Source: Bacillus bingmayongensis (GTDB taxonomy: Bacteria > Bacillota > Bacilli > Bacillales > Bacillaceae_G). Taken from it: DNA of 64,000 bases. Made by a program: the position numbers and the translations under genes. Positions 1 through 64,000 of the stretch are shown piece after piece. The DNA lies in the NCBI RefSeq assembly GCF_000299035.1, contig NZ_AKCS01000013.1, positions 1 to 64,000 on the forward strand, given 5' to 3'. The notes beneath the pieces were generated by a model. The model was given only the letters and a program-made list of their open reading frames with translations, was not told where the DNA came from and did not search any database. How positions within the stretch are numbered: position 1 is the stretch's first letter; every line of letters starts with the position of its first letter.

Positions 1-87
1 CGTTCCCATACCGAACACGGAAGTTAAGCTCTCTAGCGCCGATGGTAGTTGGGGCCTTGCCCCTGTGAGAGTAGGACGTTGCCAGGC
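1..87 (+). rRNA. rrf: 5S ribosomal RNA, 3' part
   Basis: The first 87 bases match the 3' three quarters of a Bacillus 5S rRNA (CCGAACACGGAAGTTAAGC in loop B/helix III, GAGAGTAGGACGTTGCCAGGC at the end). The 5' end lies outside the window. The tRNA block starts six bases later, so this is the tail of an rRNA operon with tRNAs appended. Confidence 0.95.
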
Positions 88-92
88 AAAAT

Positions 93-168
93 GGAGGATT
101 AGCTCAGCTGGGAGAGCACCTGCCTTACAAGCAGGGGGTCGGCGGTTCGATCCCGTCATCCTCCACCA
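93..168 (+). tRNA. tRNA-Val (TAC)
   Basis: A cloverleaf is readable. The acceptor GGAGGAT pairs with ATCCTCC, the anticodon loop CTTACAA gives TAC, the T loop is GGTTCGATCC, and CCA is encoded. It is the first tRNA after 5S. Confidence 0.95.
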
Positions 169-177
169 TATAATGTC

Positions 178-261
178 GGAGGGGTAGCGAAGTGGCTAAA
201 CGCGGCGGACTGTAAATCCGCTCCTTCGGGTTCGGCAGTTCGAATCTGCCCCCCTCCACCA
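178..261 (+). tRNA. tRNA-Tyr (GTA)
   Basis: The acceptor GGAGGGG pairs with CCCCTCC. The anticodon is GTA in ACTGTAAAT. A long variable arm (CTCCTTCGGGTTCGG) marks a class II tRNA of 84 nt. CCA is encoded. Confidence 0.95.
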
Positions 262-268
262 TTTACAT

Positions 269-342
269 AGGGGCATAGTTTAAAGGTAGAACTGAGGTCT
301 CCAAAACCTCCAGTGTGGGTTCGATTCCTACTGCCCCTGCCA
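269..342 (+). tRNA. tRNA-Trp (CCA)
   Basis: The acceptor AGGGGCA pairs with TGCCCCT. The anticodon loop CTCCAAA gives CCA. The 3' CCA is encoded. Confidence 0.95.
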
Positions 343-354
343 AAAACACAATAT

Positions 355-431
355 GGCGATTGTGGCGAAGTGGTTAACGCACCGGATTGTGGCTCCGGCA
401 TTCGTGGGTTCGATTCCCATCAGTCGCCCCA
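355..431 (+). tRNA. tRNA-His (GTG)
   Basis: The acceptor GCGATTG (356-362) pairs with CAGTCGC (421-427). An extra G sits at 355 (G-1) opposite discriminator C at 428, the hallmark of tRNA-His. The anticodon is GTG. CCA is encoded. Confidence 0.95.
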
Positions 432-545
432 TTTATTTTAAATATTTACAAATTAATTTAACTATGATAAGATATGTAATGTCTTATTTAAATATTAATG
501 GTAATAAAATAAGTATTGCAAACATATAATGTATTAGTAATTCGA

Positions 546-620
546 TGGGCTATAGCCAAGCGGTAAGGCAACGGACTTTGACTCCGTCATGCGCTGGTTC
601 GAATCCAGCTAGCCCAGCCA
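546..620 (+). tRNA. tRNA-Gln (TTG)
   Basis: The acceptor TGGGCTA pairs with TAGCCCA. The anticodon loop CTTTGAC gives TTG. CCA is encoded. A 114-bp AT-rich gap separates it from tRNA-His; that gap contains TTGCAAACATATAATGTATTA, which could hold an internal promoter. Confidence 0.95.
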
Positions 621-625
621 TTTTT

Positions 626-700
626 GCGGAAGTAGTTCAGTGGTAGAATACAACCTTGCCAAGGTTGGGGTCGCGGGTTCGAATCCCGTCTTCCGCTCCA
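626..700 (+). tRNA. tRNA-Gly (GCC)
   Basis: The acceptor GCGGAAG pairs with CTTCCGC. The anticodon loop TTGCCAA gives GCC. CCA is encoded. Confidence 0.95.
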
Positions 701-710
701 AATTTAATAT

Positions 711-781
<71 letters not shown>

Positions 782-791
782 TTCTTATTAT

Positions 792-873
792 GCCGATGTG
801 GCGGAATTGGCAGACGCGCACGACTCAAAATCGTGTTCCTTCGGGAGTGTCGGTTCGACCCCGACCATCGGTA
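792..873 (+). tRNA. tRNA-Leu (CAA)
   Basis: The acceptor GCCGATG pairs with CATCGGT. The anticodon loop CTCAAAA gives CAA. A long variable arm (TTCCTTCGGGAGT) fits a class II tRNA. The encoded 3' end reads ATCA, so CCA must be added after transcription. It is the last tRNA of the cluster. Confidence 0.92.
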
Positions 874-887
874 TCAAATAGCGCTTT

Positions 888-923
888 AAAAAGACTCTAA
901 CAGAAATGTTAGAGTCTTTTTTG
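888..923 (+). terminator. Intrinsic terminator of the rRNA/tRNA operon
   Basis: A 14-bp stem AAAAGACTCTAACA / TGTTAGAGTCTTTT with a GAAA tetraloop is followed by T6. It lies 15 bases after tRNA-Leu. Confidence 0.95.
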
Positions 924-987
924 TTGTATAATAGGATAAAAGAATATTTTATATAAGTGTTTAATTTTGATGTGATGGGGGAAGGAA

Positions 988-1545
988 ATGAAACGAAAAG
1001 GATGGTTAGGTGTTATTATTTGTGGAGTATTTCTTTCAGGTGGACTATTATATGGATTGTTGAAATTGGCTGAGATACCAGTAGGAGGAGAGAGAGAAGT
1101 TTTTACAGAATCAAGTGATGATTTGGAAACAAATATTGCAGAAATTGAAGGCTCAAATGCTCAGCTACATATCACAAAACATTCAACTGAGGAAGAAGTG
1201 GTTTCCGCAATGCATAGTATGGCACATCAAAAAGTTATACCTAATAAAAATTGGGGAGCGACCCCGATGTCTACACAGAATGCAGAAAGAGTAAAAGATA
1301 TTTTAAGTCAAAGCGATTTCGCTCATAAGCAACAATTATTGGAAATTACTGAGAAATGGATAAAGAAAGATTTCAGTGAAATTGTAGAAGAGCATAACTC
1401 TTTTCAAGGATTGATGAATCGTAATATTGATACTGCTACAGGAACGATGGACCCTTTAGAAGAAACCACTTTTGTGTTAAATACTTTTGGAGATAAAGTT
1501 GCTGCTGCATTAGCAGAGTCTGGAGATCTCCCAGAGCCAAAATAG
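988..1545 (+). CDS. Membrane-anchored or secreted protein, DUF6241-like
   Basis: This is a 185-residue protein of unknown function. Residues 6-26 form one hydrophobic segment (LGVIICGVFLSGGLLYGLLK) after a basic MKRK start, so it is an N-terminally anchored or secreted protein with the bulk outside. The remainder is soluble and mainly acidic, with a central WGATPMS motif after a segment rich in M, H and Q. It resembles what I remember of the DUF6241 family in Bacillus, but that is recall and not a search. The start at 988 follows GGGGGAAGGAA at the right distance. It stands alone between the tRNA terminator and yeeI, with its own short upstream region. Confidence 0.8.
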   Translation: MKRKGWLGVIICGVFLSGGLLYGLLKLAEIPVGGEREVFTESSDDLETNIAEIEGSNAQLHITKHSTEEEVVSAMHSMAHQKVIPNKNWGATPMSTQNAERVKDILSQSDFAHKQQLLEITEKWIKKDFSEIVEEHNSFQGLMNRNIDTATGTMDPLEETTFVLNTFGDKVAAALAESGDLPEPK

Positions 1546-1790
1546 ATTATCAAATAATTGTTTGTTTACTTCAATTAAATAATAACTTGATGAAGTGTTA
1601 AATTCGTAATGAAGAATAAAATTGAGGTATAATATACGATGTGAAGTAAAAAATGCATGAGTTTTCATTATGTTCATAATGAAATTGATTATGAACTTTT
1701 TGTATTTATTTTGAAAAAGTGTTGAATAAACATTATATTTCATATTAATATTTTTTATGTAGATTTAAACGTGAAAGAGAGTGGAACTTA

Positions 1791-2510
1791 ATGGGTCGTA
1801 AATGGAATAATATTAAAGACAAAAAAGCATCAAAAGATGCAAATACAAGCCGCGTATACGCTAAATTTGGACGTGAGATTTATGTAGCTGCAAAACAAGG
1901 TGAGCCAGATCCAGAATCAAACCAAGCTTTAAAAGTTGTACTTGAGCGTGCGAAAACGTACAGTGTACCAAAAACAATTATTGACCGTGCAATTGAAAAA
2001 GCAAAAGGTGGTTCAGAAGAAAATTATGACGAGCTTCGTTATGAAGGGTTTGGACCAAACGGATCTATGGTAATTGTAGATACACTTACAAATAACGTAA
2101 ACCGTACTGCAGCAGATGTACGTGCAGCATTTAGTAAAAACAGTGGTAACATGGGTGTAAATGGATCTGTAGCATATATGTTTGATGCGACAGCTGTTAT
2201 TGGGCTTGAAGGAAAAACAGCAGATGAAGTACTTGAAATTTTGATGGAAGCAGATGTAGATGCACGTGATATCTTGGAAGAAGAAGAGGCTGTTATCGTT
2301 TATGCTGAGCCTGATCAGTTCCATGCGGTACAAGCAGCACTTAAGGATGCTGGTATTACTGAATTCACAGTTGCTGAACTAACAATGCTTGCGCAAAGTG
2401 ATGTAACACTTTCAGAAGATGCACAAGTACAATTTGAAAAAATGATTGATGCATTAGAAGATTTAGAAGATGTTCAGCAAGTTTACCACAATGTGGACTT
2501 AGGCGAATAA
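1791..2510 (+). CDS. yeeI: YebC/TACO1-family protein, YeeI/YeeN type
   Basis: This 239-residue cytosolic protein belongs to the YebC/PmpR/TACO1 family. These were long annotated as transcription regulators, and family members are now linked to translation of difficult sequences such as polyproline. It starts [17 protein letters not shown] instead of the MAGHSKW of the other paralogue, which marks the YeeI/YeeN branch. The family core is visible: [54 protein letters not shown] and GSVAYMFD. Length equals that of B. subtilis YeeI. The ATG at 1791 follows GAGAGTGGAACTTA. It is monocistronic, with a weak hairpin terminator after it. Confidence 0.93.
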
Positions 2511-2592
2511 TTATTATAAATCTAATGATATCAATGGTTTTAGTCTAATCATTTGGGTGGGCTAGCATAAAAACTGTAATAATTACGATGAT

Positions 2593-2648
2593 AAATGTCT
2601 TCTCATAGATGAATTGAAAAATTCATAATGAGGAGGCATTTTTTATTC
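2593..2648 (+). terminator. Probable terminator after yeeI
   Basis: An imperfect hairpin (AAATGTCTTCTCATAGATGAAT with ATTCATAATGAGGAGGCATTT) is followed by TTTTTATT, 80 bases after the yeeI stop. Read on the other strand it could also end the 2682-2903 gene. Confidence 0.7.
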
Positions 2649-2681
2649 CATATTCAAATCAAAAAACAACATACACCTGTA

Positions 2682-2903
2682 TTATTTCTTCCTAAACTTT
2701 AATAAAGGACTTGTATCGCTTAATTCAACAAAGAACGGAAAAAGAAATAAAAAAGGTAAAGCATGAGCACCAAATTCAAACGTATCATCTGAAAGATACT
2801 GTCTTCCGTAACAGTATGGACAATCCTTCCCATCGTTTTGCATGAGAAGCGACCATACATCTTTTGCTTTCCATTTTGTTTTACAATTCGTACAACGAGT
2901 CAT
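2682..2903 (-). CDS. Small CXXC zinc-ribbon protein (TIGR04104-like)
   Basis: This is a 73-residue protein with two CXXC pairs, MTRCTNCKTKWK at residues 4-7 and DCPYCYGRQYL at about 28-31. It has the spacing of the cxxc_20_cxxc family of small Firmicute proteins, whose four cysteines probably bind one zinc ion. A hydrophobic stretch (HALPFLFLFPFFVEL, about 47-61) suggests the C-terminal half sits in or against the membrane. A good ribosome binding site (GGAGGCGTTTT) precedes the ATG at 2903. Function is unknown. It is convergent with yeeI and divergent from the Nudix gene. Confidence 0.8.
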   Translation of the reverse strand: MTRCTNCKTKWKAKDVWSLLMQNDGKDCPYCYGRQYLSDDTFEFGAHALPFLFLFPFFVELSDTSPLLKFRKK

Positions 2904-3130
2904 AAAACGCCTCCTATCTTTTTGTTCACTCTTGAAATTATATTTTATTTATTTTCCAGAATATTCTATTTAATTATACATACAATAAATATTTGAGTAA
3001 ATGAAATCGTGTAGGAGTGTACATGTACTATATGTGAACTTAGGTTATAAAAAAGGATTCTTGTAATGAGTAATGAATATTAATATATATTGTATTTAAA
3101 ATTAAATGAATGTTCTTCGGAGGTTATAAA

Positions 3131-3592
3131 ATGGAGTATACAACACCTAAGCACATTGTTGCTGTTTCTGCTTACATAACAAATGCAAATAACGAAATTC
3201 TTTTAGTAAAGGTACAGTGGAGAGTTGATACATGGGAAATGCCTGGAGGACAAGTAGAGGAGGGAGAGGCTCTTGATCAAGCCGTTTGTAGAGAAGTACT
3301 TGAAGAAACGGGTCTCTTAGTAGAACCAGTTGGAATTACAGGTCTTTACTATAATGCGTCAAAGCATATTTTATCGGTGGTCTTTAAGGTAGAGCATGTT
3401 AGCGGAGACATAAGAATCCAGCCAGAAGAAATAAAAGAAGCAAAATTTATTGCTTTGAATGAAAATAATATTGATGAATATATAACACGCCCACATATGA
3501 AGTCGAGAACACTTGATGCCATAAATGCAAATAATTTTATTCCATATGAAACTTGGAAAGTAGATCCGTATGATTTGATAGGAAGACTATAG
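3131..3592 (+). CDS. Nudix hydrolase
   Basis: This 153-residue cytosolic protein has a complete Nudix box, GGQVEEGEALDQAVCREVLE continuing ETGL, at about residues 38-60. It carries the metal-binding REVLEE core, so it should hydrolyse a nucleoside diphosphate linked to some moiety; the substrate cannot be inferred. I chose the ATG at 3131 because GGAGG lies 8 bases upstream. An in-frame ATG at 3110 would place that ribosome binding site inside the gene. It is monocistronic, ended by a strong terminator. Confidence 0.9.
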   Translation: MEYTTPKHIVAVSAYITNANNEILLVKVQWRVDTWEMPGGQVEEGEALDQAVCREVLEETGLLVEPVGITGLYYNASKHILSVVFKVEHVSGDIRIQPEEIKEAKFIALNENNIDEYITRPHMKSRTLDAINANNFIPYETWKVDPYDLIGRL

Positions 3593-3616
3593 GCTATTTC
3601 ATTTATTTTAAATTTA

Positions 3617-3664
3617 AAAGGACAAGTTATTTGAGATATCACCAAATAACTTGTCCTTTTTTTC
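3617..3664 (+). terminator. Intrinsic terminator after the Nudix gene
   Basis: An 18-bp stem AAAAGGACAAGTTATTTG / CAAATAACTTGTCCTTTT is followed by a T run. It is strong in both directions. Confidence 0.93.
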
Positions 3665-4050
3665 TTATATTGTGTAAGTAAAAATGTCTAGTATGATCTT
3701 TAATCGGTGAAACTAAATAAGATAGTAGGATAAAAAGTATACACGGTAAATATATATTGATTGCAAGAACGCTTGTTTGGTAATATATCTATATTGTTCT
3801 AATTAAAATTGGATTGTTACATTAATTTTTTAGAAAATGCTGTAGAAGAAATGTTAGGTAATAACTTACTAAAACTGGAAATGCATCAAGTGATATAATA
3901 GAAGAAGGCTGAATAGAATCTTATCATTTTTTCTGCTAGAATATGTATTTTATAGCTTACAACATTGTAAGGTAAGTGTAAGAGAAATCAATTGGAGATT
4001 GCATTAAGAAACAGTATTCTTAATGTAAGGATTATATATGCTGTAAGGAA
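3665..4050. other. Intergenic region upstream of mtgA
   Basis: About 390 AT-rich bases with no ORF that I would support. The one notable element is CTTACAACATTGTAAG at 3956-3971, an inverted repeat of CTTACA/TGTAAG with a 4-base centre about 95 bases before the mtgA start. It resembles the element upstream of the 27-residue peptide genes. Confidence 0.5.
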
Positions 4051-4064
4051 AAGAGGTGTGCACG

Positions 4065-4841
4065 ATGAAAGAACGAGTACTGTCTAGGGTTAACTATCAT
4101 CAAAAGGTTTCATTCAATCCAATTACGAAGTTTCTTTATAAAGCCATTATTTTATTATTACTACTTAGTTGTACATTATTATTGATTGGAAATGTAATGA
4201 TTGAGCGAAGTGATATTAGCAAGCTGCATGTACCCGCTAAATTAGAGGTACCAGAACCTTTGGCTCACGCGTTTATTGCGACAGAAGATAAAAGGTTTTA
4301 TCATCATAACGGTCTAGACTATATAGCAATTGTTCGAGCTTCTATTGAAAATATAAAAGCTGGTGGTGTTGTACAGGGTGGAAGTACAATTACACAGCAG
4401 CTTTCCAAAAATGCTTTTTTATCTAATGAACGTACATTTTCTCGTAAATGGAAAGAGATTTTTTATACAAAAAAAATTGAGCGTACATTTACTAAAGATG
4501 AGATTTTAAAATTATATGTGAGCAATATTTATTATGGAGAAGGTGCATGGGGGATTGAAAAAGCATCCCAGCTATACTTTGGTAAAAAGGTAAATCAATT
4601 AACATTAAGTGAAAGTGCAATGATGGCTGCTATTGTGAAAGCCCCTGCTTATTATTCTCCTGCCCAGAACTATGATAAAGCAGTAGAGAGACGAAATGTT
4701 GTTTTGAAATTAATGGAAAAAGAAGGGTATATTAGCCATGATGAATATGTGCAAGCGATTAGTGAAAAATTAGTAATTCGTCATGATATTCCAACTCAGC
4801 ATTCGTTGCAAAAAATAGCGCGTGAAAAAGCGGTAAGCTAA
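4065..4841 (+). CDS. mtgA: Monofunctional peptidoglycan glycosyltransferase (GT51)
   Basis: This 258-residue membrane-anchored enzyme polymerises lipid II into glycan strands. It has a cytosolic basic N-terminus, one transmembrane segment at about residues 25-45 (AIILLLLLSCTLLLIGNVMI), and an extracellular GT51 domain. The catalytic motif is ATEDKRFYHHNGLD and the second conserved block is GGSTITQQLSKNAFL. There is no transpeptidase domain, so it is the monofunctional type and not a class A PBP. The ATG at 4065 follows AAGAGG at good spacing, so I reject the GTG at 4056. It is monocistronic with its own terminator. Confidence 0.92.
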   Translation: MKERVLSRVNYHQKVSFNPITKFLYKAIILLLLLSCTLLLIGNVMIERSDISKLHVPAKLEVPEPLAHAFIATEDKRFYHHNGLDYIAIVRASIENIKAGGVVQGGSTITQQLSKNAFLSNERTFSRKWKEIFYTKKIERTFTKDEILKLYVSNIYYGEGAWGIEKASQLYFGKKVNQLTLSESAMMAAIVKAPAYYSPAQNYDKAVERRNVVLKLMEKEGYISHDEYVQAISEKLVIRHDIPTQHSLQKIAREKAVS

Positions 4842-4877
4842 AAGCGAAGTTCTATAGAGGGAACTTCGCTTTTTTGA
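4840..4877 (+). terminator. Intrinsic terminator of mtgA
   Basis: The stem AAAGCGAAGTTC / GAACTTCGCTTT is followed by TTTTT. It begins at the mtgA stop codon. Confidence 0.93.
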
Positions 4878-5032
4878 ATAGAATAGCCAAAGAAGAGACA
4901 CAATATTGACACATTTGTCGTTTTTTTTGGAAATTATGTGAGCGTGTTCATTGCATGATGTATAAAAGTATTGATATCATGTGTAATGTGTACAACAATG
5001 TATACAGAATATGAATTTAAAGAGGAATGTAT

Positions 5033-5686
5033 ATGAAATCATCAAATAAAATCATGGCTCTTGGTATTGTTTTTTCTATCGCAGTATTAATTGTAATCGG
5101 GACAATTGCATACAGTATCATAAATGACAAAAAAGATAAAGGGAATGAGATGTTTGCTTATTCCACGCAGCAATCTTTAGGTAAAGAAGATGCTCCTGTT
5201 AAGGTTGTAGAATTTGGAGATTTTAAATGCCCAGCTTGTCGAACTTGGGATGCGACAGTATTACCTCGTCTAAAAGAAGAGTATATTAATAAAGGGAAAG
5301 TACAGCTTTATTTCATTAACTTCCCATTTATCGGAAAAGATTCTGATTTAGGGGCTGCTGCCGGTGAGGCGATTTATAAACAGAACCCAGAATCTTTCTG
5401 GACATTCTATGATGAAATTTATCAAGGTCAGAAGAAAGATACTGAAGAATGGATTACAGAAGAGCTGCTTCTTAATATAGTGAAGGAAAAGCTTCCGAAA
5501 GTTAATGTAGAGCAGTTTAAAAAGGATCTACATAGTAAGGAAATCCAAGATAAAGTACGTAAAGATTCAGATCGTGCACAGAAGCTGAAAGTACAAGGTG
5601 CTCCTTCAGTATATGTAAACGGAAATCTTGCGAATCCAGATTATGATAGTATAAAAAAGGCGATTGATAAAGAATTGAAAAAGTGA
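5033..5686 (+). CDS. bdbD: DsbA-family thiol-disulfide oxidoreductase, BdbD-like
   Basis: This 217-residue protein is anchored outside the membrane by an N-terminal segment (about residues 8-28). A thioredoxin-fold DsbA-like domain carries the active site FGDFKCPACRTWD, with Cys-Pro-Ala-Cys at about 69-72. The cis-Pro loop is GAPSVYVNG near the C-terminus. Similarity to B. subtilis BdbD, which oxidises extracellular protein thiols, is clear (LGKEDAPVKVVEFGDFKC; PESFWTFYDEIY). No bdbC partner is adjacent, unlike B. subtilis, so re-oxidation must come from elsewhere. The ATG at 5033 has AAAGAGG 7 bases upstream and is preferred to 5027. Confidence 0.88.
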   Translation: MKSSNKIMALGIVFSIAVLIVIGTIAYSIINDKKDKGNEMFAYSTQQSLGKEDAPVKVVEFGDFKCPACRTWDATVLPRLKEEYINKGKVQLYFINFPFIGKDSDLGAAAGEAIYKQNPESFWTFYDEIYQGQKKDTEEWITEELLLNIVKEKLPKVNVEQFKKDLHSKEIQDKVRKDSDRAQKLKVQGAPSVYVNGNLANPDYDSIKKAIDKELKK

Positions 5687-5708
5687 TGAGTATACTCATC
5701 ACTTTTTC
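5678..5708 (+). terminator. Terminator overlapping the bdbD stop
   Basis: The stem AAAAAGTGATGAG / CTCATCACTTTTT has a TATA loop. The stop codon lies inside the 5' arm. Confidence 0.9.
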
Positions 5709-5800
5709 GACTTTTTTCGATAAATTTCTTGCTTGGACTTTTGTGACGTGCTATACTATTTTACATAAGTTATTTCAATAAATTATATTTTTTCATATTT

Positions 5801-5874
5801 GCGGGTGTAGTTTAGTGGTAAAACAAGAGCCTTCCAAGCTCTGGTCGAGAGTTCGATTCTCTTCACCCGCTCCA
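5801..5874 (+). tRNA. tRNA-Gly (TCC)
   Basis: This is a solitary tRNA. The acceptor GCGGGTG pairs with CACCCGC, the anticodon loop CTTCCAA gives TCC, and CCA is encoded (TCCA). It ends in the terminator at 5910. Confidence 0.95.
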
Positions 5875-5909
5875 GATATTATTTCATATTCTCATAATAA
5901 ATTGTGATC

Positions 5910-5956
5910 AACGCAGTGTCTCGTTTCTAAGATAAACGAGGCATTGCGTTTTTTAA
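5910..5956 (+). terminator. Terminator after tRNA-Gly
   Basis: The stem AACGCAGTGTCTCGTTT / AAACGAGGCATTGCGTT (one G-T and one mismatch) is followed by TTTTT. Confidence 0.92.
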
Positions 5957-6083
5957 TGTTTGGAAATGAAAAATTTATGCGAAAATAGAATTAAGAACTA
6001 TGATGACGAAGTGAAAGGCTAACCATCAGTAGGTGATTACTTGTTTGATGAGGATATGTATTCATCGTAGAAGGAGGGATAGC

Positions 6084-7226
6084 ATGGATTTTGAGAAATT
6101 AAAACAAGATGTTATAGCGTATAGTAAAACAATTGGAATAGATAAAATAGGCTTTGCGAGTGCATCACCATTTGAAGAATTAAAACAGCGTTTAATTCAG
6201 CAGCAACAATTAAATTACCAGTCTGGCTTTGAAGAGCCTGATATTGAAAAAAGAACAAATCCACAGTTACTATTGCCGGGAGCAAAATCAATTATTGCAA
6301 TTGCCTTAGCGTACCCATCAAAGTTGAAAAATGCACCGTTAAGTAAACGAGGAGAAAGACGTGGCATTTTCTGTCGTGCTTCTTGGGGGCAAGATTATCA
6401 TCTTGTTTTACGGGATCGCCTGCAAAAATTAGAGGCGTATTTAATTGAGAAGCTTCCTGATATAGAAGTGAAATCGATGGTGGATACGGGAGAGCTGAGT
6501 GATCGTGCTGTTTCAGAGCGTGCTGGTATTGGATGGAGCGGTAAAAACTGTTCCATTATTACGCCAGAATTTGGCTCTTATGTGTATTTAGGTGAAATGA
6601 TTACGAATGTACCATTTCCGCCGGATCAACCAATAGAAGATCAGTGCGGAAGCTGTACAAAGTGTATTGATATTTGCCCAACTGGTGCACTAGTACAAGG
6701 TGGACAATTAGATTCAAAAAAATGTATTGCTTTTTTAACGCAAACAAAAGGTTTTCTCCCAGAAGAATATCGAGATAAAATTGGAAATCGTATTTACGGC
6801 TGTGATACGTGCCAAACAGTTTGTCCAAAGAACAGAGGGAAGGATTTTCATAATCATCCAGAAATGGAGCCGGATCCAGAGCTTGTTAAACCATTATTAA
6901 CTCCATTATTAACGATAAGTAATCGAGATTTCAAAGAAAAATATGGAATTATGTCTGGATCATGGCGCGGGAAAAAACCATTGCAACGAAATGCAATTTT
7001 GGCCCTTGCTCATTTTAAAGAAGCCACAGCAATTCCTGATTTAATTGGTGTTATGAAAGATGATCCAAGACCTGTAATTCGTGGTACAGCAGCATGGGCT
7101 CTAGGAAAAATCGGTGGTGAAGGTGTAGGGGAAGCAATTGAAAAGGCGATGGAACGTGAGAAGGATGAGGAAGTTCTCCATGAAATGAATCGAGGTCTTG
7201 AAATGTTAGCTGAGAAAAAACAGTAG
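6084..7226 (+). CDS. queG: Epoxyqueuosine reductase QueG
   Basis: This 380-residue cytosolic cobalamin- and iron-sulfur-dependent enzyme reduces epoxyqueuosine in tRNA to queuosine, the last step of queuosine synthesis. The N-terminal DUF1730 domain includes VDTGELSDRAVSERAGIGW. Two 4Fe-4S clusters follow, C188GSC-TKC-IDIC and C240DTC-QTVC. The C-terminus is a HEAT-like segment (IPDLIGVMKDDPRPVIRGTA). It is orthologous to B. subtilis YhbA and followed by yhbB and trmL as there. I chose the ATG at 6084 because of AAGGAGGGATAGC just upstream; the longer ORF from 6033 adds an unrelated arginine-rich tail. Confidence 0.95.
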   Translation: MDFEKLKQDVIAYSKTIGIDKIGFASASPFEELKQRLIQQQQLNYQSGFEEPDIEKRTNPQLLLPGAKSIIAIALAYPSKLKNAPLSKRGERRGIFCRASWGQDYHLVLRDRLQKLEAYLIEKLPDIEVKSMVDTGELSDRAVSERAGIGWSGKNCSIITPEFGSYVYLGEMITNVPFPPDQPIEDQCGSCTKCIDICPTGALVQGGQLDSKKCIAFLTQTKGFLPEEYRDKIGNRIYGCDTCQTVCPKNRGKDFHNHPEMEPDPELVKPLLTPLLTISNRDFKEKYGIMSGSWRGKKPLQRNAILALAHFKEATAIPDLIGVMKDDPRPVIRGTAAWALGKIGGEGVGEAIEKAMEREKDEEVLHEMNRGLEMLAEKKQ

Positions 7227-7270
7227 ATAATGTCTCCTTTTTTCATATCGTAATATGGGAGGGAGAGGAA

Positions 7271-8158
7271 ATGTTGGTAAAACAAAAGATTGAAAAGCAG
7301 ATACAACAATTGTTAGCTTATATTACAAATAAACGTGTAAGTGTCGATGAGATTCCTACGGATTTATTACAAGTACTACAGCGAAAAAGAAACTTGTTTC
7401 AAAATCGTAATGCTGAAATTGTGAAGGCAACAGCAGACGTATCTTTTATAAGACAATGGAATAGTAGGCAATATCAAGAAGTAGATTATCAAGTTCATTT
7501 GAAACATTTAGTTCATCACCATGAATTATTTTACATGGAAGAAGAACAATTAGAACGACGTGTTTATTTAAAAGATGGGCGTATTGTAGAAGATAAAGAT
7601 ATTGAAACACAAGTAGAAAGAGCCCAAGGTGAAACGTTAGAGCGTGAGATAACGAAAGGAAAGTATGGTTCGTATCAATATAATCGCTTAGAAGCTGTCA
7701 AATACGCGGAGCTTTGGTGGGATGATCGGAATCCAGCGTATCGTAATTTTCCTGATAATTGTACGAATTTTATTTCGCAGTGTCTGCATGCTGGTGAAAC
7801 GCCAATGACTGGGTATCCTAACATTCGTAAAGGATGGTGGCAAAGGGAGAATCAGTGGAGCTGGAGCTGGGCAGTTGCTCATTCATTTTATTGGTATTTA
7901 TCAGGGGCTACAACAGGACTACGTGCTAAAGCGGTAGAAAGTCCGGAAGACCTTCTACTCGGTGATGTAATTGTTTATGATTTTGAAGATGATGGTAGAT
8001 GGAATCATACAACAATAGTTGTAGCTAAAGATGCAGACGGTATGCCGCTTGTAAATGCACATTCTGCTAATAGCCGCAGGCGGTATTGGAATTATGAAGA
8101 TTCCAGTAAATATACGCCACAAATGAAATATAAATTTTTTCATATTATTAATGGGTAG
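7271..8158 (+). CDS. yhbB: Amidase-domain protein (Amidase_6), YhbB
   Basis: This 295-residue protein has a C-terminal amidase_6-type domain from about residue 135: YNRLEAVKYAELWW, then NFPDNCTNFISQCLHAG with the presumptive catalytic Cys, and a late His in WNHTTIVVA. It resembles NlpC-like cysteine amidases that act on peptidoglycan. The N-terminal half is charged and helical. I see no signal peptide, which is odd for a wall enzyme. It could act inside the mother cell or spore, or be exported another way. It lies 44 bases after queG and 58 before trmL, the order found in B. subtilis. Confidence 0.88.
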   Translation: MLVKQKIEKQIQQLLAYITNKRVSVDEIPTDLLQVLQRKRNLFQNRNAEIVKATADVSFIRQWNSRQYQEVDYQVHLKHLVHHHELFYMEEEQLERRVYLKDGRIVEDKDIETQVERAQGETLEREITKGKYGSYQYNRLEAVKYAELWWDDRNPAYRNFPDNCTNFISQCLHAGETPMTGYPNIRKGWWQRENQWSWSWAVAHSFYWYLSGATTGLRAKAVESPEDLLLGDVIVYDFEDDGRWNHTTIVVAKDADGMPLVNAHSANSRRRYWNYEDSSKYTPQMKYKFFHIING

Positions 8159-8216
8159 AGATTTTTCACTCAAGTGGTATAATACGTAGTAGACAAAAGA
8201 TTGAGGTGAATATCGC

Positions 8217-8705
8217 GTGGGAGTACATGTTGTTTTATATCAACCAGAAATTCCAGCAAATACAGGAAATATTGCACGTACTTGTGCAGCTACTGGGACA
8301 GAATTACATTTAATTCGACCGCTTGGATTTTCAACGGATGATAAAATGTTAAAACGTGCCGGCCTAGATTATTGGCAGCACGTAAAAATTACGTATTATG
8401 ATTCGATTGAAGAGTTTTATGAAAAAAATAGTGACGGTGAATTTTTCTATTTAACAAAGTATGGTGAAAAAGCACATACAGCGTTTGATTATAGTAAGCC
8501 AGAGAAAAATTATTACTTTGTATTTGGTAGAGAAACAAACGGATTGCCAGCAAACGTAATCGAAGAAAACTTCGATCATTGTTTACGTATTCCAATGACT
8601 GACAAAGTGCGTTCGTTAAATTTATCTAATACAGCAGCGATTTTAATTTATGAAGCATTCCGTCAACAAAATTATCCAGGTTTAGATTTAGAAATTGTAT
8701 ATTAA
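8217..8705 (+). CDS. trmL: tRNA (cytidine/uridine-2'-O-)-methyltransferase TrmL
   Basis: This 162-residue SPOUT-class enzyme methylates the 2'-OH of the wobble nucleotide (position 34) in certain tRNA-Leu species using S-adenosylmethionine. The N-terminus MGVHVVLYQPEIPANTGNIA and the C-terminal knot motifs (FVFGRETNGLP, RIPMTDKVRSLNLSNTAAI) are typical. It starts with GTG at 8217, preceded by TTGAGGTGAAT. It was formerly called CspR and follows yhbB as in B. subtilis. Confidence 0.95.
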   Translation: MGVHVVLYQPEIPANTGNIARTCAATGTELHLIRPLGFSTDDKMLKRAGLDYWQHVKITYYDSIEEFYEKNSDGEFFYLTKYGEKAHTAFDYSKPEKNYYFVFGRETNGLPANVIEENFDHCLRIPMTDKVRSLNLSNTAAILIYEAFRQQNYPGLDLEIVY

Positions 8706-8724
8706 AAGTTGTATGTAATAGAGA

Positions 8725-8763
8725 ACAAAAAGTGATGGGCCTAGGCCCATCACTTTTTGTTTG
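8725..8763. terminator. Bidirectional terminator between trmL and the 31-residue gene
   Basis: A perfect 36-base palindrome (arms ACAAAAAGTGATGGGCCT and its complement, 8725-8761 region) has T runs on both strands. It serves both convergent genes. The stop codon of the minus-strand peptide gene lies inside it. Confidence 0.92.
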
Positions 8764-8845
8764 TACCTGGTTTATCGTTATAACCTGAAGTGAAAATTGC
8801 AGTAAGAAACGTAAGTGAGACACCTAAAATTAATAATAATTTCAT
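8750..8845 (-). CDS. 31-residue hydrophobic peptide
   Basis: This is a short ORF with very good initiation signals: on the minus strand AAAGGAGGATTCAC precedes ATG at 8845. The product begins MKLLLILGVSLTFLTAIFT and ends with a polar tail (SGYNDKPGTNKK). That is the form of a single-pass membrane peptide or a secreted peptide with an uncleaved signal. The stop is inside the shared terminator with trmL. I do not recognise a family. The evidence is the ribosome binding site, composition and fit to the terminator; no homology was tested. Confidence 0.65.
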   Translation of the reverse strand: MKLLLILGVSLTFLTAIFTSGYNDKPGTNKK

Positions 8846-9106
8846 GTGAATCCTCCTTTTTCATATTTTATTTAAGAGAATTTGGATCTTAAGTTTATGT
8901 AGATTCTGTGGAAGTAAAGAAGATATATCTGTAAGAATGAGAAGGAATTTCCCGATAAATTCATTATACCGAATTTTCTTTTAACTTTGGGATGAAATTT
9001 ATAATGTTTGTAGGAGATTTCATTTTGATTTAAAGAATGTTTAAGGACATCCTCGCATACCTTTTATAATAATCCGATTGAACAAGGAGATGGGGGAGGA
9101 GCTATA
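8846..9106. other. Intergenic region before prkA
   Basis: It is AT-rich with no further ORF. It should hold the divergent promoters of the 31-residue gene and prkA. Confidence 0.5.
9035..9063 (+). promoter_or_regulatory. Candidate sigma-E promoter of prkA
   Basis: GAATGTT, then 14 bases, then CATACCTT, about 45 bases before the prkA ATG. This is close to the sigma-E pattern (-35 like GAATATT, -10 CATACANT). B. subtilis prkA is known to be sigma-E dependent. It is inferred from pattern only. Confidence 0.5.
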
Positions 9107-11002
9107 ATGGATATTCTAAAGAAAATTGAACAGCATCGAGAAGCAGAAGAACGTTTACAATGGGAAGGTACGTTTGCGGAATATTTGGAGCTTGTTAAAG
9201 AAAGACCATGGGTGGCTCAAACTGCACACTCTCGCATTTACAATATGATTAAAGACGCTGGTATTGAAGAAGTGGAAGGCAGAAAAAAATATAACTTTTT
9301 TAGCAATCAGCTATTTGGATTAGAAGATGCGTTAGAGCGTCTTGTGGAAGAATATTTTCATCCGTCTGCGAAACGTTTAGATGTTAGAAAACGGATTTTA
9401 CTATTAATGGGACCAGTTAGTGGTGGGAAATCAACATTAGTCACTATGTTAAAACGAGGATTAGAAACATACTCGCGTACAGATCGCGGAGCTATTTTTG
9501 CGATAAAAGGTTGCCCGATGCATGAAGACCCTCTTCATCTCATACCACATCATTTACGTGATGACTTTTACGATGAATATGGTGTAAGAATTGAAGGGAA
9601 CTTGTCACCATTAAATGTGATGCGTTTAGAAAAAGAATATGGTGGAAGAATTGAAGATGTAATTGTAGAACGGATTTTCTTCTCGGAAGATCGCCGGACA
9701 GGAATTGGTACATTTAGTCCTTCTGATCCAAAATCACAGGATATTGCGGATTTAACAGGAAGTATTGATTTTTCTACAATTGCAGAATATGGTTCAGAGT
9801 CCGATCCACGTGCATACCGTTTTGATGGAGAGTTAAATAAAGCAAACCGTGGTATGATGGAATTTCAAGAGATGTTAAAATGTGATGAGAAATTTTTATG
9901 GCATCTATTATCTCTTACACAAGAGGGAAATTTCAAAGCTGGGAGATTTGCACTTATCTCAGCAGATGAATTAATTGTAGCCCATACGAATGAAACAGAG
10001 TATCGCTCCTTTATCTCTAACAAGAAAAATGAAGCGTTACATTCAAGGATTATTGTGATGCCGGTTCCATATAATTTACGAGTTAGTGAAGAAGAACATA
10101 TTTATGAAAAGATGATTCGTGAAAGCGATGTTTCAAATGTACACATTGCGCCGCACACACTTCGCGTCGCAGCAATGTTTACGATTTTAACACGCTTGAA
10201 AGATCCAAAGCGCCCAGATATTGATTTAATTAAAAAGATGCGTTTATATGATGGAGAAATGGTCGAAGGTTATAATTCAATTGATGTAGAAGAATTACAG
10301 CGTGAATATCAAGATGAAGGTATGAGTGGAATTGATCCACGTTATGTTATTAACCGCATTTCTTCTACTATTATTAGAAAAGAAGTACCATCGATTAATG
10401 CGCTTGATGTGTTACGTTCGTTAAAAGATGGGTTAGATCAGCATCCATCCATTAGTAATGAGGACCGGGAGCGCTATATGAATTTCATTTCATTAGCAAG
10501 GAAAGAGTACGATGAAATTGCTAAGAAAGAAGTACAAAAAGCGTTTGTGTATTCGTATGAAGAATCGGCTAAGACTCTTATGGATAATTACTTAGACAAC
10601 GTTGAGGCATATTGCAATAAATCAAAATTACGTGATCCATTAACAGGTGAAGAAATGAGTCCAGATGAAAAGCTAATGCGTTCCATTGAAGAACAAATTG
10701 GCATTTCAGAAAATGCGAAGAAAGCATTCCGAGAAGAAATTTTAATACGTATTTCTGCTTATGCTCGTAAAGGAAAACGTTTTGATTACAATTCACATGA
10801 GCGCCTTCGCGAAGCAATCCAGAAAAAATTATTTGCTGATTTGAAAGATGTTGTAAAAATTACAACATCTACGAAAACACCAGATGAAAATCAGTTGAAG
10901 AAAATTAATGATGTTGTTGCACGCTTAATCGATGAACATGGCTACAATTCTTCATCGGCAAATGAATTGTTGCGCTATGTAGGTAGCTTGCTGAATCGAT
11001 AG
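9107..11002 (+). CDS. prkA: PrkA, AAA-type serine protein kinase / protease-like protein
   Basis: This is a 631-residue cytosolic protein. The N-terminal AAA domain has Walker A GPVSGGKST at about residues 102-110, and the PrkA-specific C-terminal domain ends in NELLRYVGSLLNR. In Bacillus it is made in the mother cell during sporulation. It has been described as a serine kinase and, more recently, as an ATP-dependent protease. Length matches B. subtilis PrkA (631). A strong ribosome binding site (GGAGATGGGGGAGG) precedes the ATG. The partner yhbH lies 680 bases downstream; an inserted repeat (11082-11273) separates them. Confidence 0.95.
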   Translation: MDILKKIEQHREAEERLQWEGTFAEYLELVKERPWVAQTAHSRIYNMIKDAGIEEVEGRKKYNFFSNQLFGLEDALERLVEEYFHPSAKRLDVRKRILLLMGPVSGGKSTLVTMLKRGLETYSRTDRGAIFAIKGCPMHEDPLHLIPHHLRDDFYDEYGVRIEGNLSPLNVMRLEKEYGGRIEDVIVERIFFSEDRRTGIGTFSPSDPKSQDIADLTGSIDFSTIAEYGSESDPRAYRFDGELNKANRGMMEFQEMLKCDEKFLWHLLSLTQEGNFKAGRFALISADELIVAHTNETEYRSFISNKKNEALHSRIIVMPVPYNLRVSEEEHIYEKMIRESDVSNVHIAPHTLRVAAMFTILTRLKDPKRPDIDLIKKMRLYDGEMVEGYNSIDVEELQREYQDEGMSGIDPRYVINRISSTIIRKEVPSINALDVLRSLKDGLDQHPSISNEDRERYMNFISLARKEYDEIAKKEVQKAFVYSYEESAKTLMDNYLDNVEAYCNKSKLRDPLTGEEMSPDEKLMRSIEEQIGISENAKKAFREEILIRISAYARKGKRFDYNSHERLREAIQKKLFADLKDVVKITTSTKTPDENQLKKINDVVARLIDEHGYNSSSANELLRYVGSLLNR

Positions 11003-11011
11003 TTTGATAAT

Positions 11012-11052
11012 AAAACGCTGTCTCTTATGAAACCAGAGGCAGCGTTTTTATA
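11012..11052 (+). terminator. Terminator of prkA
   Basis: The stem AAAACGCTGTCTCT / AGAGGCAGCGTTTT is followed by T5. Confidence 0.88.
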
Positions 11053-11081
11053 TCTATCCAATTGAAGTAATGAAACTTTAC

Positions 11082-11273
11082 TATATATATCTATTTTGAT
11101 TTTTCAGCATATAAGTCGCGGCTATGAAAACGAAAGGAGATATCCACTTGTTTTCTCTCTTTGTTTCCACATGACAGGGGCAAAAAAGGCACTGATCGCT
11201 ACTACACTCGGTCGGGTGCTCTCTCTCAGCTGAAAGTTAGGGTTTATGTCGTTTTTCAATCTGTATTTATATA
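11082..11273 (+). repeat. MITE-like repeat, copy A (about 192 bp)
   Basis: The ends form an imperfect inverted repeat (TATATATCTATTTTGATTTT / TTTTTCAATCTGTATTTATA). The interior shares CATATAAGTCGC-GCTAT, CGTTTTCTCTCTTTG-like and GGATGCTCTC-like blocks with copies at 51941-52293 and 59817-60013. This copy is the most diverged. No protein is encoded. Confidence 0.75.
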
Positions 11274-11685
11274 GTGAATGTTTCATTTCATATATGGACT
11301 TGTCCAAACATAATAAATTAAGATGCAATTTCATGAATTTATTGTCAATTATTTTTACAATACGCATATGATAGAGTAACCAACCATTCATACAGAAAAA
11401 AGCCAACACAATACAATATGTTGCAGAGTGAAAAAGTGTGCAACAATGAATTGTGTTTCTTTCTTATCAGCTAAAGAAATTTCAATTTAAAATGGATATC
11501 AAAGTTTTTGTTAAGGATGTTCGGAGCAATACGTAAAAAGCTATGGATGCCTTATGGTTATGGAAAAAGTAAGTTCTAATGAACAGATACTTTTTAACTA
11601 CTTTTATGGCTACATCATAACCTTAAATTCTTATATTACTGTTTATTAGAGAAAATAAGGGAAATTACAGTAAGGAGGGAAAAGG
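11274..11685. other. Intergenic region before yhbH
   Basis: About 410 AT-rich bases. TTGCAGAGTGAAAAAGTGTGCAA near 11420 can form a short hairpin. I see no gene, and no promoter I can assign with confidence. Confidence 0.4.
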
Positions 11686-12861
11686 ATGGGCGAAGAAAAT
11701 CAACCTAATTATACAATTTCACAGGAAAACTGGTCCCTCCATCGCAAAGGACATGACGATCAACAACGCCATCAGGAAAAGGTGCAAGAGGCAATTAAGA
11801 ATAATTTACCAGACCTTGTGACAGAGGAAAGTATCGTTATGTCTAATGGTAGGGACGTTGTAAAAATACCAATTCGTTCTTTAGATGAATATAAAATTAG
11901 ATATAACTATGATAAGAATAAACATGTTGGGCAAGGAACTGGTGGTAGTAAAGTTGGCGATGTGGTTGCAAGAGATGGATCAAGTGGTCAAAAACAAAAA
12001 GGACCAGGAAAAGGGAAAGGTGCAGGAGATGTAGCTGGGGAAGATTATTATGAAGCAGAAGTATCTATTTTAGAATTAGAGCAAGCGTTTTTTAAAGAGC
12101 TAGAGCTACCTAACTTAAAGCGGAAAGAAATGGACGAAAATCGTATTGAACATATTGAATTTAACGACATTAGAAAAACAGGATTATGGGGAAATATTGA
12201 TAAAAAACGGACGATGATATCAGCTTATAAACGAAATGCCATGAGTGGAAAACCAGCTTTTCATCCGATTCGTCAAGAAGATTTGAAATTCCGAACATGG
12301 AATGAAGTGTTGAAGCCAGATTCAAAAGCGGTTGTATTAGCAATGATGGATACGAGCGGATCTATGGGGCTTTGGGAGAAGTATATGGCGCGTAGCTTCT
12401 TCTTTTGGATGACAAGATTTTTACGTACAAAGTATGAAACGGTAGATATAGAATTTATTGCTCATCATACAGAAGCGAAGGTCGTGACAGAAGAAGAATT
12501 TTTCTCAAAAGGAGAAAGTGGCGGAACAATATGTTCTTCTGTTTATAGAAAAGCACTTGAGCTTATAGATGGAAAGTATTCACCGGAACGCTATAATATT
12601 TATCCATTTCATTTTTCAGATGGGGATAACTTAACATCAGATAACGCTCGGTGTGTGAAGCTTGTTCAAGAATTGATGAAGCTATGTAATATGTTTGGGT
12701 ATGGGGAAGTAAATCAGTATAATCGCCATAGTACGCTTATGTCAGCCTATAAAAATATTAAAGATGAGAATTTCAGGTACTATATTTTAAAACAGAAAGT
12801 TGATGTATTCCACGCAATGAAGAGCTTTTTTAGAGAAGAATCAAGTGAGAAAATGGCGTAA
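11686..12861 (+). CDS. yhbH: Sporulation protein YhbH (DUF444)
   Basis: This 391-residue protein of the DUF444/YeaH-YhbH family has a C-terminal von Willebrand A-like fold. The metal-site-like motif is MMDTSGSMG at about residues 222-230, and the family block [13 protein letters not shown] lies downstream. A glycine- and lysine-rich linker ([21 protein letters not shown]) sits at about 85-115. The family travels with PrkA and SpoVR and works in sporulation or stress; the biochemical role is unknown. Length matches B. subtilis YhbH. A GTAAGGAGGG ribosome binding site precedes the ATG. It is monocistronic with its own terminator. Confidence 0.93.
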
Positions 12862-12888
12862 TCCCTTTTTTATATTGATAGTAATAAA

Positions 12889-12929
12889 AGCAAGCTCATG
12901 AAATTCATATTTCATGAGCTTGCTTTTGT
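12889..12929 (+). terminator. Terminator of yhbH
   Basis: The stem AAAGCAAGCTCATGAAAT / ATTTCATGAGCTTGCTTTT has a short loop. Confidence 0.9.
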
Positions 12930-13419
12930 TAGTTTACTTTTCCACCTTATGTAATAACGAATTCAGGTTTTACTTGTGAACCAAATTCTTCTTTTTAATG
13001 TGTATCGTATAGCTTATGAAGATAGTTTTCTTTTCCTAAATTTTTAAGCTCCTTATTGATCCAATCATGCATTTCTTTATTTCCTTTTTTCACTGCGATT
13101 GCAATTTGTTCTTCGCCACCTAGCTTATCTGCGCCTACTAGTTCACCACGATTTTTTATCCCGCTAACGGGCAGTAAGACCCCCACCTCAAAATTCAGCA
13201 AGAGTAAAGAAGTTAGGTGGGGGATCAACTGACCGTAAAAGCCCGATTGGTGCGGGCTGATAATCAGTGTGGGATGAAGCCCCCCACACTGACTAAAGTT
13301 TCACTTTATTTGTTCGATTTTTTCGCTCGCCTTTGATGATGCTTTTTCATTTTTTTATCGCTAGAACCACATGCCGCTAATAGAACTGAAAGTAATCCTA
13401 TAATAACGACTTTTTTATA
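12929..13419 (-). pseudogene. Decayed amino-acid ABC transporter substrate-binding lipoprotein
   Basis: On the minus strand the 5' part encodes a lipoprotein signal (KKVVIIGLLSVLLAACGSSD), but the start codon is lost (TAT in place of ATG after AAAGGAAG). The reading then runs into a bcr1 repeat and resumes as GELVGADKLGGEEQIAIAVK and onward, the C-terminal end of a polar amino-acid binding protein. About 160 codons of the middle are missing. In-frame stops follow DTH and VIT near the 3' end, before GGKVN at 12929. The lesions are thus start loss, internal deletion, insertion and nonsense changes. Confidence 0.85.
13155..13309 (+). repeat. bcr1 repeat (155 bp) inside the pseudogene
   Basis: This is a full-length B. 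cereus group bcr1-like element bounded by TTTAT at 13155-13159 and 13305-13309. The 5' hairpin is CCCGCTAACGGG. Next is the ACCCCCACCTC...GAGGTGGGGG-type stem, then the AAAAGCCCGATTGGTGCGGGC stem and the CAGTGTGGG...CCCACACTG stem. It has no coding capacity and looks like a structured RNA or DNA repeat. Confidence 0.9.
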
Positions 13420-13463
13420 TAATATTTCTTCCTTTTACAGTTTCAATATAAAAGAATTGATTT

Positions 13464-13495
13464 AAAAAGCACCTCTAAATAGATAAGAGGTGCTA
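13464..13495 (-). terminator. Terminator of the BCCT transporter gene
   Basis: On the minus strand the stem AGCACCTCT / AGAGGTGCT is followed by TTTTT, just after the stop at 13500. Confidence 0.9.
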
Positions 13496-13499
13496 CAAA

Positions 13500-15050
13500 T
13501 TACATAACCTTTTTTATTTTTTGTGTTACGTTTTGCGTTTGCGTAACAATTTCTTCTTGTCTTAGCTCTTTGAATAATGAGGTTATCATTAAAACGACAA
13601 CAATAGAGAATGGCAAGGCTGCAATAATCGCTGCAATCTGTAAGGCATTTAATCCGCCAGCCTGCAAGAGAATGGCTGCGATCGCTGCAATAGTTAATCC
13701 CCAAATAAGTTTCAAATGGTTTTTTGGCGATAAATTACCATTACTTGTTTGCATAGAAACAACGAATGTTGCAGAGTCAGCAGAGGTAACAAAGAACGTT
13801 GCTACTAAAATGAGACTAACAATGGTTAAAAATGTTGAGAATGGTAAATGGGAAATGACGGCGAATAATCCAATCTCTGTTCCATTTTTGGCGATTTCAT
13901 CAGCAATTCCAAGTGATTGGAACATTTCCATATGAATCGCAGTTCCGCCAAAAACAGCAAACCAAAATGTACAGATGAGTGTTGGAATTAAGACTACGCC
14001 AAAAATGAATTCACGGATTGTACGTCCGCGGGATACGCGGGCGATAAATGTACCGACGAATGGCGACCACGAAATCCACCAACCCCAGTAGAAAATCGTC
14101 CAATTTTCAATCCAAGAAGAGGACTCTTTACTAAAGGCTCCTAAGTTTAATCCCATACTTGGTAGTGCCCCAATGTAAGAACCTAGTGTAGAAGTAAAGT
14201 ATTTCATAATAAAAACAGTTGGCCCAAGAATTAAAAAGGAAACAAGTAATATCCCAGCAAGGGAGAAGTTTAAGTTACTCAAATATTTAATCCCACGATC
14301 TAAACCAGTTTGCGCACTAGTTAAATAGAGTATAGTGAAAATAGCAATGAGTACCAGCTGTGTACTCATTGTATTGTTGATAGAAGGAAATAAGTAACTT
14401 AACCCTCCGGCAATTTGTTGTGCACCGATTCCTACGGATGGCACAATTCCGAAGACGGTTGCCAACACAGCTAAAATATCTACTGTTTTTCCAATAGGAG
14501 AATTTTTCGATCGATTAAATAACGGAGTAACTGTAGCACCGATTGTACTACCTTGTTGTTTTCTGAACGTAAAGTATGCAATTGTTAAAGCAACCATCGC
14601 ATAAAGTGACCAAGGGAAGAGACCCCAGTGAAAAAATGAATATTGCATAGCAAGTTTTGCGCTTTGTTCAGTTCCAGGTTCACCGGTAAGCGGTGCCCCG
14701 AAATGTGAAATTGGTTCAGCAATCCCATAAAAGAGAAGACCAATTCCCATCCCTGCTCCAAACAACATGGCGAGCCAAGAAAGGTAGCTATATTTTGGTT
14801 TCTCATCATCTTTACCAAGACGAATTGATCCATACTTTGAAAATGCTAAATAAACAGCTAAAACAATCATTGTGGTCATAAGTAGAGAGTAAAACCACCC
14901 AAACTTATTGAGAATAAAAGAATTTAAAGAAGAGGTAACACTTTGTAAATCATAGCCTTGTATCCAACTTGCTGGAAGCACACCCCGTATAATAAATAAG
15001 GTTGTAAGCAAGATGGAGATATAAAATACACTGTTTTCTTTTTTTATCAT
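13500..15050 (-). CDS. BCCT-family betaine/choline/carnitine transporter, OpuD-like
   Basis: This 516-residue inner membrane protein with about 12 transmembrane segments belongs to the betaine-choline-carnitine transporter family and takes up glycine betaine or a relative with sodium for osmoprotection. The family signature is visible: SWLAMLFGAGMGIGLLFYG (about 91-109), then WGLFPWSLYAMVALTIAYF, and the conserved WTIFYWGWWISWSPFVGTFI block. A hydrophilic C-terminal tail (LRQEEIVTQTQNVTQKIKKV) follows the last helix. The exact substrate cannot be told from sequence. AAAGGTGGGATTCT precedes the ATG at 15050. It is monocistronic and divergent from colA. Confidence 0.92.
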   Translation of the reverse strand: MIKKENSVFYISILLTTLFIIRGVLPASWIQGYDLQSVTSSLNSFILNKFGWFYSLLMTTMIVLAVYLAFSKYGSIRLGKDDEKPKYSYLSWLAMLFGAGMGIGLLFYGIAEPISHFGAPLTGEPGTEQSAKLAMQYSFFHWGLFPWSLYAMVALTIAYFTFRKQQGSTIGATVTPLFNRSKNSPIGKTVDILAVLATVFGIVPSVGIGAQQIAGGLSYLFPSINNTMSTQLVLIAIFTILYLTSAQTGLDRGIKYLSNLNFSLAGILLVSFLILGPTVFIMKYFTSTLGSYIGALPSMGLNLGAFSKESSSWIENWTIFYWGWWISWSPFVGTFIARVSRGRTIREFIFGVVLIPTLICTFWFAVFGGTAIHMEMFQSLGIADEIAKNGTEIGLFAVISHLPFSTFLTIVSLILVATFFVTSADSATFVVSMQTSNGNLSPKNHLKLIWGLTIAAIAAILLQAGGLNALQIAAIIAALPFSIVVVLMITSLFKELRQEEIVTQTQNVTQKIKKVM

Positions 15051-15192
15051 AGAATCCCACCTTTAATTAATTAGGTTAACAGTTATATTAACCATAACAA
15101 TTATCGGTTTAAATGTCAAAAAATTCACTTTTTATAGAAGAGATACGTTAGTATGATTATTCATAAAACGTTCGAAATGTATACAGAAATAA

Positions 15193-15208
15193 TATGAAAT
15201 ATTGCATT
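15193..15208 (+). promoter_or_regulatory. PlcR box upstream of colA
   Basis: TATGAAATATTGCATT matches the PlcR palindrome TATGNANNNNTNCATA at every fixed position but the last. It lies 83 bases before the collagenase start. Collagenase is a known member of the PlcR virulence regulon in B. cereus. Confidence 0.75.
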
Positions 15209-15275
15209 TTATATTATTTTATCAAGATGATATGTTATTTTCATGTTGCGGATATACAACTAGGGAGGACTTATT

Positions 15276-18161
15276 ATGAAAAAGAACATAAAGTTTAATC
15301 AAATAATGCTAGGGATTAGTACAATGGCATTATCATTAAGTGGATGGCAAGCTGAAGTATCAGCAGAAGAAAAAGCACCTTACAATGTATTACAAATGAA
15401 ACCTGTCGGTATAGAAACTTTAAAAGATGAAATTGTACATTCTACAAAGGTGGATGAAACATTATCATTTGAAAAGCGTTTAAAAGTAGGAGATTTTTCA
15501 CAGCGACCAGCGCCGATTGCGGAGCGGGCTGAAGTTAGACAATTCCAGCAAAGTTATTCTATGGCAGAGCTTAATAGAATGAGCGATAGTGAACTAATTG
15601 ATACGCTAGCAAATATTCGTTGGAATCAAATTACAGATTTATTCCAATTCAATCAAGATACGAAAGCTTTTTATCAAAATAAAGAGCGCATGAAAGTTAT
15701 CATTGATGAGTTAGGACGACGAGGAAGTACTTTTACGAAAGAAGATGCAAAGGGAATTGACACATTTGTTGAGGTATTACGTTCTGCTTTTTATTTGGGA
15801 TTTTATAATAATGAATTAAGTTACTTAGATGAGAGAAGTTTCCATGATAAATGCTTACCAGCATTAAAAGCAATTGCGAAAAACCCAAACTTTAAATTAG
15901 GTACAGCTGAGCAAGATAAAGTGGTAGCTGCGTATGGGAAATTAATTAGCAATGCTTCTAGTGATGCTGAAACAGTGCAGTATGCGACAAATATTTTAAA
16001 ACAGTATAATGATCACCTATCTACGTATGTAGGTGATCGTACGAAAGGACAAGCTATATATGATATCATACAAGGAATTGATTATGACATACAGTCTTAC
16101 TTGTATGATACGCGTAAAGAGCCTAATGCAACAATGTGGTATGGAAAGATTGATAACTTTATAAATGAGGTTAGTAGAATCGCTCTCATACGGAATGTGA
16201 CAACTGAAAATAGTTGGCTAATTAATAATGGTATTTATTATGTAGGACGTTTAGGGAAATTTCATAGCAATCCAAATAAAGGATTAGAAGTTATTACACA
16301 AGCAATGGGGATGTATCCTCGCCTAAGAGAAGCTTATTTTACAGCGGTAGAGCAAATTACAACAAATTATGGTGGAAAAGACTCTAGTGGGAATACAGTA
16401 GATTTAGAGAAAATACGTGAAGAAGGCAAACAGCAGTATTTACCGAAAACATACAAATTTGATGATGGGTCTATCGTATTTAAAACAGGAGACAAAGTAA
16501 CAGAGGAGAAGATTAAGAGATTATATTGGGCTGCCAAGGAAGTAAAAGCGCAATATCATCGTGTAATTGGAAATGATAAAGCGTTAGAATCAGGGAACGC
16601 TGATGATGTATTGACAGTAGTAATTTATAATAATCCGGATGAATATCAGTTAAATAGACAGTTATATGGATATGAAACAAACAATGGTGGAATCTATATC
16701 GAAGAGAAGGGAACTTTCTTTACATATGAGCGCACCCCGGAACAAAGCATTTATAGTTTAGAAGAGTTGTTCCGTCATGAATTTACACATTATTTACAAG
16801 GAAGATACGAGGTTCCTGGTTTATTTGGAAGAGGGGATATGTATCAAAATGAAAGATTAACTTGGTTCCAAGAAGGTAATGCGGAATTTTTTGCGGGATC
16901 TACACGTACAAATAATGTTGTTCCACGTAAGAGTATAATTAGTGGTTTATCATCTGATCCAGCGAATCGTTATACTGCAGAGCAAACATTGTTTGCAAAG
17001 TATGGATCATGGGATTTTTATAACTATTCCTTTGCACTGCAGTCTTATTTGTATAATCATCGATTTGAAACATTTGATAAGGTTCAAGATTTAATACGTG
17101 CGAATGATGTGAAAAATTACGATACATATCGTGAAGCTTTGAGTAAGGACACACAATTAAATAAAGAATATCAAACATATATGCAGCAATTGATTGATAA
17201 TCAAGACAAATATGATGTACCACAAGTATCGGATGATTATTTAGTAAAACATGCACCAAAGCCATTAGCTGAAGTGAAGACAGAAATTGCAGATGTTGCG
17301 AATTTGAAAAATGCAAATATTACAAAACATAAGTCTCAATTCTTTAACACATTTACAGTAGAAGGCACGTACATAGGTGGTGCATCAAAAGGTGAATCCG
17401 AAGATTGGAAAACGATGAGCAAGCAAATGAATCAAGTATTGGAACAGCTATCGCAAAAAGGATGGAGTGGTTATAAAACAGTTACAGCGTATTTTGTTAA
17501 CTATCGTGTGAATGCAGCCAATCAGTTTGAATATGATATTGTTTTCCACGGTGTTGCAACGGATGAAGAGGAAAACAAAACTACTAAAGTAAATATGAAT
17601 GGACCTTACAATGGGAAAGTAAATGAAAAAATTCAGTTTCATAGCGATGGTACAGAAAGCGCAGGGGGAAAAATTATTTCTTATCTTTGGAATTTTGGGG
17701 ATGGTACAACAAGTACAAAAGCAAATCCTATTCATGTATATGGGAAAGAGGGAACGTATACAGCGGAGCTAACAGTGAAAGATAATAGAGGAAAAGAAAG
17801 TAAAGGACAAACAATGGTCACCGTAAAACAGGATACGCAAACAGGTGCAGGCTCTGAAGAAGCAAAGATAATTCCTTTTAATACGCTTGTAAATGGAAAT
17901 CTGAATACTTCTAATCAAACGGATGTTTACATGTTCGAGGTTAAATCTCCAAAAGAGGTAGATATTTCTGTTATAAACGAACAGCAAATTGGGATGACAT
18001 GGGTGCTGCATCATGAATCAGACATGCAAAATTATGTTGCTTACGGTCAAGCTGACGGAAGCGTCATTAAAGGAAAATACCAAGCAAAAACAGGAAAGTA
18101 TTATTTATATGTATATAAATTTAATAATGAAAATGGGGCATATTCATTATTAGTAAAATAA
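15276..18161 (+). CDS. colA: Secreted collagenase, peptidase family M9
   Basis: This is a 961-residue exported metalloprotease that degrades collagen. A signal peptide covers about residues 1-30 (cleavage near VSAEE). The M9 activator region follows, then the gluzincin catalytic domain with H501-EFT-H505 and the third zinc ligand E533 in WFQEGNAEF. The 28-residue spacing from the second His to the Glu is the same as in clostridial ColG. A PKD domain lies at about 770-850 (SYLWNFGDGTTSTKANPIHV). A C-terminal PPC-type collagen-binding domain covers about 865-961. It is monocistronic, behind a PlcR-like box. It is intact and probably active. Confidence 0.96.
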   Translation: MKKNIKFNQIMLGISTMALSLSGWQAEVSAEEKAPYNVLQMKPVGIETLKDEIVHSTKVDETLSFEKRLKVGDFSQRPAPIAERAEVRQFQQSYSMAELNRMSDSELIDTLANIRWNQITDLFQFNQDTKAFYQNKERMKVIIDELGRRGSTFTKEDAKGIDTFVEVLRSAFYLGFYNNELSYLDERSFHDKCLPALKAIAKNPNFKLGTAEQDKVVAAYGKLISNASSDAETVQYATNILKQYNDHLSTYVGDRTKGQAIYDIIQGIDYDIQSYLYDTRKEPNATMWYGKIDNFINEVSRIALIRNVTTENSWLINNGIYYVGRLGKFHSNPNKGLEVITQAMGMYPRLREAYFTAVEQITTNYGGKDSSGNTVDLEKIREEGKQQYLPKTYKFDDGSIVFKTGDKVTEEKIKRLYWAAKEVKAQYHRVIGNDKALESGNADDVLTVVIYNNPDEYQLNRQLYGYETNNGGIYIEEKGTFFTYERTPEQSIYSLEELFRHEFTHYLQGRYEVPGLFGRGDMYQNERLTWFQEGNAEFFAGSTRTNNVVPRKSIISGLSSDPANRYTAEQTLFAKYGSWDFYNYSFALQSYLYNHRFETFDKVQDLIRANDVKNYDTYREALSKDTQLNKEYQTYMQQLIDNQDKYDVPQVSDDYLVKHAPKPLAEVKTEIADVANLKNANITKHKSQFFNTFTVEGTYIGGASKGESEDWKTMSKQMNQVLEQLSQKGWSGYKTVTAYFVNYRVNAANQFEYDIVFHGVATDEEENKTTKVNMNGPYNGKVNEKIQFHSDGTESAGGKIISYLWNFGDGTTSTKANPIHVYGKEGTYTAELTVKDNRGKESKGQTMVTVKQDTQTGAGSEEAKIIPFNTLVNGNLNTSNQTDVYMFEVKSPKEVDISVINEQQIGMTWVLHHESDMQNYVAYGQADGSVIKGKYQAKTGKYYLYVYKFNNENGAYSLLVK

Positions 18162-18243
18162 ACTTGTTTCCAATGTATATGAAACTTTACTTTTTATGTA
18201 AAATAATCTATTATATAGATATACAATATATCGGTTATTTTCT

Positions 18244-18284
18244 AGGAGGAGCCTGTCACTATAGGCTCCTCCTGTTCTTTTTTA
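18244..18284 (+). terminator. Terminator of colA
   Basis: The stem AGGAGGAGCCT / AGGCTCCTCCT is followed by GTTCTTTTTT. Confidence 0.9.
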
Positions 18285-18408
18285 AGTAGCCTGTCGTACA
18301 GGTCTTTCTTTAAAGATTAAATAACTGAAAATTATGAAATATAATTCTTGAAAGAGGTGATGCATACATATAACAAAGAGAGAGGCAATGATGAAAGGGG
18401 GATAAGGC

Positions 18409-18957
18409 ATGACATTGTTGGGTTATCCACTTGAGACAATTTATTTATATGGATTTATTATTGCTACCGTACTTACTGTTATTTATATCTTTTTTGGAGA
18501 TATATTTGAATCCATATTTAGCTTCGGAGGTGGATCTACATCCATTGTAACGTTACTGCTTAGTTTCTTTGCAATGCTTTGTGGTTTTGGTTATATAGGA
18601 GAGTATTTATTTTCTTTAAATAGTATTGTTATTTTTAGTCTTTCTTTCGGCATATCTTTTATTGGAGTTTTTCTAATGAAGATATTAATTTTAAAACCAA
18701 TTGCAGAGTCTGAACAAAATACAGTGCAACGTATGGATGAATTTGTTGGCTGTAGGGGAGAAGTGATTATTACCATCCCGAAAGAGGGCTTTGGAGAAGT
18801 ATTAGTTTCTTCGAAATTTGGAAGCAATGCGATACCAGCTAAGGCAATTGGAAAAAAAGATATTTTACAGGGAACACAAGTCATTATTGAGGGAGTTCAA
18901 GATGGTGTTTTGCTTGTACAAAACATCGCTTATTCTTTAAAAAAACCAAAATTATAA
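18409..18957 (+). CDS. yuaF: NfeD-family membrane protein, YuaF-like
   Basis: This 182-residue membrane protein has four hydrophobic segments (about 11-30, 45-65, 68-90, 93-112) and a C-terminal NfeD OB-fold domain (about 115-180: VGCRGEVIITIPKEGFGEVLV). In B. subtilis YuaF is co-transcribed with flotillin and helps organise membrane microdomains. Here floT begins 12 bases after the stop, so the pair is an operon. AAAGGGGGATAAGGC precedes the ATG. Confidence 0.9.
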   Translation: MTLLGYPLETIYLYGFIIATVLTVIYIFFGDIFESIFSFGGGSTSIVTLLLSFFAMLCGFGYIGEYLFSLNSIVIFSLSFGISFIGVFLMKILILKPIAESEQNTVQRMDEFVGCRGEVIITIPKEGFGEVLVSSKFGSNAIPAKAIGKKDILQGTQVIIEGVQDGVLLVQNIAYSLKKPKL

Positions 18958-18969
18958 GGAGGAATTTAA

Positions 18970-20529
18970 ATGATTCCGTTAATTATCGGTGGTGTATTAC
19001 TCGCAATTTTACTTTTACTTATTTTGGTGTTTATTACAAAATACCGTACAGTTGGCCCGGATGAAGCATTGATTGTTACCGGGAACTGGCTTGGCGGCGG
19101 AAAGAATGTTGTTACAACAGATGATGGAAAGAAAATTAAAATTATTCGTGGCGGCGGTACTTTTGTAGTACCGATTATGCAACGAGCAGAACCTCTTAGT
19201 TTATTAAACTATAAATTAGAAGTTGGAACACGTGATACGTATACGAAACAAGGGGTGCCAGTTACGGTAAATGGTGTTTCTATTATTAAAGTAGGTTCAA
19301 CAATTGAAGAAGTATCTACAGCAGCCGAACAATATTTAGGAAAAGAAACCGAAGAGTTAAAAGTAGAAGCGAAGGAAGTATTAGAAGGTCATTTACGCGC
19401 TATTTTATCTTCAATGACTGTAGAAGATGCTTACAGTAATAGAGAACAATTTGCACAAAAGGTACATGAAGTTGCTTCGACAGATTTAAAGAAAATGGGC
19501 CTTCGTATTGTATCCTTTACGATTAAAGAAATTATGGACAAAAATGGTTATTTAGATGCTTTAGGTCAACCACAAATCGCAACGGTTAAACGTGATGCAA
19601 CAATTGCGAATGCAGAACGTGAAAAAGAAGCACGTATTGAAAAAGCACGTGCGGAAAAAGAGGCAAAAGAAGCTGAATATCAACGTGATGCACAAATTGC
19701 AGAGGCTGAAAAGCATAAAGAATTAAAAGTGCAAGCATATAAGAGAGAGCAAGAGCAAGCTCGTGCAGACGCTGACCTTTCTTATGAATTACAACAAGCA
19801 AAAGCGCAGCAAGGTGTTACAGAAGAACAAATGCGAGTTAAAATTATTGAGCGTGAAAAGCAAATTGAATTAGAAGAAAAAGAAATTGCACGCCGTGAAA
19901 AACAATACGATGCAGAAGTAAAGAAAAAAGCAGATGCAGATCGTTATGCAGTTGAACAATCAGCGGAAGCGGAAAAAGTAAAACAAATTAAAAAAGCAGA
20001 TGCAGAACAATATAAAATTGAAGCGGAGGCAAGAGCACGTGCGGAAGAAGTACGTGTTGAAGGTTTAGCGAAAGCTGAAATTGAAAAAGCACAAGGTCAG
20101 GCAAAAGCAGAAGTTGAAAAGGCTCAAGGTACAGCGGAAGCGGATGTTATTCGATTAAAAGGTTTGGCGGAAGCAGAAGCGAAGCAAAAAATTGCTGAAG
20201 CATTCGAATTATATGGTCAGGCGGCAATTATGGATATGGTTCTTAAAATGCTTCCAAGTTACGCAAAAGAACTTGCAAGCCCACTTAGCAACATCGATAA
20301 AATTACTGTTGTGGATACAGGCGGCGGTGGAAAAAACAGTGGCGCTGGAAAAGTTGCAGGTTATGCGACTGATCTAATGGCAACGATGCAAGAAACATTG
20401 AAAGCCTCTTCTGGCATTGATTTAAAAGAGTTATTGGAAGGATTTGCTGGGAAAGGTGCTGTGCAGCAAGCGGTGAGTGAGAAGCCTGTTGTGCAGGTGG
20501 TGGAAGAGAAAGGGAAAAGTGAAAATTAA
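18970..20529 (+). CDS. floT: Flotillin FloT (YuaG)
   Basis: This 519-residue scaffold protein belongs to functional membrane microdomains. A short N-terminal membrane insertion (about 3-23, LIIGGVLLAILLLLILVFI) is followed by the SPFH/PHB domain (about 28-200). A long coiled coil rich in EA/EK repeats covers about 205-400 (YQRDAQIAEAEKHKELKVQA and similar). A hydrophobic/glycine C-terminal region follows, with GGGGKNSGAGK near 453-463. Together with yuaF it should affect membrane fluidity, signalling and protein quality control, as in B. subtilis. GGAGG precedes the ATG. Confidence 0.95.
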   Translation: MIPLIIGGVLLAILLLLILVFITKYRTVGPDEALIVTGNWLGGGKNVVTTDDGKKIKIIRGGGTFVVPIMQRAEPLSLLNYKLEVGTRDTYTKQGVPVTVNGVSIIKVGSTIEEVSTAAEQYLGKETEELKVEAKEVLEGHLRAILSSMTVEDAYSNREQFAQKVHEVASTDLKKMGLRIVSFTIKEIMDKNGYLDALGQPQIATVKRDATIANAEREKEARIEKARAEKEAKEAEYQRDAQIAEAEKHKELKVQAYKREQEQARADADLSYELQQAKAQQGVTEEQMRVKIIEREKQIELEEKEIARREKQYDAEVKKKADADRYAVEQSAEAEKVKQIKKADAEQYKIEAEARARAEEVRVEGLAKAEIEKAQGQAKAEVEKAQGTAEADVIRLKGLAEAEAKQKIAEAFELYGQAAIMDMVLKMLPSYAKELASPLSNIDKITVVDTGGGGKNSGAGKVAGYATDLMATMQETLKASSGIDLKELLEGFAGKGAVQQAVSEKPVVQVVEEKGKSEN

Positions 20530-20534
20530 TGAAA

Positions 20535-20560
20535 GAAGGCCCCTCACAGTAGGGGCCTTT
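20535..20560 (+). terminator. Terminator of yuaF-floT
   Basis: The stem AAGGCCCCT / AGGGGCCTT with loop CACAGT is followed by TTT. It is also usable by the convergent ecsC-like gene. Confidence 0.88.
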
Positions 20561-20566
20561 TACATA

Positions 20567-21361
20567 CTATTTAGAAGTGGATTCCATTTCCTCTAATCTA
20601 TCTAACACTCTTCTTTTCTTATAAAGCATCTTACCTACTTCAGCAATTTCTTCAATTGTTTTTCGATTTAAATAAGCTCCAAAAATCATTCCAGCAACAG
20701 GGATCAGTTGAAAAAGTTTTTTCCAACCATAATTGTCACGATACACAGTAAACACTTCTCGCCATGATTTAATTTGAGACATACTGTCATCATGATTGGC
20801 ACGAGAATCAAAATGTTTTAACTCCTGAAGAATTGTTTGTTTTCCTACAATATCAGATGAAGAAAATTGTAAACATTTTACGATAAATAACCTCTCTTGC
20901 ATATCTTCAGGATTATAACCGTAGCAAATGGCAATCTCTTGTAAAACATTTAGTGACATACTTAAAACAGCTGGAATATCAATTGCTAGGGTGAAAATAC
21001 CACCAAATCCAGTTGTCGCTCCTTGGGCAGTTGCGACGGATTTTCTATTTTCAATGATTTTATCAACGATTGAATCCATCTCACTTAAAGGGAATTTTTG
21101 AACATCTGTTAAGGAAGCTGCGTTTTCAAATTTTTCTATTGTTGTTTGTGGATGAATTAAATATTTACTTCCAGAATTGAGATATTGAATAAGCTCATCT
21201 AGTAAAAGATTAATTTTTTTATGAATAAACTTGGGCGTGAGCTTATCAAGAATAGCAAACGGAATTTTCCCCCATTTTTCAAAGAACCAAAGATCCTCCT
21301 GTTCCTTCTCCCATTTTTCAATCATTGCAATTTCTTTTAATAAAAGCTCCTTTGACTCCAT
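20567..21361 (-). CDS. EcsC-family protein
   Basis: This 264-residue EcsC-domain protein is related to the third component encoded beside the EcsAB ABC transporter in Bacillus, but lies away from any ecsAB. Recognisable blocks are the glycine-rich ATAQGATTGFGGIFTLAIDI (about 107-126), AICYGYNPEDMQERL, and a late hydrophobic AGMIFGAYLNRKTIEE. It is probably peripheral or inserted in the membrane through the glycine-rich segment. The biochemical function is unknown. It is monocistronic and convergent with floT. The ribosome binding site (TAGGGT) is weak. Confidence 0.85.
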   Translation of the reverse strand: MESKELLLKEIAMIEKWEKEQEDLWFFEKWGKIPFAILDKLTPKFIHKKINLLLDELIQYLNSGSKYLIHPQTTIEKFENAASLTDVQKFPLSEMDSIVDKIIENRKSVATAQGATTGFGGIFTLAIDIPAVLSMSLNVLQEIAICYGYNPEDMQERLFIVKCLQFSSSDIVGKQTILQELKHFDSRANHDDSMSQIKSWREVFTVYRDNYGWKKLFQLIPVAGMIFGAYLNRKTIEEIAEVGKMLYKKRRVLDRLEEMESTSK

Positions 21362-21611
21362 TTTTTACCCTACTTTCGTATAGACATATATGTTTATTTT
21401 ACTTAACGGTTTTTAAATAATAAACAAAATTTAGTATATTTAGTTATAATGGATACATCATTTAAAAAAGACAATAGGTGAATTCCTTTTGAGAATGTAT
21501 TGAAATCAATAATGTAATGCTTTATTTAAGGTAGCCTGTCTTATAGGGAAGTAGTACTTTAATTGTTGGTGTTTTCTGTAAAAATATCATAGTGCGAAAG
21601 TGGTGAATGTA

Positions 21612-22301
21612 TTGAACATATTGTTTGAAGCAATTAAAAACAAAAATCTCGATCAATTCATAGAGGGCATTCCGGGAGCTAATATAAATGAACAAGATCA
21701 GTTTGGGAGAACTCCGTTGCATTATGTAATTGTCAAAAAAGCTCCTATTGAAATGTTTGAAAGATTACTAGCTGGTGGGGCGAAGACAACGATAAAAGAC
21801 CGTTTACATGAGTCAGTATTTTCGAAAGTAATTAAATTTAGGAATAAACAAGCCGTGGAGTGCCTAATAAAAAATGGAGTAGAACTGAATCATCCAGCAG
21901 GGATAAAGAAAACACCTTGGTTTGCAGCGAGGCACACTCCTGAAATAGCAGATCTATTACTAGAAACAAAAGGAGCGGTTCGACTGAGATTAACAGAAAG
22001 TGAACAGGAGATCATTGATGGTTGTTTGTATGGAGAGGATGTTGAAGCAGAAGCTTATTTTACTCAATTAAATACTCCTGAATTGTTACATGCGTTTGTA
22101 TTACATTTTAATTGGGATGATGATTTACAGCCGATGAAAATGGTATTACAGCATGCTAATTGTCAGGAAATAACTGCTATTGAAATGTTTGATTTAGTAG
22201 ATGGGTATTATTGGCTGAGTCAGGAAAATAGCAGTGATGAGGAAAGTGAGTATGTAGATTTTGTACAACTTCTTTTAAGTAAGTTTCCTAATATATTATA
22301 A
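21612..22301 (+). CDS. Ankyrin-repeat protein (cytosolic)
   Basis: This protein has about 229 residues with an N-terminal ankyrin module: NEQDQFGRTPLHYVIVKKA (about 24-42) and the following GGAKTTIKDRLHESVFSKVI are recognisable. The C-terminal half is less regular and acidic. There is no signal peptide or membrane segment, so it is probably cytosolic and binds a protein partner; the role is unknown. The start is uncertain. TTG at 21612 follows AAAGTGGTGA at good spacing, while a GTG at 21600 is also in frame. It is monocistronic. A second ankyrin protein, a lipoprotein, lies at 28833-29624. Confidence 0.82.
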   Translation: MNILFEAIKNKNLDQFIEGIPGANINEQDQFGRTPLHYVIVKKAPIEMFERLLAGGAKTTIKDRLHESVFSKVIKFRNKQAVECLIKNGVELNHPAGIKKTPWFAARHTPEIADLLLETKGAVRLRLTESEQEIIDGCLYGEDVEAEAYFTQLNTPELLHAFVLHFNWDDDLQPMKMVLQHANCQEITAIEMFDLVDGYYWLSQENSSDEESEYVDFVQLLLSKFPNIL

Positions 22302-22394
22302 ACCATTTGTTTTGAGTATGTATTTCATATAAATGAGCTGTGCTTTTTGTATGAAACAGATTTTACAAAACAATATGTCAAGAAGGTTAGGGGA

Positions 22395-24005
22395 ATGATT
22401 TTGAAGTTTAAAAAATTAAAATTACAGCCAAGAATTACATTGACGATTAGTGCACTCATTTTTTTAGTTATTATTTTAACGAGTTTTCTTTTTTATTATA
22501 TCGTATCTAAAACAATAGAAGAGCAGATTGGTAAAAGGGCATTACACGTTGCAAAAACAGTCGCTGCTATACCTGAAATTCAAGAAGCATTTCAGAAGGA
22601 AAACCCATCTGCTATTATTCAACCAATTGTTGAGAAAATACGGGTAGAAACAGATGCTGATTTTATCGTAGTGGGAAATAAAGATGGAATTCGTTATGCA
22701 CATCCTTTGCGTGAGAAAATTGGAAAAGAAATGGTTGGTGGGGATAACGAAGGGGTTTTAACGGATGGAAAATCATATATTTCTAAAGCGACTGGGACAT
22801 TAGGTCCTTCCTTACGCGGGAAAGTACCAATTCGTAATCAGACTGATCGGATTATTGGTGTTGTATCTGTTGGTTTTTCTATGGATGATATTCATGAAGT
22901 GGCAGAAGCATACGGTAAGAGAGTGTTTTGGATTGCTATCGCTGGATTAGTAATTGGGATATTTGGTTCTATATATTTAGCACGTAGTATAAAAAAATTA
23001 ATGTTTGGCTTTGAACCAGAAGAAATCTCCTCTCTATATGAGGAACATAGTGCTGTCATTCAATCTGTACGAGAAGGAATTATGGTGATAGATAAAGAAG
23101 GTTGCATTCGTTTAGTCAATCAGGCGGCGTATGAAATTCTTTCTCTTAAAAAACATCAGACTATCCTTGGGGATTCTATTTTGAAAATTATTCCGAACTC
23201 CTCAATACTAGAAGTGCTTCGAACTGGAGAAGAACAATTTGATCGCTATTTAGATATAAAGGGACGAGCTGTTATCGTAAATCGATTACCTATTAAGGTG
23301 AACAATGTAGTAATAGGAGTCGTTTCTAGTTTTCGCTTAAAATCAGAGATGGATCAGTTAACAGAAGAACTATCTCAAGCTAAACGTTATACAGAGGCAC
23401 TTCGGGCACAGACACATGAGTATAACAATTTATTGTATACGCTTTCAGGTCTTATTCAATTAGAGTCATATGATGAAGCATTAGAGCTTATTCATAAAGA
23501 GACTGCTGTATATCAAGACTTTGTTCAGTTTATTTTAAAACGTATACAAAATCCGTGGCTAGGTGGAATTTTAATTGGATTCTATAATCGAGCTAGAGAA
23601 TTGAAAATTGATTTTATTTTAGATCGCGAGAGTAGTTTGAAAAAATTAGGTTCTCATATTGATAGTAATCACGTTGTTTCAATTTTAGGGAATTTAATTA
23701 CCAATGCATTTGAAGCAGTTGAATATAATCAGGAGTATGAAAAACAAGTGAGAATGTTTGTAACAGATATTGGAGAGGAGATTGTTATTGAAGTTGAAGA
23801 TTCGGGACGTGGGATTGATGATGAGGTAATTACATATATATTTGACAAAGGATTTTCGACAAAAAAAGGAGAAAAACGCGGTTATGGGTTAGCGAAGGTA
23901 AAAGAGCTAGTTGAAGATTTAAATGGGAGTATCGCGCTAGAAAAAGGGGATCTAGGTGGTGTATTTTTTATAGTTGCATTGCCAAAGGAAAGAGGCGAAT
24001 TGTAA
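22395..24005 (+). CDS. citS: Sensor histidine kinase, CitA/DcuS family (CitS-like)
   Basis: This is a 536-residue membrane kinase. The first transmembrane segment is at about 13-37, an extracellular Cache-like sensor at about 38-176 (CitA/DcuS type, for a small carboxylate), and the second at about 178-200. A PAS domain (about 215-325) is followed by the SpoOB-type H box RAQTHEYNNLL with phospho-acceptor H341, and an ATPase domain with NLITNAFEA and GRGIDDE. It overlaps the regulator gene by one base. The nearby CitM transporter suggests citrate sensing, so the name is inferred from context. I chose the ATG at 22395 over 22347 for its AGAAGG/GGGGA site. Confidence 0.88.
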   Translation: MILKFKKLKLQPRITLTISALIFLVIILTSFLFYYIVSKTIEEQIGKRALHVAKTVAAIPEIQEAFQKENPSAIIQPIVEKIRVETDADFIVVGNKDGIRYAHPLREKIGKEMVGGDNEGVLTDGKSYISKATGTLGPSLRGKVPIRNQTDRIIGVVSVGFSMDDIHEVAEAYGKRVFWIAIAGLVIGIFGSIYLARSIKKLMFGFEPEEISSLYEEHSAVIQSVREGIMVIDKEGCIRLVNQAAYEILSLKKHQTILGDSILKIIPNSSILEVLRTGEEQFDRYLDIKGRAVIVNRLPIKVNNVVIGVVSSFRLKSEMDQLTEELSQAKRYTEALRAQTHEYNNLLYTLSGLIQLESYDEALELIHKETAVYQDFVQFILKRIQNPWLGGILIGFYNRARELKIDFILDRESSLKKLGSHIDSNHVVSILGNLITNAFEAVEYNQEYEKQVRMFVTDIGEEIVIEVEDSGRGIDDEVITYIFDKGFSTKKGEKRGYGLAKVKELVEDLNGSIALEKGDLGGVFFIVALPKERGEL

Positions 24006-24697
24006 TGAACGAGGGGATTGAAGTACTAATTGTAGAAGACGATATTCGCATTGCAGAGATTCATCGTCGTTTTACTGAAAAAGTAGGGGGATTTAAGGTA
24101 ATTGGAACTGCAACAACAGGGGAACAAGCGAAAGAGTGGTTAGATCTTGTCTCGCCGCAGCTTGTTTTATTAGATGTTTATTTACCTGATATGCAGGGGA
24201 CGGAACTTGTGACATATATTCGGCGTAACTTACATGATACGGATATCATTATGATTACAGCGGCATCAGAAGTCGAAATTGTTCGTCATGCATTGCGAGG
24301 TGGGGTAACGGATTATATTGTAAAGCCGCTTATGTTTGATCGATTTAAAAAGAGTTTAGAAAACTACCGAGAGAAAATACAGCAATTACAGCAAAGGAAA
24401 CAGTTATCATCAGAGGAAATTGAAAGTTTATGGTTTAAGGAACGATTGGAAAATAATCAAAGCAGACATGCTCCAAAAGGTATTGACCCTTTAACATTAT
24501 CAAAAATAAAAAAATATGTTTCTAAAGTAGGTCATGAAGGAATTACAGCAGAAATGTTGAGTTTAGAAGCAGGAATAAGTCGATCAACAGCAAGGCGTTA
24601 TTTAGAATATTTGATTTCTGAAAAGAGGATTTATGCGGAACTTATATATGGGAATGTGGGACGACCAGAGCGAAGATATTTTCTAGTTTCTTCATAA
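24005..24697 (+). CDS. citT: Response regulator, CitB/DcuR family (CitT-like)
   Basis: This 230-residue transcription activator has an N-terminal receiver with phospho-acceptor D57 in LLDVYLPDMQGTEL, the switch Lys in YIVKPL at about 105, and a C-terminal helix-turn-helix (about 180-225, ITAEMLSLEAGISRSTARRY). It is co-translated with the kinase (start codon overlaps its stop). By analogy with B. subtilis CitST it should switch on the citrate transporter CitM, which lies 1.2 kb downstream on the opposite strand. Confidence 0.88.
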   Translation: MNEGIEVLIVEDDIRIAEIHRRFTEKVGGFKVIGTATTGEQAKEWLDLVSPQLVLLDVYLPDMQGTELVTYIRRNLHDTDIIMITAASEVEIVRHALRGGVTDYIVKPLMFDRFKKSLENYREKIQQLQQRKQLSSEEIESLWFKERLENNQSRHAPKGIDPLTLSKIKKYVSKVGHEGITAEMLSLEAGISRSTARRYLEYLISEKRIYAELIYGNVGRPERRYFLVSS

Positions 24698-24705
24698 TTA
24701 TGAGA

Positions 24706-24746
24706 TAGAAAAAAGTAGAGGTTTGTATAGTCTCTACTTTTTTTAT
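24706..24746 (+). terminator. Terminator of the citST-like operon
   Basis: The stem AAAAAAGTAGAG / CTCTACTTTTTTT with loop GTTTGTATAGT is followed by T-rich sequence. It is usable in both directions. Confidence 0.85.
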
Positions 24747-24758
24747 TAGATAGGGCTG

Positions 24759-25868
24759 TTATCCTGTTTTATGAACATTAGATTTTTTGTGGTGCAAATA
24801 TCTATAAAGGAATTTAAAGAAAACGGGTAGAAATCCAAGAATTGTAAGTATGCGTATTACTTGAACTGTGACTACAAATGTAGCATCTGTTTGTAAAATG
24901 ATGGCGGTTGTTGCCATTTCTGCAATTCCGCCAGGTGCAAGAGCTAATATAGAAGCAACTAGTGGAATATTTGTGATGGACGAAACAAAGAATGCACACA
25001 ATATAGAGACTCCGATTAGACCAATAGAACTAAATAATCCTATTGTAATCGTTTGTTTTACACCAATAAACATTTCCCTTTTAAAACGACATCCAATACT
25101 AGTTGCAATGAAAATTTGAGCTGAAATCATAATCCAGTGTGGCCACCAGGCTGTTGGACTATTGCTAAAATAATGTGTAGATAGAGTCTGTAGGAGTGCA
25201 ACACTTATCATGCTTCCAACAAGCCAAGGAGAAGGGAATTTTAAAAGTTTTCCGATTCGATAACCAATCCAAGCGATAAAGATTAAAAAGATTGTCCAAA
25301 ACGGAGAGCCAGTAGAATAATTTTTTAGGTGAGGTACAATTGGATTATGAGGGATCCAATTGACGGAAAGAAGCGGAATTGTACCAAGCACCAAAAAGAC
25401 ACGAATTGTTTGAACAATACTAACTGCTGCGGTATTAGCACCTATTTCTGAGGCGAGTGTGGGCATAACAGATAATCCACCAGGAGTGGCGCTAAATAGA
25501 CTCGTAAATAAATCTACTTTAGTAAAACGCCATAAAATCAGGCCAGAACATAAAGCAAGAGCAATGGAGCCAACAATCATAGTAATAATGATTAGCCAGT
25601 GCTGTTGAAACGTAACAAGAATATCAGTTGTTAATTTTTGTCCTAACTCAATACCGATAATACATTGCCCAATATGTTGAAATGAAAGAAGAACTTTTTT
25701 CTGTTGAGGTTGTTTCTCTAATCTTTGCATCCAGACTGGTTCAGAGTAAGCGAGGAAACCTGTAATACTTAGGGAACCAAGTAACCAACCAATTGATAAA
25801 CCAGTTAAAGAAAGTATATAACCACCCAGGCTTGCGAATATCAGTAATAGAAGATTGGATAATATCAT
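24759..25868 (-). CDS. AbrB-family integral membrane protein
   Basis: This 369-residue protein has about ten hydrophobic segments arranged as two similar halves, each containing a conserved ATPGGLSVMPTLASE- or APGGIAEMATTAII-like loop. That is the signature of the membrane family confusingly named AbrB duplication / putative ammonia monooxygenase regulator (COG3180). It is not a DNA-binding AbrB. The family is thought to transport small compounds; the substrate is unknown. It lies between the citST-like pair and citM, and 70 bases separate it from citM upstream, so it may share the citM transcript. Confidence 0.88.
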   Translation of the reverse strand: MILSNLLLLIFASLGGYILSLTGLSIGWLLGSLSITGFLAYSEPVWMQRLEKQPQQKKVLLSFQHIGQCIIGIELGQKLTTDILVTFQQHWLIIITMIVGSIALALCSGLILWRFTKVDLFTSLFSATPGGLSVMPTLASEIGANTAAVSIVQTIRVFLVLGTIPLLSVNWIPHNPIVPHLKNYSTGSPFWTIFLIFIAWIGYRIGKLLKFPSPWLVGSMISVALLQTLSTHYFSNSPTAWWPHWIMISAQIFIATSIGCRFKREMFIGVKQTITIGLFSSIGLIGVSILCAFFVSSITNIPLVASILALAPGGIAEMATTAIILQTDATFVVTVQVIRILTILGFLPVFFKFLYRYLHHKKSNVHKTG

Positions 25869-25938
25869 ATTGTGGCCTTCTTTCTTATTTGTAATGACTG
25901 AAAAAACGAAACTCCTTTCAAAGAAGTTTCGTTACGAA

Positions 25939-27246
25939 TTATATGGGAATGACTCCAGTAATAATACCAACGATTAACATTACCATTGTTGTTCCAACTG
26001 CCCAAAGTAAAGTAAAGCGTTGATGTTCACCGAAATCAACCTTTGCCATACCAACTAATAGATAAGTGGATGGAACGAGTGGACTTAATAAGTGAACAGG
26101 TTGTCCAAGTAGGGAGGCACGCCCCATTTCAGCGGCACTAATTCCATAAGCTGCAGCTGCTTTTGTGAGAATTGGCAATACACCAAAATAAAAAGCATCA
26201 TTGGACATAAAGAATGTAAAAGGCATACTTATAATAGCTGTAATAATAGGAAGTTGTGGTCCGAGCGCATCAGGAATAAGGGCAACTAGGCTTTGAGCCA
26301 TCGCATCTACCATTTTTGTCCCTGATAAAATTCCCGTGAAAATTCCAGCGGCAAATACTAAAGAAACAACGGCTAATACGTTTCCCGCATGAGAAGCAAT
26401 ACGTTCTTTTTGTTCTTCTAGACTTGGGTAATTAATCATAACTGCAATAGCAAAAGCAACTGTAAATAAGACAGGAAGTGGCATAATCTCCATGATAAGA
26501 CAGACGAGAAGAGCTGCTGTTAATAAAAAGTTAATCCATAATAGTTTGGGACGTTTATAGCTAGAAGCTTCTGTAGTTGCTGCTTGTTCATCCATCGGTG
26601 CCTTTTCTTTTTGTGTATATTGTATATCAACAATTCCTAAACGCTTTCTCTCTTTTTTTCCAAGGAAGTAAGCAACAAAAATAACCCATATTGCTCCGCC
26701 AATCATTGCTGGAATAAGCGGTGTAAATAGCTGTGAAGCATCGAGACCAAGTGCACTCATAACCCTAGCTGTTGGGCCACCCCAAGGCGTAAGATTTGTA
26801 ATCCCAGCTCCTAGCATAACAACTCCAGCTAATATAAGCGGATTCATTCCAAGACGTTTATATAGTGGATACATTGCAGAAACTGTAATCATATATGTTG
26901 TTGTGCCATCGCCATCCAATGAAACGATAATAGTAAGAATCGCTGTACCAACAACAATTTTTAATGGATCACCGTTTACAATTTTCAAGATTTTACTAAT
27001 GATTGGATCAAATAATCCACTGTCAATCATAATTCCGAAATATAAAATGGCAAACATAAGCATAATACCAGTCGGTGCTAATTTCTTAATCCCGTCTAGC
27101 ATCATTGGTCCTACATTTGCATAAAATCCCCCAATTAATGCAAATATAATAGGAATTAATATTAATGCAACTAATGCTGACATACGTTTGGTCATAATTA
27201 AAAACATAAAGACAAAAACCATCGCAAACCCGAGTACGGCTAACAT
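25939..27246 (-). CDS. citM: Citrate-metal:proton symporter CitM (CitMHS family)
   Basis: This membrane transporter of 435 residues with about 12 transmembrane segments is in the CitMHS family, which imports citrate complexed with a divalent metal (Mg2+ in B. subtilis CitM, 433 residues). Conserved blocks include LVALILIPIIFALIGG, SLDGDGTTTYMITVSAMYPL, LTPWGGPTARVMSALG and FMSNDAFYFGVLPIL. I chose the ATG at 27246 (GGGGGAGATTAC upstream). The longer ORF to 27402 adds an unrelated N-terminus and would cover the promoter. A perfect cre site sits just before the start, fitting catabolite repression by CcpA. Confidence 0.93.
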   Translation of the reverse strand: MLAVLGFAMVFVFMFLIMTKRMSALVALILIPIIFALIGGFYANVGPMMLDGIKKLAPTGIMLMFAILYFGIMIDSGLFDPIISKILKIVNGDPLKIVVGTAILTIIVSLDGDGTTTYMITVSAMYPLYKRLGMNPLILAGVVMLGAGITNLTPWGGPTARVMSALGLDASQLFTPLIPAMIGGAIWVIFVAYFLGKKERKRLGIVDIQYTQKEKAPMDEQAATTEASSYKRPKLLWINFLLTAALLVCLIMEIMPLPVLFTVAFAIAVMINYPSLEEQKERIASHAGNVLAVVSLVFAAGIFTGILSGTKMVDAMAQSLVALIPDALGPQLPIITAIISMPFTFFMSNDAFYFGVLPILTKAAAAYGISAAEMGRASLLGQPVHLLSPLVPSTYLLVGMAKVDFGEHQRFTLLWAVGTTMVMLIVGIITGVIPI

Positions 27247-27265
27247 GTAATCTCCCCCTATAAAA

Positions 27266-27281
27266 ATGATTGCGCTTTCAA
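27266..27281 (-). promoter_or_regulatory. cre site (CcpA operator) of citM
   Basis: On the minus strand TTGAAAGCGCAATCAT fits the consensus WTGNAANCGNWNNCWW at every position. It lies 20 bases before the citM start codon, where bound CcpA could block initiation or elongation. Confidence 0.8.
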
Positions 27282-27380
27282 TTGATGCTGAAAATTCAGA
27301 AAAAACTTTTTTATTTATCATAAAGGATAGAATATGGATGGTAAATAAATAGCGAAATAACGTTATTAAACGCATAATCG

Positions 27381-27402
27381 TCATTTTGTTCATTTTGTTC
27401 AC
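27381..27402 (-). promoter_or_regulatory. Tandem direct repeat upstream of citM
   Basis: On the minus strand GAACAAAATGAACAAAATGA is two copies of GAACAAAATG with a 10-bp period, 135 bases before citM. This is one helical turn, fitting side-by-side binding of a response regulator. It is a candidate site for the CitT-like regulator; inference only. Confidence 0.4.
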
Positions 27403-27501
27403 GGGTTTTATTTTGAATTTTTAAAAATATAATGTGTTTATTACAGGAGTGATAGAATAGATGAGAAAATAGAGAAGCGTGAAGTAGGGAGTAGATTTTG
27501 A

Positions 27502-27756
27502 ATGAAATCGATGATTGAAGAGATTTATAGTTCATATAACGGAAGAGTAGAAGAGATTTTTGTTGATGAATCATCTTATGTATATGAATGGGAAAAATTA
27601 ATGACGATTCGAAAAAATGACGGAACACTGGAGAAAGTAGCAGTAGGAATTAGTGGTCATATACGATCTGTAAATATAGAAGTTGGTCAGGAAATCAATG
27701 TGGATACATTGTTACTTAAATTAGAAGATGATTTGGTGATCACTGGTTGTGAATGA
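27502..27756 (+). CDS. Biotin/lipoyl-attachment-like domain protein lacking the Lys
   Basis: This is an 84-residue single-domain protein. The C-terminal half (VAVGISGHIRSVNIEVGQEI, then DTLLLKLEDD) has the turn-strand pattern of a biotinyl/lipoyl carrier domain, and the N-terminal half could be the mirror half (YNGRVEEIFVDESSYVYEWE). No EAMKM- or DKA-type modification lysine is present, so it is probably not a biotin or lipoyl carrier. It may be a decayed or repurposed barrel-sandwich hybrid domain. Function is unknown. It is monocistronic, with a terminator immediately after. Confidence 0.7.
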   Translation: MKSMIEEIYSSYNGRVEEIFVDESSYVYEWEKLMTIRKNDGTLEKVAVGISGHIRSVNIEVGQEINVDTLLLKLEDDLVITGCE

Positions 27757-27760
27757 TAGA

Positions 27761-27796
27761 AGATGTGTAGAAATTGCTACACATCTTTTTTTATAA
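27761..27796 (+). terminator. Terminator after the lipoyl-like gene
   Basis: The stem GATGTGTAG / CTACACATC with loop AAATTG is followed by T7. Confidence 0.92.
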
Positions 27797-27876
27797 TATA
27801 GGCATAGGATATATTAGGAAAGAAGAACGATTTTAACGATATATTATTCCTGAAAAACAGTGAGGAGAGAATAACC

Positions 27877-28821
27877 ATGGGGAAAGAACTGTTTGTGACG
27901 ATTGAATGCGCGTATACACTTCAAGGAACATTAACACTCCCTACATATTATTCTGAATCGTATCCAGCTATTTTATTAATTGGTGGTACTGGAAAAGGAA
28001 ATCGTGATGGAAATACAATTTGTTTACAGTTAGACTTATATAAAGAATTAGCTGATTATTTTACCTCTTTAGGATTTGCAGTGCTTCGTTATGATAAACG
28101 TGGTACTCATAAAAGTAAGGGGGATTATTATAAAACAGGGGTGACAGACTTTATTGATGATGCTGTTTTATGGATTAGATTTTTAAAGGATCATCCGCAA
28201 ATAGATCCAAAGCGTGTTATTATTGCTGGGCATAGTGAGGGAGCTTTACTTGCACCAGCTGTCTCCGTAAGAGAATCAGTTGCGGGATTAGTATTACTTG
28301 CTGGTGCAGCAGAACCATCTAAATCGCTCTTAGAAAGACAAATAGACAAAGTTGTTAACGAGTTAGAAACAGCATCAGGGTCCATTGGTTGGTTATCTAA
28401 AATGCTGAAGCTTCCACAGCGTATAAGAAAGCAAAATGAAGTATTTATGAATAGAGTAAACAATTCAGAGGATCCTACTATTCGAATAAAAGGTACGAAA
28501 GTGAATGCAAAATGGGTGCGAGAACAGTTACAATATAATGTAGTTACATATTTAGAACAAGTAGCATGTCCTGTTTTAGCAATTACGGGAGACAGTGATA
28601 TACAAGTACCACCTGAGCATGCTAAACTGATTGCTTCATATGTTAATGGTGAAGCAGAGTGGCATATCATTCCGAACATGAACCATATTTTAAGAAATTA
28701 TGAACATAAGCATACAATGATTCGATTAATGAAGGAATATAAGGGGCTTATGGATAAATCTATTGAAGAAGAGTTGTTGCATGTGATGAAGGGATGGTTA
28801 GAAAAACATTATCTTTCATAG
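27877..28821 (+). CDS. Alpha/beta hydrolase
   Basis: This 314-residue cytosolic serine hydrolase belongs to the dienelactone hydrolase/esterase-like group. The oxyanion region is LLIGGTGKGNRDGN (about 29-42). The nucleophile elbow is GHSEGA (Ser about 117). A late acid is in ITGDSDIQVPPEHA, and the catalytic His is in IPNMNHILR near residue 270. The substrate is unknown. GAGGAGAGAATAACC precedes the ATG. The ankyrin lipoprotein gene starts 11 bases after its stop, suggesting co-expression. Confidence 0.88.
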   Translation: MGKELFVTIECAYTLQGTLTLPTYYSESYPAILLIGGTGKGNRDGNTICLQLDLYKELADYFTSLGFAVLRYDKRGTHKSKGDYYKTGVTDFIDDAVLWIRFLKDHPQIDPKRVIIAGHSEGALLAPAVSVRESVAGLVLLAGAAEPSKSLLERQIDKVVNELETASGSIGWLSKMLKLPQRIRKQNEVFMNRVNNSEDPTIRIKGTKVNAKWVREQLQYNVVTYLEQVACPVLAITGDSDIQVPPEHAKLIASYVNGEAEWHIIPNMNHILRNYEHKHTMIRLMKEYKGLMDKSIEEELLHVMKGWLEKHYLS

Positions 28822-28832
28822 GAGCTGTAGTT

Positions 28833-29624
28833 GTGAGGAAACAAAAGTTTTTATTATTTATGTTATTAGGGCTTTTCATTATGATAGTAGCTTGTGAAAA
28901 GCAAGAAGAGGCTGAATCTAAACCGGTTCAAGTGAAAAATGAAAAAAAACAAGAGAAGACGCATAAAGAGAAAGAAGAGAACAAAGAGAAAGAGAGTATG
29001 AATTTAATGGATAAGCAATTATTACTTTCTGCAACACTTGGTGATACAGAAACAGCTATGAAATTAATAAAAGATGGAGCTAACATAAATGTATCAGGGG
29101 ATAAGGGTGAAACACCTGTAATGGCAGCGACGTATCATAATCATGTTGAGACAGTAAAAGCATTGATTGATGCAGGTGCAGATATTGAATTGCTAGATGA
29201 AAATAAAGAAAATCCATTCCTTTATGCGAGCAAAGAGGGGTATGTTGATATTGTAAAATTAACAATTGATGCAGGCACGAATATTAGAGAAACGAATCGT
29301 CATGGTGGAACAGCGCTCATTCCGGCGGCTGAAAGAGGACATGTGGAAGTTGTAAAAGAGCTAGTAGGTCGCACAGATATCGATGTGAATTATAGAAATG
29401 ACCTTGGTTGGACGGCATTATTAGAAGCAATTGTTCTTGGAAATGGTAGTGAGAATCATAAACAAATTGTTCAGTTACTCATTGATCATGGGGCAGATGT
29501 AAATATGTCGGATCGAGAAGGAATTACTCCGCTAGAGCATGCGGAGAATCGAGGATTTAAAGAAATTGCAAATATATTAAGATTAGCAGGAGCAAATGAA
29601 ACAATAGAACAACCTACAGAATAA
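28833..29624 (+). CDS. Ankyrin-repeat lipoprotein
   Basis: This is a 263-residue lipoprotein. The signal peptide ends in the lipobox IMIVAC with Cys21. A charged Lys/Glu linker follows (about 25-60), then about six ankyrin repeats to the end (GDKGETPVMAATYHNHVETV, NRHGGTALIPAAERGHVEVV, DREGITPLEHAENRGFKEIA). Extracellular membrane-anchored ankyrin proteins are uncommon; it should bind a protein at the cell surface. I chose the GTG at 28833, which has AGGAGC upstream. The ORF extends to 28794 inside the hydrolase gene, but that adds residues before a clean signal peptide. Confidence 0.85.
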   Translation: MRKQKFLLFMLLGLFIMIVACEKQEEAESKPVQVKNEKKQEKTHKEKEENKEKESMNLMDKQLLLSATLGDTETAMKLIKDGANINVSGDKGETPVMAATYHNHVETVKALIDAGADIELLDENKENPFLYASKEGYVDIVKLTIDAGTNIRETNRHGGTALIPAAERGHVEVVKELVGRTDIDVNYRNDLGWTALLEAIVLGNGSENHKQIVQLLIDHGADVNMSDREGITPLEHAENRGFKEIANILRLAGANETIEQPTE

Positions 29625-29636
29625 TGTAGGTTATGG

Positions 29637-29673
29637 AAGAAGAGATAAGAGGAAATCTTATCTCTTTTTTTTG
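29637..29673 (+). terminator. Terminator after the ankyrin lipoprotein gene
   Basis: The stem AAGAGATAAGA / TCTTATCTCTT with a short loop is followed by T6. Confidence 0.9.
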
Positions 29674-29741
29674 TGGGATTTTGTATTCTTATAAATTATT
29701 TTTATTTAATTTGTGTCGTTGTAAGAAAAGATATCACTAAA

Positions 29742-29900
29742 TTTATCCCGCTATTTGCGCGCAGTAAGACCCCCCACCTCAAGATTCAGAGAGAAACGAG
29801 GAAGATAGGTGGGGGACAACTGCCCGTAAAAGCCCGATTCGTGAGGGCTAACCATCAGTGGGGGATGAAGAGAACCCCACTGATGGAAGTTTCGCTTTAT
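29742..29900 (+). repeat. bcr1 repeat (159 bp)
   Basis: This is a full-length element with TTTAT at 29742-29746 and 29896-29900. It has the CCCGCTATTTGCGCGC 5' hairpin, the ACCCCCCACCTC/GGTGGGGG stem, the AAAGCCCGATTCGTGAGGGCT stem and the ATCAGTGGGG/CCCCACTGAT stem. Confidence 0.9.
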
Positions 29901-29963
29901 CTATGTTGAAGAATAAAGGAGATAATGGATGTGGTGGATATTGTAAAAAAAAAATTAAAAATA

Positions 29964-29991
29964 TTAACATGTGATTAACATCTTGTTAACA
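29964..29991 (+). promoter_or_regulatory. PhoP box (three TTAACA direct repeats)
   Basis: TTAACA occurs at 29964, 29975 and 29986, with an exact 11-bp period. This is the arrangement bound by phosphorylated PhoP in Bacillus Pho-regulon promoters. A possible -10 (TATAGT, 30023-30028) lies downstream. It precedes the ugp operon by about 360 bases, so the importer is probably induced by phosphate starvation. Confidence 0.7.
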
Positions 29992-30194
29992 AATCATCAA
30001 AACTAACTTAATAAATAAGTAATATAGTAAAGGTAACAACGTAACTAGGGTAGAGAACATTTGAGAACACCCGCTTACATATAACAATCTATGTATATTC
30101 TTACATTTACTCTAGTTTATAGGGGATAAATGAGAAGAAGGTTGTTCTATGTAGGTTGGTGTTTTTAATTTGCCTATATGCGTATTGACAACCC

Positions 30195-30348
30195 GTAAAA
30201 AGCTGAGGGAAATCAATATTTAAGAAACCTTTCCTTTATTAAGCAACTAGTAGAGAAGTTGTTTTTTCCTACTATTGTAGGAGGAATTATTCAAACGAAA
30301 GAAGAGGCGGAGATTGCAGTTAAAGCAGATTTTAATAAACTATTGTGA
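30195..30348 (+). pseudogene. glpP remnant (glycerol-3-phosphate antiterminator, C-terminal scrap)
   Basis: An open stretch after an in-frame stop translates to ...LVEKLFFPTIVGGIIQTKEE..., then KADFNKLL and a stop. The FPTIVGGIIQTKEEAE part matches the GGxIxTxEEV segment near the C-terminus of GlpP. The following conserved stretch (AVAVTTSN-like) has collapsed, and no start or N-terminal domain remains. An intact glpP ahead of a glycerol-3-phosphate importer would make sense, so this looks like the wreck of the operon's own regulator. The match is short and judged by eye. Confidence 0.5.
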
Positions 30349-30384
30349 AGTATGGTTACAAGAGCAAAAAAGGAGTGCAAACTG

Positions 30385-31482
30385 ATGATTGAATTAAGAG
30401 ATGTGTCAAAAATCTATAAAAATTCAAAGGAAATAGCAGTGGAAAATGTTTCAGTGCAGATTCAAAAAGGTGAATTTTTTGTTCTAGTTGGTCCTTCTGG
30501 GTGTGGGAAAAGTACATTATTACGAATGATTGCAGGTTTAGAAGAAATTACTTCTGGGGCGTTACTTATTAACGAAAATGTTGCGAATGATTTAGAACCG
30601 AAAAATCGAAATCTATCAATGGTATTTCAAAATTATGCTTTATATCCACACTTGACGGTAGAAGAAAATATTTTATTTGGATTGAAAATACGAAAAGTTC
30701 CAAAAGAAGAACGACAAAAACGATTGATAGAGGCAGTAGAAATGGTAGGGCTTACGGAGTATACAAAGTCGAAACCAGGTCAATTATCGGGTGGGCAAAG
30801 GCAACGTGTTGCGCTGGCGCGAGCAATTGTAAGTCAAGCGCCAATTTGTTTAATGGATGAACCGCTTTCTAACTTGGATGCAAAGTTGCGTGCGCAAATG
30901 CGCATTGAAATTCGAGAAATCCAGCAGCGATTAGGTATTACGATGATTTATGTGACCCATAATCAAATTGAGGCAATGACAATGGGGGATCGCATTATGG
31001 TGTTAAACAAAGGGAGTATACAACAGGTAGGCACACCGCTTGATATATATAACTATCCTGCAAATGAATTTGTTGCTGGCTTTATTGGTTCACCATCCAT
31101 GAATATTGGTGATGGAATCGTAGATAAAGGCATAGGAGGATTACATGTTGATGGATTACAAATTCCACTGTCTTCGGGACAATTACAGCAGTTTTCAGAA
31201 CAAAAGGTGCGCTTAGGAATTCGTCCGGAACACATCGTATTAGCTGAAGATGGCCAAGAAGTTACACTGCAATCTGTAGAAGTATTAGGAAATGAAACAA
31301 TTTTAAATTTTGTAGTAAATGAAAAAACATGGAGTGCAAAAGTAATTGGACAACTTATTTTGAAAAAAGGTGATAAAGTCAAATTGCAATTCCCAGTACA
31401 GAAACTATGTTTCTTTCATAACGATACAAACGAAAGGATTCGATTCATTGCCGAAGAAGAGTTGAAGGCGGTGGCGAAATAA
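30385..31482 (+). CDS. ugpC: Glycerol-3-phosphate ABC importer, ATP-binding protein UgpC
   Basis: This 365-residue cytosolic ATPase belongs to the CUT1 carbohydrate importers. It has Walker A GPSGCGKST (about 36-44), the LSGGQRQRVALARA signature (about 134-147), Walker B ICLMDEP (about 154-160), and a C-terminal TOBE/MOI domain. It pairs with UgpA, UgpE and the binding protein UgpB. The ATG at 30385 has AAAAAGGAG upstream. The ugpA start overlaps its stop by one base, so translation is coupled. Expression is probably set by the PhoP box upstream. Confidence 0.93.
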   Translation: MIELRDVSKIYKNSKEIAVENVSVQIQKGEFFVLVGPSGCGKSTLLRMIAGLEEITSGALLINENVANDLEPKNRNLSMVFQNYALYPHLTVEENILFGLKIRKVPKEERQKRLIEAVEMVGLTEYTKSKPGQLSGGQRQRVALARAIVSQAPICLMDEPLSNLDAKLRAQMRIEIREIQQRLGITMIYVTHNQIEAMTMGDRIMVLNKGSIQQVGTPLDIYNYPANEFVAGFIGSPSMNIGDGIVDKGIGGLHVDGLQIPLSSGQLQQFSEQKVRLGIRPEHIVLAEDGQEVTLQSVEVLGNETILNFVVNEKTWSAKVIGQLILKKGDKVKLQFPVQKLCFFHNDTNERIRFIAEEELKAVAK

Positions 31483-32414
31483 TGATTGAGGTAGAAAATT
31501 TACCTGCTCAAACAGAAGTTTCAAGAAAAAAAGCGTTATGGAGCCGTACGAAAGATTTGCGAACAGGCTTGTTATTTTTAGCACCTTCCATCATATTATT
31601 TGCAATTTTTTTGTTCTATCCATTATTTCGTACCATCTATTATAGTTTTTATTTAACAGATGTTCATGGTGAGGCAAACCTTTTCGTAGGATTTGAAAAC
31701 TATCAATATTTATTGTCTGATCCAACTTTTTATAAAAGCATAAAATCTACTTTACTCTTTGTATTATATACAGTTCCAACTAGTATTTTGTTTGCTTTGT
31801 TTCTTGCATTAATTGCAAACGAAAAAATAAAAGGAATAGGGTTGTTTCGAGTTTTATTCTCTTCAACAATGGGAATTTCAGTAGCAGCTAGCGCAGTAAT
31901 TTGGTTATTTTTATTCCATCCGAGTGTCGGTTTATTCAATAATATACTTGGTTCGATGAATCTTCCTGCAATTGCATGGTTAACAAGTCCGGACTGGGCA
32001 TTAGTTTCTGTATCGGTTACAACGGTGTGGGTAAATACAGGTTTTGCGTTTTTAGTTATATTAGGTGGTTTGCAAAATATTGATACGACTCTATACGAGA
32101 GTGCATCTATTGATGGTGCTAGCTATTTACATAAACTTCGACGTGTTACATTACCAATGCTATCTCCTACATTGTTTTTTATTATAACAGTTACTTTAAT
32201 TAGTGCATTTCAAAGCTTTGGACAAATCGATATTTTAACGCACGGTGGACCGAACGATGCAACAAACTTAATTGTGTACTCTATTTATAAAGAAGCTTTT
32301 GCGAATCATCAATTTGGTACAGCGAGTGCGCAGGCAATGGTATTGTTTATTTTCATTTTCATTGCCACATTACTTCAATTTAAGTTTGCAGAGAGAAAGG
32401 TGCATTACAAATGA
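31482..32414 (+). CDS. ugpA: Glycerol-3-phosphate ABC importer permease UgpA
   Basis: This 310-residue permease has six transmembrane segments, the first at about 28-50. The EAA loop that contacts the ATPase is YESASIDGASYLHKLRRVTL (about 205-224). It is a CUT1 MalF/UgpA-type subunit. It overlaps ugpC and ugpE by a few bases. The glycerol-3-phosphate substrate is inferred from operon order and the Pho-type promoter, not from the permease itself. Confidence 0.92.
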   Translation: MIEVENLPAQTEVSRKKALWSRTKDLRTGLLFLAPSIILFAIFLFYPLFRTIYYSFYLTDVHGEANLFVGFENYQYLLSDPTFYKSIKSTLLFVLYTVPTSILFALFLALIANEKIKGIGLFRVLFSSTMGISVAASAVIWLFLFHPSVGLFNNILGSMNLPAIAWLTSPDWALVSVSVTTVWVNTGFAFLVILGGLQNIDTTLYESASIDGASYLHKLRRVTLPMLSPTLFFIITVTLISAFQSFGQIDILTHGGPNDATNLIVYSIYKEAFANHQFGTASAQAMVLFIFIFIATLLQFKFAERKVHYK

Positions 32415-33232
32415 TTGCTAAAAGATGGAAACAACATATTCTTTTATATACGCTGCTTATTATTAGTGCAGCCATGGTCTTTTTTCCAGTTCTATACGCA
32501 TTTTTGTTAGGGTTTATGACGCCAGAAGACATTCAAATGAGAAGGGTGTTCCCGACACAATTTACATTTGATAATTTTGTACATATCTTTCAGAAAGTAC
32601 CGCTGTTTTCTTATTTATACAATAGCTTTATAGTTTCAACAGTGGTAATGATTGGGCAGCTTGTTGTATCAGGTTTAGCCGCTTACGCATTTGTATTTTT
32701 AAACTTTAAAGGACGAAATTTCATTTTCTTTCTGTTTATTTCAACGATGCTTATCCCATGGGAAGCAACGATGGTACCGAATTTTTTAACAGTGCAACAA
32801 TTTGGATGGATTAATACGTTTACTGGAATGACGGTTCCGTTCTTTGCAACTGCCTTTGGTATCTTCTTATTACGTCAGCATTTTATGACGCTTCCAAATG
32901 AGTTAAAAGAAGCTGCCTTTATCGAGGGGATTGGCCATGTGAAGTTTTTATTCCGCGTCGTCATTCCGTATTGTAAAACAAGTTTTATTACGCTCGGTGT
33001 ATATAGCTTTTTAACAACATGGAATATGTATTTATGGCCGCTCTTGGTTACGAATGATGAGAAAATTAGAACCGTACAAATTGGGGGGAAACAACTTCAA
33101 TCTCAGGAAGTTGCGACAGATTGGGGCAGTGTGATGGCAGGAGTTACAGTTATTGTTATTCCAACTTTAATTTTATTATTTTTAGGTCAGAAGCAGTTGC
33201 AACAAGGTTTAACAAAAGGGGCAATTAAATAA
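32411..33232 (+). CDS. ugpE: Glycerol-3-phosphate ABC importer permease UgpE
   Basis: This 273-residue permease is the second CUT1 membrane subunit (MalG/UgpE type) with six transmembrane segments. The EAA loop is LKEAAFIEGIGHVKFLFRVV (about 160-179). The ATG overlaps the ugpA stop by four bases (ATGA), so the two are made in equal amounts. It forms a heterodimeric channel with UgpA. Confidence 0.92.
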   Translation: MIAKRWKQHILLYTLLIISAAMVFFPVLYAFLLGFMTPEDIQMRRVFPTQFTFDNFVHIFQKVPLFSYLYNSFIVSTVVMIGQLVVSGLAAYAFVFLNFKGRNFIFFLFISTMLIPWEATMVPNFLTVQQFGWINTFTGMTVPFFATAFGIFLLRQHFMTLPNELKEAAFIEGIGHVKFLFRVVIPYCKTSFITLGVYSFLTTWNMYLWPLLVTNDEKIRTVQIGGKQLQSQEVATDWGSVMAGVTVIVIPTLILLFLGQKQLQQGLTKGAIK

Positions 33233-33259
33233 ACATATATATGAAAAGGTGGGATTGAG

Positions 33260-34636
33260 ATGAGATTTTGGAAAAAAGGTGCTGCTATTATAATGGCAGC
33301 AACGATGGCCTTATCAGCTGCAGCTTGTTCAAGTAGTAAAACAGAGGGGAAATCTGAAGCAAAGGAAAAAGTAGCTCCCGTAGAAAAGAATGGGGAAAAA
33401 ACAGTCATTCGCTTTTGGCATGCAATGGGTGGAAAAACGCAAGGTGTGTTAGATGGAATTGTTGCAGACTATAATAAGTCACAAAATAAATATGAGGTAA
33501 AAGCTGAATTTCAAGGTTCCTATGAAGAATCTTTAACGAAGTTTAAAAATATAAAAGCTTCAAAAGAATCACCAGCTCTCGTTCAATCTAGCGAAATTAC
33601 AACGAAATATATGATTGATAGTAAAAAGATTACACCGATTGATAGCTGGATTAAAAAAGATAAATATGATACATCGAAATTAGAAAAAGCGATTACGAAC
33701 TATTATTCAATTGATGGGAAAATGTATCCAATGCCATTTAATTCATCTACACCAGTATTAATTTATAATAAAGATGCCTTTACAAAAGCGGGACTCGATC
33801 CAGAAAAAGCACCGAAAACTTACGCTGAATTAAAAGAAGCAGCAAAAAAATTAACTGTTAAAGAAGGCGAAAGCGTAAAACAGTACGGTTTTTCAATGTT
33901 AAATTACGGATGGTTCTTTGAAGAGCTATTGGCAACACAAGGTGGTTTATATGTTGATAAAGAAAATGGACGTAAAGGTGCGGCGACAAAAGCCGTATTT
34001 AATGGAAAAGAAGGACAAAAAGTATTTGGTTTATTAGATGAACTGAATAAAGCTGGTACATTAGGAAAGTATGGAGCAAGTTGGGATGATGTTCGTGCTG
34101 CTTTCCAATCTGGACAAGTTGCAATGTACTTAGATTCTTCAGCTGGTGTTAGGGATGTAATTGATTCCTCTAAATTCAATGTAGGTGTAGCGTATATTCC
34201 ATATCCAGAGGATGTAAAACAAAACGGTGTTGTTATTGGCGGGGCATCATTATGGATGACGAATATGGTTGCAGAAGAAACACAACAGGGTGCTTGGGAC
34301 TTTATGAAATATTTAACAAAACCAGATGTGCAAGCAAAATGGCATACAGAAACGGGTTATTTCTCTATTAACCCAGACGCATATAATGAACCTTTAGTAA
34401 AACAACAATATGAAAAATATCCACAGTTAAAAGTAACAGTAGAACAGTTACAAGCAACAAAACCATCCGTTGCAACACAAGGGGCACTTATTAGTGTATT
34501 CCCTGAATCTCGCGATGCGGTTGTAAAAGCACTAGAAGCAATGTATGACGGGAAAAGTAGTAAAGAAGCATTAGATGAAGCAGCAAAAACAACAGATCGG
34601 GCAATTAGTATTTCGAATCGTACAAGTCAAAAATAA
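33260..34636 (+). CDS. ugpB: Glycerol-3-phosphate-binding lipoprotein UgpB
   Basis: This 458-residue extracellular solute-binding protein (family 1) is tethered as a lipoprotein. The signal has lipobox LSAAAC with Cys23, then a Lys/Glu linker. The mature domain begins VIRFWHAMGGKTQGVLDGI, typical of UgpB, and GASLWMTNMV lies near residue 330. It delivers substrate to UgpAE. It is the last gene of the ugpCAEB operon, with AAAGGTGGG upstream. Confidence 0.92.
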   Translation: MRFWKKGAAIIMAATMALSAAACSSSKTEGKSEAKEKVAPVEKNGEKTVIRFWHAMGGKTQGVLDGIVADYNKSQNKYEVKAEFQGSYEESLTKFKNIKASKESPALVQSSEITTKYMIDSKKITPIDSWIKKDKYDTSKLEKAITNYYSIDGKMYPMPFNSSTPVLIYNKDAFTKAGLDPEKAPKTYAELKEAAKKLTVKEGESVKQYGFSMLNYGWFFEELLATQGGLYVDKENGRKGAATKAVFNGKEGQKVFGLLDELNKAGTLGKYGASWDDVRAAFQSGQVAMYLDSSAGVRDVIDSSKFNVGVAYIPYPEDVKQNGVVIGGASLWMTNMVAEETQQGAWDFMKYLTKPDVQAKWHTETGYFSINPDAYNEPLVKQQYEKYPQLKVTVEQLQATKPSVATQGALISVFPESRDAVVKALEAMYDGKSSKEALDEAAKTTDRAISISNRTSQK

Positions 34637-34637
34637 A

Positions 34638-34677
34638 AGAATGGCGTATCTGTAAAAAGATACGCCATTCTTTTATT
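34638..34677 (+). terminator. Terminator of the ugp operon
   Basis: The stem AAAGAATGGCGTATCT / AGATACGCCATTCTTT has a short A-rich loop. Confidence 0.92.
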
Positions 34678-34765
34678 TGTTGCCTCATTTCTTACTTTAA
34701 GTATAGTGGGCAGCAAGTCTCGTAACTATCGAATTAGGTGATGTGAGGATTACAGTGGTGTAAGA
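34678..34765 (-). repeat. Decayed copy of the 27-residue-peptide cassette (promoter end only)
   Basis: On the minus strand the operator-like CTTACACCACTGTAAT (34749-34764), the CGATAGTTACGA block, the -10 TATACT and the AAGAAATGAGGCAACAAA leader match the intact cassettes. The peptide ORF itself is gone, and the sequence runs into the ugp terminator. Confidence 0.65.
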
Positions 34766-34796
34766 TATAAATTCTCCGTTTTGAAACTTCTTTTTT

Positions 34797-34832
34797 TAAG
34801 GGAAAGTTAAGAAATAGATTTCATAATAAATT
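34797..34832 (+). promoter_or_regulatory. Candidate operator/promoter of the 35269 two-component operon
   Basis: TTAAGGGAAAGTTAAGAAAT followed by TTTCATAATA also occurs at 37242-37273 before the repeat-protein gene. Two copies, one ahead of the regulator genes and one directly after them, suggest that the response regulator binds here. CATAAT could be the -10. Confidence 0.5.
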
Positions 34833-34874
34833 CTATATGCAGAATATTAGATAATAAAATGAGTGAGAAAATTA

Positions 34875-35000
34875 TTTATCCCACTATTGGTGGGCAGTAA
34901 TACCCCCACCTCAAAATTCGGCGAAAGCAAAGAAGTTAGGTGAGGGATAATAATCAGTGGGAGATGAAGAACTCCTCCACTGATTAAAGTTTCATTTTAT
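34875..35000 (+). repeat. bcr1 repeat, internally shortened (126 bp)
   Basis: It has TTTAT at both ends, the CCCACTATTGGTGGGC 5' hairpin and the ACCCCCACCTC/GTGAGGG stem. The AAAAGCCCGATTGG stem is deleted, while the CAGTGGGAGATGAAGAACTCCTCCACTG stem remains. Confidence 0.85.
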
Positions 35001-35268
35001 GTTATGACAAGCCTACATAGGCAATGATATATAATTATTTTAATTACGTAGGATTTAGAGATAGCGAAGCAAATTGAATTGTTCGGATACAAGACTAGAA
35101 AATGTTTGGAAGTGGAGATAAGTATGTTGAACTGCTCTCTTTTGTTATTATGATAATGGTAACAGTAATTATTTATTCTGCCTATAAAAGCCTGATTGGT
35201 AAAGGCAGTTTCACTTGATTAGTGGATATAAAGGGTTTTTATGTTTAGATGAAAGGTGAGAAAGTGAT
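35001..35268. other. Intergenic region before the response regulator gene
   Basis: It includes a 38-codon ORF, 35102-35218 (+), encoding a hydrophobic stretch (LLSFVIMIMVTVIIYS). It has no usable ribosome binding site, and its end overlaps a bcr1-like scrap (GCCTATAAAAGCCTGATTGG). I do not call it a gene. Confidence 0.4.
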
Positions 35269-35940
35269 ATGCGCTTATTAGTTGTAGAAGATAATGCACC
35301 CTTATTAGAATCAATTACACAAATTTTATGTGATGAGTTCGAAGTTGATACAGCAATGAATGGAGAAGATGGCTTGTTTTTGGCATTACAAAATATTTAT
35401 GATGTAATACTTCTGGATGTGATGTTACCGGCGCTAGATGGTTTTGAGGTAATTCAAAAAATACGGAATGAAAAAATTGAAACACCTGTCCTATTTTTGA
35501 CTGCTAAAGATTCTTTAGAGGACCGTGTGAAAGGGTTAGATTTCGGAGGGGATGATTACTTAATAAAGCCATTTCAAGCTCCGGAGCTGCAAGCAAGAAT
35601 TCGAGCTTTATTACGAAGAAGTGGTAATTTAACAACAAAGCAAACCGTTAGCTATCGTGGAATCGAGTTGTTCGGAAAGGAAAAGGATATTCAAGTTGAT
35701 GGAGAAGCAATTAAATTAACATTAAAGCAATATGAACTTTTAGAATATCTCATTCAAAATAGTGGAAAGATTTTAATGCGTGAACAAATCTTTGATCGTG
35801 TTTGGGGATTTGATTCAGATACAACGGTAGCGATTGTTGAAGTGTATGTTCATCATTTGCGAAAAAAATTAGAGCCATTTGGTTATCAAAAAGATATTCA
35901 AACCGTTCGCGGGATTGGCTATATGTTAAAAGAACAATGA
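35269..35940 (+). CDS. OmpR-family response regulator
   Basis: This 223-residue regulator has a receiver with phospho-acceptor D50 (ILLDVMLPALDGFE), the switch region YLIKPF at about 101-106, and a C-terminal winged helix (about 128-223) ending RGIGYMLKEQ. It overlaps the kinase ORF. GAAAGGTGAGAAAGTGAT precedes the ATG. The stimulus is unknown. A shared element at 34797 and 37242 suggests that it controls its own operon and the secreted repeat protein and C39 protease genes after it. Confidence 0.92.
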   Translation: MRLLVVEDNAPLLESITQILCDEFEVDTAMNGEDGLFLALQNIYDVILLDVMLPALDGFEVIQKIRNEKIETPVLFLTAKDSLEDRVKGLDFGGDDYLIKPFQAPELQARIRALLRRSGNLTTKQTVSYRGIELFGKEKDIQVDGEAIKLTLKQYELLEYLIQNSGKILMREQIFDRVWGFDSDTTVAIVEVYVHHLRKKLEPFGYQKDIQTVRGIGYMLKEQ

Positions 35941-35951
35941 AGAGGGGAAGT

Positions 35952-37199
35952 ATGTTTCAAAAAACACGCATTCGCCTTACAATTTTAAATTCATTAGTGT
36001 TTATTATATTAATTGGAGTTCTAGGGAGTATTATCTATGGCTATACATATAATCGCATTTATAGTGGAGTAGATAATTCGCTAGAAATGTTTAAAGCAAA
36101 AGAGAAGAAAAATTCTCAGTCTAATCCAAAAGGGTCCGTTAGGGATATTCGGATTGGAGATCCAAGGATTACTGTACTGTTATGGCGTGGAAAAAAAGTA
36201 GCCCTAATAGATAAGAATCCTAAATTTGTTGATCCTGCTTTAGAAGAAAATCCTTTAGCGTTTTTCCCAGAAAAATTGGAGGATTTTCAGGATATTAAAA
36301 TAAAAGGGAAGAGTTTTAGAGCATTGGCTTTTCAGCGTAATACTGAACTTGGACAAATGACGGTTCAATTTGTACGCGATACAACTGCAGAAAGAGATAT
36401 GTTGCATACGTTATTGTTAATTCTTATAGTGGGGTGTAGTATAGGGAGTTTATGCGCAATAGGGATGGGGTTTTTCTTAGCTGGAAGAGCTCTTGTACCA
36501 ATTCATAATTCATGGGAAAAGCAGCAACAGTTTGTTTCTGATGCATCCCATGAATTAAGAACACCACTAGCAGTCATTCAATCTAAAACAGATGTACTAT
36601 TTCAATCTCCTTCCGCTACGATAGAAGAAAAAGCAATTGATATTTCTACAATTTCAAAGGAGTGCAGAAGGTTATCGAAGCTCGTTGCTAATTTATTATT
36701 ATTAGCTCGTTCCGATTCGAATCAAATTGAAATGGATAAAAAGAAGTTTGCATTAGATGAATTATTAACGGAAGTAGTAAATCCTTATACAGAAATTGCT
36801 GCATATCAAGAGAAAAAGATGACACTAGAAATTGAATCTAAAGTATCTTTTATTGGTGATAGAGAACGAATTCATCAAATGGTTGTGATTTTATTAGACA
36901 ATGCTATGAAATATACTGATGTTGGTGGAACGATTCAAGTAGCATGTATGCAAACAAGTAGTTCAATTATGATTCAGGTAAAAGACAATGGAATTGGAAT
37001 AAAAGAAGAGGAGATTCCAAAGTTATTTGATCGTTTTTATCAAGGAGATAAAGCAAGAACGAAATCAGAAGGTGCTGGATTAGGTCTTTCAATTGCTAGT
37101 TGGATTGTAGAAAAACATTATGGGAAAATAAAAGTCGAGAGTAAAATTAGTGAAGGCACTTGTTTCGAAGTGATTTTACCTAAAAATCAAAGAGTATAA
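35952..37199 (+). CDS. Sensor histidine kinase
   Basis: This protein has about 415 residues. The first transmembrane segment is at about 10-30, a short extracellular domain at about 31-150, the second transmembrane at about 152-175, and the H box is FVSDASHELRTPLAVIQS. The ATPase domain has LLDNAMKYTDVGGTI, DNGIGIKEEEIP and GAGLGLSIASWIV. There is no clear HAMP or PAS domain. I prefer the ATG at 35952 (AGAGGGGAAG before it). The ATG at 35937 overlapping the regulator stop is also possible and adds five residues. Confidence 0.9.
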   Translation: MFQKTRIRLTILNSLVFIILIGVLGSIIYGYTYNRIYSGVDNSLEMFKAKEKKNSQSNPKGSVRDIRIGDPRITVLLWRGKKVALIDKNPKFVDPALEENPLAFFPEKLEDFQDIKIKGKSFRALAFQRNTELGQMTVQFVRDTTAERDMLHTLLLILIVGCSIGSLCAIGMGFFLAGRALVPIHNSWEKQQQFVSDASHELRTPLAVIQSKTDVLFQSPSATIEEKAIDISTISKECRRLSKLVANLLLLARSDSNQIEMDKKKFALDELLTEVVNPYTEIAAYQEKKMTLEIESKVSFIGDRERIHQMVVILLDNAMKYTDVGGTIQVACMQTSSSIMIQVKDNGIGIKEEEIPKLFDRFYQGDKARTKSEGAGLGLSIASWIVEKHYGKIKVESKISEGTCFEVILPKNQRV

Positions 37200-37207
37200 A
37201 GAAATTA

Positions 37208-37244
37208 GAGGCGATCTTGTTTTTACAAGGTCGCCTTTTTTTAA
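37208..37244 (+). terminator. Terminator of the two-component operon
   Basis: The stem GGCGATCTTGT / ACAAGGTCGCC (one G-T) is followed by T7. Confidence 0.9.
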
Positions 37245-37273
37245 GGGAAAGTTAAGAAATGTTTTTCATAATA
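37242..37273 (+). promoter_or_regulatory. Second copy of the two-component operator/promoter element
   Basis: TTAAGGGAAAGTTAAGAAAT followed by TTTTTCATAATAG is nearly identical to 34797-34832. It sits between the kinase terminator and the repeat-protein gene, 200 bases before that gene. Confidence 0.55.
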
Positions 37274-37474
37274 GAGTGTACACAGAATCAGAAGGACAAA
37301 AGAGAGAAAAAAGTAATCATATTCATTCTTTTTAAGGATATCCAGATCGTTATATTCATGGTTGATTTTAATAGGAACCGAATTGAGCATATCTTTTACG
37401 ATAATGTGGGAAAAATTGAAGAGGAAGCGTCAGAAGGAAATTACAGTGTAAGAAATGTAAAGGGGAGATGAAAT

Positions 37475-38299
37475 TTGGAAAAGAAAAAGATAGTGTCATT
37501 ATTTGTTATTGGAATGATGAGTTTAAGCGTAATGGGAGGGGCGTCTGCTTCTACAACGTCACAAGGAAAAACAAACTTCGCTCAGCGCAGTAAAGAACAA
37601 CTGAATAACGGAGAAATGCATGCGGCCTATACAGAGGAGAAAGCACAAAAACTAGGGATTGAGACGGATGGAAAAGAGCAGCTTACGTTAGAAAAGGAGA
37701 TTCATGAAACAGAGGTTGGTCAAGAAGCGATACAGTTAGGAATCTCTACTGAGGGGAAAGATGTAGGAGCTCTTTCAGAAGAAATCTATGAAACCAAAGT
37801 AAAACAAGAAGCAAAAAAATTAGGAATATCGATAGAAAATACATCCATTGTCGATTTAATCAATCAAATTAATACAATCAAAATAAATGATGAAGCAGAT
37901 AAACTTGGGGTTTCAACGGAAGGAAAAGAAATAGAAGAAATTGCAAATGAGATTTATGGAACGAAAGTAAAGGAAGAAGCGGAAAAGCTAGGTATTTCTC
38001 AAAAAGGGAAAGAGATAGAAGATTTGGCGCAAGAAGTATATGAGGGGAAAATTCAGGCCGAAGCAAAAAAACTTCATATTGATTTATATGGTAAAGATAT
38101 TTACCAAGTACTAAGAGAAATAAATGAGCAAAAAGTAATACAAATTGCAGATGAGATCGGTATAGATAGAACAAATACAACGATTCAAGAGTTGACAGAA
38201 AAAATAAAGAAAGGACATCCTGAAATAGGAAAAGAACTTGTCTTTTTACCTATGGTTCAAACAGATGCAGATGCATTTTATTCGTATTTAACGAATTAA
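37475..38299 (+). CDS. Secreted repeat protein of unknown function
   Basis: This 274-residue exported protein has a signal peptide at about 1-26 (ending GGASAS). From about residue 50 it has about seven imperfect repeats of about 27 residues with the core EAxKLGISTEGKxIEELAxEI (for example VKEEAEKLGISQKGKEIEDL). They are charged and helical and look like a stalk or coiled-coil surface. The C-terminus (LVFLPMVQTDADAFYSYLTN) is not repeat. It starts with TTG at 37475 after AGGGGAGATGAAA. I do not recognise the family. It is followed 22 bases later by the C39-like protease, so the two probably form one operon. Confidence 0.85.
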   Translation: MEKKKIVSLFVIGMMSLSVMGGASASTTSQGKTNFAQRSKEQLNNGEMHAAYTEEKAQKLGIETDGKEQLTLEKEIHETEVGQEAIQLGISTEGKDVGALSEEIYETKVKQEAKKLGISIENTSIVDLINQINTIKINDEADKLGVSTEGKEIEEIANEIYGTKVKEEAEKLGISQKGKEIEDLAQEVYEGKIQAEAKKLHIDLYGKDIYQVLREINEQKVIQIADEIGIDRTNTTIQELTEKIKKGHPEIGKELVFLPMVQTDADAFYSYLTN

Positions 38300-38320
38300 A
38301 AAGGGCGTGAAGGTAGAAGA

Positions 38321-39142
38321 ATGATGCGAAATTGGAAGATGTATATATGTGTAATTGTATTAGGAATATTTATCTGTAGTGTATATATGAAAAGGAGCGA
38401 TATAATTCCTGTTACTAAACATGTACAGAAAGTAAAGAGTATCGTCTCAAACCAATTTGTTCAAGAGAAAAGTGATAAGGATCAACTTATCACTCCGGTT
38501 ACGCAAGCCCAAAAGAAAAGGACACTGGTGAATACGGATGAAGAAAAAGTATTACTACAAAATGCACCTTTTATCCAGCAATTACCAGAGTTAGACAGAG
38601 GCTGTGAAGTGACAAGCCTAGCTATGTTGTTACAGTATGCAGGTGTTTCTGTAGATAAGATGACGCTGGCAGATGAAATACCGAAAGTTGCTTTCTCGAA
38701 TGATGGTGTACGTGGTAATCCAAATGAAGGGTTTGTAGGCAATATTTATACCTTTTCTGAGTCAGGATATGGGGTGTATCATAAGCCACTTTTTCAGTTA
38801 GCAAACAAATACTTACCGAATCGAGCTGTTGATTTGACAGGTGAAAATATAAATGAAATTTATAAAACTGTAAAAGAAGGTGCGCCAGTTGTTATGATTA
38901 CAAATGCAACATATGCTCCTTTAGATGAAGAAGAATTTGATATATGGGAAACAGATTCAGGAAACGTTTCGATTACGTACAATGAACATTGTATTCTTCT
39001 TGTTGGTTATGATCAGGAATCAGTTTATATTCATGATCCACTTAGTGATACTTCAAGTGTAAGTGTTCCACGCGAAAGTTTTGAACAGGCATGGGTGCAG
39101 ATGGGGAGTCAAGCTATTAGTTATGTCCAAAATTCAAAATGA
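38321..39142 (+). CDS. C39-like cysteine peptidase (peptidase_C39_2), membrane-anchored
   Basis: This 273-residue protein has an N-terminal membrane anchor at about 6-23 and an extracellular papain-like domain. The catalytic Cys is in LDRGCEVTSLAMLL (about 92-105), the His in YNEHCILLVGYD and the Asp in VYIHDPLSD. There is no ABC transporter, so it is not a bacteriocin-exporting C39 peptidase but the stand-alone C39_2 type. The neighbouring secreted repeat protein is the obvious candidate substrate or partner (inference). Two tandem ATGs are possible (38321, 38324). Confidence 0.88.
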   Translation: MMRNWKMYICVIVLGIFICSVYMKRSDIIPVTKHVQKVKSIVSNQFVQEKSDKDQLITPVTQAQKKRTLVNTDEEKVLLQNAPFIQQLPELDRGCEVTSLAMLLQYAGVSVDKMTLADEIPKVAFSNDGVRGNPNEGFVGNIYTFSESGYGVYHKPLFQLANKYLPNRAVDLTGENINEIYKTVKEGAPVVMITNATYAPLDEEEFDIWETDSGNVSITYNEHCILLVGYDQESVYIHDPLSDTSSVSVPRESFEQAWVQMGSQAISYVQNSK

Positions 39143-39208
39143 ACTAGGAATGGAATTAAGAAAAAAATTGATAATGAAATTACATTTATATGTTAAGTAA
39201 TAAAATAA

Positions 39209-39487
39209 GAAGAGATAAGGGATCAAAACAACGATGAAACCTTATCTCTTTTTATTGTCTTATACGATTCGTAATGAATTTACCTCGTTTCATCATTTGT
39301 TTAAATCCATTGCTACTTGTTTTCCATTTACAAAAACTTCTACTACTGCTATAACTACTTCCATCACTTTTTTCATCTCTCATCTCTCCTCGTTTGTTGT
39401 TTCATTTCTTATGTTTAGTATAAGGGAGAGAAGAAAATACAACTATCGAAGGAGATGACATAGAAATTACATTGTTGTAAGAATAAA
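39209..39487 (-). repeat. 27-residue-peptide cassette, copy 1
   Basis: About 279 bp, closely similar to 44725-44999 and more distantly to 51577-51905. On the minus strand it runs from the inverted repeat CTTACAACAATGTAAT (39466-39481) through the CGATAGTTGTAT block, -10 TATACT (39417-39422), a leader and the peptide ORF to a hairpin terminator (39209-39258, AAGAGATAAGG/CCTTATCTCTT). Confidence 0.8.
39293..39376 (-). CDS. 27-residue hydrophobic peptide, copy 1
   Basis: This short ORF begins MKKVMEVVIAVVEVFVNG and ends KQVAMDLNK. It is preceded on the minus strand by GAGGAGAGATGAGAG. Homologous ORFs of the same length lie at 44809-44892 and 51717-51800. Differences among them are mostly conservative (V/I/M, D/E, K/Q) and the frame is kept, which supports coding. 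Residues 2-18 could form an amphipathic helix (K2, K3, E6, E13 on one side). I do not recognise the family. A small membrane-active peptide, toxin or signal is possible; none is shown. Confidence 0.65.
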   Translation of the reverse strand: MKKVMEVVIAVVEVFVNGKQVAMDLNK

Positions 39488-39623
39488 AAGTGAATAGAAA
39501 ATTTTGTGAGAGAATGAATTAAGGTAGATGTCCTTATTTTGTGAAATTGTTGTATTCATAAAAAAGAATAAGTAAGATAGATTTCGCGTGTAGTAAAGTA
39601 GAAATAAGGGAGACAATAAAGGG

Positions 39624-41231
39624 ATGAGAAAAAGAAAAAAATTGTTAAGTTTATGGAAAACGATTACATTACTGGTGTGTACGGTTATTGTGCTTTCTTT
39701 ACTTGTAACAGATATATTAATTAGTCATAATGTCGAACGTACGACGGAAGAAAGCCAAGCTGAAAAAGCAAAAACAATCGCGCGTATTGTAGCAAATTCA
39801 CCACTTGTAATTGATGCTTTGGCGGGAAGAAAAGATATATCTGAAATTCAAACGTATACAAATCGATTGTTAAAAAATACAGATGTTCAATTTATCGTGG
39901 TCATGGATATGAATGGTATTCGAAAATCTCACCCAAATCCTCAGAAAATCGGTCATCATTTTGTAGGAGGAGATGAAGGGGTAGCCTTGAAAGGGAAAGA
40001 ACATGTATCGATGGCAGAAGGAACATTGGGAATCTCTATGCGCGTGTTTGTACCGATCTTTTCTGAAACGAGAGAACAAATGGGAGTTGTTGCTGTCGGA
40101 ATTTCAGCTGATAATGTGCATGAGAGGATAAAAGAGAGTAGATACATAATTTATATTGGTGTCGGTGTTGGAATCTTAGTTGGAATTATAGGTGCTGTTT
40201 TATTAGCTAGACATATTAAGAAAATATTATTTGGTCTCGAACCTAGCGAAATCGCAAAAATTTTAGAAGAACGGAATACGATGTTACAATCTGTCAAAGA
40301 AGGAATTATTGCTGTTGATAAAGATGCGAGAGTCACTTTAATTAATAACGAAGCGAAACGGTTATTTAAGAAAAGTGGCCTCAAAGAAGATTTTATTGGT
40401 AAAGATGTTGAGAAGTATATGCCTAACTCATGTATAAAAGAAGTGTTACAAACGGGGGAAGCACAATTACATGAGGAACAAAACCTTTATGGAATTACCA
40501 TTGTTACAAATCGAGTTCCTTTATACGTTAAAGGAGAAATTGTTGGTGTAATTGCAACATTTCGTGATAAAACAGAGATTAGGCAATTAGTAGAACAATT
40601 AACGGATATTCGACTTTATGCAGAAGCGCTCAGGGCACAGTCTCATGAGTTTATGAATAAGATGCATGTTGTATTAGGGCTTACACATATGAAGCATTAT
40701 GAACAATTAGAGACTTACATTAGTAACATGGTCTCGGAGCATCAATATGAAATTGGTGGTGTGATGCGGAAAATAAAAAACCCTGTATTTGCAGGGTTTA
40801 TGCTTGGTAAACTTAGTTACGCAAGGGAAAAGAATATACAACTTATTGTAAGCGAAAATTCTTACTTACCAGAGCCATATGACGAAAGTATTATTCATGA
40901 ACTTATTACAATTGTAGGAAATTTAATCGACAATGCATTAGATGCTGTGATGAATTGTGAATATAAGCGAGTAAATATTTCTATTGAATATCAGGATAAA
41001 TTGATTATCACAGTTAAAGATACAGGAGTTGGAATCCAGCGAGAAGAAATCGACAAAGTATTTGTTAAAGGGTATTCCACAAAAGGAGAGAATCGAGGAT
41101 ATGGCTTGCATCTTGTAAAGGATAGTTTAAAGCGAATAAATGGGAATATGCAAGTTGAGTCATTGTTAGGGAAGGGAACGACCATAACCATTGAAATACC
41201 ATACAAAAGTAGGGATGAGATAGGAACATGA
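39624..41231 (+). CDS. malK: Sensor histidine kinase MalK (CitA/DcuS family)
   Basis: This is a 535-residue malate sensor kinase, by similarity to B. subtilis MalK/YufL (533). It has a transmembrane segment at about 12-33, an extracellular Cache sensor at about 35-170, the second transmembrane segment at about 173-195, and a PAS domain at about 215-325. The H box is RAQSHEFMNKMHVVLGL with H341, and the ATPase domain has GNLIDNALDAV. It overlaps malR by four bases. With maeN and malic enzyme directly downstream, the assignment to malate is stronger than for the similar kinase at 22395. Confidence 0.9.
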   Translation: MRKRKKLLSLWKTITLLVCTVIVLSLLVTDILISHNVERTTEESQAEKAKTIARIVANSPLVIDALAGRKDISEIQTYTNRLLKNTDVQFIVVMDMNGIRKSHPNPQKIGHHFVGGDEGVALKGKEHVSMAEGTLGISMRVFVPIFSETREQMGVVAVGISADNVHERIKESRYIIYIGVGVGILVGIIGAVLLARHIKKILFGLEPSEIAKILEERNTMLQSVKEGIIAVDKDARVTLINNEAKRLFKKSGLKEDFIGKDVEKYMPNSCIKEVLQTGEAQLHEEQNLYGITIVTNRVPLYVKGEIVGVIATFRDKTEIRQLVEQLTDIRLYAEALRAQSHEFMNKMHVVLGLTHMKHYEQLETYISNMVSEHQYEIGGVMRKIKNPVFAGFMLGKLSYAREKNIQLIVSENSYLPEPYDESIIHELITIVGNLIDNALDAVMNCEYKRVNISIEYQDKLIITVKDTGVGIQREEIDKVFVKGYSTKGENRGYGLHLVKDSLKRINGNMQVESLLGKGTTITIEIPYKSRDEIGT

Positions 41232-41935
41232 TCAAAGTTTTGATTGTAGAAGATGATCCAATGGTAGCGATGTTAAATAAGCATTATTTAGAGCAAGTAG
41301 GAGGGTTTGAACTTGTTCATATAGCTAATTCTGTGGGCGAAGCAGTAGAGATATTAAAGGAGTCTTCTATAGATTTCATATTGCTTGATATTTTTATGCC
41401 TGGTGATACAGGTTTTGAATTGTTACTGCATATTCGAAATCAAGAAAAAGAAATTGATATTATCATGATTTCAGCTGTGCATGATATGGGAAGTATAAAA
41501 AAGGCGCTTCAATATGGCGTTGTTGATTATTTAATTAAACCATTTACATTTGAACGGTTTAAGGAAGCACTAACGGCATATCGCGAGAAATTTATGTTTA
41601 TGAAAGAACAACAAAATATTAGCCAATCTGAATTAGATACGTTGATTTTACAAAAAGAAAAAGTAGAAATTCATGCAAATAAAGAACTGCCAAAAGGGCT
41701 AACAAAGCAAACATTACAGTTGATTTGGAAGCAAATAGAATCACTTCATGGACAAGCATTTACAACAGATGAAATGGCTCAATTAGTTGGGATTTCAAGG
41801 GTTTCTATTCGAAAGTATGTAATGTTTTTAACTGAAATTGGAGTTTTAGAAAATGAAATGGTGTATCAACATGTGGGGAGACCAGTAAGTAAATTACGAT
41901 GCATCGATGAGAACAAAATACATTTGTATGTATAA
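41228..41935 (+). CDS. malR: Response regulator MalR
   Basis: This 235-residue CitB/DcuR-type regulator is the same length as B. subtilis MalR/YufM. The receiver has D54 (LLDIFMPGDTGFE) and LIKPF at about 105. The C-terminal helix-turn-helix is AFTTDEMAQLVGISRVSIRK (about 178-197). It should activate maeN and the malic enzyme gene in response to extracellular malate. Its ATG overlaps the malK stop. Confidence 0.9.
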   Translation: MIKVLIVEDDPMVAMLNKHYLEQVGGFELVHIANSVGEAVEILKESSIDFILLDIFMPGDTGFELLLHIRNQEKEIDIIMISAVHDMGSIKKALQYGVVDYLIKPFTFERFKEALTAYREKFMFMKEQQNISQSELDTLILQKEKVEIHANKELPKGLTKQTLQLIWKQIESLHGQAFTTDEMAQLVGISRVSIRKYVMFLTEIGVLENEMVYQHVGRPVSKLRCIDENKIHLYV

Positions 41936-41968
41936 GCGGCTTATGTAAGCCGCTTATACTTTTTTTAA
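41930..41968 (+). terminator. Terminator of malKR
   Basis: The stem GTATAAGCGGCTTA / TAAGCCGCTTATAC is followed by T7, directly after the malR stop. Confidence 0.93.
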
Positions 41969-42010
41969 TTACAAAACTAGTTACAAAACTTACAAAAACT
42001 ATTTTTACTA

Positions 42011-42026
42011 TTGAAAGCGTTTTAAT
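42011..42026 (+). promoter_or_regulatory. cre-like site upstream of maeN
   Basis: TTGAAAGCGTTTTAAT matches the CcpA consensus WTGNAANCGNWNNCWW except for A in place of C at position 14. It lies 32 bases before the maeN ATG. Confidence 0.6.
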
Positions 42027-42057
42027 ATTATAAACAAGAATATAAGGGGGTGCCTAT

Positions 42058-43404
42058 ATGGGGATTCAAAAAAACGTGGAAGCGATATCATTCGTGGAAG
42101 CAGCAGAAACAGAACAAAAATCTTTTGTTTCAAAAATCATGAATATTAAAATTGGTGTTATACCTTTACCGTTATATATCGTATTAGCAGCTATTATTTA
42201 TGGAGCATCTGTATATAACAAATTACCTGCTGATATGATTGGTGGATTTGCAGTCATTATGATCATGGGAATTTTCTTAGGTGATATTGGGATGCGAATC
42301 CCGATTTTAAAAAATATTGGTGGACCAGCAATTCTCTCACTATTTATTCCATCATTACTTGTGTTTTTTAATTGGATGAATCCAGCTTCAATGGAAGCTG
42401 CTACTATGTTAATGAAAAAATCGAATTTTTTATACCTGTATATTTCTTGTTTAGTAGTAGGAAGTATTTTAGGAATGAATCGTAAAGTGTTAGTACAAGG
42501 ATTTATTCGAATGTTTATTCCTTTAGTTATAGGTACACTTGCTTCAGTGGTAGTTGGATTGTTAGTTGGATCATTATTTGGATTTGAAATGAAACAGACA
42601 TTCTTCTTTATTATTGTACCAATCGTGAGTGGTGGTATAGGAGAAGGGATTTTACCTCTTTCCTTAGCCTACAGTGATATTTTAAATGGATCTTCTGCGA
42701 CATTTGTATCACAGCTCATTCCTGCAGCTATTATTGGAAATATGTTTGCGATTGTAAGTGCAGGATATATGAAACGTCTAGGTGAGAAAAGACCAGAGCT
42801 TAGCGGTAATGGCGTATTAGTAAAAACTGATAATCAAGCAGAATTATTAAAAGAACAAAATACAGAAAAACCAATTGATTTCTCATTAATGGGAGCAGGT
42901 TTATTAATTGCATGTACATTCTTTATCTTTGGAGGATTTGCTTCTAAATTTATTGGTATTCCAGGGGCAATCATTATGATTTTTTCTGCAGCAATTGTGA
43001 AGTACTTTAAATTAATGCCAGCAAAAATGGAACAAGGAGCATATCATTTATACAAATTTATTTCAAAAAACTTAACGTGGCCATTAATGGTTGGATTAGG
43101 CCTGTTATACATTCCGTTAAAAGATGTGGCAGCTGTTCTTTCAGTTGGATACGTTGTTGTGTGTGCGTCAGTGGTACTCACAATGATAGCATCGGGTTAC
43201 CTTGTAGGAAAAGTAATGAAAATGTATCCGGTTGAGTCGGCGATTGTAACAGGATGTCATAGCGGATTAGGTGGAACTGGTGATGTTGCGATTTTATCAG
43301 CTTCAAATCGAATGGAATTAATGCCATTCGCACAAATTTCAACACGTTTGGGCGGCGCTGCTATGGTTGTAACAGCAACAATTTTATTAAAAATGTTTTC
43401 ATAA
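42058..43404 (+). CDS. maeN: Na+/malate symporter MaeN (2-hydroxycarboxylate transporter family)
   Basis: This 448-residue membrane protein with about 11 transmembrane segments has the same length as B. subtilis MaeN. It is in the 2HCT family (CitS, CimH, MaeN). The family GGxG reentrant-loop motifs are visible, first in PIVSGGIGEGILPLS (about 196-210) and again in CHSGLGGTGDVAILS (about 400-414). It imports malate with sodium. It follows malKR and is followed by malic enzyme 68 bases later. Confidence 0.93.
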   Translation: MGIQKNVEAISFVEAAETEQKSFVSKIMNIKIGVIPLPLYIVLAAIIYGASVYNKLPADMIGGFAVIMIMGIFLGDIGMRIPILKNIGGPAILSLFIPSLLVFFNWMNPASMEAATMLMKKSNFLYLYISCLVVGSILGMNRKVLVQGFIRMFIPLVIGTLASVVVGLLVGSLFGFEMKQTFFFIIVPIVSGGIGEGILPLSLAYSDILNGSSATFVSQLIPAAIIGNMFAIVSAGYMKRLGEKRPELSGNGVLVKTDNQAELLKEQNTEKPIDFSLMGAGLLIACTFFIFGGFASKFIGIPGAIIMIFSAAIVKYFKLMPAKMEQGAYHLYKFISKNLTWPLMVGLGLLYIPLKDVAAVLSVGYVVVCASVVLTMIASGYLVGKVMKMYPVESAIVTGCHSGLGGTGDVAILSASNRMELMPFAQISTRLGGAAMVVTATILLKMFS

Positions 43405-43412
43405 TTTATCAT

Positions 43413-43449
43413 TATACAAGCTAGCTATGTAAAGACGTAGCTAGCTTGT
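43413..43449 (+). other. Hairpin between maeN and the malic enzyme gene
   Basis: ACAAGCTAGCTATG / CGTAGCTAGCTTGT with a 6-base loop has no T run after it. It could be a weak terminator or an mRNA processing/stability element. It would set unequal expression of the two genes. Confidence 0.6.
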
Positions 43450-43472
43450 CAAATTAGGAGGAGTTTATTTAT

Positions 43473-44684
43473 ATGTTAGAAAGTCAAATTAAGGAGCGTT
43501 CATTACTGCTTCATAAAGAATTGGTTGGAAAAATTGAAATTACTAGTAAGGTGGAAGTTAATTCAGCAGATGATTTAAGTTTAACATATACACCGGGAGT
43601 AGCTGAGTCTTGTAAAGCGATTGCAGCGGATGAAGAAACAGCATATGACTACACAGCACGTGGTAATATGGTTGCCGTTGTTTCGGATGGAACAGCAGTA
43701 CTTGGATTAGGTGATATTGGACCGAAAGCGGCTATGCCTGTTATGGAAGGAAAATCTATTTTATTTAAAAAATTTGCGAATGTGGATGCATTCCCATTGT
43801 GTCTAGGAACGAAAGATGTAGATGAAATCGTTACCCTTGTGAAAAATTTAGAGCCTACATTTGCTGGGATTAATTTAGAAGATATTGCGGCACCACGTTG
43901 TTTTGAAATTGAAAAGAGATTAAAGGAAGAAACGAATATTCCGGTATTTCATGATGACCAACATGGAACAGCGATTGTTGTTTTAGCGGCAGTTATTAAT
44001 GCTTTAAAAGTTGTAAACAAACAGATGGATAAAGTGAAAATTGTCATTAATGGTGCCGGATCTGCAGGGATAGCGATTGGGAAATTATTATTAAAAGCAG
44101 GGGCACAGCATATCACTTTAGTAAGTTTAGAAGGAATTGTTTGTGAGGGCGAATCATGGATGAATTCGGCACAATTAGAGATTTCAAAAGAAACAAATCG
44201 TGAACATGTACGTGGAACATTACAAGAAGCAATCCGTGAATCAGATATCTTTATTGGTGTATCTGCTCCTAATGTATTAACAAAAGAGCTTGTGCAGACA
44301 ATGAATAAAAAACCAATTGTGTTTGCAATGGCGAATCCAATTCCAGAAATATTCCCAGAAGATGCACTGCAGGCTGGAGCGGCGGTTGTTGGAACAGGAC
44401 GTTCTGATTTTCCAAACCAGGTAAATAATGTGTTAGCATTTCCTGGGATATTCCGTGGTGCATTAGATGTACGTGCAACAGATGTTACCGAAGAAATGAA
44501 ACTAGCTGCAGCATATGGAATCGCGAACATCATTACGGATGAAGAACGAACTGAAAATTATGTCATTCCCAATCCATTGGACAAAAGAGTTGTCCCAAGT
44601 GTGGCAGCTGCAGTAGCGAAGGCAGCAATTGAATCAGGCGTGGCACAAGTCAAAAAGGTGCCAAGTTATTCTATAGAGCAATAA
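43473..44684 (+). CDS. Malic enzyme (NAD(P)-dependent), YtsJ/MalS-type short form
   Basis: This 403-residue cytosolic enzyme oxidatively decarboxylates malate to pyruvate. The N-terminal malic domain has LTYTPGVAESCKAIA (Tyr about 36) and GLGDIGPKAAMPVMEGKSIL. The metal site is in GINLEDIAAPRCFEIE and FHDDQHGTAIVVLAAVINAL, and the NAD(P) domain in VINGAGSAGIAIGKLL. Its length is that of the short bacterial class (B. subtilis YtsJ 410) and not of the 580-residue MaeA. With MaeN it completes malate uptake and entry into central metabolism. AGGAGGAG precedes the ATG. Confidence 0.93.
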   Translation: MLESQIKERSLLLHKELVGKIEITSKVEVNSADDLSLTYTPGVAESCKAIAADEETAYDYTARGNMVAVVSDGTAVLGLGDIGPKAAMPVMEGKSILFKKFANVDAFPLCLGTKDVDEIVTLVKNLEPTFAGINLEDIAAPRCFEIEKRLKEETNIPVFHDDQHGTAIVVLAAVINALKVVNKQMDKVKIVINGAGSAGIAIGKLLLKAGAQHITLVSLEGIVCEGESWMNSAQLEISKETNREHVRGTLQEAIRESDIFIGVSAPNVLTKELVQTMNKKPIVFAMANPIPEIFPEDALQAGAAVVGTGRSDFPNQVNNVLAFPGIFRGALDVRATDVTEEMKLAAAYGIANIITDEERTENYVIPNPLDKRVVPSVAAAVAKAAIESGVAQVKKVPSYSIEQ

Positions 44685-44687
44685 AAA

Positions 44688-44719
44688 AACAGTGTCATCT
44701 TTTTGAGAAGACACTGCAT
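44688..44719 (+). terminator. Possible terminator of the malic enzyme gene
   Basis: The stem CAGTGTC / GACACTG with loop ATCTTTTTGAGAA has a weak T tract. The cassette hairpin just downstream (44725-44773) could also stop transcription. Confidence 0.6.
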
Positions 44720-44724
44720 TTAAA

Positions 44725-44999
44725 AGGGAGATAAGGGATCAAAACAATGAGGAAACCTTATCTCTTTTTATGTGATTATACAATTCATAATGAATGTTCC
44801 TCGTTTCATTATTTGTTTAACTCCATTGCCACTTGCTTTCCATTTACAAAAACCTCTACTACTGCTGCAACTACTTCCATCACTTTTTTCATCTCTCATC
44901 TCTCCTTGTTTGTTGTTTCATTTCTTACTTTTAGTATAAGGGAGAGATGTAGATACAACTATCGAAGTAGGTGACATGAGAATTACATTGCTGTAAGGA
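44725..44999 (-). repeat. 27-residue-peptide cassette, copy 2
   Basis: About 275 bp, the closest relative of copy 1. The inverted repeat CTTACAGCAATGTAAT is at 44982-44997, 90 bases before the peptide start as in copy 1. The same CGATAGTTGTAT block, TATACT and leader follow. The terminator hairpin (GAGATAAGG/CCTTATCTC) lies at 44728-44771. Confidence 0.8.
44809..44892 (-). CDS. 27-residue hydrophobic peptide, copy 2
   Basis: It begins MKKVMEVVAAVVEVFVNG and ends KQVAMELNK. It differs from copy 1 by two residues (A for I, E for D) and several silent changes. The ribosome binding site AAGGAGAGATGAGAG precedes the ATG at 44892. Frame, length and ribosome binding site are conserved with the other copies. 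Function is unknown. Confidence 0.65.
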   Translation of the reverse strand: MKKVMEVVAAVVEVFVNGKQVAMELNK

Positions 45000-45004
45000 A
45001 GAAA

Positions 45005-45544
45005 TTAAGCTTTGTCACTTTTTTCTACAAGAATAACAATTTGCTCATAATATTTCTCACCAATATATACATTTAATACCCATAATCCAGGGGAAGGCAG
45101 CGACATAAGAAGAGGTAATTCTTTTGTACTTGAATGAATGGAAGTTGGAGCAGTCCAAGTTTGTTCGGAAGTTTCATCTTGAAAGAGTACGGGAGTGGGT
45201 GTTGTAGATCCTTGTTTTAGAGCAATAATAGATAGTTTTCCAGATGGCATTTGTGGATCTAGGAAGAACCACATCTGTTTATTTTTCTCATTGGCAATGA
45301 AAGCACTATCTGCAATTGCAATCTTTCCTTCAATGCCTTTTAACGGTATCTTCCCATCTACAAAGGAAGGACTTTCTTGCCAGTTAACATCCTTTAAGAC
45401 GCTAAGGTGAAAAAAGGCGGGCGCGTTATTTTGAGGTTTAGAAGTTTCGGTTATTTCGTTTATCGGTGCTTTGGAATCTTGCTCTAGTGAGGTACAGCCA
45501 GTGATAATACAGGAGAAAAGTAGCACAGTTCCAATTTTTTTCAT
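45005..45544 (-). CDS. Lipoprotein, DUF4871-like
   Basis: This 179-residue lipoprotein has signal lipobox CIITGC with Cys17, then a Ser/Pro/Asn-rich linker (about 20-45). The extracellular domain contains GIEGKIAIADSAFIANEKNK, KQMWFFLD and the late PGLWVLNVYIGEKYYEQIVI, which reads like a beta-sandwich. It resembles DUF4871 lipoproteins of Bacillus as I remember them; function is unknown. A TAGGAGTGTGGCAAA ribosome binding site precedes the ATG. It is monocistronic and convergent with the cassette. Confidence 0.82.
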   Translation of the reverse strand: MKKIGTVLLFSCIITGCTSLEQDSKAPINEITETSKPQNNAPAFFHLSVLKDVNWQESPSFVDGKIPLKGIEGKIAIADSAFIANEKNKQMWFFLDPQMPSGKLSIIALKQGSTTPTPVLFQDETSEQTWTAPTSIHSSTKELPLLMSLPSPGLWVLNVYIGEKYYEQIVILVEKSDKA

Positions 45545-45663
45545 TTTGCCACACTCCTATTTTACATTGTTAGTGTAATTGTATTTGCTAGAAGAGGGGA
45601 CAATTCCTTTTAATTCATAAAAAGAGGCCATAAGTTTAGTATGACCTCTTTTGACATTTTGTA

Positions 45664-46590
45664 CTATATTTGTTCAGTTGTAAATGTAGGCTCTGCTTCT
45701 TTTTCTGGCATTGTTAAGAAAATAACAGAGATGACTATACATACACCGCCTAGTAGTTGGTATGCTCCGAAAGATTCTTTTAGCCAAGTGATGGAAACAA
45801 TAGCTGCTACAAGCGGCTCAATACTAGATAAAATACTGGTTTCTGTTGCTGATAAATATTTTAGACTACCAATGTAAAGGAGAAAAGAAAGTGTTCCGCT
45901 TATAATAATTAAAATCAGCATAGAAAATGTTTGCAACGTAAAGGTCTGTGAAAGTTGTTTCCATTCAAAAGAGCGATTGGAAATAAATAGTGCAATACCT
46001 CCGATTAACATACCCCAGCCAATAATAAGAGTCGTTCCCCATTGTTTAATAAGGAAAGTTGGATGAAGCGTGTAAAAGGCAAAGCCAATCGCTGTTAATA
46101 GTCCAAATAAGATCGCTTCTTTCGATAAAACAATATTTTGGGCGGATCCATTTGTAATGATAAAGTATGTTCCTGTCAGGGCAGCAACAATTGCTAACAC
46201 CTGCATAGTGGAAGGAAGTTTTTTATATTGTATCGCAACATAAATAGTAATGAGAATTGGCCCTAAAAATTGAAATAACGTAGCGGTAACAGCGTTGCTA
46301 ATATGCACCGTTTCGATAAAAGCATACTGTGCGCCAAGCATCCCGAGAATAGAAAAAATAATCAATTGTATAAAATGGTGTGGCTGTTGCCAAATACGAA
46401 ATATATTTTGTTTTTTTGTAAGTAAGAAACATAAAATAAAGACCCCAGCAAGCAATAGACGAATTACTAAAAAGTCGATAGATGATACTTTAGTATGTTG
46501 AAAAAGCCACTGAATCATCGGACCTGATAATCCCCATAAAGTAGCTCCTGTAATAATCATAATGAGGCCGAGTCGTCTGTTATTGTTCAT
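45664..46590 (-). CDS. EamA/DMT-superfamily transporter
   Basis: This 308-residue membrane protein has ten transmembrane helices in two EamA halves: GLIMIITGATLWGLSGPMIQ begins the first, and GLLTAIGFAFYTLHPTFLIK opens the second. GTLSFLLYIGSLKYLSATE and EPLVAAIVSITWLKESFGAY are typical of the second half. It is probably an exporter of amino acids or metabolites. It is divergent from a MocR-type regulator 116 bases away, which probably controls it. I chose the start by GGAGC 7 bases before the ATG at 46590 (46593 also possible). The longer ORF to 46677 crosses the promoter. Confidence 0.9.
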   Translation of the reverse strand: MNNNRRLGLIMIITGATLWGLSGPMIQWLFQHTKVSSIDFLVIRLLLAGVFILCFLLTKKQNIFRIWQQPHHFIQLIIFSILGMLGAQYAFIETVHISNAVTATLFQFLGPILITIYVAIQYKKLPSTMQVLAIVAALTGTYFIITNGSAQNIVLSKEAILFGLLTAIGFAFYTLHPTFLIKQWGTTLIIGWGMLIGGIALFISNRSFEWKQLSQTFTLQTFSMLILIIISGTLSFLLYIGSLKYLSATETSILSSIEPLVAAIVSITWLKESFGAYQLLGGVCIVISVIFLTMPEKEAEPTFTTEQI

Positions 46591-46706
46591 CATAATGCTC
46601 CTTTCTAGGATTGATTTTTTAAAATTTACATGATAAAAGGAATTATATATAACTCCTGGTACTGTTAAAAGTACCAATAATATATTTTATAAGGGGGTCA
46701 GATTTT

Positions 46707-48104
46707 ATGTTAGAATTAACACCAAATTTGAATATGGAGAAAAAAATTCCACTGTATGTACAGTTATACGAGTATATACAAGCAGAAATAAGAAGTGGAA
46801 AAATTCCTCCTTTGACGAAGCTCCCAGCAAAAAGAAAGTTAGCGACGCATTTAGAAGTGAGTAAAAATACAGTGGAATCGGCATATGAGCAGCTTCTTGC
46901 AGAAGGGTATATTGAATCGATTTCACGTAAGGGGTATTTTGTATGTGAAATTGAACAAATGATACATACAGTGAAAAAAAGAGAAGTCGTTAAGGAGGTA
47001 CTGCACAAGGAGCAGAAATATAAATATGATTTTACACAAACCGGTGTAGATGCAAATGCATTTCCATTCTCTGTATATCGAAAGGTTTCAAACGAGGTAT
47101 GGCAACTAGAAAATAAGGACCTACTATTTCTTGGTCATCCCCAAGGTGAATCGAGTTTACGTGAAGAGATTGCAAAATATTTATATGAATCAAGAGGTGT
47201 GAGATGTTCCGCAAGTCAGATTGTAATAGGAGCCGGAACACAATTTTTAATAAGAATGTTGTTTCAGTTGCTAAAGGGAAGTCATTTTGCAGTTGAAAAT
47301 CCAGGATATCACCGGAAATTGGTTGCCTTTGAGAAAGGGGAAGAAAATGTTCAGATGCTCTTGCTTGATGAGGATGGGATTTGTCTTTCAGATTTAGAAG
47401 GTAGCAATGCGAATGTTGTGTTCGTTACCCCATCCCATCAATTTCCGTGTGGAATGATTATGCCAATTAAAAGAAGACTGCAACTATTACAATGGGCACA
47501 AGGGAAGCGTGGACGTTATATTATTGAAGATGATTATGATAGTGAGTTTCGTTACTCTGGAAAACCGATTCCAGCATTGCAAGGGCTTGATACAGAGGGA
47601 AATGTAATTTATATGGGAACACTTTCAAAAGCCTTGCTTCCATCATTACGGATGAGCTACATGGTGCTACCAAAACAGCTAATTGAGTTGTATCAAACAC
47701 AATATTTATTTTACACACAAAGTGTTTCAAGGATTGATCAAGAAATCATTAGAAGGTTTTTAAATGAAGGACATTGGGAAAAACATATTTATAAGATGCG
47801 AGTTGTTTATCGAAAAAAGAGAGATGCTCTTGTCTCAGCGATAGAAAGGTACTTTTCTGATAAGGTGGAAGTGATAGGAGAAGATTCCGGCTTACATATT
47901 TTATTAAAGGTTCATAATGGAATGTTAGAAGAAGAATTAATAAAGAGGGCAGCTGAAAATAGTATAAAAGTATACCCAGTTTCAATGTACTATAAAGAAG
48001 GTACTGCTTCAAAAAACACAGTGTTACTCGGGTTTGCTATTTTATCAGAGGCTGAGATTGAAGAGGCAATTCAATTATTATATAATGCGTGGTTTGCAAT
48101 GTAA
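46707..48104 (+). CDS. MocR/GabR-type transcription regulator with aminotransferase domain
   Basis: This 465-residue protein has an N-terminal GntR winged helix (about 10-75: QAEIRSGKIPPLTKLPAKRK, VSKNTVESAYEQL). A class I aminotransferase-like domain follows. The PLP lysine is in YMGTLSKALLPSLRMSY, and YIIEDDYDSEFRYSGKPIPA is the MocR hallmark. These regulators sense amines or pyridoxal phosphate and usually act on a divergent gene, here the EamA transporter. AAGGGGGTCAG precedes the ATG. Confidence 0.93.
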   Translation: MLELTPNLNMEKKIPLYVQLYEYIQAEIRSGKIPPLTKLPAKRKLATHLEVSKNTVESAYEQLLAEGYIESISRKGYFVCEIEQMIHTVKKREVVKEVLHKEQKYKYDFTQTGVDANAFPFSVYRKVSNEVWQLENKDLLFLGHPQGESSLREEIAKYLYESRGVRCSASQIVIGAGTQFLIRMLFQLLKGSHFAVENPGYHRKLVAFEKGEENVQMLLLDEDGICLSDLEGSNANVVFVTPSHQFPCGMIMPIKRRLQLLQWAQGKRGRYIIEDDYDSEFRYSGKPIPALQGLDTEGNVIYMGTLSKALLPSLRMSYMVLPKQLIELYQTQYLFYTQSVSRIDQEIIRRFLNEGHWEKHIYKMRVVYRKKRDALVSAIERYFSDKVEVIGEDSGLHILLKVHNGMLEEELIKRAAENSIKVYPVSMYYKEGTASKNTVLLGFAILSEAEIEEAIQLLYNAWFAM

Positions 48105-48113
48105 AATGCTAAT

Positions 48114-48148
48114 AAAAAAATCCTCATATACTTGAGGATTTTTTTATT
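48114..48148. terminator. Bidirectional terminator
   Basis: The stem AAAAAAATCCTCA / TGAGGATTTTTTT with a short loop lies between the MocR gene and the convergent acetyltransferase gene. Confidence 0.92.
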
Positions 48149-48659
48149 ACTTTTCTTCATCTAAGAATAAAACCATATGCTCTTCATCCCAATATTGGCC
48201 GTTATATTTTAAAGAACGTTCTTGTACACCAAATGTTTTAAAGCCTAATGATTCGTAAAGCTTTTTCGCACCGTCATTTCCGACAACAACATCAAGCATA
48301 ATTTGTTCTACTTCTAATGTTTTGGCAAGTTCAATACATTCTTTAATAAGTGCTTTTCCAGCTCCAAGTCCGCGTGCTTTTGGAGATACATATACGGAAC
48401 CAATTTTCGCTTTATGCTCTTGCTTTACGTATGGTTTCGTTTCCAGGGTTGCAACCCCGATTAATTTTCCATCTTTAAATGCACCTAGTGTATAGTTTTC
48501 ATCTTGTGCTAACTTTTGTGCCTTATATTCAATCGGACATTCTTTATTAATAATATCTTCATAAGAAGAGCTGAAAGCCTCAGGGTTTTGTTTTAATCCT
48601 TCTACGCGAAGTTCTAAGTAAATTTCTGCCTCGTTTTTTGTTAATACATGGATATCCAA
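48147..48659 (-). CDS. GNAT-family N-acetyltransferase (copy 1)
   Basis: This 170-residue acetyl-CoA-dependent transferase has the GNAT core AKIGSVYVSPKARGLGAGKA (about 84-103; the P-loop-like Q/RxxGxG/A is ARGLGAG) and a late NDGAKKLYESLGFKTFGVQE. The substrate is unknown. It starts with TTG at 48659, preceded by GGAGGGTGATATAA. A close paralogue lies at 52303-52809, identical over long stretches (KIGSVYVSPKARGLGAG, YNGQYWDEEHMVLFL against HNGQYWDEEHMVLFL). The two flank the two-component system and peptide genes. Confidence 0.92.
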   Translation of the reverse strand: MDIHVLTKNEAEIYLELRVEGLKQNPEAFSSSYEDIINKECPIEYKAQKLAQDENYTLGAFKDGKLIGVATLETKPYVKQEHKAKIGSVYVSPKARGLGAGKALIKECIELAKTLEVEQIMLDVVVGNDGAKKLYESLGFKTFGVQERSLKYNGQYWDEEHMVLFLDEEK

Positions 48660-48853
48660 TTATATCACCCTCCAAATCTTTGACAAATGTAGTTATATTT
48701 TATATTGAAATAAGAATAATTTCAAAAGGTCAGCTCGTACTATTAGTATTTTAATGGGTTTACTAATAATTTGCGAATAAATATTAGCTATTAACATAAT
48801 ATCACCAGCAGTTTTGAAGTAAAGATACTACTGGTGATAGACGAACAATTATA

Positions 48854-50230
48854 TTATTCGATTGGTAATTTAATAATAAATTCGGTTCCCATTCCTAATT
48901 CACTTTTTACTTGAATGGAGCCGCTATGTAACTCAACGATTTCTTTTGCAACAGCTAGGCCAATTCCTTTACCGCCTGTCGCTCGAGTTCTTGATTTATC
49001 AACTCGATAAAAACGATCAAAAATATGCGGGATGTCTTCTTGCGGAATCCCTTCTCCTTCATCTTGCACACTTATAGAAAAAGTATTCTCATTTTGCGAT
49101 GCGTGTACAGTAATAACTGATTGTTCATAAGAATGCTGATAGGCGTTATGTAATAAATTTAGCATCACTTGTTCCATTCGACGTTCATCCATACAGACAA
49201 CGGGGGTAACTGCACAGTAGAATTTAATTTTTATTTGTTTTTTAGCAAACGTAGTTTTTGCTTTTTCAATCATTCGTTCCAGAAAAGGAAAGAGTCGAAC
49301 TTTCTGTTTTTTTATAATGAATTGGTGTTGTTCTAGCTGAACAAGATCGAATAAATCTTGAACGAGTTCTGTTACACTATCGGTTTCATCTTCGATAATT
49401 TGTAGATATTCTTCACGTTCCTCTTTAGATAAAGAATCTCTTTTAGCAACTTTCGCATAACCTTTCATATATGTGAGTGGTGTGAGAAGTTCGTGAGCAA
49501 CACTTGCAAGAAATTCATTTCGTTCTTTTTTCATGTAGGTTAATTCGCTTGATAATTCTTCAATGGTTTTGGCTAAACTACCAAGTTCATCATTACGTGT
49601 AATCCCTAATTTAATTGGCTTATTTAGCTTTAACATTTTTTCTGTTGCTCGTTTCATTTTAATAAGCGGATCAGTAATAACACGAGAAAAGATAAATACA
49701 GAAATTGTTGTTAAAAGAAGGGTCAATATACCGATAATAATAAATTGATGTGTTAAACGAAGAATCATTTTTTCTAAGAATGCTGTATCTAAAAACATAT
49801 GAACATAACCAGCCACTTGCCCTTGAATGATAATTGGACTTGCTGTTGAAATGACTTTTGATGTTTTCCAATTTTTTTCAATCATCGTTCCGTTTCTTGA
49901 AATAGATTTTATTTTGCAATTAAGTTGTTTCTTCATATCTTCCGTTACAGGATCTGAAGCAGACAAGATTTGTCCGTTGCTGTCTGTTATAACTAACTTT
50001 GTATCTGAATTAGAGTGAGATTCTGCTGCAGTAGCGCGTTCAAAGGCGCGTGGACCATAGTGATTTTCAATACGGTCACGATAGCGATTTCCTTTATTTA
50101 AAAGGGCGGTTGTTTCTTCGTCGATGCGCATTTTGGCAAGACTTGTATGAAAAGATACAAAGGCTATTGTTTCGATACATAAAGCTAATATTAAGAAGTA
50201 TGTACCAACCTTCAGGGAAAGTTTGCTCAT
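48854..50230 (-). CDS. Sensor histidine kinase with HAMP domain
   Basis: This 458-residue membrane kinase has transmembrane segments at about 8-28 and 160-185 and an extracellular domain between them that contains LVITDSNGQILSASDPV (PAS/Cache-like). A HAMP domain (about 185-240) is followed by the H box FLASVAHELLTPLTYMKGYA, ATPase LLHNAYQHSYEQSVI and DEGEGIPQEDIPHIF. Its regulator is encoded just upstream (50306-50977). A hairpin in the 75-base gap could reduce kinase expression relative to the regulator. The stimulus is unknown. Confidence 0.92.
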   Translation of the reverse strand: MSKLSLKVGTYFLILALCIETIAFVSFHTSLAKMRIDEETTALLNKGNRYRDRIENHYGPRAFERATAAESHSNSDTKLVITDSNGQILSASDPVTEDMKKQLNCKIKSISRNGTMIEKNWKTSKVISTASPIIIQGQVAGYVHMFLDTAFLEKMILRLTHQFIIIGILTLLLTTISVFIFSRVITDPLIKMKRATEKMLKLNKPIKLGITRNDELGSLAKTIEELSSELTYMKKERNEFLASVAHELLTPLTYMKGYAKVAKRDSLSKEEREEYLQIIEDETDSVTELVQDLFDLVQLEQHQFIIKKQKVRLFPFLERMIEKAKTTFAKKQIKIKFYCAVTPVVCMDERRMEQVMLNLLHNAYQHSYEQSVITVHASQNENTFSISVQDEGEGIPQEDIPHIFDRFYRVDKSRTRATGGKGIGLAVAKEIVELHSGSIQVKSELGMGTEFIIKLPIE

Positions 50231-50252
50231 GTTTTCACCATACCTTTATCAT

Positions 50253-50292
50253 GCATTTACGGTCAGTGGGATGAATCTGACCACTGACCGAG
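50253..50292 (-). other. Hairpin between response regulator and kinase genes
   Basis: CGGTCAGTGG / CCACTGACCG around GATGAATCTGA has no long T run. Its core (CAGTGGGATGAA...CCACTGA) looks like the last stem of bcr1, so it may be a worn repeat scrap. It could act as a partial terminator. Confidence 0.5.
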
Positions 50293-50305
50293 GTTATTAT
50301 TACTA

Positions 50306-50977
50306 TTATTCGCTTTTCCACTTATATCCCACTTTATAGATGGTTTCTAAGTATTTTTCAACAGGGAAGTCTTTTTTTCGTAATTTATCACGGATATTGC
50401 GGATATGTGAGTCGACAGTACGGTATTCAATATCCGTTTGATATCCCCATATTTTTTCAATTAAATCATCACGGCTATATGCTCGGTTCGTATTTTGTAA
50501 AAACAGTCCTAGCAATGAAAATTCGATAGGTGTAAGTGAAATTTTCTCGTTATAAACAGTAACAGTATGTTTTGTTTTATCCCATTCAATGCCATTGAAG
50601 CTGATAAAACCGTCCTTTTTGGTTCGGCGCAGTACAGCTTCAATTCGTGCAACTAATACCTGTTCATTAAACGGCTTTGTAATATAGTCATCAGCTCCCA
50701 TTGTGAGTCCCTTTACCATATCGTAGCTTTGATTACGAGCTGTTAACATTATAATTGGAACATTGCAGATTTGGCGGATTTGATAACATGTATCCCATCC
50801 ATCCATATTTGGCATCATGACATCTAATAAAATGATATCGAAGTTCTTTTGCTGAATTAGTTCAAGAGCTTCTATACCAGAATTGGCTTTCATACAAAAA
50901 TAACCGCGTGGGCTTAAAAATAAATCTAATAATCGTAACATGCGTTCTTCATCGTCTACTAATAAAATTTTAATCAT
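50306..50977 (-). CDS. OmpR-family response regulator
   Basis: This 223-residue protein has a receiver with D52 (ILLDVMMPNMDGWD), YITKPF as the switch region, and a C-terminal winged helix ending IYKVGYKWKSE with VDSHIRNIRDKLRK. It forms an operon with the kinase downstream. The ATG at 50977 is the likely start. GAGGTG lies 10 bases upstream, rather far. An in-frame TTG at 50995 is part of that GAGGTG site and is rejected. Confidence 0.92.
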   Translation of the reverse strand: MIKILLVDDEERMLRLLDLFLSPRGYFCMKANSGIEALELIQQKNFDIILLDVMMPNMDGWDTCYQIRQICNVPIIMLTARNQSYDMVKGLTMGADDYITKPFNEQVLVARIEAVLRRTKKDGFISFNGIEWDKTKHTVTVYNEKISLTPIEFSLLGLFLQNTNRAYSRDDLIEKIWGYQTDIEYRTVDSHIRNIRDKLRKKDFPVEKYLETIYKVGYKWKSE

Positions 50978-51060
50978 AGTTCTTGTGCACCTCAAAACAT
51001 TCTCATTCTACTTTGTATAGTTTACATGAAAATAATAAAAAACTCTGTTTATGTGATTGA

Positions 51061-51116
51061 AAAGTAGTGCATTTTTTCTATGAAGGCAATTGACATAAAA
51101 AATGCACTACTTTTGC
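51061..51116. other. Long inverted repeat upstream of the 50306 regulator
   Basis: AAAAGTAGTGCATTTTTT / AAAAAATGCACTACTTTT are 18-bp arms separated by about 19 bases. It could be a bidirectional terminator or an operator pair in the divergent region. Confidence 0.65.
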
Positions 51117-51216
51117 ACAACTCTTTTTTATAATAGAAGGCGTAGCGACACAAAATACCCTATGTTGCGACATAACGTCATGTCATTTTATTTATAAAAT
51201 GACAATTCCATTCTAT

Positions 51217-51294
51217 TGTGTATGTGAGATGGTGAGAAATTTCGTATTCACCTCGCATCGGATAAGGAAAATCTCCTATCTCACACTTTTTTTG
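51217..51294 (+). ncRNA. Branched leader RNA candidate before a 39-residue peptide gene
   Basis: TGTGAGAT (51224-51231) pairs with ATCTCACA (51279-51286), enclosing two smaller hairpins, GGTGA/TCACC and AGGA/TCCT, and is followed by CTTTTTTT. This is a three-way junction ending like an intrinsic terminator, as in riboswitches or attenuators. A further hairpin (TGTCATTTTAT/ATAAAATGACA) lies just upstream at about 51182-51205. I do not recognise it as a known riboswitch class. Confidence 0.45.
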
Positions 51295-51317
51295 ATGTTA
51301 TAAAGGGGATTTTACAA

Positions 51318-51437
51318 ATGAGAAAAGAAGAACGTTTACAAAAGGATAAGCAAGATCGTAATGCGGTTATTATGTGCGTTACGGTATCCATGTTGATTAT
51401 TGTGACATGTGCAAAAAAAATTTTTGGAATTCTATAG
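51318..51437 (+). CDS. 39-residue single-pass membrane peptide
   Basis: This short ORF is preceded by AAAGGGGATTTTACAA and followed at once by a strong terminator. The product has a charged cytosolic start (MRKEERLQKDKQDRN), then one hydrophobic segment (AVIMCVTVSMLIIVTCA) and a short KKIFGIL end, with two cysteines in the membrane part. The transcription signals on both sides support a real gene. I do not recognise a family. It is divergent from the two-component operon and may be controlled by it. Confidence 0.65.
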   Translation: MRKEERLQKDKQDRNAVIMCVTVSMLIIVTCAKKIFGIL

Positions 51438-51442
51438 ATTGT

Positions 51443-51487
51443 AAAGAGCTCGTTGTTTCAGTTTTGAGAAACAACGAGCTTTTTCTG
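51443..51487 (+). terminator. Terminator of the 39-residue peptide gene
   Basis: The stem AGCTCGTTGTTT / AAACAACGAGCT with a short loop is followed by TTTTTCTG. Confidence 0.93.
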
Positions 51488-51609
51488 TTTTATAATCAAT
51501 ATTATCTCATAACTTGGAGGATAGAAAGTGAAAACTGTGGGATGAAAAAACGTATTGTATGTACGAGTTTTTTTGGGAAGGGATAAGGGATCGAAAAATG
51601 ATAGAAGCG

Positions 51610-51699
51610 CTATACAATAAACCAAGGAAGAATTGCTAATCCTGATGTTACAATTACTGTACCGCAAATTAAAAAGATAAGATGTTTGTGCTGTTTCAT
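51610..51699 (-). CDS. 29-residue membrane peptide downstream of cassette copy 3
   Basis: On the minus strand AGAGGGGCAATGGAT precedes ATG at 51699. The product MKQHKHLIFLICGTVIVTSG continues with a hydrophobic end (LAILPWFIV): a basic start, then one transmembrane segment. It lies 17 bases after the 27-residue ORF and is probably co-transcribed. Copies 1 and 2 of the cassette lack this gene. Function is unknown. Confidence 0.6.
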   Translation of the reverse strand: MKQHKHLIFLICGTVIVTSGLAILPWFIV

Positions 51700-51716
51700 A
51701 TCCATTGCCCCTCTAA

Positions 51717-51800
51717 TTATTGATTTAATTCCATTGCTACGGATTTTCCATTTACCATTACTTCGATAATTGCTCCAATTACTTCTATCATTTTTTTCAT
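51717..51800 (-). CDS. 27-residue hydrophobic peptide, copy 3
   Basis: It begins MKKMIEVIGAIIEVMVNG and ends KSVAMELNQ. It has the same length as copies 1 and 2, with conservative changes (V/I, V/M, Q/S) at about a third of positions while the frame and pattern are kept. The ribosome binding site AAGGAGAGATAAGAG precedes the ATG. This is the most distant copy, and so the best evidence that the peptide sequence is under selection. Confidence 0.65.
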   Translation of the reverse strand: MKKMIEVIGAIIEVMVNGKSVAMELNQ

Positions 51801-51905
51801 CTCTTATCTCTCCTTGTTGTGATTTCGTACTTTTAGTATAGCGAAGAGGAAGGAATAGAACCATTCAATAAGATGACATGGACATTACATTGTTGTAAGA
51901 AAAAA

Positions 51906-51932
51906 GCACCTTTATATGAAAAGGCACTTTTG
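51906..51932. terminator. Hairpin beside cassette copy 3
   Basis: AAAAAGCACCTTT / AAAAGGCACTTTT is an imperfect stem followed by TTTTGTG. It is a possible terminator. Confidence 0.4.
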
Positions 51933-51940
51933 TGAAAAGT

Positions 51941-52293
51941 TATATAAATATATTTTGATTTTCCAACATATAAGTCGCTGCTATAAAGTGAAGGCTAATA
52001 ATCAGTGTGGGGTTTCTTCATCCCCCACTGATTATTAGCCTTCACCAATCGGGCTTTTACGGGCAGTTGATTCCCCACCTAACTTTTTGCTCTTTCTGAA
52101 TTTTGAGGTGGGGGTCTTACTGCCCGCAAATAGCGGGATAAAGAACAAAAGGTGATTTGCTCTCGTTTCCTCTCTTTGTTGTTACTCGGCATGGGGCAGG
52201 AAGAGGATCTGACCGTTTCCATGCATGGGCGGATGCTCTCTTCCATCTAAAAAGACAGGTTTTATGTCGGTTTTTCAATTTGTATTTCTATAT
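51941..52293 (+). repeat. MITE-like repeat, copy B, split by bcr1
   Basis: The outer parts 51941-51987 and 52138-52293 together give 193 bp once the bcr1 and one ATAAA are removed. Ends are TATATAAATATATTTTGATT and TTTTTCAATTTGTATTTCTA, an imperfect inverted repeat. It is closely similar to copy C (59817-60013): GCATGGGGCAGGAAGAGGAT against GCATAGGGCAGGAAAAGGAT. Confidence 0.8.
51983..52142 (-). repeat. bcr1 repeat (160 bp) nested in the MITE-like repeat
   Basis: This is a full-length element in minus orientation, bounded by ATAAA (TTTAT on its own strand) at 51983-51987 and 52138-52142. Host sequence GCTGCT-ATAAA on the left and ATAAA-GAACAAAAGG on the right join to the uninterrupted GCTATAAAGAACAAAAGG of copy C. 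Confidence 0.92.
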
Positions 52294-52302
52294 GCTGTAT
52301 GA

Positions 52303-52809
52303 TTAGTCATTTAAAAATAAAACCATATGTTCCTCATCCCAATACTGTCCATTGTGTTTTAAGGAACGTTCTTGTACGCCATATGTTTGAAAGCCAAGTG
52401 ACTCGTACAGTTTTTTTGCAGTTGCATTTCCAACGACAACATCAAGCATGAGTTGTTCTACATGTAATTTATGAGCATTTTCAATAATGGCTTTTATTAA
52501 TGCACGTCCAGCCCCAAGACCACGAGCTTTTGGAGAGACGTAAACAGAGCCGATTTTTGCTTTATGTTCTTGTTTAATAAATGGTTTTGTTTCTAAAGTC
52601 GCGAGTCCGATCAAATCGTTATCTTTAAAGACACCAAGGGTATACTTATCAGGGTTAGATAAACGTTTTGCCATTGCAGCAACAGGATCCTCATGTTTTA
52701 GTACATCTTCATAAGAAGAACTAAAGGCTTCTGGATTTTGTGTTAATCCTTCCATACAAACTTTTAAATAAATTTTGGCATCCTCTTTTGTTAATAAACG
52801 AATTTCCAT
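52303..52809 (-). CDS. GNAT-family N-acetyltransferase (copy 2)
   Basis: This 168-residue paralogue of the 48147-48659 protein shares the acetyl-CoA loop AKIGSVYVSPKARGLGAGRA and the C-terminal LKHNGQYWDEEHMVLFL. It differs mostly in the N-terminal third (MEIRLLTKEDAKIYLKVCME against MDIHVLTKNEAEIYLELRVE) and around 60-75. It has an ATG start with GAGGAGGTTACAGCT upstream. It is probably a tandem duplication later separated by 3.6 kb. The substrate is unknown. Confidence 0.92.
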   Translation of the reverse strand: MEIRLLTKEDAKIYLKVCMEGLTQNPEAFSSSYEDVLKHEDPVAAMAKRLSNPDKYTLGVFKDNDLIGLATLETKPFIKQEHKAKIGSVYVSPKARGLGAGRALIKAIIENAHKLHVEQLMLDVVVGNATAKKLYESLGFQTYGVQERSLKHNGQYWDEEHMVLFLND

Positions 52810-53148
52810 AGCTGTAACCTCCTCAGTTTATCTCACTCTATAGGGAAATAGATCCTCGGCTTTATTATGTAAAGCAGGGGATTGTAATCCGTAAGAGTCT
52901 GCTGATTATATTGATAGAACATCTACTGTGTATTCATAAAGTGAAACTTTAATCAGTGGGGTCTTACTGCCCGTTAATGCAGGATAAACATATTCTGTAC
53001 GTATTCTTTCTTAATTTGTAAAAGAATAAGTAGATATATGCGAGGAAGACATATGTCTTCAGTTATTTTTTATGATTCACTTTATGTAATGAAATTATAT
53101 ATTAACTTTATTAACTATTCAACAATTAAATATATTACATTTTTATAA
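52810..53148. other. Intergenic region between the acetyltransferase and fdhD
   Basis: It is AT-rich with no gene. It holds one minimal bcr1 derivative (52936-52988) and, at its right edge, the fdhD terminator. Confidence 0.5.
52936..52988 (-). repeat. Minimal bcr1 derivative (53 bp)
   Basis: On the minus strand TTTAT-CCTGCATTAACGGGC continues to AGTAAGACCCC, then jumps to ACTGATTAAAGTTTCAC-TTTAT. Both ends are kept while the whole interior is lost between two CCCCAC tracts. Confidence 0.85.
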
Positions 53149-53184
53149 CTAAAAAATGATTCCTTTGGTAGGAATCATTTTATT
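53149..53184 (-). terminator. Terminator of fdhD
   Basis: On the minus strand the stem AAAATGATTCCT / AGGAATCATTTT with loop ACCAA is followed by a T run. The fdhD stop codon is in the 5' arm. Confidence 0.9.
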
Positions 53185-53984
53185 TCTGTGATATAGCCTT
53201 CAACTCGTCCTGGATGAGTATAAATATTACAGGAGTCATTACGAATAAACCCAACTACCGTAATTCCTAAATCATGAGCAAGCTGTAGTGCTAATTTTGT
53301 TGGAGCTGATTTAGAAAGAACAATTTCGCAACCAATTTTAGAAACCTTTAGCAAAATTTCAGATGAGATTCGGCCACTAAATGCAATGATTTTCCCTTTA
53401 ATGGGGATATGATTTCGTAAACAATGACCATATATTTTATCTAATGCGTTATGTCTTCCAATATCCATTCTTGATATGAGAATGGTATTTCGATCGCAAA
53501 GGGCGGTATTATGAACTCCGCCTGTTTGACGAAACGTATTAGAAGATTGCTGTAAGGTGTTCATTAAATGAAAGCATTCTTCTGGAGTAATTGTTACATG
53601 TATATCATTTAAAGTTTTTGCTTTTGCTGCATCATTTACAAAAACAAATCCTTGTCTACTTTTGCCGCAACAAGAAGTGACATATCGTTTGTTATATAGC
53701 GTTTGATAAATTGAATTGATTTGTGATGTTTTGACATGGACAACCCCTTTGTCTTTCTGTATCCATAACTCATCAATGTTCTCATAAGAAGCAATAATTC
53801 CTTCAGAAATTAAAAAACCTATTACCATATCTTCAATATAATTTGGAGTACATACAACTGTTACATATTCATCCCCGTTTAATTTAATTGTTACAGGATA
53901 TTCTGTGACAATTTCATCTTCTTGCTCGAGGAATGTTCCAGTTTGATAACGTACCATTTTACATGTTTCTTGGACAGGCCCCAT
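53175..53984 (-). CDS. fdhD: FdhD, sulfur carrier protein for formate dehydrogenase
   Basis: This 269-residue cytosolic protein transfers sulfur to the molybdenum cofactor of formate dehydrogenase. The conserved redox Cys pair is in TSCCGKSRQG (about 108-117). The family motifs DIGRHNALDKIYGHCL and GRISSEILLKVSKIG are present. I chose the ATG at 53984 (GAAGGGGAAAATACT upstream); the ORF to 54050 adds a hydrophobic stretch not found in the family. It is divergent from the dehydrogenase gene, 298 bases away. Confidence 0.93.
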   Translation of the reverse strand: MGPVQETCKMVRYQTGTFLEQEDEIVTEYPVTIKLNGDEYVTVVCTPNYIEDMVIGFLISEGIIASYENIDELWIQKDKGVVHVKTSQINSIYQTLYNKRYVTSCCGKSRQGFVFVNDAAKAKTLNDIHVTITPEECFHLMNTLQQSSNTFRQTGGVHNTALCDRNTILISRMDIGRHNALDKIYGHCLRNHIPIKGKIIAFSGRISSEILLKVSKIGCEIVLSKSAPTKLALQLAHDLGITVVGFIRNDSCNIYTHPGRVEGYITEIK

Positions 53985-54210
53985 AGTATTTTCCCCTTCA
54001 TATGTATTTTTCTTACTATTTATCATAAACCAATAAAAAAATAAAAGCATCTGTTAGGGACAAGACAAGAAGATTATTTGGTTATTATTGTATGTTTAAG
54101 ATATAATAGAATGGTAGAATAGTGTCATTTGTAGGCTTTCATAGGACACACCTTATAGCATCTAGAATCGGCTTTTAAGATAGAATTTCAGCAGGGAGTT
54201 TCAAAAAAAA

Positions 54211-54258
54211 TGTATAACAACATAATTTTGAAAACGGATTCAAAATTGTGTTATACAG
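54211..54258 (+). promoter_or_regulatory. Inverted repeat before the formate dehydrogenase gene
   Basis: GTATAACAACATAATTTTGAA / TTCAAAATTGTGTTATAC around AACGGA has arms of about 18 bp with one bulge. It ends 10 bases before the ribosome binding site. It could be an operator or a leader hairpin controlling fdh. Confidence 0.5.
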
Positions 54259-54282
54259 TTGGTTGTGAGGAGAGGGGAAACT

Positions 54283-57225
54283 ATGGCAGAAAAGACAGTT
54301 CGTGTAACCGTTGATGGGACAGAATTTCTTTCATCTGGTGAAAAAACGATACTGCAATTATTTAACGAAAGTAATTTAGAGCATCCACAAATTTGTCATG
54401 TACCAGAGGTGGATCCAATTCAAACTTGTGATACGTGTATTGTTGAAGTAGATGGAAAGCTACTGCGTGCTTGTTCGACGAAATTGGAAGATGGTATGCA
54501 TATCGAAAGAAAATCAGTGCGTGCTAAAGAAGCACAAACGGAAGCAATGGATAGAATATTAGAGAACCATTTATTGTATTGTACAGTATGTGATAATAAT
54601 AACGGTAACTGTAAAGTTCATAATACGGTACATATGATGGGAATTGAAGAACAGAAATACCCATATGAACCGAAAGTTAGTGCAAAAGAAGTGGATATGA
54701 CTCATCCATTTTACCGCTATGACCCAAACCAATGTATTGCTTGTGGACAATGTGTAGAAGTATGTCAGAACTTACAAGTAAACGAGACATTATCGATTGA
54801 TTGGAGCTTAGATCGTCCACGTGTAATTTGGGATAGCGGCGTAAGTATTAACGATTCATCTTGTGTGAGTTGCGGGCAATGTGTAACGGTGTGTCCTTGT
54901 AACGCATTAATGGAAAAATCAATGCTTGGAGAAGCAGGGTTCATGACCGGACTAAAACCGGATGTGTTAGACCCAATGATTGATTTTGTAAAGGATGTAG
55001 AGCCTGGATATAGTAGTATTTTAGCAGTTTCAGAAGTTGAATCTGCAATGCGTGAAACGAAAATCAATAAAACGAAAACAGTTTGTACATTTTGCGGCGT
55101 AGGTTGTTCGTTTGAAGTATGGACGAAAGATCGTCAAATTTTAAAAGTACAACCTGTATCAAATGCACCTGTAAATGGAATTTCTACATGTGTAAAAGGG
55201 AAATTCGGTTGGGACTTTGTAAATAGTGAGGACCGCATTACGAAACCATTGATTCGTCAAGGAGATATGTTCGTTGAGGCATCATGGGAAGAAGCTTTAG
55301 AAGTTGTTGCATCCAATATGCAGCATATTAAATCTGAATATGGTAGCGATGCATTTGGATTTATTTCTTCTTCAAAAGTAACAAATGAAGAAAACTATTT
55401 AATGCAAAAGTTAGCTCGTCAAATATATGGAACAAATAATGTGGATAACTGTTCCCGTTACTGTCAATCACCAGCAAGCGATGGTTTAACAAAAACTGTT
55501 GGTATAGGCGGAGACGCAGGAACAGTGAAAGATATTGCGGCAGCTGGCCTTGTCATTATTGTGGGAGCGAATCCAACGGAAGGACACCCTGTACTTGCTA
55601 CTCGTGTGAAACGTGCTCACAAATTACAGGAACAAAAGTTAATTGTGGCAGATCTTCGTAAACATGAAATGGCAGAGCGTGCTGACATGTTTATTCATCC
55701 ACGTCAAGGAACAGATTATGTCTGGCTTGCAGGTATAACAAAATATATTATTGATCAAGGCTGGCATGATCAAAAGTTCTTAGACGAAAATGTAAAGAAC
55801 TTTGATGAATACAGCAAAATGTTAGGGAAGTATACACTTGATTATACGGAAAGAATTACAGGTATTTCGAAAGATACATTAAAAGAAATGGCTCGTATGA
55901 TATATGAAGCAGATGGTACTTGTATACTTTGGGGTATGGGTGTTACGCAAAATACAGGAGGAAGTACAACATCCGCAGCGATTTCAAACTTACTTCTTGT
56001 AACAGGTAACTATCGTCGCTCTGGTGCAGGTGCATATCCACTCCGTGGGCATAATAATGTACAAGGTGCTTGCGATATGGCAACATTACCAAACTGGCTT
56101 CCAGGTTATCAAGCAGTGTCGGATGATACACTTCGTGCGAAATTTGAAAAAGCATATGGTACTACAATTCCGAAAGAGCCAGGGCTGAATAACATTGCGA
56201 TGCTTGCTGCAGCAGAAGAAGGAAAACTACGCGGTATGTATGTAATGGGAGAAGAAATGGCGTTAGTCGATTCCAATGCGAATCATGTGCAACACATTTT
56301 AAGTAATCTTGATTTCCTTGTAGTTCAAGACATGTTCTTATCAAAAACAGCTCGTTTTGCTGATGTTATTTTACCAGCGGCACCAAGTCTAGAAAAAGAA
56401 GGAACATTTACGAATACAGAGCGTCGTATTCAGCGTTTATATGAAGCTATGAAACCACTTGGTGATTCTAAACCGGACTGGTGGATTTTACAAAAAGTAG
56501 CTCGTGCCCTAGGTGGTGATTGGAATTATGAAAGCCCAAGTGAAATTATGGATGAAATTGCGTCACTCGCGCCGTATTATTCCCAAGCCACATACGACCG
56601 CTTAGAAGGATGGAATAGTTTATGTTGGGGTAGTCATGATGGTAGCGACACACCACTATTATATGTAGATGGCTTTAATTTCCCAGATAAAAAAGCACGT
56701 TTATCATTGGATGAATGGATTCCGCCAGTTGAAGCGCCAGAAGACTACGATTTATTATTAAATAATGGTCGTTTGCTCGAACATTTCCATGAAGGGAATA
56801 TGACAAATAAATCAGTAGGAATTTTATCTAAAATGTCTGACGTGTTTGTTGAGATTTCACCAGAGCTTGCTGCCCAGCGGAATGTGAAAGATGGTGGCCT
56901 TGTAGAGCTAGCGTCACCGTTTGGGAAAATCAAAGTGCAGGCACTTATTACAGACCGTGTGACTGGAAATGAACTATATTTACCGATGCATGCGACAGTA
57001 AATGAAGAAGCGATTAATATTTTAACAGGAACAGCGACAGACCTGTATACTTGTACACCTGCGTATAAACAAACGATGGTGAAAATGCGGGTATTACGTG
57101 AAAAAGGAAATCGTCCGCTTCCTGCTTCGAACCCAAGAGATAAAAAACGTCATCCGCAAAATGGTGTTGAAATTCAGCAGAAATGGCAGCGAAAACAATA
57201 CGTATCACTTGTGGATCAGAACTAG
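54283..57225 (+). CDS. fdhF: Formate dehydrogenase, alpha (molybdopterin) subunit, YrhE-like
   Basis: This 980-residue molybdenum/iron-sulfur enzyme oxidises formate. A 2Fe-2S domain comes first (C in ICHVPEVDPIQTCDTC and RAC). A His-Cys cluster segment follows (HLLYCTVCDNNNGNCKVH), then two 4Fe-4S ferredoxin motifs (CIACGQCVEVC, CVSCGQCVTVC). The catalytic domain begins CTFCGVGCSFEV and has NCSRYCQSPASDG with Cys at the molybdenum site, not selenocysteine. A C-terminal molybdopterin dinucleotide domain ends it. Length equals B. subtilis YrhE (980). The ATG at 54283 follows GAGGAGAGGGGAAACT. The DUF1641 partner starts 12 bases later. Confidence 0.94.
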   Translation: MAEKTVRVTVDGTEFLSSGEKTILQLFNESNLEHPQICHVPEVDPIQTCDTCIVEVDGKLLRACSTKLEDGMHIERKSVRAKEAQTEAMDRILENHLLYCTVCDNNNGNCKVHNTVHMMGIEEQKYPYEPKVSAKEVDMTHPFYRYDPNQCIACGQCVEVCQNLQVNETLSIDWSLDRPRVIWDSGVSINDSSCVSCGQCVTVCPCNALMEKSMLGEAGFMTGLKPDVLDPMIDFVKDVEPGYSSILAVSEVESAMRETKINKTKTVCTFCGVGCSFEVWTKDRQILKVQPVSNAPVNGISTCVKGKFGWDFVNSEDRITKPLIRQGDMFVEASWEEALEVVASNMQHIKSEYGSDAFGFISSSKVTNEENYLMQKLARQIYGTNNVDNCSRYCQSPASDGLTKTVGIGGDAGTVKDIAAAGLVIIVGANPTEGHPVLATRVKRAHKLQEQKLIVADLRKHEMAERADMFIHPRQGTDYVWLAGITKYIIDQGWHDQKFLDENVKNFDEYSKMLGKYTLDYTERITGISKDTLKEMARMIYEADGTCILWGMGVTQNTGGSTTSAAISNLLLVTGNYRRSGAGAYPLRGHNNVQGACDMATLPNWLPGYQAVSDDTLRAKFEKAYGTTIPKEPGLNNIAMLAAAEEGKLRGMYVMGEEMALVDSNANHVQHILSNLDFLVVQDMFLSKTARFADVILPAAPSLEKEGTFTNTERRIQRLYEAMKPLGDSKPDWWILQKVARALGGDWNYESPSEIMDEIASLAPYYSQATYDRLEGWNSLCWGSHDGSDTPLLYVDGFNFPDKKARLSLDEWIPPVEAPEDYDLLLNNGRLLEHFHEGNMTNKSVGILSKMSDVFVEISPELAAQRNVKDGGLVELASPFGKIKVQALITDRVTGNELYLPMHATVNEEAINILTGTATDLYTCTPAYKQTMVKMRVLREKGNRPLPASNPRDKKRHPQNGVEIQQKWQRKQYVSLVDQN

Positions 57226-57237
57226 GGGGCGAAAAAT

Positions 57238-57720
57238 GTGGCAAAAGAAATTACATTGATTCAAAAGAAAGTTATAACAGAAGAAGAAAAGAAACAACAG
57301 TTATCAGATGAGCTGTTCATGCAATTAACTGAAAACCGTGAAGCGGTAGAAGAGACGATGCAATTGTTAGCACAGTTGCAACAAGCGGGCATATTAGATG
57401 CAGCAATCAGTTTGCTTGCTGCAAAAGAAGATGTTTCTAAAATCGCTGTCGAGCAATTAAATCGTGAGCCGGTAAAAAATGCATTAAATAATATGATGGG
57501 GGCAGGAGAAGCCCTATCTTCTGTCGACCCAGAAGTAACAAAACAGGTGACATCAAGTTTAGTTACAGGATTACAATTTGCGACAGACGAATTAAAAAAA
57601 GGCAAGAAAACAAAGGTTATGGACTTCTTTAAAGTATTAAAAGACCCAGATATCAATAGGGCAATTACCTTTGGCTTTAGCTTTTTAAAAGCATTTGGAC
57701 AAGGATTAGAGAAAAAATAA
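57238..57720 (+). CDS. yrhD: DUF1641 protein, YrhD-like formate dehydrogenase partner
   Basis: This 160-residue cytosolic helical protein belongs to the DUF1641 family. Residues 50-160 include LLAQLQQAGILDAAISLLAA, the glycine-containing NMMGAGEALSSVDPEV and the end GFSFLKAFGQGL. It always accompanies this class of formate dehydrogenase; the role is unknown, perhaps assembly or electron transfer. It starts with GTG at 57238 after AGGGGGCGAAAA. Length equals B. subtilis YrhD. Confidence 0.9.
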   Translation: MAKEITLIQKKVITEEEKKQQLSDELFMQLTENREAVEETMQLLAQLQQAGILDAAISLLAAKEDVSKIAVEQLNREPVKNALNNMMGAGEALSSVDPEVTKQVTSSLVTGLQFATDELKKGKKTKVMDFFKVLKDPDINRAITFGFSFLKAFGQGLEKK

Positions 57721-57721
57721 T

Positions 57722-57772
57722 GGAATTTTAATCAGTGGGGGTTTTACTACCCGTAAATAGTGTGGTAAAAAT
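57722..57772 (-). repeat. Worn minimal bcr1 derivative (about 50 bp)
   Basis: On the minus strand TTTTTACCACACTATTTACG continues GGTAGTAAAACCCCCACTGATTAAAATT. This is the same interior deletion as at 52936-52988, joined at CCCCCAC, but the TTTAT ends have decayed. It abuts the yrhD stop. Confidence 0.7.
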
Positions 57773-57773
57773 G

Positions 57774-57810
57774 AGAAAGAGTGATGGGGAGATACCCGTC
57801 ACTCTTTTTG
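57774..57810 (+). terminator. Terminator of fdhF-yrhD
   Basis: The stem AAAGAGTGATGGG / CCCGTCACTCTTT is followed by TT. Confidence 0.9.
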
Positions 57811-57922
57811 GGATGTATAAGAGTGTTCATGTTAAGTAGAATATATTATTATAAAAAAGGATGGATGTGAAATGGAAGTATGGAATCCATTTCAAATATA
57901 GTTTTAGAAGTTGGAGGAATTT

Positions 57923-59794
57923 ATGCTACACCGTAAAAGACTATCTATAGCAGGAGTCATGAGACATTCCTTTCAGACAGTACAATTTGCTTTTTGGAAT
58001 GTACTGGTGTTTCAGCTCGTTTATAAGTTAATAGCGGCTATTGTATTTATACCGCTATTCGGTATGATTTTTAATAAATTATTATACTGGGGTGGCTATG
58101 CAAATGCGACAAATGATGAATTGCTAGCTTTTTTGAAAACACCGTATGGCATCGCAGCTATTTTAATTTTATCGATATTGGCACTTTTTCTTATTTTTAC
58201 GGAGTTCGCGGTGCTTATTATTATTTCGTATTTTGCACATAAAAGGCAAAAGGTGAGATTGCGTCCGATTTTGTATAAAACAGTAACGTACTTACCTTCT
58301 CTGTTTACATATTGCTTACCTGGATTTGTTTTGTATGCGGTTGTATTGTTACCGCTTTTAAGCATGGGGTATAGATCTGCATTAATCCCAGAAATTCAAA
58401 TTCCAAATTTTATTACAGGGGAATTGTTTAAAACGACAATGGGACAAGTAGGTTACTATACTTTCTTCGCTGTAGTTGTATATTTGAATCTTCGGTGGAT
58501 TTTCACTTTACCTATTATTGTTTTAGAAGAAAAACCATTTCGTACGGCTGCACGTAAAAGTGCAAATTTGGTAAAAGAAAATTTCTTTAAAGTGTTGCTT
58601 TTTTTAGTCGGCTTTTTTATATCAATAGGAATCGTGTTTATTTTATTTATGGGTGTGTACTTATTGTTTTTATGGGGTGTGTATGAATTTACGAATCCAA
58701 AAGGAACATTTGCCCTATTAGCAGAATCTACTCTATCTGTATTTTTGACGAGTACATTATATTTATTTAGTTTTATTGTGACTCCGTTTTATATTATGGC
58801 ATTGACAAGACTATATTTACAAAAGGTTTCAGTCGAAGATGTTTTATTAGAAGAAGGCTTAGATTATTCCAAAACAAAAGCAGATAAATGTTTCTTTAAA
58901 AAGCATCGTTTGAAATTTATAGGTGTTTACATTGTTGGTGTGTTCACAGTTGGTATGGTGGTTGCGTTCATTGTAACGTTTATTTCGAATTCATATAAAG
59001 AGCCAGTTATTATGGCGCATCGTGGATATGTTTCCAAAGGAGTAGAGAATACGAAAGAGGCTGTACAAGGTGCGATTGATGCAAAAGCAGATTATGCTGA
59101 AATTGATGTGTTGCAAACAAAAGATGGTGAATTGGCAGTAATACATGATTTAAAATTAAAGCGTCTTGCTGATGCGAATGTACAAGTATCAGATTTGACG
59201 ATGGATGAGCTTCAAAAACTGACTCTTAGTCAAGATGGATTCACGGGAAAAATTAGTACCCTTGATGAAATTATTAAGCTTGCGAAAAATAAGATAAAAC
59301 TTAATATAGAAGTGAAGCTGCATGGAAATGAAAAAGGGTTTGTAAAGAAAGTATTAAAAACGATTAAGGACAATGACTTTGAAAAGCAATGTGTAATTCA
59401 AACATTACACTATCCGCTCATTAAAGAATTTAAGCGTGCAAATCCAGACATAAAGGTAGGATATATATTATATGCAAGCAGGGCAAATTTAAAATATGTT
59501 CAAGCCGATTTCTATGTGGCAGAAGAATATATGTTAAATAAACGCTTAGTAAAAGCAGCACGAAAGTTAGACAAACCAATTTATGTATGGACTGTAAATG
59601 ATATGGAAAGCTTAAAGAAATATTATAAGCTCAATGTCGATGGGGTTATTACAGACTATCCTGAGGATGCACAAGAAACGATTAAGATGATGAAAGAGCA
59701 AGAAGAAAGTGAAACGGATATGTTTGATAAGATTACAGAGACAACGGAAGATTTATTTTCTAAATTATTTATAAGTTATCCAGCTGCCGGTTAA
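57923..59794 (+). CDS. Membrane glycerophosphodiester phosphodiesterase
   Basis: This 623-residue protein has an N-terminal GDPD membrane domain with about seven to eight transmembrane helices (residues 1-350). A GDPD catalytic TIM-barrel follows (about 365-600): VIMAHRGYVSKGVENT has the catalytic His, and YAEIDVLQTKDGELAVIHD has Glu, Asp and the second His. The last barrel strand is YVWTVNDMESLKKYYKLNVD, then GVITDYP. It cleaves glycerophosphodiesters to glycerol-3-phosphate, which could feed the ugp importer encoded 25 kb away. I chose the ATG at 57923 because GGAGGAATTT precedes it; the TTG at 57911 is part of that site. Confidence 0.92.
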   Translation: MLHRKRLSIAGVMRHSFQTVQFAFWNVLVFQLVYKLIAAIVFIPLFGMIFNKLLYWGGYANATNDELLAFLKTPYGIAAILILSILALFLIFTEFAVLIIISYFAHKRQKVRLRPILYKTVTYLPSLFTYCLPGFVLYAVVLLPLLSMGYRSALIPEIQIPNFITGELFKTTMGQVGYYTFFAVVVYLNLRWIFTLPIIVLEEKPFRTAARKSANLVKENFFKVLLFLVGFFISIGIVFILFMGVYLLFLWGVYEFTNPKGTFALLAESTLSVFLTSTLYLFSFIVTPFYIMALTRLYLQKVSVEDVLLEEGLDYSKTKADKCFFKKHRLKFIGVYIVGVFTVGMVVAFIVTFISNSYKEPVIMAHRGYVSKGVENTKEAVQGAIDAKADYAEIDVLQTKDGELAVIHDLKLKRLADANVQVSDLTMDELQKLTLSQDGFTGKISTLDEIIKLAKNKIKLNIEVKLHGNEKGFVKKVLKTIKDNDFEKQCVIQTLHYPLIKEFKRANPDIKVGYILYASRANLKYVQADFYVAEEYMLNKRLVKAARKLDKPIYVWTVNDMESLKKYYKLNVDGVITDYPEDAQETIKMMKEQEESETDMFDKITETTEDLFSKLFISYPAAG

Positions 59795-59816
59795 ATATCG
59801 GTGGCTGTTTTTTTAC

Positions 59817-60013
59817 TATATAAGTACAAATTGAAAAAACTGATATAAAATCTAATCTTTAGGTGGGAGAGAGCATCCGGCCATGCATAGAAGCGGTCAG
59901 ATCCTTTTCCTGCCCTATGCCAAGTTAAAACAAAGAGAGAAAACGAGTGCAGGTCCCCTTTTGTTCTTTATAGCAGCGACTTATATGCCTGCAAATCAAA
60001 ATGGATTTATATA
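59817..60013 (-). repeat. MITE-like repeat, copy C (197 bp), uninterrupted
   Basis: Reverse orientation. Ends are TATATAAGTACAAATTG and its near complement, TTTATATA at 60006-60013. It preserves the empty bcr1 target (TTTAT at 59967-59971) used in copy B. No coding capacity. Confidence 0.8.
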
Positions 60014-60243
60014 AAAAGAATATAGTTCTAAAATATTATAGGGAATAGGAAGTGTATATGTATGCGTTTTGGGTGGATTTCCCACATTGTTATATTATTG
60101 TCAAATAATAAATGGTTAATGTGTAGTTTTCATGGTTATAATAAAAATAGAATGATAGATAATAAAAAAACACAACCACCCCTTATAAAATAAAGTTCTC
60201 TATATTTACACTATTCCAAATATATAAACTTTTTTAATTTGGT
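60014..60243. other. Intergenic region before the ald promoter
   Basis: AT-rich; no ORF, repeat or RNA that I can support. Confidence 0.4.
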
Positions 60244-60274
60244 ATGTTAGCGTTTTCATAACTTTGAAGTTATG
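60244..60274 (+). promoter_or_regulatory. cre-like site and palindrome upstream of ald
   Basis: ATGTTAGCGTTTTCAT (60244-60259) fits the CcpA consensus except one base. It overlaps a perfect palindrome CATAACTT-TG-AAGTTATG (60257-60274), a candidate operator for the alanine-responsive activator of ald. The ATG is 85 bases downstream. Confidence 0.5.
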
Positions 60275-60358
60275 CTAGAATAAGGACATAAGTTATTAAT
60301 TATTATAAAAAGAAAAAAGAATTCCTTTTTTCTGTTAATTATAAGGGGGCATTTCATT

Positions 60359-61492
60359 ATGCTTATTGGGGTACCAACAGAAATTAAAAACAACGAAAAC
60401 CGTGTGGCAATGACACCAGCTGGTGTTGTACATTTAGTTCGTAACAACCACGAAGTATTTATTCAAAAGGGTGCAGGTTTAGGATCTGGCTTTACAGATG
60501 CTGAGTATGTTGAAGCAGGAGCAAAAATTGTTGATACAGCTGAAGAAGCTTGGAACATGGACATGGTAATGAAAGTTAAGGAACCAATTGAAAGCGAATA
60601 CAAACACTTCAGCGAAGGTTTAATTCTATTCACATATTTACACTTAGCTCCAGAACCAGAATTAACAAAAGCATTAATTGAAAAGAAAGTTGTTTCTATC
60701 GCTTATGAAACAGTACAATTAGAAAACCGTTCTTTACCATTACTTGCACCTATGAGTGAAGTAGCTGGTCGTATGGCAGCACAAATCGGTGCGCAATTCC
60801 TTGAGAAAAACAAAGGCGGTAAAGGTATCTTATTAGCAGGCGTTCCAGGGGTAAAACGTGGTAAAGTAACAATTATCGGTGGTGGACAAGCTGGTACAAA
60901 TGCTGCTAAAATTGCAGTTGGACTAGGTGCGGATGTAACAATCATCGACTTAAGTGCAGAACGTCTTCGTCAATTAGATGACATTTTCGGTAACCAAGTG
61001 AAAACTTTAATGTCTAACCCATACAATATTGCAGAAGCTGTAAAAGAATCTGATCTTGTAATCGGTGCGGTATTAATTCCAGGTGCAAAAGCGCCAAAAC
61101 TTGTAACAGAAGAAATGATTAAATCAATGGAACCAGGTTCTGTTGTAGTTGATATCGCAATTGACCAAGGTGGTATTTTCGAAACAACTGACCGCATTAC
61201 AACTCATGATAACCCAACTTATGAAAAACACGGCGTTGTTCATTATGCAGTTGCAAACATGCCTGGTGCGGTTCCACGTACATCAACTCTTGCATTAACA
61301 AACGTAACAGTACCATATGCAGTGCAAATTGCAAACAAAGGTTACAAACAAGCTTGCCTAGGCAATTCTGCATTATTAAAAGGTATTAACACATTAGACG
61401 GTTATGTAACATTCGAAGCAGTTGCAGAAGCTCACGGTGTAGAATACAAAGGTGCAAAAGAATTATTAGAAGCAGAAACTGTATCTTGCTAA
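60359..61492 (+). CDS. ald: Alanine dehydrogenase
   Basis: This 377-residue cytosolic enzyme interconverts L-alanine and pyruvate plus ammonia with NAD. The N-terminal signature is [20 protein letters not shown] (Arg15 region). Conserved [11 protein letters not shown] holds the catalytic Lys, and [11 protein letters not shown] the catalytic His. The NAD site is [20 protein letters not shown]. In Bacillus it supports growth on alanine and normal sporulation and germination. Codon use is unusually even and C-rich at third positions (AAC, TTC), typical of a highly expressed gene. AAGGGGGCATTTCATT precedes the ATG. Confidence 0.96.
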
Positions 61493-61547
61493 TTGAAGCA
61501 TAATACAAAATAAAAATCGAACAATATTTAATACAACATGATAAGAG

Positions 61548-61578
61548 CTAAGAGAGAAGACCTCTTAGCTCTTCTTAG
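61548..61578 (+). terminator. Hairpin between ald and the permease gene
   Basis: AAGAGCTAAGAG / CTCTTAGCTCTT with loop AGAAGAC has a weak T tract (CTTAGT). It is a possible partial terminator allowing some read-through into the permease gene. Confidence 0.65.
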
Positions 61579-61596
61579 TAAAAGGGGGCATACATC

Positions 61597-63012
61597 GTGG
61601 CCAACCTATTTAAAAAGAAATCCGTTACGCAATTGTTAGGGGAAAGTAAAAGTAAGACTTTGTCTAAAACTTTAGGGGCATTCGACCTAACAATGCTAGG
61701 GATTGGTGCGATAATCGGTACAGGAGTTCTTGTATTAACTGGATTAGTAGCAGCAAGAGATGCTGGTCCAGCAGTTATTTTCTCATTTATGATTGCAGCA
61801 ATTGTTTGTGGATTTGCGGCATTATGTTACGCAGAAGTTGCTTCGACACTTCCCGTCTCAGGTAGTGTATACACATATTCTTATGCAACAATTGGTGAGT
61901 TTGTAGCCCATTTAATGGGATGGACGTTACTATCGGTATACGTTGTAACAACGGCAGCAGTAGCTGGTGGATGGACAGGCTATTTCCATAAATTGGTGAG
62001 TGGATTTGGGTTAGAAATTCCAAAGGCACTGTTAACGATTCCATCACAAGGTGGTATTGTGAACTTGCCAGCAGTGATTATTACACTAGTGTTAACATTG
62101 CTATTATCGCGTGGTACGAAAGAGAGTAAACGTGTGAATAATGCAATGGTATTAATCAAAATTGGTATTGTTGTCCTATTCCTTGCGGTCGGTGTATTCT
62201 ATGTGAAACCAGAAAACTGGATTCCATTTGCACCATATGGCTTAAGTGGAGTCTTTGCTGGAGGAGCAGCTGTATTCTTTGCTTTCTTAGGTTTCGATGC
62301 ATTAGCAACTTCAGCAGAAGAAGTGAAAAATCCACAGCGTGATTTACCAATTGGTATTATTGCCTCATTAATCATTTGTACAATCATTTATGTTGCAGTT
62401 TGTCTTGTGATGACGGGTATGGTTTCCTATAAGGAATTAGATGTACCTGAAGCAATGGCTTATGTATTAGAAGTTGTTGGACAAGATAAAGTGGCTGGTG
62501 TAATTGCTGTCGGAGCCGTAATTGGTATTATGGCTGTAATTTTTGCTTATATTTACGCAACAACACGTGTATTCTTTGCAATGAGTCGTGACGGTTTATT
62601 GCCAGAATCTTTTGCGAAAATTAACAAGAAGACAGAAGCACCAACGTTCTCAACTTGGTTAACAGGAATTGGTAGTGCTTTAATTGCTGGATTTATCGAT
62701 TTAAAAGAATTGTCAAATTTAGCGAATATTGGAGCGTTACTAACATTTGCGATGGTTGGTGTATCGGTTATCATCCTTCGTAAAACACATCCGAAATTAC
62801 AGCGCGGATTTATGGTGCCACTTGTACCAATTTTACCGATCATTTCAATCGTATGTTGTCTATTCTTAATGGTAAACTTACCGTTAACAACATGGATGTA
62901 CTTCGGTGCTTGGTTAGCAATTGGAGTAGTTGTATACTTTGTTTATTCGAAAAAACACAGTCATCTAAAAGAAGATGGAAGTTCGCAAGATAGCTTGGAA
63001 GAAGCTAATTAA
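61597..63012 (+). CDS. APC-family amino acid permease
   Basis: This 471-residue membrane transporter with 12 transmembrane segments is in the cationic amino acid/YfnA-like branch of the APC family. The first helix has the unwound substrate motif GIGAIIGTGVLVLTG (about 36-50). FFAFLGFDALATSAEEVKNP (about 228-247) is the conserved helix 6 region. Being directly after ald, alanine or another neutral amino acid is a fair guess, but the substrate is not readable from sequence. It starts with GTG at 61597, 8 bases after AAAGGGGG. Confidence 0.92.
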   Translation: MANLFKKKSVTQLLGESKSKTLSKTLGAFDLTMLGIGAIIGTGVLVLTGLVAARDAGPAVIFSFMIAAIVCGFAALCYAEVASTLPVSGSVYTYSYATIGEFVAHLMGWTLLSVYVVTTAAVAGGWTGYFHKLVSGFGLEIPKALLTIPSQGGIVNLPAVIITLVLTLLLSRGTKESKRVNNAMVLIKIGIVVLFLAVGVFYVKPENWIPFAPYGLSGVFAGGAAVFFAFLGFDALATSAEEVKNPQRDLPIGIIASLIICTIIYVAVCLVMTGMVSYKELDVPEAMAYVLEVVGQDKVAGVIAVGAVIGIMAVIFAYIYATTRVFFAMSRDGLLPESFAKINKKTEAPTFSTWLTGIGSALIAGFIDLKELSNLANIGALLTFAMVGVSVIILRKTHPKLQRGFMVPLVPILPIISIVCCLFLMVNLPLTTWMYFGAWLAIGVVVYFVYSKKHSHLKEDGSSQDSLEEAN

Positions 63013-63031
63013 GGGGATATAATGAATTGTA

Positions 63032-63073
63032 AGCCTTGTGCGCCTAGGGAGCGCACAAGGCTTTTTCTTTTGC
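63032..63073 (+). terminator. Terminator of the permease gene
   Basis: The stem AGCCTTGTGCGC / GCGCACAAGGCT is followed by TTTTCTTTT. Confidence 0.93.
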
Positions 63074-63137
63074 GCAGAGGAGGAAAAATTAGCATTGTAT
63101 AGAATTTGTATGTTGAAATATTTAAAGGGGTGAAACA

Positions 63138-63191
63138 ATGGTCGTAAAAAATGAATTAAAAATCGTTGTTGATGCAGTGAGAACTGAATAA
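63138..63191 (+). CDS. 17-residue peptide candidate
   Basis: This very short ORF (MVVKNELKIVVDAVRTE) has an excellent ribosome binding site, AAAGGGGTGAAACA, and is followed 10 bases later by a terminator-like hairpin. The position of both signals suggests that a short transcript is translated. The peptide could have hydrophobic and charged faces. No family is recognised, and it may be chance. Confidence 0.4.
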   Translation: MVVKNELKIVVDAVRTE

Positions 63192-63199
63192 ATTAAAAA

Positions 63200-63242
63200 G
63201 GGGTATATGAAAGGGTGAAAACCTTCGTATATCTCTTTTTTG
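63200..63242 (+). terminator. Terminator after the 17-residue ORF
   Basis: GGGTATATGAAAGG / CCTTCGTATATCTC pairs with G-T and one mismatch, and is followed by T6. Confidence 0.75.
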
Positions 63243-63327
63243 TATGAAGAATATAGCGGATGTGGAGAATAAGTTATATGTTTTTTAAATGTGAATAAAA
63301 TGTTCGGAAAATTTAGTGCGGATTTTA

Positions 63328-63390
63328 TTGACACATATGAATGGGTGCTCATATAATAAAAGTATAAGATATATGAATGATTGTTCATAT
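63328..63390 (+). promoter_or_regulatory. cadC promoter with two ArsR/SmtB-type operators
   Basis: The -35 is TTGACA (63328-63333) and the -10 is TATAAT (63352-63357), with an 18-bp spacer. Operator 1, ATATGAATGGGTGCTCATAT (63335-63354), lies across the spacer. Operator 2, ATATGAATGATTGTTCATAT (63371-63390), lies at the start of the transcript. Both have ATATGA/TCATAT arms of the SmtB/CadC kind, so the downstream repressor should bind and release with metal. Confidence 0.8.
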
Positions 63391-63414
63391 GTTCAAATAA
63401 AGAGGTGAGCTATA

Positions 63415-63792
63415 ATGGCTGAAAATAAAGTAGAAGCATGCCAAGAAGCATGTTCTCAAACAATTATCCATGAAGAAGTTGTTGATCAAGTAAAACAAAC
63501 AATTCCAGATGACGAAAGTTTAAGCAAAGTAGCAGAGTTATTTAAAGTATTAGGTGATCGTACGCGTACACGTATTTTACACGCACTATTTGAAGCGGAA
63601 ATGTGTGTATGTGACTTAGCTTATTTACTCGGTATGACACAATCCTCTATTTCACATCAGCTTCGTGTATTAAAACAAGCAAAACTTGTGAAAAACCGTA
63701 AAGAGGGAAAGGTTGTTTATTATTCATTAGCTGACCATCACGTAATTCATATCTTTGAGCAAGCATTTGAACATGTAAATGAGGAAGAATAG
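63415..63792 (+). CDS. cadC: ArsR/SmtB-family metal-sensing repressor, CadC-like
   Basis: This 125-residue winged-helix repressor has N-terminal cysteines in ACQEACSQ-like context (about 9 and 13) and the metal-binding CVCD in EAEMCVCDLAYLLG (about 58-61). The recognition helix is MTQSSISHQLRVLKQA. A C-terminal alpha-5 site (DHHVIHIFEQAFEH) could hold zinc. This is the CadC pattern, sensing Cd, Pb and Zn. It sits 27 bases before a P-type ATPase gene and behind two matching operators, so it most likely represses both genes until metal binds. Confidence 0.92.
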   Translation: MAENKVEACQEACSQTIIHEEVVDQVKQTIPDDESLSKVAELFKVLGDRTRTRILHALFEAEMCVCDLAYLLGMTQSSISHQLRVLKQAKLVKNRKEGKVVYYSLADHHVIHIFEQAFEHVNEEE

Positions 63793-63819
63793 AAAAGAAA
63801 AGCGCAAGGAGGGAGAACG

Positions 63820-64000
63820 ATGGCAGAAGCACTAGTGAAACGGAAACTTGTGTTAGAAGGATTAGATTGTGCGAACTGTGCGATAAAAATTGAAAAAGGC
63901 GTTGGGGGATTAGAGGGTGTCTCCTCTTGTTCTGTGAACTTCGCAACAAAGACAATGACTTTAGAAACAGAGAAAAATCGAGAGAATAACGTTGTTACTG
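63820..64000 (+). CDS. cadA: Heavy-metal P-type ATPase CadA/ZntA, N-terminal part
   Basis: Only the first 60 codons are in the window. They encode a heavy-metal-associated domain: RKLVLEGLDCANCAIKIEKG with metal ligands Cys17 and Cys20, then GGLEGVSSCSVNFATKTMTL. With cadC just upstream this is a cadmium/zinc/lead-exporting ATPase. AAGGAGGGAGAACG precedes the ATG. The transmembrane and catalytic domains are beyond the right edge. Confidence 0.88.
   Translation, partial: MAEALVKRKLVLEGLDCANCAIKIEKGVGGLEGVSSCSVNFATKTMTLETEKNRENNVVT

What the first reader, a model, noticed from the sequence alone, without database searches (positions are those of the whole stretch)
39209..39487. A dispersed cassette encoding an unrecognised 27-residue peptide (copy 1 of three)
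Seen: three cassettes (39209-39487, 44725-44999, 51577-51905) carry a minus-strand 84-nt ORF with matching length, start, ribosome binding site and -10 box. Peptides share MKK-(V/M)-(M/I)-EV, a hydrophobic middle, VNGK and VAMxLN. Changes are conservative, as expected for a protein under selection. Inference: a family of small membrane-active peptides (toxin, signal or regulator) spread as a mobile or duplicated cassette next to operon ends. Such ORFs are below the usual gene-calling limit, so the family may be undescribed.
Basis: partly seen in the sequence, partly recalled or inferred. Interest (0 to 1): 0.78.

Follow-up and report, generated by a model that had tools for sequence, protein, structure and literature searches.

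The report
Repeated cassettes encoding a tiny peptide
Three dispersed copies of a short gene unit in a Bacillus-like genome encode a conserved 27-residue peptide of no known family, behind a promoter that resembles those switched on by cell-wall-antibiotic sensors; it is probably a small overlooked envelope-stress peptide, but its activity is untested.

Summary
Three minus-strand 84-nt ORFs (39293-39376, 44809-44892, 51717-51800) encode 27-aa peptides, 63-93% identical. Two frames are open in all three copies, but only this one shows changes more conservative than chance. The peptides hit nothing in Pfam, NCBIfam or PHROGs and nothing convincing in PDB.

Each copy begins with TTACA-N4-TGTAA, the published consensus for BceR-type response regulators, centred exactly 51 nt before a -10 box TATACT with no good -35. 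A fourth copy (34687-34770) keeps this promoter but has no ORF. The window's only other exact box, at 3957, has the same spacing and precedes a peptidoglycan transglycosylase gene.

Best reading: an envelope-stress-induced gene for an amphipathic, probably membrane-associated peptide. The ribosome-binding site can pair with the transcript's 3' end, clearly in two copies, weakly in the third.

Mobility is not supported. No related genome could be searched, and the unit might already be listed among the B. cereus bcr repeats. Regulator, induction and activity are inferred.

The parts
39293..39376 (-). 27-aa peptide ORF, copy 1
44809..44892 (-). 27-aa peptide ORF, copy 2
51717..51800 (-). 27-aa peptide ORF, copy 3
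39467..39480 (-). TTACAACAATGTAA box, copy 1
44983..44996 (-). TTACAGCAATGTAA box, copy 2
51885..51898 (-). TTACAACAATGTAA box, copy 3
39417..39422 (-). -10 box TATACT, copy 1
44933..44938 (-). -10 box TATACT, copy 2
51835..51840 (-). -10 box TATACT, copy 3
34687..34770 (-). fourth copy: box, promoter and first leader bases only, followed by a strong hairpin terminator (34632-34677) and no peptide ORF
39212..39248. terminator-like hairpin of copy 1 (loop too long for the limit of 8, which did not flag it; T-rich after it on both strands); its 3' arm on the minus strand is complementary to the ribosome-binding site
   Evidence: (z -2.9)
44728..44764 (.). terminator-like hairpin of copy 2, same build; 3' arm complementary to the ribosome-binding site
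   Evidence: (z -1.6, weak)
51610..51705 (-). second small ORF in copy 3 (31 aa, hydrophobic, GAGGGG upstream), absent from copies 1 and 2
3957..4020 (+). same promoter build (TTACAACATTGTAA, 51 nt from box centre to TATTCT) upstream of the 4056-4841 gene
4056..4841 (+). peptidoglycan transglycosylase gene (PF00912), putative co-regulated gene

Best explanation
Each cassette is a small gene for a 27-residue peptide induced by cell-envelope stress. An OmpR-type response regulator of the Bce/Psd kind, encoded elsewhere, binds TTACA-N4-TGTAA about 63 nt upstream of the start point and recruits RNA polymerase to a -10 box (TATACT) that lacks a good -35. The short transcript is translated from a strong ribosome-binding site; its 3' end, the 3' arm of the terminator hairpin in copies 1 and 2, can fold back onto that site and limit translation. 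The peptide is probably an amphipathic helix that lies on the inner face of the membrane and modulates the envelope response. Shown here: ORF conservation and coding selection, box, spacing, ORF-less fourth copy, predicted pairing. Inferred: the regulator, induction, start point, membrane location and the effect of the peptide.
For: Coding: conservative-change test P 5e-5 (copy 2 to 3), 8.5e-4 (1 to 3), 0.05 (1 to 2). In 18 pair-by-frame comparisons the proposed frame gave 0, 0 and 0.02; the other 15 gave 0.026 to 0.87. dN/dS 0.22, 0.67, 0.21. Promoter: each of the 5 exact boxes in the window has TATNNT at exactly 51 nt in one orientation; 200 shuffles gave on average 0.19 boxes (maximum 2) and 0.005 boxes with that -10. 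The box fits TNACA-N4-TGTAA, the consensus for regulators of bceAB-type genes (passage of PMC9020739). The 3957 site, and no other place in the window, fits the L. paracasei ApsR/PsdR consensus AnnTTACnAnnnnGTnAG without mismatch (passage of PMC10858260) and precedes a peptidoglycan transglycosylase gene. Best -35 hexamer in copies 1-3: 2 of 6. Helical moment against composition shuffles: P 0.030, 0.019, 0.052. Ribosome-binding-site pairing with the 3' end: z -5.0, -4.0, -1.55 in copies 1-3; 1 of 45 other genes reaches -2.5.
Against: No binding, transcript or peptide data. No BceS/BceAB-like gene was recognised among the 16 larger window proteins scanned in Pfam; the rest of the window was not scanned. 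The cassette promoters are homologous, so their shared spacing is one observation; the 3957 match alone has a chance of about 2% (TATNNT frequency), and that promoter has a fair -35 (TGGAGA, 4 of 6). The consensus asks for an AT-rich spacer, but the fourth copy has CCAC. Four unrelated places also fit the Aps/Psd consensus with one mismatch, so it is loose. Another OmpR regulator could read the box. Copy 3 pairing is weak: 4 of 45 other genes reach -17 kcal/mol, about its energy, and its 3' region tested was longer (150 against 95 nt). Copy 3 shows no clear terminator of its own (-2.0 kcal/mol). Glu6 and Glu13 sit in the hydrophobic stretch, and VNGK could equally form a beta-turn (recalled).
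Confidence: 0.5

Rival explanations
1. The cassettes are copies of an already catalogued B. cereus-group DNA repeat (one of bcr4-bcr18); the repeat itself, perhaps as a regulatory RNA or 3'-end element, is the functional unit and the ORF is incidental.
For: [quoted passage not shown] Copies 1 and 2 are alike over 277 nt at 88%. The fourth copy has the promoter but no ORF.
Against: The changes are conservative only in the proposed frame, and copy 3 keeps the ORF while its 3' part differs. The bcr consensus sequences could not be read (Kristoffersen 2011 not held), so this stays open; the two readings can also both be true.
Confidence: 0.2
2. Type I toxin: a stress-induced small membrane toxin whose mRNA hides its ribosome-binding site by 5'-3' pairing, perhaps with an antisense antitoxin.
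For: Short peptide with lysines after the start and an amphipathic hydrophobic stretch; ribosome-binding-site pairing in two of three copies; dispersed copies.
Against: No antisense promoter or antitoxin RNA was recognised (promoter-like matches 73 against 74.6 expected, so uninformative); no typical transmembrane span; copy 3 pairing weak; no Rfam family at gathering score other than tRNA and 5S rRNA in the window.
Confidence: 0.15
3. Peptide signal, or a small accessory or immunity peptide for a Bce-type transporter.
For: Small size; Bce-type box.
Against: No signal peptide or cleavage motif by eye (no tool was run for this); no Bce-type transporter among the neighbours scanned.
Confidence: 0.1
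4. Another frame is the true gene: the plus-strand ORFs of 74-75 aa (39234-39458, 44747-44974), or the other open minus frame (43-aa ORFs in copies 1 and 2 starting at 39383 and 44899; the 84-aa ORF 51610-51864 in copy 3).
For: They are longer; the second minus frame has no internal stop in any of the three copies over the ORF region.
Against: The plus frame has a stop in copy 3 and its differences between copies 1 and 2 spread over codon positions 5, 9, 10. The second minus frame changes no more conservatively than chance (P 0.33, 0.17, 0.78), its start codon of copies 1 and 2 is absent in copy 3, and the 84-aa ORF there begins upstream of the -10 box.
Confidence: 0.04

Closest known systems
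Target promoters of Bce/Psd/Aps-type response regulators (bceA; psdA, derA, mprF, dltA in L. paracasei)
   Same: TNACA-N4-TGTAA box; one window site fits the ApsR/PsdR consensus exactly and precedes a cell-wall gene
   Different: drives a 27-aa ORF in repeated units rather than a transporter or surface-charge gene; regulator not identified
bcr1-bcr18 repeats of the B. cereus group
   Same: dispersed, intergenic, 100-400 bp, transcribed in part
   Different: ORF under selection here; consensus sequences not available for comparison
Type I toxin peptides of Firmicutes (recalled: TxpA, BsrG)
   Same: small hydrophobic peptide; ribosome-binding site pairs with the 3' end
   Different: no antisense RNA found; amphipathic rather than transmembrane; different promoter box
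SpoVM-like peripheral amphipathic peptides (recalled)
   Same: about 26-27 aa, amphipathic, no evident signal peptide
   Different: not compared by a tool; several copies; different promoter

Membership tests
Bce-type regulon promoter | TNACA-N4-TGTAA box | tested here: met
   consensus from a passage of PMC9020739. The AT-rich spacer is not met by the fourth copy (CCAC)
Bce-type regulon promoter | binding by a phosphorylated Bce-like regulator | not testable with these tools
   no binding data
Bce-type regulon promoter | neighbouring BceRS/BceAB genes | tested here: inconclusive
   none among 16 larger proteins scanned in Pfam; other window ORFs not scanned, and regulators can act at a distance
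bcr repeat (bcr4-bcr18) | at least 75% identity over at least 50% of a bcr consensus (criterion in PMC6542083) | not testable with these tools
   consensus sequences not held
Mobile element or MITE | terminal inverted repeats and target-site duplication | tested here: not met
   borders of copies 1-3 printed and read by eye
Type I toxin | ribosome-binding site occluded in the full-length mRNA | tested here: inconclusive
   z -5.0 and -4.0 in copies 1 and 2, -1.55 in copy 3
Type I toxin | antisense RNA antitoxin | tested here: inconclusive
   promoter scan no better than shuffles; no transcript data
Any Pfam, NCBIfam or PHROGs family | profile match | tested here: not met
   0 families for 3 of 3 peptides in each of the three libraries at E <= 1

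The most novel reading that the evidence does not exclude
An undescribed family of envelope-stress-induced amphipathic peptides, present as repeated promoter-ORF units whose mRNAs hide their own ribosome-binding site: a toxin-like or membrane-guarding effector arm of a Bce-type antibiotic response, sharing its promoter build with a peptidoglycan transglycosylase gene.
Probability: 0.2. Interest if true: 0.75.

Novelty: new variant of a known kind. Interest (0 to 1): 0.5.

Why it matters
Bce-type sensors are best known for switching on antibiotic transporters and surface-charge genes. If confirmed, short conserved peptides would be a further output of such a response, and the 51-nt box-to--10 rule would give a simple way to list the whole regulon, including genes too small for annotation.

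Tried and rejected
Homologues: the genome contigs pattern scan for VNGKxVAMxLN (any codons) gave 2 stretches, both inside larger ORFs of 455 and 636 aa, taken as chance. It cannot be read as absence from the B. cereus group, because whether that group is held there is unknown. Viral contigs: 207 stretches matched peptide patterns, none confirmed; three DNA patterns gave 0. Plasmids: none for copy 1 or its peptide; copy 2 at E <= 10 gave 43 records, of which the 15 listed are Borrelia covering 17%, taken as chance. Phages: none. A 25-kb window piece matched 21 plasmid records, all Listeria, Staphylococcus or Priestia, and a bcr1-like stretch matched only a Pseudalkalibacillus plasmid; from this I infer that B. 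cereus-group plasmids are not in that copy. PDB: 9 sequences at E <= 10, best 0.044, short VNGK matches in beta-galactosidases, rejected. Rfam: nothing at gathering score except tRNA and 5S; copy 1 alone at the permissive cut-off gave 5 sub-threshold matches (3 miRNA, 2 sRNA families), taken as chance. A strand-type amphipathic model was not supported (moment at 170 degrees, P 0.72, 0.64, 0.35). The nearby CiaR/BAS0540-like pair was considered as regulator and set aside, because its published site is NTTAAG-N5-TTTAAG (PMC4938410, abstract and passages). WalR (recalled TGTWAH-N5-TGTWAH) fits copies 1-3 with one mismatch in the second half and stays possible. Structure prediction was not run: the peptide is under the 30-aa limit.

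Papers: ten searches ran; in the capped listings I saw no description of this peptide, and the library lacks most subscription papers. Passages only were seen of PMC9020739, PMC3023708, PMC6542083, PMC3446304, PMC4877379, PMC3968067, PMC10858260 and PMC3231935. Not held: Kristoffersen 2011 and two further look-ups by DOI (recalled as Dintner 2011 and Fang 2017). de Been 2008 was seen only as a reference line.

Full report
What is there. Three minus-strand ORFs of 27 codons lie at 39293-39376, 44809-44892 and 51717-51800. Copies 1 and 2 are alike without gaps over 277 nt (39212-39488 and 44728-45004) with 32 differences; identity is 91.7% in the ORF with its stop codon, 97.1% in the 34 nt before it, 82.1% from there to the box and 87.7% in the 3' part. 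Copy 3 matches from the box to the stop codon and again at GATCCCTTATC near the end, with a different segment between them that holds a hydrophobic 31-aa ORF. A fourth copy, 34687-34770, has the promoter and first leader bases, then runs into a strong terminator hairpin (63-nt fold -28.7 kcal/mol, z -9.4) with no ORF.

Is it coding? Nei-Gojobori dN/dS is 0.22 (1-2), 0.67 (1-3) and 0.21 (2-3); the counts are small. Placing the observed changes at random in the ORF gives a BLOSUM score at least as high in 5.0%, 0.085% and 0.005% of 20,000 trials for pairs 1-2, 1-3 and 2-3. Over six frames and three pairs (18 comparisons, 5000 trials each) the proposed frame gave 0.02, 0 and 0; the other 15 gave 0.026 to 0.87. 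Pairs that share a copy are not independent. Two minus frames have no internal stop in any copy; the second (MRDEKSDG... in copies 1 and 2) gives P 0.33 (2-3), 0.17 (1-3) and 0.78 (1-2) and lacks its start codon in copy 3.

The promoter. In all four copies the centre of TTACA-N4-TGTAA lies exactly 51 nt before TATACT. The window holds five exact boxes; the fifth, 3957-3970, has TATTCT at the same 51 nt on the plus strand and leads into 4056-4841, a PF00912 transglycosylase. Two hundred dinucleotide shuffles give 0.19 boxes on average (maximum 2) and 0.005 boxes with TATNNT at 51 nt (maximum 1). The four cassette promoters share ancestry, so the independent evidence is the fifth site: the sequence between box and -10 differs, the spacing does not; TATNNT at one given place in either orientation has a chance of about 1.9%. 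The box is the published consensus for regulators of bceAB-type genes (PMC9020739, passages), although that calls for an AT-rich spacer and the fourth copy has CCAC. The 3957 site fits the ApsR/PsdR consensus of L. paracasei with no mismatch; two cassette boxes (plus-strand reading) and four unrelated places fit with one (PMC10858260, passages). At spacers of 16-18 the best -35 hexamer matches TTGACA at 2 of 6 in copies 1-3, 3 of 6 in the fourth copy, and 4 of 6 before the transglycosylase gene. The cassettes thus look activator-dependent; the transglycosylase promoter may be less so.

The RNA. The 31 nt around the ribosome-binding site pair with the 3' region at -23.8, -21.1 and -17.1 kcal/mol in copies 1-3; shuffled 3' regions reach this in 0, 0.2 and 7% of 1000 trials. 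With other window genes treated alike, z is -5.0, -4.0 and -1.55, with 1 of 45 other genes at -2.5 or below and 4 of 45 at -17 kcal/mol or below (copy 3 with 150 instead of 95 nt of 3' sequence). In the predicted ensemble the ribosome-binding-site bases are mostly paired; without the 3' arm they are largely open in copies 1 and 3 and partly open in copy 2. The same arm forms the terminator-like hairpin in copies 1 (z -2.9) and 2 (z -1.6), so two structures compete. No compensatory pair change was seen by eye, and copy 3 shows no clear terminator. Self-limited translation is therefore a suggestion.

The peptide. It has no family in Pfam, NCBIfam or PHROGs at E <= 1 and only short matches in PDB. 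Net charge is +1, +1 and 0; the helical hydrophobic moment exceeds composition shuffles at P 0.030, 0.019 and 0.052, the strand-type moment does not. The likely form is a surface-lying amphipathic helix; Glu6 and Glu13 argue against a transmembrane span.

Setting. Copy 1 lies after a C39-like peptidase gene and before a sCache/PAS sensor kinase gene on the other strand; copy 2 after a malic enzyme gene on the other strand and, with its box 8 nt from the stop codon, directly after a DUF4871 gene on its own strand; copy 3 upstream of an OmpR regulator/kinase pair on the same strand. The borders show no terminal repeats or target duplications by eye. Duplication by recombination would be enough to explain the copies; mobility is not shown.

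Limits. No whole genome is held for the window, the one genome-contig scan met two unrelated proteins, and B. cereus-group plasmids seem not to be held. Distribution is untested. The cassette could be one of the bcr repeats of 100-400 bp (PMC6542083 and PMC3446304, passages), whose consensus sequences I could not read.

Verdict. Function remains inference. Interest 0.5.

Noticed in passing
34790-34835 and 37235-37280: 46-nt repeat (87%) holding TTTAAG-N5-GTTAAG, close to the CiaR/BAS0540-type site NTTAAG-N5-TTTAAG (PMC4938410 passages). One lies upstream of the OmpR regulator/kinase pair 35269-37199, the other just after it and upstream of the 37475 ORF; perhaps autoregulation plus one target.
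   Followed up: partly
13168-13309, 29811-29900, 34872-34986, 51999-52145: Repeats that I recall as bcr1-like (not compared with a bcr1 record). A 73% match to one stretch lies on a Pseudalkalibacillus hwajinpoensis plasmid (NZ_CP156675.1), although bcr repeats are described as B. cereus-group specific (PMC6542083 passages).
   Followed up: partly
48147-48659 and 52303-52809: Two GNAT acetyltransferase genes on the minus strand, 77% identical over 300 nt, flank a regulator/kinase pair and copy 3.
   Followed up: no
51610-51705: A 31-aa hydrophobic ORF with its own ribosome-binding-site-like GAGGGG takes the place of the 3' part in copy 3; weak PHROGs matches, phrog_13188 (E 0.069, unknown) and phrog_3325, TreN-like membrane protein (E 0.16).
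   Followed up: partly
52138-52251 and 59858-59971: A 114-nt inverted pair, 87% complementary, 7.6 kb apart.
   Followed up: no
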